NCBI GenBank assembly: GCA_026129165.1
Contig: JAHCIP010000019.1
Coordinates: 1 to 36,927, forward strand
Direction: 5' to 3'
From: Anaerolineae bacterium
GTDB lineage: Bacteria > Chloroflexota > Anaerolineae > Epilineales > JAHCIE01
DNA: 36,927 nucleotides
How positions within the stretch are numbered: position 1 is the stretch's first letter; every line of letters begins with the position of its first letter. Below, piece by piece: positions 1 through 36,927 of the stretch. Below the pieces are notes generated by a model. That model saw nothing but the letters and a program-made list of their open reading frames with translations. It made no database searches and was not told the DNA's origin. The translations under genes and the position numbers were made by a program.

Positions 1-771
1 GAGCAGCTTCGGCTGACCGAGGCTCGCCTGGGCCAGACCAGTCTCCAGGCCGGCGATGTCCTGCCCGTCGGGTTGCGCTGGACGGCCGAGAAGCCGGTCC
101 AGGACGACATCAAGGTGTTTGTCCACCTGGTGGGCGCGGATGGCTTGATTATCGGCCAGCACGATGCGCTGCCGGGAAGTCGTCCAACAGGCGGCTGGGC
201 AGCGGGCGAGACCCGTGACGACAACCACGGGGTGCTCGTCCCGTTCGGCACGCCGCCGGGCCAGGCCCAGGTGCGCGTCGGATTGTACCACGCCGCGACC
301 GGCCAGCGCCTGCTCCTGCCCGATGGCCGCGACCACCTTGTACTCGGCCAGGTGACGCTGGTCCGCCCGGCCAACCCCCCGCCGGTCGAGGTCTTCAACC
401 TGCCCTATCGGTCGGGCGAGGCGGTGGGCGACCTCACCTTGCTAGGCTACAGCTTCTACAAACGCGGCTTCGACTACGCCCCCGACACGCCCATTCACCC
501 CGGCGACGAGGTCCAGGTCACACTCGTCTGGCAGGCCCAGCACGATGCCCCGCGCCTGCCCTCTGGCCTAACGTTGAGCCTGGAGTCGGCCAGCGTCAAG
601 ACCGACGCAACACCGGGCGGAAGTTACCCCTTGACGGAGTGGCGGCAAGGCGACACGTTCCGCGCCAGCCACATCCTGGCCCTCCCGCCCACCCTCGCGC
701 CCGGCCGCTACCCCCTCCAGCTTGGGCCGCAGCCTCCATTACGACTGGCGACATTAGAGGTTGTACCTTAA
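1..771 (+). CDS. C-terminal part of a membrane glycosyltransferase-like protein (5' truncated by window edge)
   Basis: The frame is open from base 1 to a TAA at 769-771, so the start lies outside the window. The visible 256 residues carry no membrane helix. They look like two beta-sandwich segments: one around the V-F-V-H-L-V-G-A-D-G / Q-H-D pattern, followed by P-P-G-x-x-x-V-R-V-G-L-Y, and a second beginning near L-T-L-L-G-Y-S-F. In Chloroflexota this kind of tail commonly follows the multi-helix part of GT39-like membrane glycosyltransferases (dolichyl-phosphate-mannose mannosyltransferase type), where it faces the outside of the cell. That assignment rests on recalled family resemblance. 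The membrane part is not in view, so a purely secreted protein is also possible. A 33-nt palindrome starts 7 bases after the stop. Confidence 0.6.
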   Translation, partial: EQLRLTEARLGQTSLQAGDVLPVGLRWTAEKPVQDDIKVFVHLVGADGLIIGQHDALPGSRPTGGWAAGETRDDNHGVLVPFGTPPGQAQVRVGLYHAATGQRLLLPDGRDHLVLGQVTLVRPANPPPVEVFNLPYRSGEAVGDLTLLGYSFYKRGFDYAPDTPIHPGDEVQVTLVWQAQHDAPRLPSGLTLSLESASVKTDATPGGSYPLTEWRQGDTFRASHILALPPTLAPGRYPLQLGPQPPLRLATLEVVP

Positions 772-777
772 CCTACC

Positions 778-810
778 AGACCTGACAGGTTTTGAAAACC
801 TGTCAGGTCT
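778..810. repeat. 33-nt palindrome, copy 1 (16+1+16)
   Basis: Two perfectly complementary 16-nt arms (778-793, AGACCTGACAGGTTTT, and 795-810) flank a single central G. The element lies between the stop of the first gene and the start of the alpha/beta hydrolase. A near-identical copy occurs at 18404-18436 and a diverged 33-nt relative at 9667-9699. It could fold as a hairpin and act as a terminator, though no T-tract follows. Confidence 0.85.
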
Positions 811-828
811 AGCCGTTGGCTTACCGTT

Positions 829-857
829 TTCCCTTCCACTTCCTCACATGCTATACT
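829..857 (+). promoter_or_regulatory. Possible sigma70-type promoter of the alpha/beta hydrolase
   Basis: A good -10 box TATACT lies at 852-857, with a weak -35 TTCCCT at 829-834 and a 17-base spacer. Transcription would start about 20 bases before the TTG start codon at 886. The poor -35 keeps this tentative. Confidence 0.3.
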
Positions 858-885
858 TTCCTAAACTATCCGCTGCGAGTCAACC

Positions 886-1695
886 TTGAATACCAGACTA
901 GAACATCTCCGCCTGCCCACGTTTAACCAACGGGCCTACCGTGTCCCCCATCGCCGCTTCTCCGTCACCACCCTCGATGGTGTCACCATCCGAGGGGTCC
1001 ACCTCCAGCGCGGCAGTGACCTGGTGTGCGTCTACTGCCACGGCTTCATGAGCCACAAGAACCTGAAAGCCATTCCCGGCTTTGTGGAGGGGCTGGCCGA
1101 ACGCTATGATGCAGTGGCGTTTGACTTTCGGGGCCACGGCGAGAGTACGGGCGTCTGCACCTTCACCGAGCGCGAGATTCTGGACCTGGACGCGGTGGTA
1201 CGCTATTTGCGGGCACAGGGCTACCAGCGCATCGTCCTAATTGGCAGCAGCATGGGTGGGGCGACGGTGATACGCTATACCGCGCTCTACGGCGGGGTCG
1301 AAGGCGTGGTCACCATTGGAGCCTTCGCGGACTTTACGCGCTTCCACTACCCGATGACCCGCCTGGCGTTGGAGATGTCGTTTAACCACCCGTGGGGGCC
1401 GACGTACACCCGCCTCGTACGCAACACGCGGCTCGGCCAACTCAAACCCGTCCCGACCCAGCCGCTCGACCTGGTGGACCGCATCAAGGCGCCTATCCTG
1501 TTCATCCACGGCGAGTGGGATATGCTGGTCCACCCCAACGAGGCCCGTCTGCTCCATGAGCACGCGATTCCGCCAAAGGAAATCGTCGTTCTACCCAGGA
1601 CCGGCCACGACATGCCGATTCTTAACAGGAAGACGCGGGATTTGATCGGGAATTGGATTGAGCGAACCCTCATGGGACAATCGGATGACAGCTAA
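886..1695 (+). CDS. Alpha/beta hydrolase (serine hydrolase, S33/hydrolase_4-like)
   Basis: This 269-residue soluble protein has the full alpha/beta-hydrolase layout. An oxyanion strand and turn lie at V-C-V-Y-C-H-G-F (about 47-54), followed by F-D-F-R-G-H-G-E-S. The nucleophile elbow G-S-S-M-G has Ser122, the acid is Asp212 in H-G-E-W-D-M-L-V, and His241 sits in T-G-H-D-M-P. There is no signal peptide, so it should be cytoplasmic. The substrate cannot be read from the sequence; esterase, lipase and peptidase activities are all possible. The start is TTG at 886, the only plausible initiator ahead of the conserved region, with no strong ribosome site. The 3' end overlaps the next gene by 11 bases, suggesting cotranscription. 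Confidence 0.85.
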   Translation: MNTRLEHLRLPTFNQRAYRVPHRRFSVTTLDGVTIRGVHLQRGSDLVCVYCHGFMSHKNLKAIPGFVEGLAERYDAVAFDFRGHGESTGVCTFTEREILDLDAVVRYLRAQGYQRIVLIGSSMGGATVIRYTALYGGVEGVVTIGAFADFTRFHYPMTRLALEMSFNHPWGPTYTRLVRNTRLGQLKPVPTQPLDLVDRIKAPILFIHGEWDMLVHPNEARLLHEHAIPPKEIVVLPRTGHDMPILNRKTRDLIGNWIERTLMGQSDDS

Positions 1696-1957
1696 CGGAA
1701 AAGAGGCTAAATGCCCCTTCTGTGGCAGCGAGGAGTTAGAAGAACAGACCACCGATTATCTGTACACCCATGATGACAAATATCTCCTCATTCCAAACAT
1801 GCCCGTTCTCGTCTGTTCCACTTGCGGAATGGTCTACTATCCTGGGACTGTTCTCGAAGAGGTCGAGCGACACTTTTTCAACATCTATAATCAGCAAGAG
1901 CAACCCGACGGTTATATCCAGATGCCAACGTTAGCCTACGCCGGTTCTGGTAACTAG
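1685..1957 (+). CDS. YgiT-type zinc-finger domain protein
   Basis: This 90-residue protein has two CxxC pairs, Cys10/Cys13 and Cys44/Cys47, separated by a D-Y-L-Y-T-H-D-type stretch. This matches stand-alone YgiT-type zinc fingers, which resemble the N-terminal zinc domain of the MqsA antitoxin. No helix-turn-helix DNA-binding domain follows, and no toxin partner lies next to it, so an antitoxin role is not shown. ATG 1685 is preferred to the TTG at 1658 in the same frame because it begins just before the first Cys motif. It overlaps the hydrolase gene by 11 bases and stops 16 bases before the mutase gene. The sequence is richer in A/T codons than its neighbours. Confidence 0.75.
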
Positions 1958-1973
1958 GCTGGGAGGAAAAGCT

Positions 1974-3653
<1,680 letters not shown>

Positions 3654-3741
3654 GGACTAAGGATTAAGGATTAAGGACTAAAGACTAAAGACCGAAGAAG
3701 TTAGCGTCGGTCTTTAGTCTTCAGTCATCAATCTTAAGTCA
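3654..3741. repeat. Degenerate heptanucleotide repeats forming an inverted repeat (locus A)
   Basis: Six uninterrupted 7-base units (GGACTAA, GGATTAA, GGATTAA, GGACTAA, AGACTAA, AGACCGA) run from 3654, directly after the mutase stop codon, to 3695. Five 7-base units of opposite orientation fill 3707-3741. The inner part forms a perfect 13-bp stem (3683-3695 with 3707-3719). It fills nearly the whole gap between the mutase and dipeptidase genes and may serve as a transcript end. Confidence 0.85.
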
Positions 3742-3756
3742 TCCCTTGGAGCCAGA

Positions 3757-5151
3757 ATGCCCTCCACCATTTCTACCCCCCTCACCTACGCCCGTGACCA
3801 CCAGGCCGAGTTTGTGGCCCAACTCAAGGACTGGCTCACCATCCCCAGCGTCAGCCGGCTGGACGCGCACCAGCCCGACATCACCCGCGCCGCCGAGTGG
3901 CTGGCCAACCACATGCGTGGCATGGGCCTGGAGAACGTGGCTGTATTGCCGACGGAGGGCTTCCCCGTCGTCTATGGCGACTGGCTCCACGCCGACGGCG
4001 CGCCCACCGTCCTGGTCTACGGCCACTACGACGTCCAGCCCGTCAAGCTTGAAGAGTGGGCCAGCCCGCCCTTCGCGCCGACCGAGCGCGACGGCAAGCT
4101 CTACGCCCGCGGCTCGGCCGACGACAAAGGGCAGACCTTCATCCACCTCAAGGCGGTCGAAGCCACCCTCAAGACGGTAGGCCGGCTCCCGCTGAACGTC
4201 AAGTTCCTGGTCGAGGGTGAGGAGGAGGTAGGTAGCCGCCACCTGACCCCATTTCTGACCCAGGAGGCCGAGCGGCTTAGAGCCGATACCGTCGTGATCT
4301 CCGATACGTCGTGGGTCGGCCCCGGCGTACCGACTATCAACGTCGGTCTACGTGGCGGGTGCGGCATGGATGTCGAGGTTCACGGGCCGGCCAACGACCT
4401 GCACTCCGGCCTCTATGGCGGCGCGGTCCAGAACCCCATTCACGCCGCCGCCCAGATCATATCCAAGCTCCACGACAGCCGAGGACGCGTCACCGTCCCC
4501 GGCTTCTACGACCGGGTCCGCCCCCTCTCGCGCGCCGAGCGCGGCCAGACGCGCCGCATCCCCATCACCGAGGCCGACATCCTTAGAGAGACGGGCGCGC
4601 CGAGGCTGTGGGGCGAGACGGGCTACTCGGCCCTGGAGCGGATGGGGGCGCGACCGACGCTGGACATCCTCAAGTTCGTGGCAGGCGGCGACGCGGCGGC
4701 CATCACGTCCACGGCCCGCTTCCGCCTGGCCTGCCGCCTGGTCCCCGATCAGGACCCGGACGAGGTATACCAGCGCGTTCATGATTATGTCCTATCGCTT
4801 GCCCCCGACACCGTGCGCCTGACCATCACGCGCCAGAGCAAGGGCAGCCCTGGCGTCGTCATCCCCCAGGACTCGCCCGCGCTCAAGGCGGCGCAGACCG
4901 CCCTGCGCCAGACCTTCGGCGTCAAGCCGGTCTTCGCTCGCAGCGGCGGCGGCATCCCCGTCGTCCTCATGTTCCAGCGGCTGCTGGGTCTGCCTAGCCT
5001 GCTCATGGGCTTCGGTCTGCCCGACGACGGGCTGCACGGCCCCAACGAGAAGCTAGACCTGGGCCAGTTCCACGGCGGCGTCGAGACGTCCATCCGCTTT
5101 ATGCGCTTGTTTGGCCGCCAGGGGACGCCGACGCAGGCGGCCGCGCCTTGA
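3757..5151 (+). CDS. M20 family dipeptidase (CNDP-like metallopeptidase)
   Basis: This 464-residue protein has the complete two-zinc site of M20 peptidases. It contains His90 and Asp92 in V-Y-G-H-Y-D-V-Q-P, bridging Asp122 in R-G-S-A-D-D-K-G, Glu156/Glu157 in E-G-E-E-E-V-G-S, Asp183 in V-V-I-S-D-T and His427 near the C-terminus in D-D-G-L-H-G-P-N-E. The dimerisation-domain His216 (D-L-H-S-G-L-Y-G-G) is also present. The length is usual for the carnosinase/CNDP group, which cleaves dipeptides and some amidated amino acids in the cytoplasm. There is no signal peptide. The ATG at 3757 has only a weak GGAG upstream. The stop TGA overlaps the TTG start of the following sugar isomerase-like gene by 4 bases, suggesting translational coupling. 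Confidence 0.9.
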   Translation: MPSTISTPLTYARDHQAEFVAQLKDWLTIPSVSRLDAHQPDITRAAEWLANHMRGMGLENVAVLPTEGFPVVYGDWLHADGAPTVLVYGHYDVQPVKLEEWASPPFAPTERDGKLYARGSADDKGQTFIHLKAVEATLKTVGRLPLNVKFLVEGEEEVGSRHLTPFLTQEAERLRADTVVISDTSWVGPGVPTINVGLRGGCGMDVEVHGPANDLHSGLYGGAVQNPIHAAAQIISKLHDSRGRVTVPGFYDRVRPLSRAERGQTRRIPITEADILRETGAPRLWGETGYSALERMGARPTLDILKFVAGGDAAAITSTARFRLACRLVPDQDPDEVYQRVHDYVLSLAPDTVRLTITRQSKGSPGVVIPQDSPALKAAQTALRQTFGVKPVFARSGGGIPVVLMFQRLLGLPSLLMGFGLPDDGLHGPNEKLDLGQFHGGVETSIRFMRLFGRQGTPTQAAAP

Positions 5152-5981
5152 CCCCCGCCGACAACCTGCTCATCGGCCTCAACGGCCGCTTCTTCGCCTC
5201 CAACTGGCGGCCGGCCCTGGACGAAATCGCCTTCGCCCAGGCGAACGGCTTCCAGGCGCTCCAGTTCAGGGGCAAGGAGGAGGGCCTCCAGGCCGAACAC
5301 CTGGGCGCGGAGTTAGCCGCCGTCGCGGCGGCGCTGCGTCAGGCGGGGCTGGTGGCGGTCATGGAGATTGTGGTGCCGGTCAACGCACAGGGGGTGTCGT
5401 CCACGGGTCACCCGCCCCTGGACACGCTGCGCGCCAACCTGCCCGCCATCGAGACGTTGGGCTGCCGCTGCGTCCACTGGCACCCGGTCCCCACGCGCGA
5501 TGTCTCCGCGAGCGCCATCCCTAGCATCGAGCAGTCGCTTCTTGAACCATTGACAGCGGGGGCCGAGTTGGGCATCCGGCACGGCTTCCACTTCGGCTTG
5601 GAACACAACTCCCCCGACCTGCGCCTATTCGCCTCGCCTGGGGCGTGCGCCGCCGCCCTGGCCGCCGTCCCTGCTCTCTCGTTCGTCTGGGACTTCAACC
5701 ACACCACGCCCGAAGACCGCGACGGCTTCATGGCGCTCATTCCACGGATGAGCATGTTGCACGTGGCTGACACGCCGCTGCCCGAGGTCAACCACCACCT
5801 GCCGCTGGGCGAGGGCCGTGTGGACCTGGCTGACTACTGCCGCGCCCTGCGCCAGGGCGGTTTCGTCGGCCCGGCCATCCTCGAAATCGGCGGCCTGCCC
5901 AAGTCCGGCGGCTTTGGCCGCGACACCGACGCCGCGCTCATCGCCTCCCTACGCCACTTCCGGCGGGCCAACCGACTCTAG
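5148..5981 (+). CDS. Sugar phosphate isomerase/epimerase-like TIM barrel (AP endonuclease 2 superfamily)
   Basis: This 277-residue protein fits the xylose isomerase-like TIM barrel fold. Likely metal ligands are Glu152 (G-L-E-H-N), Asp182 (V-W-D-F-N-H-T), His205 (M-L-H-V-A-D-T) and Glu246 (I-L-E-I-G-G). The G-E-G-R-V-D-L segment (221-227) is typical of the barrel's late strands. The superfamily includes hexulose epimerases, inosose dehydratases and endonuclease IV; nothing here selects one, and the short length argues against a DNA repair enzyme. The TTG start at 5148 lies within the stop codon of the dipeptidase (overlap TTGA), so the two are probably translated together. Confidence 0.75.
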   Translation: MTPADNLLIGLNGRFFASNWRPALDEIAFAQANGFQALQFRGKEEGLQAEHLGAELAAVAAALRQAGLVAVMEIVVPVNAQGVSSTGHPPLDTLRANLPAIETLGCRCVHWHPVPTRDVSASAIPSIEQSLLEPLTAGAELGIRHGFHFGLEHNSPDLRLFASPGACAAALAAVPALSFVWDFNHTTPEDRDGFMALIPRMSMLHVADTPLPEVNHHLPLGEGRVDLADYCRALRQGGFVGPAILEIGGLPKSGGFGRDTDAALIASLRHFRRANRL

Positions 5982-6011
5982 TTAGCAAGGATGAAGGTGA
6001 AGGAGGACATT

Positions 6012-6278
6012 ATGGATGTGTCTATCATGGTACCGGATGATGTAGCCCGCCAGCTTGAGGCTACCTGGGACAATGTGCCTCAGAGAGCGCTCGAGGCCCT
6101 GGCGCTCGAAGCCTACCGTACAGGGGTTCTCACCGAGGCCGAGGTGCAGCGGATGCTGGGCTTCCTGTCGCGCTGGGAAGTGGAGGAGTTTCTCAAGCGT
6201 TCCCATGCCTACCTGGACTACACGGAGGCAGATCTGGAGCAGGATATCGAAGCCATTCGAGGATTTGCGTCACGATGA
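6012..6278 (+). CDS. UPF0175 family antitoxin-like protein
   Basis: This 88-residue protein begins M-D-V-S-I-M-V-P-D-D-V and continues with alternating helices rich in Ala, Glu and Leu (A-L-E-A-L-A-L-E-A-Y-R-T-G; L-T-E-A-E-V-Q-R-M-L-G). This is the pattern of UPF0175 proteins, which occur as antitoxins of PIN-like toxins. An ideal ribosome site GAAGGAGG (5999-6006) lies 5 bases before ATG 6012, so this start is preferred to the ATG at 5991 in the same frame. The stop codon overlaps the downstream ATG (ATGA, 6275-6278), the usual arrangement of antitoxin followed by toxin. Confidence 0.75.
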   Translation: MDVSIMVPDDVARQLEATWDNVPQRALEALALEAYRTGVLTEAEVQRMLGFLSRWEVEEFLKRSHAYLDYTEADLEQDIEAIRGFASR

Positions 6279-6715
6279 ATGTCGTTTCGAACACTTCTCC
6301 CATCGCCTATCTTGTGCTAATTCAGCGCATTGATCTCCTCTCGTTGCTCTTTGGAGAAGTGCTGATTCCGGAGGCTGTTCGAATGGAACTCATGCATCCT
6401 GGAGCACCTGACAGGGTCAGGCACTGGATAGGGCAATCTCCGTCTTGGCTAAAGGTGGCGCCCGTCGAGAAAACCGCTGATCCCACTCTAGCTCGGTTGC
6501 ACGCGGGTGAGCGCGAGGCGATCCTGTTGGCGCAGCACTTCGACGCTGATCTGGTTATCCTGGATGAGAAGGCCGGGCGGCAAGTTGCACAGGCACGTGG
6601 GTTACAGGTGACGGGGCTGCTCGGAGTATTGGGGACGGCGGCTGAGCGCGGTCTGATTGATCAACCGCTATCCGTCTTCGTCAAACGAACTTCCGAGCGT
6701 CGCCACGAGTACTGA
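6275..6715 (+). CDS. DUF3368 PIN-like toxin of a type II toxin-antitoxin pair
   Basis: This 146-residue protein has the DUF3368 layout: N-terminal V-V-S-N-T-S-P-I, L-I-P-E-A-V-R-M-E-L, then L-H-A-G-E-R-E-A-I-L-L-A, D-L-V-I-L-D-E-K-A-G-R and G-L-L-G-V-L-G-T-A-A-E-R-G-L-I. PIN-like enzymes are Mg-dependent ribonucleases. The acidic cluster includes the Glu of G-E-R-E and Asp/Glu of L-D-E, while the first acidic position is Asn (S-N-T-S), a substitution often seen in this family. Whether nuclease activity remains is uncertain. It overlaps the UPF0175 gene by 4 bases, which supports a toxin role by context. Confidence 0.75.
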   Translation: MNVVSNTSPIAYLVLIQRIDLLSLLFGEVLIPEAVRMELMHPGAPDRVRHWIGQSPSWLKVAPVEKTADPTLARLHAGEREAILLAQHFDADLVILDEKAGRQVAQARGLQVTGLLGVLGTAAERGLIDQPLSVFVKRTSERRHEY

Positions 6716-6794
6716 AAGCTCTGTTGATAAGATCTGGCGGTTGAAAACGCCGCATCGTCCCGTACGACGCTGGTCGCCACGCAAGAACTGGCGC

Positions 6795-6914
6795 TCAGGA
6801 ATAGAGCGAAAGAGCGTCAATGCGACAGACCACCCAATCTTGACCAGGTACGCCATCCACGATACCATAGCGCCCACGCCATTCTTCGATGACACGACCC
6901 AGCGGAGGGCACAT
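6795..6914 (-). other. Short reading frame of 39 codons, possible gene remnant
   Basis: On the minus strand an ATG at 6912-6914 opens a 39-codon frame ending in TGA at 6795-6797. The translation contains V-I-E-E-W-R-G-R-Y-G-I-V-D-G-V-P-G-Q-D and ends I-D-A-L-S-L-Y-S, which reads like a real protein tail rather than a GC-driven shadow. It has no ribosome site and touches the start of the E1-like gene on the other strand. It may be the end of a decayed gene. The remaining bases between 6716 and 6888 hold nothing else recognisable. Confidence 0.2.
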
Positions 6915-9495
6915 GGTAGAGCGCAGTACAGCGGCGTACGCGCCGGCTCAGTTCGATGGCGCCAGCCAGATGGTTACCAGCCTGCCGCCCGACCGGCTCA
7001 TCGCCTTAAACGCCATCGAGCGCCGCGTCCTCTGGCTTGCCACCGCCATGATCCACCATGCCAACCACGTCCGTCCGAACCCGGACGGCGTGAAGATCGG
7101 CGGGCATCAAGCCTCGTCCGCGTCCATGGTGACCATTCTCACCGCCCTCTACTTCCACTTCCTCCGCGCCGGCGACCGCGTCTCCATCAAACCCCACGCC
7201 TCGCCGGCCTTCCACGCTATTCAGTATCTCCTGGGCCAACTGCCCCGTGAATACCTGACCACCCTGCGCGCCTACCACGGCCTGCAAGCTTATCCCAGCC
7301 GCACCAAAGACCCGGACCATGTAGACTTCTCGACGGGGTCGGTGGGACTGGGCGCGGTCGCCCCGGCCTTCGCCGCCGCCGTGCAACGCTACGCGCGCAC
7401 TCATTTTGGCAGCGTCACCTCGCGGCGCTTCATCGCCGTCATGGGTGACGCCGAACTGGATGAGGGTAATGTGTGGGAGGCGGTGGCCGAGGACGCGCTG
7501 GCCGGGCTGGACAACCTGTTGTGGATTGTGGACCTCAACCGCCAGAGCCTGGACCGCGTCGTGCCGGGCATCCGCGCGGCGCGGCTCAAGCGGATGTTCG
7601 CCGATTGGGGCTGGAACGTGCTCGAAGCCAAGTATGGCCGTCGGCTGCAGGCCCTCTTCGCCCGCTCCGGCGGCCTGGCGCTCCGTGACCGCATTGACCA
7701 CATGAGCAATGAGGAGTACCAGGCGCTCATCCGCTCGCCGCCCGCAGTTGCGACCCCGCCTAGTGGGGGTGGGCGGACGCGATAGCCTGGAGGTCGCGCG
7801 GGCGATACAGACTGTGTCGGATGACGAACTGCCGGCTGTCCTGGCGAATCTTGGCGGGCACGACATGGAAGAGGTGATCGAAGTCTTGAACCGCGCCGAC
7901 CAACAGCGCGGCCAACCATCGGTAATATTTGCTTACACTGTCAAGGGCTATGGCCTGCCCTTCGCCGCCCACCCGCTTAACCACTCCATGCTCCTCAGCC
8001 CCACGGAAATCGAAGGGGTCCGCGAGGCGCTGGGCATTCCGCCCGGCCAGGAGTGGGATGCGTTCGATCCCGTCTCTCCGCCCGGTCGGCTCTGTCAGGA
8101 AGCGGCCGGCCGCCTGTTCACGCCCGCCCAGCCAGCCGCTCCGCGTCTCCAGACTGACCAGGTACCGCCGGAAGTAGGCGTGGTAGTCGGGGCGACCATC
8201 AGCACCCAGGAGGCGTTTGGCCGCTTGCTGGTCAAGCTGGCCGATGACCCGACCCTTCGCCCGCATATTGTCACCACGTCGCCTGATGTGTCTGTCTCCA
8301 CCAACCTCGGCGGCTGGATCAACAAGGTCGGCGTCTTCGCGCCAGCCGAGACCCCGGACTACCACCCCGACAGCCACGGCCTGGTGCGGTGGAAGCCCAG
8401 TCCCGTCGGCCAGCACATCGAGCTAGGCATCTCGGAGATGAACCTGTTTATGCTGCTGGGCATGGCCGGTCTGGCGGATGAGATGTCGGGGCAGGCTCTC
8501 ATTCCCATCGGCACGGTCTACGATCCGTTTGTCCTGCGCGGCCTGGACGCGCTGGTGTATGCCCTGTACTCTGGGTCGAAGTTTATCTTCGCCGGCACCC
8601 CGTCGGGCATCACCCTGTCCCCTGAGGGCGGCGCCCACCAGTCGAGCGTCACGCCGTCCCTGGGCATCGAGTTGCCCAGCTCCAGTCCTACGAGCCGTGC
8701 TTCGCCCGCGAGGTCGAGTGGACCTTGCTGGAAGGCATCCGCCACTGCCTGGACCGCGGTGAGGGCAAGGCCACCTACTTGCGGCTGTCCACCCGCCCGG
8801 TGGACCAAACGCTCCTGGACCCGGCTCTGAACCGGCTGGGCAGTGCGGAGTTGCGCCGGCAGGTCCTGGCGGGCGGCTATCGCCTGCTGGACTGGCGCGA
8901 GGCCGCCGATGAGATTGACCCGCGCACCGTTGTCCACATCGCCGCGACGGGGGTGATGGTCCCCGAAGCGGCTGAAGCGGCGCGTTACCTGTGGCGGGAA
9001 GGGGTGGCGGCCAATGTCCTCAACCTGGTCAGCCCGCGTCGGCTGTTTGAGGCATGGCAGGCACGGCGAACCGACGGAACGGCGATGACCTGTGATGAGC
9101 CGCTAACGCCCATTCGGCTCGAGGATCGATCCGCCCCTATCGTGACGGTGCAGGACGGCGCGTCCCACTCCCTCGCCTGGCTGGGCAGCATGTTCGGCGC
9201 GCCGGTGACGGCGCTGGGGGTGGACCAGTTTGGGCAATCCGGCGCCCGCGGCGACCTCTACCGCAATTTTGGGCTGGATGTCGACAGTCTTATCGCAGCG
9301 GCGTTCGACGCGCTAGATGCGCATCGCAGCCGGGCGACGCCTGACCTATATGAACTGTCGCATCGGCTGCGGGGCGTGCTGCATCGCCCCGTCCATTTCA
9401 ACCCCCATCCCTGGCATGCCCCACGGCAAACCCGCCGGCGTGCGCTGCATTCAGCTGACTCCCGACAACCGCTGCGCCTTGTTCGGTCGCCCTGA
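6913..9495 (+). pseudogene. Pyruvate dehydrogenase E1-like (homodimeric AceE/transketolase family), two frameshifts
   Basis: Three successive frames together spell one thiamine-diphosphate enzyme. The first (to TAG 7785) has G-G-H-Q-A-S-S-A, G-S-V-G-L-G and the ThDP/Mg motif G-D-A-E-L-D-E-G...D-L-N (about 178-209). The second frame resumes at L-R-P-R-L-V-G-V-G-G-R-D-S-L-E and runs through the pyrimidine-binding domain (G-Q-H-I-E-L-G-I-S-E-M-N-L, then G-G-A-H-Q-S). The third resumes at S-Y-E-P-C-F-A-R-E-V-E-W and carries the C-terminal domain. The first break, near 7735-7745, needs one base skipped; the second, in the CCC at 8675-8677, needs one added. The homology flanking both breaks is intact, so a recent mutation or base-call error is likely. 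No E2 or E3 gene is nearby. ATG 6913 follows GGAGGG; ATG 6889 in frame is an alternative. The last stretch runs 146 bases into the next gene. Confidence 0.75.
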
Positions 9496-9616
9496 GCGCC
9501 CGGCGGTGTGTCGCGCTCTGCGCCCCTCCGCCGAGATGTGCGGCCCCGACAACGACCACGCCTTCATGTACCTCACCTGGCTCGAACAGGCCACTACCCC
9601 GCACCAGGTTGACTGA
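9350..9616 (+). CDS. YkgJ-type cysteine-cluster protein
   Basis: This 88-residue protein has eight Cys: Cys3, 7, 10, 11, 33, 42, 54 and 64. The N-terminal C-x3-C-x2-C-C-I-A-P-S-I-S and later C-A-L-F-G-R-P-E-R-P-A-V-C are characteristic of the YkgJ/UPF0153 group, which is thought to bind zinc or an iron-sulfur cluster; its biochemical role is unknown. The start is set at ATG 9350, immediately before the first Cys of the family pattern; ATG 9317 lies in frame but precedes nothing conserved. Neither has a good ribosome site. The first half overlaps the out-of-frame tail of the E1-like gene, which suggests that the E1 gene originally ended earlier. Confidence 0.75.
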   Translation: MNCRIGCGACCIAPSISTPIPGMPHGKPAGVRCIQLTPDNRCALFGRPERPAVCRALRPSAEMCGPDNDHAFMYLTWLEQATTPHQVD

Positions 9617-9637
9617 CCCTGACAACGGGCCTACAAT
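9609..9637 (+). promoter_or_regulatory. Sigma70-type promoter of the small secreted protein
   Basis: TTGACT (9609-9614) and TACAAT (9632-9637) are separated by exactly 17 bases. The -35 box overlaps the end of the YkgJ-type gene. Transcription would begin near 9644, placing the 33-nt palindrome at 9667-9699 inside the untranslated leader. Confidence 0.65.
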
Positions 9638-9666
9638 CCCGCGTATGAGTAGGAAGACGAATCGAA

Positions 9667-9699
9667 AGACCTTTAGAGTTTTGGAAACCCTAAAGGTCT
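9667..9699. repeat. 33-nt palindrome, diverged copy 2, in a 5' leader
   Basis: This copy has 16-nt arms around a central G. The left arm is AGACCTTTAGAGTTTT, and pairing has one A-C mismatch and one terminal G-T pair. It shares length, the AGACCT/AGGTCT ends and the GTTTT centre with the copies at 778-810 and 18404-18436. It lies between the promoter and the ribosome site of the next gene, where a hairpin could affect expression. Confidence 0.7.
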
Positions 9700-9723
9700 T
9701 TGCTCAACGCGAGGAGGTATCCT

Positions 9724-10230
9724 ATGTGGCGGCAAGTTCGACGTGGCGCGCGGGTAGGAATGCTGTGTCTTCTGTGTCTGCTCCTCTTCAATTCTGCCTC
9801 AACCGCCCTGGCGTCTGAGCCGGAGGCTTACGCTGGCGCGTCGCTCAGCGGCATCGTCTGGCAGGACTATTGCGCATCCAACTGCACGGCGGGTAGCAGC
9901 CTGCGGCGGGGCAACGGCCAGCCCGACGAGGCCGAGGTGCGCCTGGCGGGCCTGCAGGTGGGGCTGAGTCGCGGCAGTTGCTGGTATAGCTGGCCCACCC
10001 GCTTTACCACGACCGACAGCCAGGGACGCTATTCGTTCAGCGGTCTCGCAGCGGGCACGTACTGCGTCACAGTGAACTCGCGGCAGAGCGCGACCGCCTT
10101 CCCCAAGCCCGGCGTCTGGACGCGACCCAGCGGCCGCAGCCCGTGGTATATCGCCAGCTACACCGTAGTTCTTGGCCCGGCGAGCAGCCGAAGTGGGCTA
10201 AACTTTGGCTGGGATACAACCGCCCCGTAA
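9724..10230 (+). CDS. Small secreted protein with one SdrD-B-like domain
   Basis: This 168-residue protein starts with a signal peptide: positive W-R-Q-V-R-R-G-A-R, a hydrophobic core M-L-C-L-L-C-L-L-L-F and a likely cleavage near A-L-A-S. The mature part resembles the SdrD B / Cna-B-like fold, with S-G-I-V-W-Q-D-Y at the start, N-G-Q-P-D-E-A-E-V-R-L-A-G-L-Q-V, then T-D-S-Q-G-R-Y-S-F-S-G-L-A-A-G-T-Y-C-V-T-V. Such domains are structural, calcium-linked beta sandwiches of surface proteins. It carries four Cys in the mature region, and there is no LPXTG-type anchor. GAGGAGGT (9711-9718) lies 5 bases before ATG 9724, which decides the start. Confidence 0.75.
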   Translation: MWRQVRRGARVGMLCLLCLLLFNSASTALASEPEAYAGASLSGIVWQDYCASNCTAGSSLRRGNGQPDEAEVRLAGLQVGLSRGSCWYSWPTRFTTTDSQGRYSFSGLAAGTYCVTVNSRQSATAFPKPGVWTRPSGRSPWYIASYTVVLGPASSRSGLNFGWDTTAP

Positions 10231-10245
10231 GCAACTCATTGGCTC

Positions 10246-10320
10246 TCACCGCAAAGGCCGCAGAGGGCGCAGGGGAATGATATATTTATCCCTCAGCGCC
10301 CTCTGCGTTCTCGGCGGTGA
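10246..10320. repeat. Inverted repeat built from nine-base units
   Basis: Three nonamer units (CCGCAAAGG, CCGCAGAGG, GCGCAGGGG) at 10249-10275 face a complementary block at 10291-10320. The perfect core is 12 bp (10259-10270 with 10296-10307) and the outer ends TCACCGC/GCGGTGA also pair. The element occupies the gap between two convergent genes (secreted protein and kynureninase) and could terminate both. Confidence 0.75.
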
Positions 10321-10331
10321 ACAGGTTCGGC

Positions 10332-11579
10332 TCAGGTCACAGTGGCGCGCTGTTGGAACTGGGGCTGGTCCCAGGCGCGGGTGGCGAGAATATCCGCCAG
10401 GTGGGCCACGGCGTCCCAGACATCCACGTAGCGCAGGTAGAGGGGCGCGAGGCCAAAACGCAGGATGTCCGGCGCGCGGAAGTCACCGATGACACCCCGG
10501 CTGATGAGGGCCTGCATGATGGGATAGCCTTGCGGGTGGCGCAGGCACACCTGGCTGCCGCGCCGTTCGTGCTCGCGGGGCGTGACCAGTTCCAGACCGT
10601 ACCCGGCGCAGCGATCCTCGACCAACTGGATGAACAGGTCGGTCAGCGCGAGGGACTTGTGGCGGATGAGGTCCATGTCCGCGTCCAGCACGCTATCTAC
10701 CCCGCACTCCAGGGCCGTCAGACTCAGCACCGGCTGCGTCCCACACAGGTAGCGGGCGATGCCCTCGGCCGGGCGGTAATAGGGGCTGAACTCGAAGGGC
10801 TGCGCGTGGCCCAGCCAGCCGGACAAGGGCTGGCTAAAGCGCGGCTGGTGGCGCTCGGCGACGTAGACAAAGGCCGGCGCGCCCGGCCCGCCGTTGAGAT
10901 ACTTGTAGCCGCAGCCTACCGCGAAATCGGCCTGGGCAGCCGTCACGTCGACCGGGACCGCGCCCACTGAGTGGGCCAGGTCCCATAGCATCAGCGCGCC
11001 GTGGGCGTGGGCTTCGGCGGTAATAGACGCCATATCGAACATGCGCCCGGTACGGTAGTTGACATGGGTGAGCATGAGGACGGCTGTGTCGTCGTCCAGC
11101 GCGGCCACAATCTCATCCGCTCCGACCAGCCGCAACTCGTGCTGCTGGCCGAGAAGCTGGATCAGCCCTTGGGCCATATAGAGATCGGTGGGGAAGTTCT
11201 CGCGCTCGGACAGGATAACGCGGCGGTCCGGGTTGAGTTTCACCGCCGCGCTGAGGACCTTAAACAGGTTCACCGATGTCGAGTCGGCCACCACGACCTC
11301 GCCGGGCCGCGCGCCAATGAGCCGGCCAATCTTATCCCCTACCCGGCGCGGCAGGTCAATCCAACCCGCCGCGTTCCAACTCCGAATCAACCCCTCCCCC
11401 CACTCCTGCGTCACCGCCTGCTGAAGCCGTTCCGCCGTGCCCTTGGGCACCGGGCCGAGCGAGTTGCCATCCAGGTAGACTACCCCTTCGGGCAAGGTGA
11501 AACGGTCCCGAAGCGGGGCCAACGGGTCTGCCGCGTCCATGTCTGCGACCGTCTGGCGGTCGAACGTTGTCGCTATCAC
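10332..11579 (-). CDS. kynU: Kynureninase
   Basis: Kynureninase (EC 3.7.1.3) is a PLP enzyme that splits kynurenine or 3-hydroxykynurenine into alanine and (3-hydroxy)anthranilate. The 415-residue length matches the family. Visible signatures are [10 protein letters not shown] (34-43), [25 protein letters not shown] (Asp200, His203) and the Schiff-base Lys226 in [11 protein letters not shown]. It starts with GTG (11577-11579) after a purine-rich AGAGGTGAGAGG. It is the last gene of a minus-strand operon that also carries a cupin and a PNPOx-like protein. No tryptophan dioxygenase or formamidase is visible, so the source of kynurenine lies elsewhere. Confidence 0.95.
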
Positions 11580-11595
11580 CTCTCACCTCTTGTGA

Positions 11596-12606
11596 CTACT
11601 TCGGTAATCGCACTTCAGGCACAGGTTGCCCCCGGCGGGACGCTTCGGCGGCCAGGCGCGGCTTGAGCTTCCCCTGTGTGCCCATGAAAGACCACATCCG
11701 CGTCAGGGCATTGTTGCCCAGGCTCCAATCAGCCACCTGGCGCTCGCCGACAAAGCGCACGCCCTGGTCATTCGTCGTCACCTGCCCGACAAAGAGGCGG
11801 TGTTCCTGGCCGGTGAAGACCTCGGGATGGGCATGAAACGTGAGACAGGCTGGGCCACTCAGGACCGGCGCGCCCGTCGGCAGGCGCAGGCCGAAACCAT
11901 CCGCCGTGAGTGAGACGTGGCGGGCGCGTATCGGGTAGGGAAAGCCGTCGGCGTCCACCAGGGTGACGACGGGCATGCCCAGCTTCTTGACGGCGTAGTG
12001 GGCCGCCGTACGCCACTCCTGGGGTGGCTCGGTCCAGGCGGCGGGCGACTTACCCTGGGGCGCGGGGTCGGACGGCGGGGCGACCGTGCCAGACGGCGCT
12101 TCCCACCGCTGCGGCGGCTGATCCAGGCGGCCGCCGGGCCACCAGGTGATGCGGAGAGGCGTCACGCCCATCCAGATGCGAGTATAGTACCAGCCTAACT
12201 GACGCAGCATGAAGGCCGGCATACCCTTGTACAAGTGCGGGAAGCGAGCCGCCGACAGGCCCAGATAGCGGTCGGTGTTCGCCTGCAAGTCGCGGTCCCA
12301 CACTGTCGCCACCCCCTGGACCACGACTACCGGCGGCTGCTTGAGGCCGGAACCCACCGGGTCCGAGTACGACAGGGCAACCTGGGGGTTGCGGCGGGCG
12401 CGCTCCGCCTTGGCGGGGTAGGTTAGGCCCGTCGAGACGTCGAGGGTTCTCTCGTCCTCGCCCAGGTAAGGGGTCAGGGGGAAGGTGATGGGCGTCCCCT
12501 GGCGCGTGAGCGACGCAAACTCGCAGGTGATGGACTGCTCGAACACGGGCAGTAGATCAGCGGGCCAGCCGGCCGGGTTATGTTCAAGTCGCAAGGTCAG
12601 CTTCAC
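11596..12606 (-). CDS. PNPOx-like split-barrel flavin-binding protein with two barrel segments
   Basis: This 336-residue protein has an N-terminal segment (S-L-T-R-Q-G-T-P-I-T-F-P-L, Y-P-A-K-A-E-R-A-R-R-N-P-Q-V-A-L-S-Y-S-D) typical of the pyridoxamine-phosphate-oxidase-like split barrel, which binds FMN, F420 or heme. A second, weaker barrel-like segment follows a Pro-rich linker (about 172-192): V-V-T-L-V-D-A-D-G-F-P-Y-P-I-R-A-R and A-C-L-T-F-H-A-H-P-E. The substrate and cofactor are not known. It starts with GTG at 12604-12606 after AAGAGGA. It sits 16 bases before kynureninase in the same operon, so an oxidation step on aromatic intermediates is conceivable but unproven. Confidence 0.6.
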   Translation of the reverse strand: MKLTLRLEHNPAGWPADLLPVFEQSITCEFASLTRQGTPITFPLTPYLGEDERTLDVSTGLTYPAKAERARRNPQVALSYSDPVGSGLKQPPVVVVQGVATVWDRDLQANTDRYLGLSAARFPHLYKGMPAFMLRQLGWYYTRIWMGVTPLRITWWPGGRLDQPPQRWEAPSGTVAPPSDPAPQGKSPAAWTEPPQEWRTAAHYAVKKLGMPVVTLVDADGFPYPIRARHVSLTADGFGLRLPTGAPVLSGPACLTFHAHPEVFTGQEHRLFVGQVTTNDQGVRFVGERQVADWSLGNNALTRMWSFMGTQGKLKPRLAAEASRRGQPVPEVRLPK

Positions 12607-12620
12607 GATACAATCCTCTT

Positions 12621-13583
12621 CTAGGCCATCGTCGTGACGGCGTTCACATCTCCACTCTCAGGCAGCGCCCGCTGCCAGGCCAGGGCGCCGAGCGGGGCAA
12701 CGTATAAGGCGCCACCCGCCAGAACCGCGTATAGCTCATCACCAAGCTGAGTCAGGCGTTCGACCATATCGTTCCGCCAGGGCGCCGTCAGCCCTGTCGA
12801 GGCGTCGCGCCAACTGCGGCCCCCATCCTGCGTCTCTTCGATGCGGCCCCGCCGGTCCACATCGTCCGCCGGACCAAAGATGATATGGTCCGGGTCGGCG
12901 GGGTCTACCCACACCGCGCGGCAGTAACAGGCGTACAACTGGGTCCAGTGGACGCCGTCGTCCGCCGACCGAAACAGGCCAGCATGGGTAGCAGCGAAGA
13001 CCAGGTCCGGCGACGCGGGATGGACGGCGACGGAGTGGACATCGGAGGCGACGTGGCGCGGGGAAGCCAGGCTAAAGACGGGCTGACCCGTGCTTCCGTC
13101 GGCCAGGCGCCACGTCTCACCCTGGTCATCCGAGCGCAGCACGCCGCCGACCTCGACCGCCGCATAGGCCCGGCCGCCGTGAAAGGCGAAGCCCCGCACG
13201 CAGCCCGCCTCTGGCGAGTAGGGCAGATACCAGCCAAAGTGGTCGCGCAATTGTGCGACCTCGGAGCACTCGCGCCAGGTCTGCGCGCCGTCGTGGGAGA
13301 CAAAGATGGCCGCTGGCTCGGTCCCGACGAACTCCAGGTCGGATACGGCCGGGTGATAGGCCATCCAGCGCACGTGGCGGTCGTTGAGGCCAGCGTTAGC
13401 GTCGGTCCAGGTCAGCCCCTCGTCCTCCGAACAGAAGACTCCTTCGGTCGTGCCCGCCAGGATGACCCCCTCGCGGGCCATGACCGCCGTCACGTTGCGG
13501 CCCGCCAGGCCCACCCGTACCGGCCGCCAGTCCCCTGTCTCACGCTCGCACACCAGCAGGCCCTGTCTTGTTGCGACTAACAC
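12621..13583 (-). CDS. Asp-box (BNR) beta-propeller protein, sialidase/Ycf48-like
   Basis: This 320-residue protein carries at least five Asp-box motifs of form S-x-D-x-G-x-T-W: S-E-D-E-G-L-T-W, S-H-D-G-A-Q-T-W, S-D-D-Q-G-E-T-W, S-A-D-D-G-V-H-W and T-Q-D-G-G-R-S-W. They are spaced like the blades of a beta-propeller (sialidase, VPS10 or photosystem II assembly factor type). No signal peptide or sialidase catalytic Arg triad is evident, so it is probably a cytoplasmic scaffold or an unknown hydrolase. The GTG start at 13581-13583 follows CGAGG. It is 14 bases from the PNPOx-like gene and 11 from the cupin gene, all in one operon. Confidence 0.7.
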   Translation of the reverse strand: MLVATRQGLLVCERETGDWRPVRVGLAGRNVTAVMAREGVILAGTTEGVFCSEDEGLTWTDANAGLNDRHVRWMAYHPAVSDLEFVGTEPAAIFVSHDGAQTWRECSEVAQLRDHFGWYLPYSPEAGCVRGFAFHGGRAYAAVEVGGVLRSDDQGETWRLADGSTGQPVFSLASPRHVASDVHSVAVHPASPDLVFAATHAGLFRSADDGVHWTQLYACYCRAVWVDPADPDHIIFGPADDVDRRGRIEETQDGGRSWRDASTGLTAPWRNDMVERLTQLGDELYAVLAGGALYVAPLGALAWQRALPESGDVNAVTTMA

Positions 13584-13594
13584 ATGTGCCTCGC

Positions 13595-14047
13595 TTACTC
13601 ATTCGCGGGCCGATACTGCGACGGGTAGTTGACGATCTTGTCCCACTCGTCGGCGGCGCTACGGGCGACGAAGGCGATGAGAGGCTCATCGCCGATATTG
13701 AAGACCTCGTGCGGAACGCCGGGTTTGATATAGATGAAATCACCGGCCTCGTTGATCACTGCCTTGGTGAGACCCTCGCCATAGGTATGCTTCACCTTGC
13801 CCTGGACGATGAACAGCATGACTTCAAACCCGTCGTGGATATGGGCATACGCAATCGCCCCCGGCGGGACAGTCGCCACGTTGATAGACAAGGCCGCCGC
13901 CCCGACATTCTTGCCGGACAGCCCCTGCTGATACAGGATGCCGTTCCAGGCCCGCTGGCTGCCCCCGCCGCGAATCACGGTGATGCCGTCCAGGTCCTCC
14001 ACGATATTGGTGTCAACGACTCCCTTGCCCGGTGTCCGTTCACTCAT
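13595..14047 (-). CDS. Single-domain cupin protein
   Basis: This 150-residue protein has one cupin domain with a complete metal site. Motif 1 is P-P-G-A-I-A-Y-A-H-I-H-D-G-F-E with His69, His71 and Glu75, ending in V-Q-G (81-83). Motif 2 is G-D-F-I-Y-I-K-P-G-V-P-H with His113. Small cupins include dioxygenases and isomerases. Its place upstream of kynureninase makes a role in aromatic degradation, such as 3-hydroxyanthranilate oxidation, an idea to test, though the sequence shows nothing specific to that enzyme. GGAGG lies just before ATG 14047. The start overlaps the end of the membrane protein gene by 8 bases. Confidence 0.8.
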   Translation of the reverse strand: MSERTPGKGVVDTNIVEDLDGITVIRGGGSQRAWNGILYQQGLSGKNVGAAALSINVATVPPGAIAYAHIHDGFEVMLFIVQGKVKHTYGEGLTKAVINEAGDFIYIKPGVPHEVFNIGDEPLIAFVARSAADEWDKIVNYPSQYRPANE

Positions 14048-16526
14048 TCGTTCCTCCTACCTTCAGCAGCGACTTTGCCCAGAAGGGGCTGCCCACCACG
14101 ATGACCCCACTCAGCAGAGTGATCCATGCGCCTACGATGAACGATAGAGGCTGGAAGGTGAGACGCACCGTATGCGCGCCTGGCTTCAGGTGGAGCGCCA
14201 TAAAGGCGTGTTGCGCGATGAATAGATGCGTAGGCTCCCCATCCACCGTCGCCCGCCAGCCAGGGTAGTAAGGAATACTCATGAACAGTAAGGTATCGCC
14301 CTCTACCACCTCGACCGCCAACTCGACCTGATTGTTCGTGTATCGGACGATGTCCACCGGCGCGGCCAGCCTCCCGGTCAAGGGCAACGTAAACGGCTCT
14401 TCCAATAGGAGGGTTTGACCCCAGTCAAACCCGGGGTCACGCACCAGGTTAAGCCGTGCTTCAGGTTCCGGGAGCACTCGATACTGATTGGCGGCAAAGA
14501 AGCGCGGGAGGGCTGACTCATTCTCCCACAGCGCCAGCGTCCCTTGAGGATTCACGGACACCAGCTTAAACTTACGCGGGTCTAGCGTTTGGGGCGCAAT
14601 ATAGCGTTGCTCATGGCCCCACCACTGCCCGAAGCGCCAAAACGGGCTAGGCACGCCTGGCTCCTCCTTAAAAAGAGTCGGAGTCAGGAGCCAGCGCACA
14701 TTGAGCAGGTCAAAGGCGAGTGTGTTGACCGACGGGATATTACCATAGTACTGGGTGAGGCGGAGTAGCTGCAGTGGATTATAGCCATTGACTGCTTCGA
14801 CGTGAAGCACCGCGGAACCCATGAGAAACGCGCCGCCCAAGTCGGCGCTGCCCAAACGCCCCTGCCCGACCCCCTGAGCATAGACCGCCTGCAGAGCCGG
14901 CAAATCATAGTCCTCTAACCGCGTTGTCGTAAATAGCCTGTCTGGGTCGCCACGACTGGTATTATAGAGTTGTCCCGCGCTCCCCTGATACAGATCAATG
15001 TATGTCACGCATAGGAGCGCCACGCCGAGCATAACCCGCGCTCTAGGCCAGACCCACATCATGCCCAGCACACAGGCGACACTGCCAGCCAACAGCGCCA
15101 ATTCAAGTCCCTGGCGCTGGACCGTGGGCCAATGCTCAGGCTGGGCGGCCCGCTGGTAGACCTCAAACCGCGTCATCGGCGTGAGCGCCAGGGACCACAG
15201 GCGCGGATAGAGGGTGATGGCGCTGTAGAATAGCGTCAGAGCGAGGGCCATGCCAACAACCATCCCCCACACCCAACGCCCCGACGCCGGTTTGGCATAG
15301 ATCAGCCGATCCAACTGCCATCCCCCCAGCACCGCGATACCCAACAAGGCTAAGGGGAAGAGCGCCGCCGGGCGCCGAAAGAGGGTGAACAGCGGCAATA
15401 GTTTCAAGACATAGTAGACGCGCCCACGGATGCCGAAGCCGCCTAAGAAAGTCACGAGGGTCATGGCCTGGAAGAAGCGAACAGCGCGGTGTCGCAGCGG
15501 CGCAAGAAAGCTCACCAGAAGAAAGATGAGCGGAACCAACCCTAGATACTTCTGAGTGTGGGTCATCTCGGCGCCCAGGTACGGACCGCTGCCATCCGAC
15601 CCCAGTATCTTGGGCATGAGCATCGTCAGGGGGGCGGCAATATCCAGTATTCCCCAACTCTCCGGAAAGACAATATAGCGCCTAAATGACTGTAGGATGA
15701 GTTCGAGGGATGGCAGAATCTGAATCGCAGCGAGGCCCAACCCGAGGGCGACCGCCAAGCCGAGAAGAATAGCCTGGCGGATCACCAACCGCGCCTGTCC
15801 TCGGCGTACTCGTCCCCAACTCTGCCAGACAAAATAGAACCCCACCAGGTAGAGGCCCAATAGACTGGTTTGGGTATAGCCAGCGAGGACGCTCAGCGCG
15901 ACAACCAGGGCCATGGCCGGGATGTGCCACAGGCGCGGGGCCGCCAGGAGCCGGATACATAATCCGAGCCAAAGTGGCAGCCAGGCGGTCGCCAGAATCC
16001 AGGTCACATGTTCCGCATGGACCGGAAAGAAGCCGGCCAACATGAACGTCAGTCCAACCAGGCCGCTGCCGAGCGGAGACATAGCGAGCGTACGGCCGAG
16101 CCAGTAAGCGCAAACCCCGGCCAGACCGATATGCAAAACTGTCAGCAGTTCCAGGGTCCGTACGGACAGAGGGGCGCTATGGGGCCACAGGTGGACCAGC
16201 AGAAACGGGGGATAAAAGAGCGACGCCTGCGGGTCCCCGACCAGGGGATAGCCAGCCAAGACGGTGGGCGTCCACAGGGGGAATTCGCCCTGGCGTATCG
16301 CGTCATCCACCAGCCGTCGGACCGGATACATATACCCGACAAAGTCCCAGGGGAAGACATAGTCGCCCCACAGGACATGCCTGAAGAACACCAGGCACGC
16401 CACCACCAGTGCGCCCGGAACGATAACGTCTGGCCAGCGATTGACCCATAAGTTGGGAGCGGGAGACGGCAGTGGCTCCTTTACTGTTACACTATGCGGC
16501 TGTGTCGAGGTCTCGCTAATAGTCAC
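14040..16526 (-). CDS. YfhO-family multi-pass membrane protein
   Basis: This is a large polytopic membrane protein of 828 residues from the GTG at 16524-16526. The N-terminal two thirds hold roughly a dozen hydrophobic helices; the early G-D-Y-V-F-P-W-D-F and G-E-F-P-L-W-T-P-T-V-L-A-G-Y-P segments match YfhO/GT39-like glycosyltransferases that use lipid-linked sugars. The C-terminal third is extracytoplasmic and ends with Y-P-G-W-R-A-T-V-D-G-E (typical of YfhO) and a last helix. The frame is open further upstream to 16598, but that extension would translate the hairpin at 16562-16592. AGGATA precedes the GTG. It heads the kynureninase operon, and a sugar-transfer role does not obviously link to it. 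Confidence 0.75.
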   Translation of the reverse strand: MTISETSTQPHSVTVKEPLPSPAPNLWVNRWPDVIVPGALVVACLVFFRHVLWGDYVFPWDFVGYMYPVRRLVDDAIRQGEFPLWTPTVLAGYPLVGDPQASLFYPPFLLVHLWPHSAPLSVRTLELLTVLHIGLAGVCAYWLGRTLAMSPLGSGLVGLTFMLAGFFPVHAEHVTWILATAWLPLWLGLCIRLLAAPRLWHIPAMALVVALSVLAGYTQTSLLGLYLVGFYFVWQSWGRVRRGQARLVIRQAILLGLAVALGLGLAAIQILPSLELILQSFRRYIVFPESWGILDIAAPLTMLMPKILGSDGSGPYLGAEMTHTQKYLGLVPLIFLLVSFLAPLRHRAVRFFQAMTLVTFLGGFGIRGRVYYVLKLLPLFTLFRRPAALFPLALLGIAVLGGWQLDRLIYAKPASGRWVWGMVVGMALALTLFYSAITLYPRLWSLALTPMTRFEVYQRAAQPEHWPTVQRQGLELALLAGSVACVLGMMWVWPRARVMLGVALLCVTYIDLYQGSAGQLYNTSRGDPDRLFTTTRLEDYDLPALQAVYAQGVGQGRLGSADLGGAFLMGSAVLHVEAVNGYNPLQLLRLTQYYGNIPSVNTLAFDLLNVRWLLTPTLFKEEPGVPSPFWRFGQWWGHEQRYIAPQTLDPRKFKLVSVNPQGTLALWENESALPRFFAANQYRVLPEPEARLNLVRDPGFDWGQTLLLEEPFTLPLTGRLAAPVDIVRYTNNQVELAVEVVEGDTLLFMSIPYYPGWRATVDGEPTHLFIAQHAFMALHLKPGAHTVRLTFQPLSFIVGAWITLLSGVIVVGSPFWAKSLLKVGGTNE

Positions 16527-16561
16527 AAGCCTATCCTGCCATCCAAAAACGCAGGCGACAC

Positions 16562-16592
16562 ACAAAGGACAGGCGCTAGACCTGTCCTTTGT
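16562..16592 (-). terminator. Terminator-like hairpin between acyl-CoA synthetase and YfhO genes
   Basis: Twelve-base arms (16562-16573 and 16581-16592) pair perfectly around a 7-base loop. It is placed downstream of the acyl-CoA synthetase stop and upstream of the YfhO start on the minus strand. There is no clear T-tract, so efficiency is uncertain. Confidence 0.55.
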
Positions 16593-16614
16593 CGGCATGA
16601 CCTGTCAACTTCGT

Positions 16615-18264
16615 CTAGCGGCTCGACAGCCCGGCGCCCAGGCTGACGCGCTCCGGCAACTCGTAGTGCTTGAACTCCTCGCGCAACACCTTCTTGTCGA
16701 ACTTGCCGACGCTCGTCTTGGGAATCTGCGGCACGAAGACCACGTCATCCGGCAGCCACCACGAGGCCACCTTGGGCTTGAGGAACTCGATGATCTCCTG
16801 CGGCGTCGCCTGCTCACCCTGCCTGAGGACGACACAGGCCAGCGGCCGCTCGGACCACCTCTCGTGCGGCACGGCGATGACCGCCGCTTCCAGCACCTTC
16901 GGGTGCGCCATAATCGCACTCTCTAGCTCGACCGTCGAAATCCACTCGCCACCACTCTTGACCAGGTCCTTGGTGCGGTCCACCAGTTGGATGTAGCCTT
17001 GCTCGTCAATAGTCGCCACATCGCCGGTGCGGAACCAGCCGTCCTGAAACGCCTGAGCGCTGCGGTCGTCGTTGTAGTAGCCGCTAATGATCCACGGCCC
17101 GCGCACCTGCAACTCACCCATCGTCTGACCGTCCCACGGCGCGACATCCCCCATCTCGTTCACGACGCGCGCTTCGACACACGGCGCGGGGACGCCGGCC
17201 TTGGCGCGGACCTTCATCTGCTCGGCGGGGGACAGCGCCTCGAGATCGCTGCGGACGCGTGAGACCGACCCCAAGGGGGAGGTCTCAGTCATACCCCAGG
17301 CTTGCGTAATGTGCAGACCCAGGCGGTCGTAGGTTTCCATCAGGCTGGCCGGAACCGCCGAGCCGCCCACCACAATGTCGCGCAGGCTCGACAGGTCGTA
17401 CTGGCCTGAAGCGATGAACTGGGCCGCGCCAATCCAGATCGTCGGCACGCCCGCCGCCACCGTCACCTTCTCCTGGGCCATCAACTCGACCACGGCCTGC
17501 GGCTGCATGTAGGGGCCGGGGAAGACCTGCTTCGCGCCGACGAGGGTCGAGGTAAACGGGAAGCCCCACGAGTTGGCGTGGAACATGGGGACAACGGGCA
17601 GCACCGTGTCGCGCTCCCTCAAGTCCAGGCAGTCAGGCGCGGCGGAGCCGAGGCTGTGGAGGAACAGGGAGCGGTGGGTGTACATGACGCCCTTGGGGTT
17701 GCCCGTCGTGCCGGAAGTGTAGCACGACATGGCCGCCTCGCGCTCGTCCAGGTGGGGGAATTGGTAGTCGGGGTCGCCGGTCTGGAGGAACTCTTCGTAA
17801 CTGACGATAGGCGACAGGCTGGTCTGCGGCAGCGGCCCGTCGGTCATAATCACATACTGCTTGACCGTCTTGAACGCGCCCGCCATCTTCTCCAGGAGGG
17901 GAACCAGGGTGTCGTCCACAAAGATGACCTGGTCCTCGGCGTGGTTGACGATGTACTGCACCTGGTCGGGGAACAGGCGGATATTGAGGGTGTGCAGCAC
18001 CCGGCCCGAGCAAGGAACGGCGAAGTAGAGTTCCAGGTGGCGGTACGAGTTCCAGGCGAACGAGCCAACACGCGCCCCTGGTTCCAGCCCGGCCTTCTCC
18101 AGCGCGCTCGCCAGGCGGCGAGCGCGAGCCGCCAACTCGCTGTAGTTGGTGCGATGCGTCCCGCTGGCGGTACGGGTAACAATTTCACGGGTAGGATATA
18201 GGCTCGCGGCGCGGTTCAGGAAAAAGGTGAGCGTCAGGGGGAAGTCCATCATCAAGCCTTGCAT
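16615..18264 (-). CDS. Acyl-CoA synthetase (AMP-dependent, medium/long-chain type)
   Basis: This 549-residue enzyme of the ANL superfamily activates fatty acids to acyl-CoA through an acyl-adenylate. The P-loop is T-S-G-T-T-G-N-P-K-G-V (183-193), followed by the linker motif G-W-F-R-T-G-D-V-A-T-I-D (409-420), D-R-T-K-D-L-V-K-S-G-G-E-W-I-S (429-443) and the C-terminal catalytic Lys521 in T-S-V-G-K-F-D-K-K. The pattern is close to AlkK/FadD-type medium- and long-chain ligases; the exact chain length cannot be told. GAGGAGGA lies 6 bases before ATG 18262-18264, which fixes the start against an upstream in-frame extension. It has its own promoter at 18368-18396. Confidence 0.9.
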   Translation of the reverse strand: MQGLMMDFPLTLTFFLNRAASLYPTREIVTRTASGTHRTNYSELAARARRLASALEKAGLEPGARVGSFAWNSYRHLELYFAVPCSGRVLHTLNIRLFPDQVQYIVNHAEDQVIFVDDTLVPLLEKMAGAFKTVKQYVIMTDGPLPQTSLSPIVSYEEFLQTGDPDYQFPHLDEREAAMSCYTSGTTGNPKGVMYTHRSLFLHSLGSAAPDCLDLRERDTVLPVVPMFHANSWGFPFTSTLVGAKQVFPGPYMQPQAVVELMAQEKVTVAAGVPTIWIGAAQFIASGQYDLSSLRDIVVGGSAVPASLMETYDRLGLHITQAWGMTETSPLGSVSRVRSDLEALSPAEQMKVRAKAGVPAPCVEARVVNEMGDVAPWDGQTMGELQVRGPWIISGYYNDDRSAQAFQDGWFRTGDVATIDEQGYIQLVDRTKDLVKSGGEWISTVELESAIMAHPKVLEAAVIAVPHERWSERPLACVVLRQGEQATPQEIIEFLKPKVASWWLPDDVVFVPQIPKTSVGKFDKKVLREEFKHYELPERVSLGAGLSSR

Positions 18265-18367
18265 ACGAGTTCCTCCTCGGTACGGGCGACGGCGGCCGCA
18301 GCGCGCACGGCCCGCCGCCGTCGCCTGCCTTCCGTCGGTCGTCATTCGTCTTTGCGTGATGGGACGG

Positions 18368-18396
18368 ATTGTAATCCAGAGGAGAGTTTTGCGCAA
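18368..18396 (-). promoter_or_regulatory. Sigma70-type promoter of the acyl-CoA synthetase
   Basis: On the minus strand, TTGCGC (18391-18396) and TACAAT (18368-18373) are 17 bases apart, about 100 bases upstream of the ATG. The leader between them and the gene is GC-rich and holds no recognised element. Confidence 0.5.
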
Positions 18397-18403
18397 GTGC
18401 AAG

Positions 18404-18436
18404 AGACCTGACAGGTCTTGAAGACCTGTCAGGTCT
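18404..18436. repeat. 33-nt palindrome, copy 3 (16+1+16)
   Basis: The arms (18404-18419, AGACCTGACAGGTCTT, and 18421-18436) are perfect complements around a central G. The only differences from the copy at 778-810 are one T-to-C change in the left arm and the matching A-to-G in the right arm, so pairing is kept. It lies between two divergent promoters. Confidence 0.85.
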
Positions 18437-18450
18437 AAAGAAGGTGAGGT

Positions 18451-18479
18451 TTGACAAAAGCCTCCGCTATCCTTATCTT
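18451..18479 (+). promoter_or_regulatory. Sigma70-type promoter of the 66-residue secreted protein
   Basis: A perfect TTGACA (18451-18456) is followed after 17 bases by TATCTT (18474-18479). It points to the small gene at 18518, whose start would lie about 32 bases after the transcription start. Confidence 0.55.
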
Positions 18480-18517
18480 TTCCAGGCTACGCCGCGTACT
18501 ATCCCGAAGGAGAGAGC

Positions 18518-18718
18518 ATGGCCCTGTCCTGGAAACCGCTGATTGGTCTCGCGGTGTTGGCCCTGGTCTGCTGGCTGAGCCTGCTGGCCTTGTCGCAGGC
18601 GACTTCAGACTCCCTGGCGGCCAGCCCACTAGCTCAGGCCTCGCCCACCGCGGCGAACCAGACCTTCCTTCCCCATATCGAACGCGCGGCAACCTTCGCG
18701 GCTCGGCGTGGGTTCTAA
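18518..18718 (+). CDS. 66-residue secreted miniprotein with F-L-P-H-I motif
   Basis: AAGGAG (18507-18512) stands 5 bases before the ATG, and a promoter lies upstream, so expression is credible despite the size. Residues 1-35 form a clear signal peptide (W-K-P-L-I-G-L-A-V-L-A-L-V-C-W-L-S-L-L-A-L). The rest is a short Ala/Ser/Pro spacer, then Q-T-F-L-P-H-I-E-R-A and a basic tail A-A-R-R-G-F. The F-L-P-H-I motif also ends both subtilase-like proteins in this window. The family is not recognised; it may be a stub of a longer surface protein or a genuine short one. Its stop codon overlaps that of the convergent livF gene. Confidence 0.55.
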   Translation: MALSWKPLIGLAVLALVCWLSLLALSQATSDSLAASPLAQASPTAANQTFLPHIERAATFAARRGF

Positions 18719-19425
18719 GCCGCTACCTCCCCCAAATAAACGCGCCGAATGTCCGGATTGTGGAGGAGTTCCTGGGCTGGTCCTGATAGCGCCATGGCCC
18801 CGTTCTGGAGCACATAACCTCGGTGGGCAATGCTCAGCGCCACCTGGGCATTCTGCTCGACCACGAAGATCGTCACGCCCTGGGCATTCACCTGCTGGAT
18901 CAGCTCGAAGCTTTGCTGAACCAGCTTCGGGGCCAGCCCCATACTCGGCTCGTCCATGCAGATGAGGCGGGGCCGGCTCATCAAGGCGCGGCCGAGAGCC
19001 AGCATCTGCTGTTCCCCCCCGCTCAGCGTGCCGCCCGACTGGCCCAGCCGTTCTTTGAGGCGAGGGAACAGGTCCAACACGCGGGCCAAGTCGTCGCCAA
19101 TGGCCTTGTCCCGCCGCGTGTAGGCGCCCATGAGCAGGTTCTCGCGCACCGTCATGCGCGGAAAGATGCGGCGAGCCTCGGGCACAGAGGCCAGCCCGCG
19201 CCGCACGCGCTGCGGTGTCGCCAGGCTCGTGATGTCTTCGCCATCCAGGACGACCTGCCCCCCCCTCGGCTTGACCAGCCCCAGGATCGTCTTCATCGTG
19301 GTGCTCTTGCCCGACGCATTCCCACCCAGCAGGCACACAATCTCGCCCTGCCGCACCTCCAGGCTCACATCAAACAACGCCTGGATCGGCCCATAGAACG
19401 CATTGATGTTATGTAATGAAAGCAT
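18715..19425 (-). CDS. livF: Branched-chain amino acid ABC transporter ATP-binding protein LivF
   Basis: This 236-residue cytoplasmic ATPase of a LIV-type importer has Walker A G-G-N-A-S-G-K-S-T, signature L-S-G-G-E-Q-Q-M-L-A-L-G-R-A and Walker B R-L-I-C-M-D-E-P-S-M-G-L-A-P. The early N-I-N-A-F-Y-G-P-I-Q-A-L segment and short length are diagnostic for LivF rather than LivG. GAGGAG lies 6 bases before ATG 19423-19425; the in-frame extension upstream overlaps the end of livG and is rejected. It is the last gene of the liv operon, 10 bases after livG. Confidence 0.92.
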   Translation of the reverse strand: MLSLHNINAFYGPIQALFDVSLEVRQGEIVCLLGGNASGKSTTMKTILGLVKPRGGQVVLDGEDITSLATPQRVRRGLASVPEARRIFPRMTVRENLLMGAYTRRDKAIGDDLARVLDLFPRLKERLGQSGGTLSGGEQQMLALGRALMSRPRLICMDEPSMGLAPKLVQQSFELIQQVNAQGVTIFVVEQNAQVALSIAHRGYVLQNGAMALSGPAQELLHNPDIRRVYLGEVAA

Positions 19426-19435
19426 CTTATACTCC

Positions 19436-20284
19436 TCATGCCGCCCGGCCAAGATACGCTTCTACCACCAGCGGGTCGTGGCGGACCTGCGCTGGCGTCC
19501 CTTCCGCGATCTTCGCCCCGTGGTCGAGGACGATGACGCGGTCGGACAATTGCATCACCAGGTCTAGTTTGTGCTCGATGAGCAGGATGGTCAGCCCGAA
19601 CTCGCGGCGAATCAGGGCGATGAGGTCTTGCAACTCGCGCGTCTCGGCCGGGTTCATCCCCGCACACGGCTCGTCCAGCAGCAGCAAGCGCGGCTGGAGG
19701 GCCAGGGCGCGGGCGATCTCGACCCGCCGCCGATTGGCGTAGGACAGCGACAGGGCCGGGTCCTCCCAGCGCGGCGTCAGGCGCTCGCCAAAGATGCCCA
19801 GGATGGACCGGGTCTCCTCGGCCAGCCGGGTCTCCTCACCCTGGACGCGAGGTGGCTGAACGACCGCCAGCGCCGCTTCCCACGGCAGCCGCAGCCACGG
19901 TGCGACGACCCGACCAACCGGGCCAAGCCTCGCGACCAGTCCAGCGCCGGGGCGCTGCGCGTCGAGGTGAACATGCGCGCCGACGCGCACATTGTCGGCC
20001 ACGCTCAGCCCGGCGAACACCCGCCCTTGCTGGAACGTACGCGCCACGCCCCGCGCCGCGACCTGGGCCGTCGGCAGGCCAGTGATGTCCTGCCTGTCCA
20101 GGGCGACGCGGCCCGCTGACGGTGGGTAGATGCCCGTCACCAGGTTGAACACCGTCGTCTTGCCCGCGCCGTTGGGTCCAATCAGGCTGACCAACTCGCC
20201 TTCCTCTACACTGAGGCTGACATTGTCCACCGCCCGCAGCCCACCGAAGGATTTGCTTAAACCATTAATTTCCAGGAAGGCCAT
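19436..20284 (-). CDS. livG: Branched-chain amino acid ABC transporter ATP-binding protein LivG
   Basis: This 282-residue ATPase has Walker A G-P-N-G-A-G-K-T-T-V-F-N, signature L-S-Y-A-N-R-R-R-V-E-I-A-R-A-L, Walker B L-L-L-L-D-E-P-C-A-G-M-N-P and the LivG-typical C-terminal extension with V-V-E-A-Y-L-G-R. A roughly 30-residue insert before the signature is somewhat longer than in classical LivG. It begins 3 bases after the fused permease gene and is followed closely by livF. Confidence 0.92.
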   Translation of the reverse strand: MAFLEINGLSKSFGGLRAVDNVSLSVEEGELVSLIGPNGAGKTTVFNLVTGIYPPSAGRVALDRQDITGLPTAQVAARGVARTFQQGRVFAGLSVADNVRVGAHVHLDAQRPGAGLVARLGPVGRVVAPWLRLPWEAALAVVQPPRVQGEETRLAEETRSILGIFGERLTPRWEDPALSLSYANRRRVEIARALALQPRLLLLDEPCAGMNPAETRELQDLIALIRREFGLTILLIEHKLDLVMQLSDRVIVLDHGAKIAEGTPAQVRHDPLVVEAYLGRAA

Positions 20285-20287
20285 AAG

Positions 20288-22198
20288 TTACTTCCCCTGC
20301 GTCCCCGCGAATTCTGGCTGCGTCCCTAGCCCTGGCTCAGGCGACTTGACGCCGACGTTCGTCTGACCCCGGCTGAGCGACTGCTTCGGCTCGCGGCCCA
20401 ACAGCCCTTGCGGGCGGAAGCGCACCAGCAGCAGCAGTAGGACGCCATAGAGCAACCAGCGCGCGTCGGCGACGGGTCGCGCGACTTCAGGCAGGGCGAT
20501 GAGCAGGACCGCGCTGGCGACCACACCCGGCACGCTACCTAGCCCGCCCAGGATGACCATCGTCAGTACCAGCACCGAGATGGCGGGGGTGAAGATGTCG
20601 GGGCTGATGTAGGTGCTAGAGTGGGCGAACAGCGCGCCGCCCACGGCCGCCACCGCCGCGCCCAGCCCAAACGCCAGCGCCTTGTACTGCCCCGTCTCGA
20701 TGCCGTAGGTCTCGGCGGCCAACTCGTCCTCGCGGATCGCGCCCAGCGTGCGCCCCAGTTGTGAGCGTCCGAGCCGCGTCAGCGTCCACGCACTCACGGC
20801 GACAAGAACGAGGGCCAGGTAGTAGTAGGGCCGCGCCCCGACGAACAGCAAGCCGCCGAGCCGGGGAGCGGGGATGCCGAACAAGCCCAGTGGGCCATTG
20901 GTTAGCCCTTCCCAGTTGAGAATGGTCTGCGTCACAATCTCGGCCAGGCCAAGCGTCGCTATCGCCAGGTAGTTGCCGCGCAGCCGTAGCGCCGGGTAAG
21001 CCAGGGCCACGCCCAGGATAGCGGCCAGAATAGCGGAGGCCGGCAGGGCGATCCAGAACGGTAGCCCCGCCTTAGCCGTCAGCAGGGCTGAGCCGTAAGC
21101 GCCAATGGCGAACAGGCCGGCCTGGCCGAGCGACACCTGCCCCGCACCCGCGACCAGGTTGAGGCCCAAGGCCAGCAGCGCATAGACCAGGCCGATGAAC
21201 AGCACCTGGACAACGTAGTCGCTGTTGGGAATCAGTGGCAACAGGACGGCGGCCAGGACAACGCCCACGAGGACCGAGCGAGGAACCCGGCGCGGCTTGC
21301 CGACGCTGAAGAACACACCCGTCGTCACTTCATAGCCGCGCTGGGCCGCCCGGCCCAACAACCCCTCCGGCCGCAACGCCAGAATCAGCACCAGGACGAG
21401 AAAGGCCGCCAGGTTACGGTAGCTTAGCCCGATGTACGCCGTCGCCAGGCTCTCGATCTGACCCAGCAGCAGCCCGCCGACCAGCGCCGCTGGCAGGCTG
21501 GTGATACCGCCCAGCAGCGCGGCGATGAGTCCCTTCAGGCCCGCGCTAAAGCCCATGGCCGGATTGACACTGTTGTAGTAGATGCCCAGCAGCGTCCCGG
21601 CGATGCCGGCCAACGCCGAAGCGATGCCGAAGACCAGCGAGCGCGCCTGGTCCACATCCACGCCCATCTGGAGCGCCGCGTCGCGGTCCTGCGCCGCCGC
21701 CCGCACGCCGGAGCCGAGCCGTGTGTGGTAGAGGAAGAGGTACAGCCCGCCGATACAGCCTAAGCTGATCAGCGCGATGAGGATGTCGAGCAGCCCGACG
21801 TTGACCCCACCCACCGCCAGCCGCCAGGTGGGAAGCGGCGCATTGAACGCCCGCGTCTCCGGCTTGAACAGGAGCAAGCCCAGGTTATCCAGGATAAACG
21901 CGACGGCGACGGTGCTCAGCAGCGGCGCGATGGGCGGCGCGCCTTCCAGCGGCCGCAGGGCGACGCGCTCGATGAGGACGCCGAGCAGCCCGCAGCCGAG
22001 GGCCGCCGCCAGCAGCGCGGCCCACAGCGGCCAGCCCAGTTGGCTGATGAGCGCCCAGCCGACATAGGCCCCAATCATAAACACCGACCCCTTACTGAAG
22101 TTGACCAGGTTGGCGACGCTGAAGATGAGCGCCATCCCGACCGCCAGCAAGACGTAGATGTTGCCGAGTACCAGCCCATTGATGACTTGGTCGAGCAT
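20288..22198 (-). CDS. Fused LivH-LivM permease of a branched-chain amino acid ABC transporter
   Basis: This 636-residue membrane protein contains both permeases. Residues 1 to about 285 match LivH: L-D-Q-V-I-N-G-L-V-L-G-N-I-Y, then R-A-A-A-Q-D-R-D-A-A-L-Q-M-G-V as the ATPase-contact loop. Residues about 310-620 match LivM: V-L-F-I-G-L-V-Y-A-L-L-A-L-G-L-N-L, S-L-G-Q-A-G-L-F-A-I-G-A-Y, and a second contact loop with G-A-I-R-E-D-E-L-A-A. The two halves are joined by a 25-residue linker with no stop or break. Each half should span the membrane about eight times. AGGAGGG stands directly before ATG 22198. Confidence 0.92.
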   Translation of the reverse strand: MLDQVINGLVLGNIYVLLAVGMALIFSVANLVNFSKGSVFMIGAYVGWALISQLGWPLWAALLAAALGCGLLGVLIERVALRPLEGAPPIAPLLSTVAVAFILDNLGLLLFKPETRAFNAPLPTWRLAVGGVNVGLLDILIALISLGCIGGLYLFLYHTRLGSGVRAAAQDRDAALQMGVDVDQARSLVFGIASALAGIAGTLLGIYYNSVNPAMGFSAGLKGLIAALLGGITSLPAALVGGLLLGQIESLATAYIGLSYRNLAAFLVLVLILALRPEGLLGRAAQRGYEVTTGVFFSVGKPRRVPRSVLVGVVLAAVLLPLIPNSDYVVQVLFIGLVYALLALGLNLVAGAGQVSLGQAGLFAIGAYGSALLTAKAGLPFWIALPASAILAAILGVALAYPALRLRGNYLAIATLGLAEIVTQTILNWEGLTNGPLGLFGIPAPRLGGLLFVGARPYYYLALVLVAVSAWTLTRLGRSQLGRTLGAIREDELAAETYGIETGQYKALAFGLGAAVAAVGGALFAHSSTYISPDIFTPAISVLVLTMVILGGLGSVPGVVASAVLLIALPEVARPVADARWLLYGVLLLLLVRFRPQGLLGREPKQSLSRGQTNVGVKSPEPGLGTQPEFAGTQGK

Positions 22199-22327
22199 CC
22201 ACCCTCCTAAACCGACCTGCCGTCTCGGATCACCGCCGATGAGGCCGGGGCTATGGACCTCGGCTTAACGTCCTCCTTCGCGGACGTGATCTACGTCCAG
22301 GCCGACGTTCTGCGGTACTGGCCCGTT

Positions 22328-23352
22328 TCAGGCGGGACAGCCGACCAGAGCGTTCGCGTATGCCTCGCGCACCCTCGGCAGGACCACGCGGCCCAGCAAC
22401 TCGGTCGAGCGCAGCAGCCTGGCGTGGGGAATCTGCGGGAAGCGCGTGTGCAGCGCGATATGCGTCAGCCCCAGTTCGAGGGCTGGCGGGCAACTCATCG
22501 GCCACCTGCTCCGGCGTACCGATGAGCATATCCACCTGGGCCAGGCAGACGGCCAGGTCATCGTCGTTGGCGACACGCGGCCGCCTAAGGCGAAGGGTGT
22601 GCTCGTAATACCCCCGCGCCCCGCGCTCGCCCATCGCCAGCGCGTCGGCCTCGCTGTCCGAGACATAGACCATCCACGTCTTCTGCGTGAAACGGTCGTC
22701 CGTCCTGTGGCCCGCCTGCCGCAGACTCGCCTGATAGGTAGCGATGAGCGTCTGGGACAGGCTGACCGGGTTGCCGCGCGAGAGCATCAGGTGCATGTCG
22801 CGCTCGCCCGCCATCTGCGCCGTGTCGGTATGGCTGGCGGCCAGCCAGACCAGGTCGCGCCAGGGCCGCGGCGGCGTCGGCGCCAGCCGCCCCTTCTCGA
22901 TGTGGTAGTGTTCGCCGTGGTAGCTAAACGTCTCGCCAGTCCACGCCTGCTGGAGGATGTCCAGCCCCTCGCGCAGCCGGTCGCGCTTGCTGGCGGGCGC
23001 GACCCCAAACGCGGCGAAGTCGCTCGGTGAGAAGCCCGCCCCGATGCCAGTGCGAAACGACCGCCCGTGATGATGTCGGCTTCGGCCACCTGCTCCGCCA
23101 CCTGGAGCGGGTGGTAGAAGGGCAGCAGGGTGACGCCCGTGCCAGCGTGATGCGGCGCGTGTGCTCCGCCGCCTTGATGATGAACAGCAGCGGCGCGGGC
23201 AGCCGACCTGCCTCCAGCCCGCCGTGATGCTCCGCGAACCAGACGGTATCAATGCCGACCTCGTCGGCCACGACCACCTGCTCCAGCGCCCTCGGTACAC
23301 CTGGGGTGTCGTCGGCGTACAGATGAAGGATCGTAAACTGTGGATGAGACAT
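22328..23352 (-). pseudogene. Luciferase-like (LLM class) flavin oxidoreductase, three frameshifts
   Basis: Pieces in three frames add up to one bacterial-luciferase-type monooxygenase. It starts at ATG 23350-23352 after GAAGGA and begins M-S-H-P-Q-F-T-I-L-H-L-Y, followed by T-V-W-F-A-E-H-H. The frame moves near 23138-23145 into L-L-P-F-Y-H-P-L-Q-V-A-E-Q, near 23045-23055 into G-I-G-A-G-F-S-P-S-D-F-A-A-F-G-V, and near 22477-22488 into L-E-L-G-L-T-H-I-A-L-H. The stop is TGA 22328-22330. The family uses FMNH2 or F420H2. All breaks are single-base and leave homology intact on both sides. It lies between the binding protein and permease genes of the liv operon. Confidence 0.7.
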
Positions 23353-23758
23353 TAGATTTCCTTCGTGGCTCGTCCCAGACCCAAAGCCTGGGTCGATCCA
23401 GTTGCGTGATGATTCCCAATCCTGGTTCACCAGAGATGCGGACAGGCCTTCTCGACTCGTAAGCGCTGGGCGACATGAACCGTATACTGAATGTTGTGAG
23501 TGCTCGTTCCATCCCGCTGACCACTTCGATCCAGCGGGGACTTCAGCTCCTTCGAAGCTTCCCCACACCGAGTTCAATTCGGGCACCCCAGTAGCAGCAA
23601 AAACCCACTTGCTCCCACCGGAAGTCGAATGCATGCGCCACCGGCGCCCCTGACCTGGCCTTCATAATGTGGCCCTTCTCGCGGGTCCGTGCCTCGTTTC
23701 CACTAGGAGTCCCTCAACCTCATGTCTACTCCTTATGTCGCTTAACGACTGGCTTCTT
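23353..23758. other. 406-base stretch without a supported gene
   Basis: The region separates two frameshifted genes of the liv operon. It holds a small hairpin, GACCCA (23378-23383) with TGGGTC (23389-23394), just ahead of the oxidoreductase start. It also holds open minus-strand frames continuous with both neighbours, but no recognised domain, promoter or RNA. Part of it may be degraded coding sequence of the upstream binding protein. Confidence 0.4.
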
Positions 23759-24867
23759 TCATAGAGCGCCCACTTGTCCCCCTGAATCATCGGCCCAGAT
23801 GCGGCAGTTCTGGTCGAACTGAATCTTGCCGTAGGCCACGCTGGGGACAGCAGACTTGACCATCGCCTCGCGGATCGCCTTGCGGTCGAAGCCACCCTTC
23901 TCAATCGCGGGCCAGCACCTTGACGCCGTCATAGGCCTGGGCCGCGAAGCTGTCGGCGTCTCCTTGTAGGTTTCCTGGAACTTCTTGACGAACGCCTGGA
24001 CCTCGGGGCGCGGTTCTTCGGGGAAGAAGCCGCTGGTGGTATACACACCGTCACCGCCTTGCCGCCCAACTCGATGAACTTGGGCGAGTAGCACGCGCCG
24101 TTGGCGACTTTGGGCACGTTCAGGTTGACGTCCTGCGCCTGGCGCGAGATGAGCGAGCCGTCGTTGTAGTACGACACCAGCACCAGCGCGTCGGGCTTGG
24201 CATCACGCGCCTTCGTGAGCGCCGAACGGAAGTCCTTCTCGTTGGGGAGATAAGCCTCAACATCCACAATCTCCGCGCCTAGCTCCTTGGCCTTCTTGAT
24301 GAACAGGTCCTGCGTCACCTTGCCCCAGTCGGTGTTGAGGTGGAACACGGCCAGCCGCTTGAAGCCCAACTCCTTGACGGTGTACTCGGCCAACTGGGGC
24401 GCATCCTCCAGCTGGCTGCGGCTCGTGCCGAAGATGTATTCGCCGGTATCGGTGAAGTTGGGGTGCGAGTTGGTGATGCCCAACTGGACCAGGCCGGCCT
24501 GGTTGTAGATGGGCGAGGCCGCCATAGAGGCCGGGCTGGCGAAGTCGCCAATCACGGCCAGGATGCGCTTGTCGGCCACAAACTTCTGGGCGATGGGCGG
24601 CGTCTGCTTCGGGTCGCTCTGGCTGTCCTCGTAGATCAGCTCGACGGGCTTGCCGCGCACGCCGCCGGCCTTGTTGATCTCGTCCAGCGCCAACTGGAAA
24701 CCCTGCTTCCAGATGCGGCCATACTCGGCGTTGTCGCCCGTAAACGGCCCTGTTACCCCAATATAGACTTTATCGGGCGTCGCTGCGCTGCTCGCCCCAC
24801 ATGCCGCCAGCGCTACCGCCAGCAAACCGACCACCATCAGAATGAGAATAGATCGAGCGCGTGACAT
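23759..24867 (-). pseudogene. Branched-chain amino acid ABC transporter substrate-binding lipoprotein, multiple frameshifts
   Basis: The start is ATG 24865-24867, preceded by AAAGGA. A lipoprotein signal with lipobox L-A-A-C (Cys23) leads into a LivJ/LivK-type periplasmic-binding fold: V-Y-I-G-V-T-G-P-F-T-G, Y-G-R-I-W-K-Q-G-F-Q-L-A-L-D-E-I-N-K-A-G-G, A-V-I-G-D-F-A-S-P-A-S. The reading frame breaks near 24048-24054, 23949-23958 and 23903-23912. A fourth shift lies in a run of five C at 23778-23782; correcting it gives G-D-K-W-A-L-Y-E-R in place of the present end. The protein would be anchored outside the membrane and deliver Leu/Ile/Val or related ligands to the permease. Either the gene is dying or the base calls are wrong here. 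Confidence 0.8.
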
Positions 24868-25166
24868 CGTTTGGTCCTTTCTCAGCGAGTCGTCGTCCGA
24901 AGACGATCCACCGGCACAATAAAACAGCCTGGGAGAGTCTCCCAGGCTGTGATAAGCCCTAGTCTCTACCCCACGTCCCTTCATGCTGTAGCGCGGGAAC
25001 GCGGAGCGCCAGGTTGGTATTGGTCGTCTTCGAGCCAACAGGTCACGAGTCCAGCAAGGCGCTCAACGCTCCCGCTGGCAACAGACGCAGCGCAGAATAA
25101 AATTGGCGGTGTACTCACCGCGTCGGTCGGATCGAAACACAGGCCAGTCCCTCGTCTGACGATATT
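24868..25166 (-). promoter_or_regulatory. Structured 5' leader with intrinsic terminator (candidate attenuator/riboswitch) of the liv operon
   Basis: About 300 untranslated bases follow the promoter. In transcript order they contain a perfect hairpin with stem GCGGTG/CACCGC and loop AGTA, a CCAGC/GCTGG stem, the segment AACCTGGCGCTCCGCG, and a strong terminator. The terminator has 10-bp GC-rich arms (24940-24949 and 24925-24934), a 5-base loop and TTTTATT. A terminator between promoter and start codon is the mark of transcription attenuation. GGCT/AGCC just upstream (around 24944-24960) could form a competing stem. A T-box for leucine, isoleucine or valine would make sense, but the canonical T-box sequence is not matched. 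Confidence 0.6.
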
Positions 25167-25172
25167 GCGGCG

Positions 25173-25201
25173 ATTATACAGGGTGGAAATGGGTTTGTCA
25201 A
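25173..25201 (-). promoter_or_regulatory. Perfect-consensus sigma70 promoter of the liv operon
   Basis: On the minus strand TTGACA (25196-25201) and TATAAT (25173-25178) are both exact consensus, with the optimal 17-base spacer (25179-25195). This is the strongest promoter in the window. Transcription should begin near 25166. Confidence 0.85.
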
Positions 25202-25264
25202 GGGGGTGTGAAGGTTTAACCCCGTAGAATCATACTTTCGGTGGATTTTTTGGAGTTGCCACGC

Positions 25265-25363
25265 GGGGCTAAAGCCCCCACGCCAGGCAGGCAAAGCCCA
25301 AGGGGCTGGAGAGTTAGCCCGTCAGGGCTTTGTTTGAGTAGCCCAGTGGCTTCAGCCCTGGGC
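25265..25363. repeat. Palindrome-rich intergenic element (GGGGCTAAAGCCCC type)
   Basis: Within 100 bases lie GGGGCTAAAGCCCC (25265-25278), further alternating AAGCCC and GGGCT blocks and a larger palindrome around 25341-25363 (GCCCAGTGGC... GCCCTGGGC). The whole could fold into several stacked hairpins. It sits between the divergent promoters of the liv operon and the GT9 gene. Confidence 0.65.
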
Positions 25364-25380
25364 GGACGCCCGTTTTCAAG

Positions 25381-25409
25381 TTGCATGTCGGCGTTATTCC
25401 CGCTACACT
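25381..25409 (+). promoter_or_regulatory. Sigma70-type promoter of the heptosyltransferase-like gene
   Basis: TTGCAT (25381-25386), 17 bases, TACACT (25404-25409). Transcription would start about 12 bases before the ATG at 25428, leaving a very short leader with no ribosome site. Confidence 0.5.
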
Positions 25410-25427
25410 TAGCCCGCACGACACCCT

Positions 25428-26738
25428 ATGTTCCCTGGAGCCGCTACGACCGCCCTGGATTCCCCACGCATTCTAGCTATCAAACTCGCTGACATTGGTG
25501 ACGTCCTGCTCACCACGCCGGCTCTACGCTGGCTCCGTCAGACGTATCCCCAAGCACGGTTGGACTACCTGACGACGGCCAATGGGGCGCTGGCTCTGCG
25601 CCACTCGACGCTGGTGGACGAGGTGGTCGTCTTTGACAAGTTCGGCTTTGACCGAGTCAGCCACGCCCTGCGCTCCTCAGCGCTGGCCCAGGTGGCCGCC
25701 TTTGGGAGCCACCTCCGCGTCCGGCGCTACGACGTGGTCCTCTTGTTCCACCATTTCACGACCCGGTGGGGCGCCGCCAAGTTCAACGCCCTGCTGCTGG
25801 CGACAGGCGCGCCGCTGCGTGCCGGCCTGGACAATGGACGCGGCCTGGCCCTGACTCACCGTGTCCCCGACCAGGGCTTCGGCGCCCGCCACGAAGCCGA
25901 GTACGCCCTCGCCGTCGCCCAGGCGGCTCTTGGTATCGAACACTGGGGCCAAGACCCTCCCCCTACGCCCCCTACCCTCCGTATGGAGAGTCTCGCACAG
26001 GGAGAGGGGACACCGCTATCTCTTTTGGAAAGCTCTGCCTACAACAATGTAAGCGCCCTTGACTTCCCCATCCCACCCGCCGCCCACGCCGAAGCTTCCC
26101 GCCTCCTTTCACGATTAGGGATTAGGGAATACGCATTGGGAAATACGAAATACGAAATACGAAATACGAAATACGCATCACGCCTCGCCCTCTTCCCCGG
26201 CTCCGGCGGCTACAGCCGGGCGCGGCGCTGGCCGCCGGAGTTCTTCGCCCAGGTCGCCGACGCCCTCCAACGCCGCGGCGTCCAGGTTGTCCTCGTCGGG
26301 CGTTCGGGCGATAATACAGGCGCGGTAGCCCGGGCCATGCAGACCCGGCCCGCCCTCGACCTGACCGACCAGGGCGACCTGGCGACCCTCGGCGCGGTCC
26401 TCCAGCGGATGGACCTACTCCTCACCAACGACGGCGGGCCAATGCACATCGCTACCGCCGTCGGTACGCCCGTCGTCGCCGTCTTCGGCCTGTCCAACGA
26501 CCGCGCCTATGGCCCGTGGGATGGCGCGCCGGCTCGCCTCTGGCCGCCCCGCCTCGACGCGCCGCCGACTTCGTCGCGCCATACCGTCGTCAAGCTCGAC
26601 CTGGGCTGTCAGCCGTGCTTCTATCGCGGCTACCGCCTCGGCGCGCCGGGGGGCTGCGCCACCCGCGAGTGCCTGACGATGCTGCCGCCGGGCATGGTGC
26701 TCAATGCGGTACTGGCAAGACTAAGGATGAAAGATTAA
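25428..26738 (+). CDS. Glycosyltransferase family 9 (ADP-heptose heptosyltransferase-like)
   Basis: This 436-residue cytoplasmic GT-B enzyme has the N-terminal R-I-L-A-I-K-L-A-D-I-G-D-V-L-L-T-T-P-A-L signature and the C-terminal donor-site motif L-L-T-N-D-G-G-P-M-H-I-A-T-A-V-G-T-P-V-V-A-V-F-G (about 329-352) of GT9. P-G-S-G-G-Y-S-R-A-R-R-W-P-P-E-F-F also fits. Known members transfer heptose from ADP-heptose to lipid A core. Here the neighbouring kinase and nucleotidyltransferase genes support ADP-heptose as donor, with the acceptor unknown. About 24 residues around I-R-E-Y-A-L-G-N-T-K-Y come from an array of seven-base repeats at 26113-26182. The TAA stop overlaps the next start (TAATG). Confidence 0.85.
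   Translation: MFPGAATTALDSPRILAIKLADIGDVLLTTPALRWLRQTYPQARLDYLTTANGALALRHSTLVDEVVVFDKFGFDRVSHALRSSALAQVAAFGSHLRVRRYDVVLLFHHFTTRWGAAKFNALLLATGAPLRAGLDNGRGLALTHRVPDQGFGARHEAEYALAVAQAALGIEHWGQDPPPTPPTLRMESLAQGEGTPLSLLESSAYNNVSALDFPIPPAAHAEASRLLSRLGIREYALGNTKYEIRNTKYASRLALFPGSGGYSRARRWPPEFFAQVADALQRRGVQVVLVGRSGDNTGAVARAMQTRPALDLTDQGDLATLGAVLQRMDLLLTNDGGPMHIATAVGTPVVAVFGLSNDRAYGPWDGAPARLWPPRLDAPPTSSRHTVVKLDLGCQPCFYRGYRLGAPGGCATRECLTMLPPGMVLNAVLARLRMKD
26113..26182. repeat. Ten consecutive heptanucleotide units inside the GT9 coding region (locus B)
   Basis: The units are GATTAGG twice, GAATACG, CATTGGG, AAATACG five times and CATCACG: 70 bases without interruption. They encode the low-complexity stretch with N-T-K-Y-E-I-R-N-T-K-Y between the two Rossmann-like domains of the enzyme. 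Net frame is kept, and the AT-rich composition contrasts sharply with the flanking gene. Confidence 0.85.
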
Positions 26739-26745
26739 TGACTAA
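26718..26745. repeat. Heptanucleotide units forming a stop/start junction (locus C)
   Basis: AGACTAA, GGATGAA, AGATTAA and TGACTAA follow each other at 26718-26745 and match the consensus of locus A (3654-3741). They supply the last codons and TAA of the GT9 gene and the ATG of the kinase gene. Confidence 0.75.
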
Positions 26746-27724
26746 AGATTTGCTCGATCTCATTCCACGCCTGGCGTCCGTGCGTCTCGTCGTAGTGGGC
26801 GACGTGTTCCTGGACGAATACCTGGTCGGCCGGGTCGAACGGGTCTCGCGTGAGGCCCCGATTCCCGTCCTGGAGTTTGTGCGCCGCTTCACCCTGGCCG
26901 GCGGCAGCGCCAACCCCGCCCACAACGCCGCCGCGCTCGGCGCGACGGTCCACGTCGTCGGCATGGTCGGGGGCGACGAGGCGGCCGACGAACTGCGCGC
27001 CCGCCTGACCGAAATCCGTGTCGGCGACGGCCTGGTGGCCGACCGCAGACGCGTCACCACGGTCAAGACGCGCGTCCTGGCCGAGGGCACCCTGGTCTTC
27101 CCGCAGCAGGTGGCCCGGCTGGACCGCCTGAGCCGTCAGCCCCCCTCGCCCCAGATTGAGTCGGCCCTGGTCGGCCAGATTGAGAACCTGCTGCCCCACG
27201 CCGACGCCGTTCTCGTCTCCGACTACAAGACCGGTGTCGCCACGTCGGGCGTGGTCGAGGCCTGCCGCCGCCTGTCCAAACGCTTCGGCAAGCTGCTGGC
27301 CGTCGACTCGCAGGGCGACCTGCCCAAATATCGAGGCTTTGACCTGATCCGCGCCGGCTCGCGCGACGCGGCCGCCAGCATCAACCGCCCCCTCGACTCG
27401 GAAGCCGCCTACGAGATGGCCCTACGCGGCCTGGTGCGCTCCCTGGACGCCCGCATGGTTGCCGTCGGCCGCGCCGAGGAGGGCATGTCCATCGCCTGGG
27501 GCGCGGACTATGCCCACCTGCCGGCGGCTAATCGCACCGACGTCTTCGATGTGACGGGAGCGGGCGATACCCAGGTGGCGGTGATGACGCTGGCTCTGGC
27601 GGGGGGCGCCACGCCCCTTCAAGCGGCGCGGCTGTCCAACTATGCCGCCGGCCTGGTGGTGCGTAAGGTCGGCAATGCTGTTCCTACACCGGAGGAGCTG
27701 CGCTGGGCAGTTGAAACGTGGTAG
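26738..27724 (+). CDS. HldE/RfaE domain I-type heptose-7-phosphate kinase (PfkB family)
   Basis: This 328-residue PfkB-fold sugar kinase resembles the N-terminal half of HldE, which phosphorylates D-glycero-D-manno-heptose 7-phosphate at C1. Shared features are V-V-G-D-V-F-L-D-E-Y-L-V-G-R-V-E-R-V-S-R-E-A-P-I-P-V near the start, G-G-S-A-N-P-A-H-N-A (55-64), S-D-Y-K-T-G-V and the anion hole/catalytic base D-V-T-G-A-G-D-T with Asp277. It lacks the nucleotidyltransferase half, which is a separate gene at 30226. ATG 26738 overlaps the GT9 stop and the first codons are repeat-derived, so an internal start cannot be excluded, but none has a better ribosome site. Confidence 0.85.
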   Translation: MTKDLLDLIPRLASVRLVVVGDVFLDEYLVGRVERVSREAPIPVLEFVRRFTLAGGSANPAHNAAALGATVHVVGMVGGDEAADELRARLTEIRVGDGLVADRRRVTTVKTRVLAEGTLVFPQQVARLDRLSRQPPSPQIESALVGQIENLLPHADAVLVSDYKTGVATSGVVEACRRLSKRFGKLLAVDSQGDLPKYRGFDLIRAGSRDAAASINRPLDSEAAYEMALRGLVRSLDARMVAVGRAEEGMSIAWGADYAHLPAANRTDVFDVTGAGDTQVAVMTLALAGGATPLQAARLSNYAAGLVVRKVGNAVPTPEELRWAVETW

Positions 27725-27850
27725 GGTTAGCCTTTTGTGGGGAGCGTAGGCTAAATTTCACACCCGCCCATATCTCCGACGTTCACGGAATCGTCACTAT
27801 AGTAGGACACCTGTCCATACAATTCGCTCCCCCTGGTTGAGGAGGTTGAC

Positions 27851-30082
27851 ATGCGCCGCCGGCTGATTGCCCCATTGGGCCTCGGCCTGATCCTATTCCT
27901 GGCTCTCCTGGCGGGATGGTCCGCTGGACAGACCCAGGCTGCTCCATCCCTGACGCCGGCCGCCGCGCCTCGCGTGGCGTTGCCCGCGATTGACGTGGGG
28001 GGGGACTGGACCAGCCAGCTGTCCCTGCAAAACCTGGGCTCCGCCAACAGTTTCGCCGTTCTCGAACTCTACCCTCAGAGCGCTGGCGCCTGCCCTGGCG
28101 GCGGGCCGGCGTTCCGCGTCTGCCTGGGCGAACTCGCCCCGGGGCAGGCGCGCACGGTCAATATCGTCGGCCTGCCAGCGGGCGCCTATTCGGGGTACCT
28201 CGTCGCCTACACGGCTTGCCCCGACTCTGGCGGCGCGCCTGGCACGACGCCGCTCGCCGCCGTCGTCAGCCGCCAGATCAACATAGCGGGGACGCCGCCG
28301 CGCACGGCGGCGAGCGCCTATACCGGGCTTACCCCCGACCTGAGCGCTTACAACCCGGACACCGACCGCTACACCTACTACGCGCCCCATATTCGGGCCA
28401 ATGTCATGGTGGATACCACAACGCTGGCGCTCCAGAACGTCGGGACGGAATGCGCCACCGTCAAGGTCTCGTTCTACGACGAGAGCTTCCAGGATAACCA
28501 GAACTGTCTTGGGCTAGCCGGGACCGTGACCGCCACAATCGCGCCCGGCGGAGCGGTGCGTATCACGCCGGACCAGGCTGACCTGCCCGTCTTCTTCGGC
28601 AATGCCGTCATCGAAGCCAGCCGGCCCCTGGCGGTGACGGTGGATGTCGCCGTGACCGGCAACCGCCAGCTGCTGACCTACACCGCTCTGAGCTACGCGC
28701 CGGGCGAGCCGCGCTTTATCCTGCCATTTGTGATCAGCATGCCCATCAACCCGGCGGCCTGGCTGACGACCCTCAAGGTCCAGAACACCAGCCCGCTCAA
28801 TCCCAGCATCGTCACCGAGCGGCTGTACAGCCGCGATGGCTCGCCGGCCAGCGCCAGCGTGTCCCAAAACATCTGCCCCGCCTCGTCACGCCTGCTGCCC
28901 GTGCTCGACTTCGGCTCCTCGCCCGACCTGCTCGGCTCGGCCGACGTTCAGAACGGCGCCGCCATGGCCTTGCTGACTAACACCGGCCTGGAACAATTCG
29001 ACGGCTACGCGGGCATTCCGCCCACCGACGCGGCCGCGCGCCTAGGCCTGCCCCGCCTGCGCCGCGTTGTCACCAATGGTGTCATGACCCTCCGCTCGCA
29101 GATTGTAGCCCGCAATGTGGACCCCTTCGCCACCATTGATGTCGCCCTGACGCTCTACGACGACGAGGGGCATGTCTTGGACACTGAGACCGACACCGTG
29201 GAAGGTAACGGCGCGGCCGTGTTCGACCTGGCCGGCCTCAACTATCTGGGCACGAACTGGCGCGGCTCTGGTATTCTGACCGCGCGTGGCGGGACGAACC
29301 CGCGTATTGTGGCAGTGGTCCTGGAGCGCGGCGGGGAGACTGGCTCGGACACGTCCCGCACCTACGTGGCCGCTCGCATCGGTCCGTCGGCGGTGACACC
29401 GGCCCCCAGCCGCACGCCTACCGCCACCCCGCCGCCGCCGCCATCGGCCACGCCGGAGATCTCCCCCACTCCCAGCCTGACGCCCACACCGACCGCCACA
29501 CCGCAGCCGACTGTTGTAGCCCTGACGCCGGCGCCCAACGCCGCCGGCTACGTCGTCAGCCTCAACCCAAACACTAACTACCTGACGGCCGGTGAGATCT
29601 ACGTCGGCTCCGACAAGCGGCCCCTCAAGCCCATCCAGTGGATCGGCGCGGTCCAGTTTGACGTATCTAGCGTTCCCGACACCGCCGACTTGATTGGCGC
29701 TGAAGTCATGCTCACCGGCAAGAATGCTGTCTACCTGGATGGAGCGCAAGGCATCCGCTGGGAAGTACAGTTGCTCGACAAGAGTGCGGACGAAGGCTGG
29801 ACGACCATCACCTATAATCGGGTGATCCAGGCAGCAGTCGTAGACCACCTGACACCCAGCCTCACCCGCGACGACCTGGGGGTCGGGGTCGTCAACACCT
29901 TCACGTTCACCCCTGAGGGCCTGGCCGCGCTCCGCGAGCGGCTGCGGACCACGAACCGCGTCTCCCTGCGCATCGTCGCCACCGAGCCGTCCAGCGGCTA
30001 CCGCGCCATCTTCACCTGGGAGAGTGGCAATTCGACCGGCGCCGAAGGCCGCAAGCCCTTGCTGCGCCTCACCTACCGCTAA
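27851..30082 (+). CDS. Large secreted protein: repeated beta domains, Pro/Thr linker, C-terminal CBM96/DNRLRE-like domain
   Basis: This 743-residue protein begins with a signal peptide (R-R-R-L-I-A-P-L-G-L-G-L-I-L-F-L-A-L-L). Residues about 40-500 contain three or more diverged copies of a beta-rich module recognised by L-P-A-I / L-P-F-V, then W-T-S-Q-L-S-L-Q-N or W-L-T-T-L-K-V-Q-N. A Pro/Thr-rich linker (about 514-556) follows, and residues about 560-743 resemble DNRLRE/CBM96-type domains (G-A-V-Q-F-D-V-S-S-V-P, D-E-G-W-T-T-I-T-Y-N-R, F-T-W-E-S-G-N). No catalytic motif is seen; it is probably a cell-surface or extracellular adhesive protein. GAGGAGG precedes the ATG. It lies between the two HldE-half genes, making it a possible glycoprotein acceptor, which is speculative. 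Confidence 0.7.
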   Translation: MRRRLIAPLGLGLILFLALLAGWSAGQTQAAPSLTPAAAPRVALPAIDVGGDWTSQLSLQNLGSANSFAVLELYPQSAGACPGGGPAFRVCLGELAPGQARTVNIVGLPAGAYSGYLVAYTACPDSGGAPGTTPLAAVVSRQINIAGTPPRTAASAYTGLTPDLSAYNPDTDRYTYYAPHIRANVMVDTTTLALQNVGTECATVKVSFYDESFQDNQNCLGLAGTVTATIAPGGAVRITPDQADLPVFFGNAVIEASRPLAVTVDVAVTGNRQLLTYTALSYAPGEPRFILPFVISMPINPAAWLTTLKVQNTSPLNPSIVTERLYSRDGSPASASVSQNICPASSRLLPVLDFGSSPDLLGSADVQNGAAMALLTNTGLEQFDGYAGIPPTDAAARLGLPRLRRVVTNGVMTLRSQIVARNVDPFATIDVALTLYDDEGHVLDTETDTVEGNGAAVFDLAGLNYLGTNWRGSGILTARGGTNPRIVAVVLERGGETGSDTSRTYVAARIGPSAVTPAPSRTPTATPPPPPSATPEISPTPSLTPTPTATPQPTVVALTPAPNAAGYVVSLNPNTNYLTAGEIYVGSDKRPLKPIQWIGAVQFDVSSVPDTADLIGAEVMLTGKNAVYLDGAQGIRWEVQLLDKSADEGWTTITYNRVIQAAVVDHLTPSLTRDDLGVGVVNTFTFTPEGLAALRERLRTTNRVSLRIVATEPSSGYRAIFTWESGNSTGAEGRKPLLRLTYR

Positions 30083-30104
30083 CCTCGGCTTCCCCCCTGA
30101 GTCT

Positions 30105-30134
30105 GCCCCCCGTCTTCGCGCGAAGACGGGGGGC
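30105..30134. terminator. Perfect GC-rich hairpin after the secreted protein gene
   Basis: Bases 30105-30134 form a fully self-complementary 30-mer (arms of 15, GCCCCCCGTCTTCGC first). It lies 23 bases after the stop codon. The following GCATTCT is only weakly T-rich. It separates the secreted protein from the promoter at 30177. Confidence 0.65.
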
Positions 30135-30176
30135 GCATTCTAATCCTTCTATCCTCCCCATCCGCCCTCTGGCGAT

Positions 30177-30205
30177 TTGCTATCCCTGTGACCACACACT
30201 ACAAT
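30177..30205 (+). promoter_or_regulatory. Sigma70-type promoter of the nucleotidyltransferase-murJ operon
   Basis: TTGCTA (30177-30182), 17 bases, TACAAT (30200-30205), then AGGAGG (30215-30220) five bases before the GTG at 30226. The leader would be about 14 bases. Confidence 0.55.
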
Positions 30206-30225
30206 ACACTTTACCAGGAGGACCG

Positions 30226-30708
30226 GTGGGCCAGATTCTCAGCCTTGATCAGATGCGCGATGAACGGGCGCGACTCCGCGCGGCAGGGCGGCGCCTGGTC
30301 ATGACCAACGGGGTCTTCGACCTGTTGCACATCGGCCACACGCGCTACCTGGCCCAGGCCCGCGCCCTCGGCGAGGCCCTGGTGGTGGCCGTCAATGACG
30401 ACCGCAGCGTCGCGGTTCTCAAGGGACTGCAGCGCCCCATCCTGCCCCTGGCCGAACGCCTGGAACTGGTCGCCGCCCTGGTCGCGGTGGACTACGCGCT
30501 GCCTTTCAGCGAGGACACGGCGGCCGCCGTCGTCCAGCTGTTGCAGCCCGATATGTATGTCAAAGGTGGCGACTACACGACCAAAGCACTGCCCGAAGCC
30601 CAGGTTGTCGCCGCCTATGGCGGCGAGGTACGTCTGCTGCCCATGACCCCTGCCCGGTCCACCTCGGACATTATTCGCGCCATCCAAAGCGGAACACGCC
30701 TCTCGTGA
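30226..30708 (+). CDS. HldE/RfaE domain II-type D-glycero-beta-D-manno-heptose 1-phosphate adenylyltransferase
   Basis: This 160-residue cytidylyltransferase-like fold protein has M-T-N-G-V-F-D-L-L-H-I-G-H (HxGH at 35-38), V-N-D-D-R-S-V, L-P-L-A-E-R-L-E-L-V-A-A-L, D-M-Y-V-K-G-G-D-Y and the R-S-T-S-D-I-I motif (144-150) that binds the nucleotide phosphates. In HldE this domain makes ADP-heptose from heptose 1-phosphate and ATP. Together with the kinase at 26738 it completes the HldE function as two proteins. Enzymes of this fold also make CDP-glycerol or FAD, but G-G-D-Y-T and the neighbourhood favour ADP-heptose. It has a GTG start with AGGAGG; its stop overlaps the murJ start by 4 bases. Confidence 0.85.
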   Translation: MGQILSLDQMRDERARLRAAGRRLVMTNGVFDLLHIGHTRYLAQARALGEALVVAVNDDRSVAVLKGLQRPILPLAERLELVAALVAVDYALPFSEDTAAAVVQLLQPDMYVKGGDYTTKALPEAQVVAAYGGEVRLLPMTPARSTSDIIRAIQSGTRLS

Positions 30709-32327
30709 TCGACTCACCCCATCCAGATGATACCGTCCCGCATCCTCCTGCCGTGACGCCCGTCACCCCGCCAGCCCCGCGCCCGCCAGCCAGCGCCAGC
30801 ATCGCCCGCGCGGCGACGTTGATCGGTCTGGGCAGCGTCGCCAGCCGTGTGTTTGGGATGCTGCGCGAGATGACCCTCACCCACTACTTTGGCGCGTCGG
30901 GTCTGGTCAGCGCCTACACCGTCGCCAGCTTCGTACCGCAGATGCTCTACGATATGGTCATCGGCGGCATGATTTCGTCGGCCCTGGTGCCCGTGTTCAG
31001 CGAGTATGCCGAGCGCGGCCGCGAGGAACTGGGCCGCCTAGCGAGTGTCATCCTCACCCTGGCGGTCCTTGGTCTGGTCCTTGTCGCCGCTCTGCTGATG
31101 GGGGGCGCGTCGCAGGTGGCGACGCTCATTGGCGGCGACCTGGACCCGCAATTCCTGGCCGTCGCCATCCACCTGCTGCGCGTGATTGCCCCGGCGACCA
31201 TCTTCCTGGGGCTGTCGGGCATCACCACGGCGCTGCTCTACGCGACGCAACGCTTTACCCTGCCCGCCTTTGTCATCACCGTCTTCAACGCGGCCCTGGT
31301 GGCGACGATAATCATCGGCGGAGGCGGCACAATCACCCTGGCAGCGGTGGGTTTCCTCGTCGGCAGCGTCTTGCAGGTCGTGCTCCAGGCGCCGGGGTTG
31401 CGCGACCTCCCCTTCCGCTGGTCGCTCGACCTCCGCCACCCGGCGTTGCGGCGCATCACTCTGCTGTACCTGCCCATGCTCCTCGGCATCGCCATCGCTC
31501 AGGTCGGCGCGATCATTGACCGCCGCCTCGCCTCGGGCGTCAGCGAACACGCCATCGCCTGGATGCGCTACGCGACCACGTTGCAGCAGTTCCCGCAGGG
31601 TCTTGTCACTACAGCAGTCAGCATGGCTGCCCTCCCCGCCCTAGCCCGCCAGGCCGGCGACCTGCCCGCCTTCCGCGTCACGCTCGGTTCGGCGTTGCGC
31701 GTCGTGCTGTTCCTGACGCTCCCGCTGTGCGTCGCCCTCTTCCTGCTGGCGGAGCCGTCGGTAGCCCTGCTCTTCGAGCGCGGGCGCTTCACGGCCTTCG
31801 ATACCCAGCAAACTGCCCTGGCCTTGCGCCTCTACCTCATCGGCCTCCCCTTCGCCGCCCTCGACCTCCCGCTCGTCTACGCCTTCTACGCCCGAGGCGA
31901 TACCCTGACCCCGAACCTGGTCGCCCTGGTGGGCGTCGCCGCCTATCTCGTCGTCGCTCTGCCCCTGGTGGAACCCCTCGGCTTCCTCGGCCTGGTAGCG
32001 GCCAACGCCGCCCAACTCGCCGCCCACGCGCTCGTCATGTTCTATCTGGCGCACCGCCGCTTCGATGGCGTGCGACGCCAGGCCATTGGGCGGACCTTGC
32101 TCAAGACAGGAGGAGCCTGCCTCGGCCTGCTGGCGGTCATTCTGGGCGTCGAGGCCGGGCTGGGACGACTTGGCTTGCACGGCGCCCTCGGCGCGCTCGT
32201 CCACCTCGTCCTGGCGGGCGGCCTCGGTCTCGCGGTCTTCGGCCTGCTGGCCGCCTGGCTGCGGCTGGCCGAGGCGCAGACCGTGGCCCGAGTGGTAACC
32301 CACCGCATTGGCAAGAGATTTGCTTGA
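30705..32327 (+). CDS. murJ: Lipid II flippase MurJ (MviN family)
   Basis: This 540-residue membrane protein has about 14 predicted helices. After a Pro-rich cytoplasmic leader (about 10-32) comes the family signature S-V-A-S-R-V-F-G-M-L-R-E with Arg48 and Arg54, matching the lipid-II-contact arginines of MurJ. Later conserved blocks are G-G-M-I-S-S-A-L-V-P-V-F-S-E-Y, F-P-Q-G-L-V-T-T-A-V-S-M-A-A-L-P and L-L-F-E-R-G-R-F-T-A-F-D. MurJ exports lipid-linked peptidoglycan precursor; relatives move other lipid-linked sugars, so export of a heptose-containing glycan is possible. It has a GTG start overlapping the adenylyltransferase stop (GTGA), indicating translational coupling. Confidence 0.9.
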   Translation: MIDSPHPDDTVPHPPAVTPVTPPAPRPPASASIARAATLIGLGSVASRVFGMLREMTLTHYFGASGLVSAYTVASFVPQMLYDMVIGGMISSALVPVFSEYAERGREELGRLASVILTLAVLGLVLVAALLMGGASQVATLIGGDLDPQFLAVAIHLLRVIAPATIFLGLSGITTALLYATQRFTLPAFVITVFNAALVATIIIGGGGTITLAAVGFLVGSVLQVVLQAPGLRDLPFRWSLDLRHPALRRITLLYLPMLLGIAIAQVGAIIDRRLASGVSEHAIAWMRYATTLQQFPQGLVTTAVSMAALPALARQAGDLPAFRVTLGSALRVVLFLTLPLCVALFLLAEPSVALLFERGRFTAFDTQQTALALRLYLIGLPFAALDLPLVYAFYARGDTLTPNLVALVGVAAYLVVALPLVEPLGFLGLVAANAAQLAAHALVMFYLAHRRFDGVRRQAIGRTLLKTGGACLGLLAVILGVEAGLGRLGLHGALGALVHLVLAGGLGLAVFGLLAAWLRLAEAQTVARVVTHRIGKRFA

Positions 32328-32355
32328 TGACGAGTAGGAGTAGGAGGTAGTTAGT

Positions 32356-32553
32356 ATGACGCTAATACACTTAATCTTAGTTCTGTTAAGCGCTGGCGCG
32401 GCCGGCCTTGGTATAGTCGTCAGCCTCCTGGTGTTCACGAACGAAATGCGGCAGCCCGCGCTGGTCAGTGAGCCTGACCTGTTCTCCCGCGCGATGATCA
32501 CCGGCTGCTTCGTCGCCAGCCTGGCCCTGAGCCTGATCGCCATTGCTACCTGA
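32356..32553 (+). CDS. Small membrane protein of 65 residues, two helices
   Basis: AGGAGG (32342-32347) lies 8 bases before the ATG. Two hydrophobic segments, about 3-26 (L-I-H-L-I-L-V-L-L-S-A-G-A-A-G-L-G-I-V-V) and 46-64 (A-M-I-T-G-C-F-V-A-S-L-A-L-S-L-I-A-I), are joined by a short acidic loop with N-E-M-R-Q-P. The family is not recognised. It follows murJ by 28 bases and is probably in the same transcript, so a link to envelope synthesis is possible. Confidence 0.6.
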   Translation: MTLIHLILVLLSAGAAGLGIVVSLLVFTNEMRQPALVSEPDLFSRAMITGCFVASLALSLIAIAT

Positions 32554-32584
32554 GCTACGCTAGGCTGGCCCGGACGGTGGAAGT

Positions 32585-32612
32585 TTGACCTGGCCCTGGA
32601 ACGGGGTATAAT
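32585..32612 (+). promoter_or_regulatory. Sigma70-type promoter of the 106-residue membrane protein
   Basis: TTGACC (32585-32590), 16 bases, perfect TATAAT (32607-32612). Transcription would start near 32619, just ahead of AAGGAG (32628-32633). Confidence 0.65.
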
Positions 32613-32641
32613 TAGCGCAATCGCTCTAAGGAGTCCCGTTC

Positions 32642-32962
32642 ATGGCTAAGAAGACTCGTCGCATGCGGCGCGAAGAAGGTCTCCGCGAAGTTGCGGCCCC
32701 GCGTGTCCCCAACTCGTTGACGTCGGCGTCAGCGGCCCCCTCAGCCCCTCGGCCGGTGGGCGCCCCTGCTGTGGCGGCTGCCCCTCGCACCCCACGCCCC
32801 ACGCGCGCCGTCGCCGATACAGGCGCGCGCCTCAATCAGGCCGACCTAGCGCGCGACATGACCAATGTCCGCCACGACCTCACTCGAATTTCCATTCTGG
32901 CCGTCGCTCTTTTCGCTATCCTCCTTGTGCTGGCCTTTGTTCTGCCCCAAATCCTCCGCTAA
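32642..32962 (+). CDS. Tail-anchored small protein with basic N-terminus and Pro/Ala-rich linker
   Basis: This is a 106-residue protein. Residues 1-16 are strongly basic (K-K-T-R-R-M-R-R), 17-58 are rich in Pro and Ala, about 60-82 may form a short helix (D-L-A-R-D-M-T-N-V-R-H-D-L-T-R), and 83-104 are a single membrane helix at the C-terminus. The basic end should remain in the cytoplasm and could contact RNA, DNA or ribosomes. No family is recognised. It has its own strong promoter, a ribosome site (AAGGAG, 8 bases before the ATG) and a strong terminator, which marks it as a genuine, well expressed, single-gene unit. Confidence 0.65.
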   Translation: MAKKTRRMRREEGLREVAAPRVPNSLTSASAAPSAPRPVGAPAVAAAPRTPRPTRAVADTGARLNQADLARDMTNVRHDLTRISILAVALFAILLVLAFVLPQILR

Positions 32963-32994
32963 AAGTTCGGCGCGGCGCCTTACCCCCGACCTGA

Positions 32995-33040
32995 CACGAC
33001 CTCAGCCCTGACGAAGAGACGGCTGAGGTCGTGCCTTTTT
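32995..33040 (+). terminator. Intrinsic terminator
   Basis: Arms of 13 bases, CACGACCTCAGCC (32995-33007) and GGCTGAGGTCGTG (33021-33033), pair perfectly and are followed by CCTTTTTAT. It ends the transcript of the 106-residue protein. No other feature is seen up to the subtilase-like gene at 33230. Confidence 0.85.
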
Positions 33041-33229
33041 ATGTAGTTCTTGACGAGCTTCACAGGCAGAAGTCAGTGGCGATTCACCCATGATTTGTGA
33101 AGAGAGTTTCACGTTTGAGGGGGTTTCGTCGTAAAATAACGGGCTGGACGGCGTACCTCCCACCTGGCCTCCGGCGTCATATGGGACGACGTGAGTTGCC
33201 GGCCCAAAACAACGTCGAGAAGGTCTTCT

Positions 33230-34927
33230 GTGCTTCGTCCCCCCATTATAGTCGCCTTGCTAGCCCTGGCGGTGACATGCGGGCTTGTGCGGACAGCGGA
33301 AGCTGCCCCCACACTCACGTATGCGTCTGCGCCACGCTATGTCGTACACCTCGCCCCCCAGGTGGACCTGGGAACGGCGCGTGCCCGCCTGACCGAAGCC
33401 GGGCTAAGTGTACATACCACGGTGGACTGCGCCCAGGCCCTAGTCGTGGAAGGGACGGCTGACGGCCTCACCCTCGCCAAGACGGCCAAGCTCGCCGGTA
33501 TCACCAGCCTCGAACCGGACTATCCCCAACCGGCCCACCTGCCCACCAGCCGTCCCCTGGCGTCGCCCATCCGACGCAGCGGACCGCACGCTGTGCCTAA
33601 CACCCAACCCAACGATGAATTCTTCCCCGACCAGTGGAATATACGCGCCATCTCCGCGCCGGATGCCTGGGAATACACGACTGGGGCGACCGATGCGTTG
33701 ACGACTGTGGCGGTCCTCGACACGGGCATTGACCTGGACCATCCAGACCTGGGGGGGAATGTCTTACTCGGCGCGGCCTGGAATTTCTACGACAATAACC
33801 GCGATGTTCAGGATATCAGTCCATCGGGCAGCGGTACCATGGTGGCGGGTATCATCGGGGCCACCGCCAATAATGGCTTTGGCATCGCCGGCCTGGCCTG
33901 GAGTCCCCAGATCATCCCCATCAAGGTCATTGGCTGGGACGCGGCTCACCAGATTGATGTCTTTTACTGGAGCGACGTGGCGGCGGGAATCTGTCATGCG
34001 GTGAACCGAGGCGCCCGCGTCATTCACATCAGCGCCTATCATCGCAACCTGGCCGGGGCGGGGAGCCTGCTGAACCAGGCCCTGACCTACGCCAACGACC
34101 GAGGCGCGATTGTCGTCGCCCCGGTCGGCGACGAGCGCCAGTTCGGCAATCCCATCGAGTACCCGGCCGCCTATGTCCGCCTCGTCATTGGCGTAGGCGC
34201 GGTCGACTCGACCAATAGCATTTGGGAACACTCCAATACGGGGAATTATGTCGACCTGGTCGCGCCTGGGGTGGATGTCGTCACGACCGTGCCGATGGCG
34301 ATTGATGAGGTGGGCGCGCGATACGGCACGGGCACGCTGCTGGCGGCGGCTCACGTGAGTGGGGTCGCCTTACTCATGCGCTCAGTCAACCCCGTCCTCT
34401 CGCCGTTCGAGATTGCCGATATTTTGCGGCAGAAGGCGGATGACCTGGGCGTGATTATTGGGCCAGACCCGACCTTTGGCGCGGGTCTGGTCAACGCGCT
34501 CAACGCGATCAAAGGCACGCCCCATCGCCTCACCGTCTCGCCGGCTGACCTGCTAGTCTTCGAGTGGGATGCTCAATCCCAAACGTATCGGCAGCCCTCG
34601 CAGACGGTCTGGAACAACCACACGGGGGCACGCACCTGGCGCACGACGGCGACCACCAGCTGGCTCCAGGTCAACGAGCCGACCAATGCCGCGCCCATCG
34701 GTTCCACCCCCTCGCTAGCCGCGATCAGCGTCGCGCCCCCTCGGCCTGGCGAGTGTAACACGCGGGCGGGCTATGTTCGCGCCGAGAGCCAGATGCCGAG
34801 CCGGGCCAATGGCCCTCAGGACATTCTGGTGCGGGTATTACTCCCTCCGTGCGCCGAGTCCCCCTTCGCCGTGTTCTTGCCCCTTATCCAGCACTCACCA
34901 CCGCGCCCGGTCAACACCAGTCGCTAA
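33230..34927 (+). CDS. Secreted subtilisin-fold protein lacking catalytic His and Ser (pseudo-subtilase 1)
   Basis: This 565-residue protein starts with a signal peptide (cleavage near A-E-A-A). Residues about 36-98 look like an I9-type propeptide (Y-V-V-H-L-A-P, ending L-E-P-D-Y). The S8 fold follows with Asp164 in V-A-V-L-D-T-G-I-D. The His motif reads G-S-G-T-M-V-A-G (Ser201 replaces His), the oxyanion Asn is Asp301 (V-A-P-V-G-D), and the GTSMAAPHVSG motif reads G-T-L-L-A-A-A-H-V-S-G with Leu370 replacing Ser. The structural Y-P-A-A-Y and L-V-A-P-G segments are intact. A BACON-like beta domain (about 432-540) and a tail with V-F-L-P-L-I-Q follow. The GTG at 33230 has GAGAAGG 6 bases upstream; an in-frame GTG at 33191 is less likely. 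Proteolysis is very unlikely. Confidence 0.85.
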   Translation: MLRPPIIVALLALAVTCGLVRTAEAAPTLTYASAPRYVVHLAPQVDLGTARARLTEAGLSVHTTVDCAQALVVEGTADGLTLAKTAKLAGITSLEPDYPQPAHLPTSRPLASPIRRSGPHAVPNTQPNDEFFPDQWNIRAISAPDAWEYTTGATDALTTVAVLDTGIDLDHPDLGGNVLLGAAWNFYDNNRDVQDISPSGSGTMVAGIIGATANNGFGIAGLAWSPQIIPIKVIGWDAAHQIDVFYWSDVAAGICHAVNRGARVIHISAYHRNLAGAGSLLNQALTYANDRGAIVVAPVGDERQFGNPIEYPAAYVRLVIGVGAVDSTNSIWEHSNTGNYVDLVAPGVDVVTTVPMAIDEVGARYGTGTLLAAAHVSGVALLMRSVNPVLSPFEIADILRQKADDLGVIIGPDPTFGAGLVNALNAIKGTPHRLTVSPADLLVFEWDAQSQTYRQPSQTVWNNHTGARTWRTTATTSWLQVNEPTNAAPIGSTPSLAAISVAPPRPGECNTRAGYVRAESQMPSRANGPQDILVRVLLPPCAESPFAVFLPLIQHSPPRPVNTSR

Positions 34928-34938
34928 GGACCCCGCTT

Positions 34939-36423
34939 ATGCTACGCCGTCTCCTCTGGCCGGCCCTGGCCGCCCTGCTGCTATTGTCGCTCGCCGCCGG
35001 TAACTTACTCTCCGCCCCCCGTCTCTCGGTCCCCACCCGCCTCCCCAATGACCCTCGCCTCAGTGAGCAGTGGGGGCTGGGCGGGGGCTTCGGGATCCAC
35101 GCCACCGACGCCTGGACGCTGACGACTGGCGCGGACATCACCATCGCCGTGCTCGACTCGGGTTTTGACCTGGCCCATCCTGACCTGGTGGACCGATGGG
35201 AAAGTCCATATAACTTCCTTGAGGAGGATGGCGTCCCTGCCGCTAATAACTGGACTGACAACTATGGCACAGCGATCGCTGGCATCATTGCGGCCACCGC
35301 TGACAATGCCCAGGGCATCAGCGGCGTGACCTGGCGGACACGCATCATGCCTCTGCGCGTGGTCAACCGCGAATTCCGCGATGGCACGGGCGCCCCTCTT
35401 CGCCTTAGCCAGACGGCGAGGTTCATCGTGGACGGTCTGAACTACGCGGTTCAACACGGCGCGCGCATCGTCGTCTTCGGCTTCAACATGCCCAACTTCA
35501 GTGAAAGCGACCGCGATCAGATTCAGCGCGCCATTCAGCGCCTCCAGGACCCGCTGAACGACGGCTACTTGGTCGTCATTGCGCCCGTCGGCGAACGGCC
35601 CACGCTCACGCCCTACCCGGCGGCCCTGAACGGGGTCATTGGCGTGACCGGCGTGATGACCGACGGGCTGGCCTTAGGCATTCGCTCCACTGGCCAGACC
35701 ATTGTTCCCCGCGGCCCCTTCGTGGACCTGGCCGCGCCAGCAGAGAGCATTCTCGCCCCCTACTGGGACTTTGACAGTAACCCACCACAACAGGGCTACC
35801 GCGCCCAACTGGGGACCGAGTTTGCCACAGGCTTCGTCGCTGGCGCAGCGGCCCTGGTCCTCTCCATGAACCCGAACCTGCCGCCCAGCCAGGTGGAGAC
35901 CATTCTGCGCACTTCCGCCACAGACCTGGGCGACCCTGGCCCCGATGACCTGTACGGAGCCGGGCTGGTCAACGCCCTGGCCGCGGTCCAGGGAACGCGC
36001 CACTACCTGTCTGTGCAGCCTAACTCGCTCAGCCTGCCCCCCATGGTCGGCGCGACTGCTACCCTTACCAACCCTTATACCCTGGCCGCGTCGTGGCGCG
36101 TTCTCAGCGCCCCAGAGTGGCTGAGCGTCGCGACACCGACCGATAGCGTCTCGTTCTCCACCGCGCGCGTGACCCTCCAGCGTGTTCCGACCTGCGCCGA
36201 GATGACGGCTGCCCAGCCCATCCTGCTTGCCAGCACGCTCCCGACTTCCTTCAGTGACCGCGAGATTGCCGTCCAGGTGGCCGGCGTCTGCGCCTCGTCA
36301 ACCACCCCGACCCCCCAGCCCACCCGCACCGCTACCCCGGTCGTCGCGACACCCCCGCCCAGCCAGCAATTGTTCCTGCCCCACATCGTACACGGCTGCA
36401 AGAACGGCATCTGCCCCAGATGA
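34939..36423 (+). CDS. Secreted subtilisin-fold protein lacking catalytic His and Ser (pseudo-subtilase 2)
   Basis: This 494-residue protein has a signal peptide and no I9-like propeptide. The S8 fold has Asp73 in I-A-V-L-D-S-G-F-D. The His position is Tyr109 (D-N-Y-G-T-A-I-A-G-I-I), the oxyanion Asn is Glu219 (I-A-P-V-G-E), and the nucleophile is Glu294 in G-T-E-F-A-T-G-F-V-A-G. The flanking framework (Y-P-A-A-L-N-G-V-I-G-V-T-G, V-D-L-A-A-P, D-L-Y-G-A-G-L-V-N-A-L) is well kept. After it come a BACON-like domain (P-N-S-L-S-L-P ... W-L-S-V), a Pro/Thr linker (about 455-475) and a tail with L-F-L-P-H-I-V. AAGGA lies 8 bases before the ATG, 11 bases after the first pseudo-subtilase's stop, so both are cotranscribed. 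Confidence 0.85.
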   Translation: MLRRLLWPALAALLLLSLAAGNLLSAPRLSVPTRLPNDPRLSEQWGLGGGFGIHATDAWTLTTGADITIAVLDSGFDLAHPDLVDRWESPYNFLEEDGVPAANNWTDNYGTAIAGIIAATADNAQGISGVTWRTRIMPLRVVNREFRDGTGAPLRLSQTARFIVDGLNYAVQHGARIVVFGFNMPNFSESDRDQIQRAIQRLQDPLNDGYLVVIAPVGERPTLTPYPAALNGVIGVTGVMTDGLALGIRSTGQTIVPRGPFVDLAAPAESILAPYWDFDSNPPQQGYRAQLGTEFATGFVAGAAALVLSMNPNLPPSQVETILRTSATDLGDPGPDDLYGAGLVNALAAVQGTRHYLSVQPNSLSLPPMVGATATLTNPYTLAASWRVLSAPEWLSVATPTDSVSFSTARVTLQRVPTCAEMTAAQPILLASTLPTSFSDREIAVQVAGVCASSTTPTPQPTRTATPVVATPPPSQQLFLPHIVHGCKNGICPR

Positions 36424-36429
36424 AGTAAG

Positions 36430-36517
36430 ACGAAGAACGGAGGACGGAGGACAAAACAATTCCTCCGTCCTCCGTCTTTGGTCTTCCGTCCTCGGTCCTT
36501 CGTCCTCCGTCCCCGGT
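36430..36517. repeat. Degenerate heptanucleotide repeats forming an inverted repeat (locus D)
   Basis: Three units of type ACGGAGG (36430-36450) face eight complementary 7-base units (36462-36517, CCTCCGT type). The arms 36437-36451 and 36461-36475 form a perfect 15-bp stem with a 9-base loop. The array fills the gap between two convergent genes, ending one base before the stop codon of the glycoside hydrolase gene. Confidence 0.85.
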
Positions 36518-36518
36518 C

Positions 36519-36927
36519 CTACTTTGGCATCGCTTTCAGGGCGTTGAAGGCCGGGCGGGGCGTGCCGTCTGGTTCGGTGATCGCCCACCAGTACTGCTCG
36601 TTCTCTGGCTTCCAATCCGGGTCGGCGATGTAGATTAGGATCATCGGCCCCATCCAGGGCGACCAGTTCTTCTTGGCATATTGGTAGGCGCGGACCAGGT
36701 AATCGGCCTTTTGCTCCTCGGTGACGGCGTGCCAGGCATAGGCCGGGTGGACCTTGTCCGAGGTCCAGCCAAACTCCAGAATCGCCACCTGTTTGTTCTC
36801 GTCGCCGTACTTGACCATGATCTTGCGCAGGTCTTCGACGCGGCGGAAGGTAAAGAAGCGCTCGCCGCCGTAGAGTTCCTTGTTAGCGGCCGCTTCGTCG
36901 GGTGAGACCTCGGGCGCGGCCCTGAAA
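36519..36927 (-). CDS. Glycoside hydrolase C-terminal part (clan GH-A type; 5' truncated by window edge)
   Basis: The frame is open from the window end to TAG at 36519-36521, giving about 136 residues of the C-terminus. Q-V-A-I-L-E-F-G-W-T-S-D places a Glu at the end of a beta strand, the usual position of the catalytic nucleophile in GH39/GH5-type TIM barrels. V-T-E-E-Q-K-A-D-Y-L-V-R-A-Y-Q-Y-A-K-K-N-W and D-G-T-P-R-P-A-F-N-A-L are also typical of the last barrel helices in such enzymes. The substrate cannot be judged from this part. The gene converges on pseudo-subtilase 2. Confidence 0.75.
   Translation of the reverse strand, partial: FRAAPEVSPDEAAANKELYGGERFFTFRRVEDLRKIMVKYGDENKQVAILEFGWTSDKVHPAYAWHAVTEEQKADYLVRAYQYAKKNWSPWMGPMILIYIADPDWKPENEQYWWAITEPDGTPRPAFNALKAMPK

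Follow-up and report, generated by a model that had tools for sequence, protein, structure and literature searches.

What role could keep two neighbouring genes in the fold of a subtilisin once most of the catalytic residues are gone, and were these residues lost once or twice? This question is raised by two adjacent ORFs, P1 and P2, on contig C101 of a 6.5-Mb draft genome (598 contigs) of an Anaerolineae bacterium. The whole contig, 36,927 bp, was analysed and is referred to as the window; its source genome is designated G000, and the sister genome of the same genus G001. A reading of the window based on its sequence alone (the sequence-only reading) had proposed that P1 and P2 are secreted pseudo-subtilases that lost their catalytic residues independently of each other and that serve a non-proteolytic role, possibly as a working pair.

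Gene layout and catalytic positions

The features of the locus are compiled in Table 1. P1 and P2 are separated by 11 nt. P1 contains a signal peptide, a prodomain, the S8 fold, a BACON-like domain and an FLPLI tail; P2 has a signal peptide, the S8 fold, a BACON-like domain and an FLPHI tail, and is without a prodomain. Secretion of both proteins would follow from the signal peptides. The putative ribosome-binding site of P2 overlaps the stop codon of P1, which makes translational coupling of the two genes likely.

Table 1. Positions in the window of P1, P2, their domains and catalytic positions, and the flanking marker genes
Feature	Position	Strand	Remarks
MurJ (lipid II flippase), upstream syntenic marker	30705..32327	+	open from GTG 30705
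P1, predicted pseudo-subtilase, 565 aa	33230..34927	+	intact ORF, GTG start at 33230, stop codon ends at 34927; PF00082 1.5e-34; AF2 (AlphaFold2) pTM 0.80
P1 prodomain, ~residues 30-105	33317..33544	+	model secondary structure, Foldseek 3whi, profile match
P1 subtilase fold, residues 127-427	33608..34510	+	phmmer to thermitase/AK.1 protease
P1 Asp164, catalytic Asp kept	33719..33721	+	
P1 Ser201, replaces catalytic His	33830..33832	+	
P1 Asp301, replaces oxyanion Asn	34130..34132	+	
P1 Leu370, replaces nucleophile Ser	34337..34339	+	
P1 BACON-like beta-sandwich, ~residues 430-540	34517..34849	+	model strands 440-537; profile p=1e-6
P1 FLPLI tail	34874..34888	+	common to other secreted proteins of these bacteria
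P2 ribosome-binding site AAGGA	34926..34930	+	overlaps P1 stop codon
P2, predicted pseudo-subtilase, 494 aa	34939..36423	+	intact ORF, ATG start at 34939, stop codon ends at 36423; PF00082 3.4e-33; AF2 pTM 0.79
P2 Asp73 (numbered from ATG), catalytic Asp kept	35155..35157	+	
P2 Tyr109, replaces catalytic His	35263..35265	+	
P2 Glu219, replaces oxyanion Asn	35593..35595	+	multiple alignment
P2 Glu294, replaces nucleophile Ser	35818..35820	+	
P2 BACON-like domain	36001..36288	+	model strands 364-448; profile comparison
Glycosyl-hydrolase-like gene, downstream syntenic marker	36519..36926	-	cut by window end

Both proteins matched the Pfam S8 model PF00082 (120.1 bits for P1 and 115.6 bits for P2), well above its gathering cut-off of 21.8. 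Profile alignment placed the replacements at the very positions named by the sequence-only reading: from the Asp-His-Ser triad and the oxyanion Asn of an active S8 peptidase, Asp alone remains in both proteins. A misalignment that masks a His or a Ser was considered and rejected, as no shifted alignment brings either residue back into the active site; the motifs flanking the P1 positions, G-S-G-T and G-T-L-L-A-A-A-H-V-S-G, are unmistakable. These results support the view that P1 and P2 are secreted pseudo-subtilases, and to judge from their residues they would be devoid of any activity.

Domains and predicted structure

In the AlphaFold2 models, which were built on an alignment of only 17 family members, both proteins resemble solved subtilisins. 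The best Foldseek match of P1 in the PDB was unprocessed pro-subtilisin E (3whi), and that of P2 was a Vpr fibril, followed by subtilisins; the target-normalised TM-scores to classical subtilisins were ~0.8-0.9 for both models. Together with the Pfam match, this agrees with the claim that the fold is kept. P1 residues 36-97 were modelled as beta-alpha-beta-beta-alpha-beta, and in a profile comparison this region weakly matched prodomains of the Fervidolysin type, from active relatives as well as other family members (p = 9e-5). The propeptide that had been read into P1 is supported by its modelled topology, by the pro-subtilisin E match and, weakly, by the profile match; it presumably escapes self-cleavage.

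The BACON-like domain had been claimed for both proteins, and it was not detected by a Pfam search of P1 and P2 themselves. What stands is homology of their C-terminal domain to that of active relatives (profile comparison, p = 1e-6), two of which match BACON_2, below its cut-off. The label "BACON-like" is therefore reasonable but indirect. The F-L-P-x-I tail is present in both proteins as had been stated, but it is not particular to the pair: FLPLx tails also occur on active relatives and on unrelated secreted proteins, including a protein with Big_1 repeats.

Relatives and their distribution

Relatives were searched in 41 related genomes, then order-wide and class-wide, and then in the phylum. 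The 41 related genomes contain many active subtilases and few inactive ones. Inactive sequences related to P1 and P2 form a clade of ~19 members, present in all seven genomes examined of the order, which lies in class Anaerolineae, and also in another family of that class, represented by genomes G064 and G091. Genomes G000 to G003 have three or four inactive members each, and G004 to G006 one each. The phylum search, with scoring limited to the top three candidates of each genome, gave no extra member outside the class at the threshold used. A scan of genome contigs with P2 as a single sequence gave no match, and a two-sequence scan matched solely the sister genome, "Anaerolineae bacterium isolate TGS_CHL1". 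It had been asked whether the triad losses recur among relatives or whether the relatives are mostly active, with P1 and P2 as decayed copies. Their closest relatives are without exception inactive and conserved.

One main clade of inactive sequences

In an IQ-TREE analysis with the four catalytic residues masked, the 20 inactive sequences formed one clade (support 100/83) against 67 active ones. When the surrounding motifs were masked too, 18 inactive sequences remained together and one, G002:C10, went among the active ones; a single clade for all 19 was not rejected by the motif-masked data (p = 0.12). Constraining P1, P2 and their G001 orthologues together came at no cost (p = 0.51). One main origin of inactivity is therefore well supported by the sequence trees. 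Since the pseudo-subtilases form one clade, the duplication that gave rise to P1 and P2 most likely came after the inactivation. Independent loss in P1 and P2, as originally proposed, is rejected by the trees, which place the pair in one inactive clade and do not reject their sisterhood; moreover, the corresponding locus of another family of the order has one inactive copy. A single ancestral inactivation followed by duplication and drift would fit the differing residues of P1 and P2 better than independent loss does.

Support for one clade falls for G002:C10 once the motifs are masked. This sequence and the split gene C479/C6 of G000 were first included as clade members and were set aside after the motif-masked tree; they probably represent a separate, second inactivation. 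The relaxed constraint common to inactive sequences may also draw them together in such trees.

Conservation of the gene neighbourhood

The upstream marker MurJ is represented by orthologues in G001, where the Pfam MurJ match is 1.9e-78, and in G003, and the downstream glycosyl-hydrolase-like gene is 83% identical to L165:2218-3504 (Cellulase/GH5) and 73% identical to L059:7841-8869. Between these markers, the pseudo-subtilase pair is found in G000 and G001, and one copy in G003, which belongs to another family. Hence, the adjacency of the pair was confirmed for both genomes of the genus, but not for the single-copy locus of G003. The MurJ locus showed no active subtilase.

A second locus, consisting of a pseudo-subtilase, an FHA/winged-helix protein, a Ser/Thr kinase and a GH3 gene, is present in G000, G001 and G003, and an active subtilase lies beyond it in G000 and G003. 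In G064, and in G091 on contig C102, a ~2,100-aa protein of Big_1/Invasin_D3 repeats follows an inactive member. These gene settings suggest functions at the cell surface, neighbours being weak evidence.

Selection on the fold and loss of the cleft

Comparison of G000 with G001 gave dN/dS values of 0.26-0.31 for the pair, against 0.18-0.26 for other genes of this locus (PfkB, cytidylyltransferase, MurJ, glycosyltransferase and another gene in the window), all approximate because dS is ~1.1-1.3 and thus near saturation. P1 and P2 evolve faster than the neighbouring genes and are, within this roughness, under purifying selection.

The conserved framework that had been noted in the pair holds for the whole clade: in 60 of the 82 columns conserved in active sequences, the commonest residue is unchanged among the inactive members. 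The other 22, among them the His loop, the SGxG loop, the SLGG strand and the first part of the Ser helix, are enriched in the cleft (11/19 versus 11/63 elsewhere; Fisher p = 0.001, indicative only, as cleft columns were assigned by motif after the list was seen). In terms of aligned residues, the core is retained and the substrate site is not.

The G001 orthologue of P1 is frameshifted, with several frames across ~300 bases. Frame changes also affect MurJ and a 743-aa gene on the same G001 contig, so that indel errors in the assembly would be the simplest explanation; real decay of this copy is still conceivable.

Proposed order of loss and the acid at position 155

The position of N155 (subtilisin numbering) is Asp or Glu in 17/17 aligned clade members. 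Parsimony required one change between intact and lost states for N155, two each for H64 and S221 and five for D32; the corresponding numbers of residue-type changes were 3, 11, 13 and 6. The H64 and S221 positions drift freely within the clade. Among the three outlying members (G064, G091), His is kept in two and Asp in two; Ser is kept in two G003 members, and G003:C246 has Ser at the Asp position. Asp32 is lost in many members, and none of the members read has Glu or Asp at the His position. The sole change common to the whole clade is that at position 155, from which we infer that it came first. The acid would now fill the empty oxyanion hole. In active subtilases, Asn155 and Gly154 are coordinated by Thr220 (PMC11593635); Thr220 is retained in 13/17 members.

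Comparison with known systems

Few bacterial subtilase pseudoenzymes are known. CspC of Clostridioides difficile has a subtilisin fold in which D105 is kept and the other catalytic positions carry the replacements T170 and G485 (PMC6636752), and a CspC:CspA pseudoprotease heterodimer is documented by a crystal structure and germination data (PMC12880746). P1 and P2 resemble CspC and CspA in that the catalytic residues are replaced and the Asp is kept; on the Csp side, the prodomain is uncut and two pseudoproteases are paired (PMC6636752, PMC12880746). P1 scored 17.1 of 675 bits against NCBIfam CspC_non_triad and 24 of 1250 bits against CspBA, far below the cut-off and no better than an active relative, and P2 matched neither model. 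In addition, Csp proteins have a jelly-roll domain and are located in spores, whereas P1 and P2 have a signal peptide, a BACON-like domain and an FLPLI-type tail and come from Anaerolineae. By analogy, P1 and P2 could in principle work like Csp pseudoproteases, while by family models they lie outside Csp.

The nearest active homologues are Anaerolineae subtilases (for example L142, L145 and L156) with the same architecture of S8 fold, BACON-like domain and FLPLx tail; they differ in that D/H/N/S and the substrate strands are intact. The best NCBIfam match of the S8 domain was to type VII mycosins (TIGR03921; P1 4.9e-57), with scores of 193.7 bits (P1) and 161.2 bits (P2), under the cut-off of 278.75. 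Unlike mycosins, P1 and P2 are without the catalytic triad, and no type VII locus was noticed. Sedolisins (MEROPS S53), a sister family, have Asp at the oxyanion position. P1 and P2 share with them an acid at 155, but have neither Glu at the His position nor the Ser nucleophile; the Ser-Glu-Asp triad with oxyanion Asp is thus found in neither protein. A literature search for a comparable family in Chloroflexota found nothing.

A family of pseudo-subtilases and its possible roles

We consider it likely that P1 and P2 belong to an ancient, radiated and vertically inherited Anaerolineae family of secreted pseudo-subtilases whose fold is kept for binding or scaffolding. The ancestor would have been an active subtilase with signal peptide, prodomain, S8 fold, BACON-like domain and FLPLx tail. 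A shared loss, oxyanion Asn155 to Asp or Glu, would have been followed by drift of the His, Ser and Asp positions and of the substrate-binding strands. The family would then have radiated by duplication, P1 and P2 being one tandem duplication at the MurJ locus, with purifying selection preserving the rigid core as a module for binding or scaffolding at the surface or outside the cell. Like CspC, P1 would most likely fold while its prodomain stays uncut; P2, without one, would fold alone or with help from P1. For the pair, the non-proteolytic role first suggested is still the best reading, and such a role may extend to the whole family.

P1 and P2 may also contact each other, and a stronger version, in which the two are obligate partners in a heteromer that detects a ligand and thereby regulates an active subtilase, in the way that CspC:CspA does for CspB, is rather unlikely. 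The adjacency of the genes in both genomes of the genus, their likely translational coupling, the prodomain in P1 and its absence from P2, the active subtilase near another pseudo-subtilase in G000 and G003, and the CspC:CspA precedent (PMC12880746) all speak for it. A partner is not generally needed, however, as the G003 locus is single-copy; the adjacency is seen in one genus only, and the MurJ locus has no visible active subtilase. That P1 and P2 are former proteases turning into ordinary pseudogenes would explain their faster evolution and the G001 frameshifts, but we regard this as extremely improbable: inactive homologues occupy orthologous loci across families of the order, frames are open in nearly all of them, dN/dS is ~0.3, the fold core is kept, and the G001 frameshifts also strike MurJ.

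A decoy had also been suggested. The subtilisin fold is kept, and pseudoproteases in general can bind the substrates of active relatives, which would fit a substrate decoy or inhibitor that binds peptides in the dead cleft. The enrichment of losses in the cleft argues against this, the substrate-binding SLGG strand and SGxG loop being lost clade-wide, and this role is very unlikely. Even less probable is a new catalytic or metal-dependent activity around the acid at 155, such as a sedolisin-like serine-carboxyl chemistry. The acidic residue at 155 in all 17 aligned members and the oxyanion Asp of sedolisins would fit such an activity, but the His position is not acidic in any member read, Ser occurs in only two G003 members, and Asp32 is widely lost. 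A broader proposal, unlikely in our view, is that the subtilisin fold has gained a new function of which the conserved 155 carboxylate is the mark: a self-filled oxyanion hole bonding the N-terminus of the Ser helix. This would serve either to lock a dead subtilase in a stable state or to form part of a new site, for a ligand, a metal or catalysis, throughout the radiated family of surface proteins.

Csp pseudoproteases are presented as a peculiarity of C. difficile and the family to which it belongs (PMC6636752). The preferred reading, a binding or scaffolding family, would add a separate and larger pseudo-subtilase family from environmental bacteria, whose genomes each carry several paralogues, at conserved loci, and would make the pair more general than first claimed, as a tandem duplication within a long-standing family. 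Relatives that are active, half-inactivated or fully inactive, all of one architecture, form a natural series, in which the order in which the parts of an enzyme go and the use of the leftover fold become testable. Counts of secreted subtilases in these genomes would include dead ones. Finally, L191 (G429), a sequence from another family of the phylum, carries N in place of the His and A in place of the Ser, and appears to be a further case of independent inactivation.

Other inactive subtilases and their genomic context

A conserved gene order, in which a pseudo-subtilase gene is accompanied, in this order, by genes for an FHA/winged-helix regulator, a Ser/Thr kinase and a GH3 hydrolase, was found at three loci. 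The pseudo-subtilase of this cluster has an additional segment inserted N-terminal to its S8 domain. In L163 and L068 the cluster is followed by an active subtilase, which in L163 carries a CAP domain.

Another type of inactive subtilase contains a His in its oxyanion loop (APAH), and its inactivation was probably independent. The copy in the window's genome is probably a single gene divided between two contigs. In a subtilase from a different family of the phylum (L191, genome G429) His is replaced by N and Ser by A. Big_1/Invasin_D3 repeat proteins of ~2,100 aa are encoded immediately 3' of an inactive subtilase. The motif (F/Y)LPLx is present at the C-terminus of otherwise unrelated secreted proteins, and looks like a C-terminal signal across the lineage.

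Locations of the features (G, genome; C, contig; L, locus; G000, genome of the window; G001, sister genome)
Feature	Location	Remark
Pseudo-subtilase/FHA/kinase/GH3 cluster	L163 (G000:C335), L164 (G001:C157), L068 (G003:C144)	
APAH-type inactive subtilase	L172 end and L173 start (G000:C479, C6); L174 (G002:C10)	
Big_1/Invasin_D3 protein	L169 (G064:C12), L171 (G091:C102)	Two genomes, another family
(F/Y)LPLx tail	L163:13526-15616; L169	Also many active subtilases
GGACGGA-type array	Window 36430-36515	
Frameshifted genes	L058/L165 (G001:C2)	

Repeats and frameshifts

Between P2, the second pseudo-subtilase gene of the window, and the convergent glycosyl-hydrolase gene, 7-base GGACGGA-type repeats are arrayed as an inverted repeat. 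The 18-mer GGACGGAGGACGGAGGAC from this array had 32 exact matches in the genome, versus 0 for the reversed control.

The genes for MurJ, a 743-aa protein and the orthologue of P1, the first pseudo-subtilase, are all frameshifted on one contig of the sister genome, which suggests indel errors in its public assembly (TGS_CHL1).
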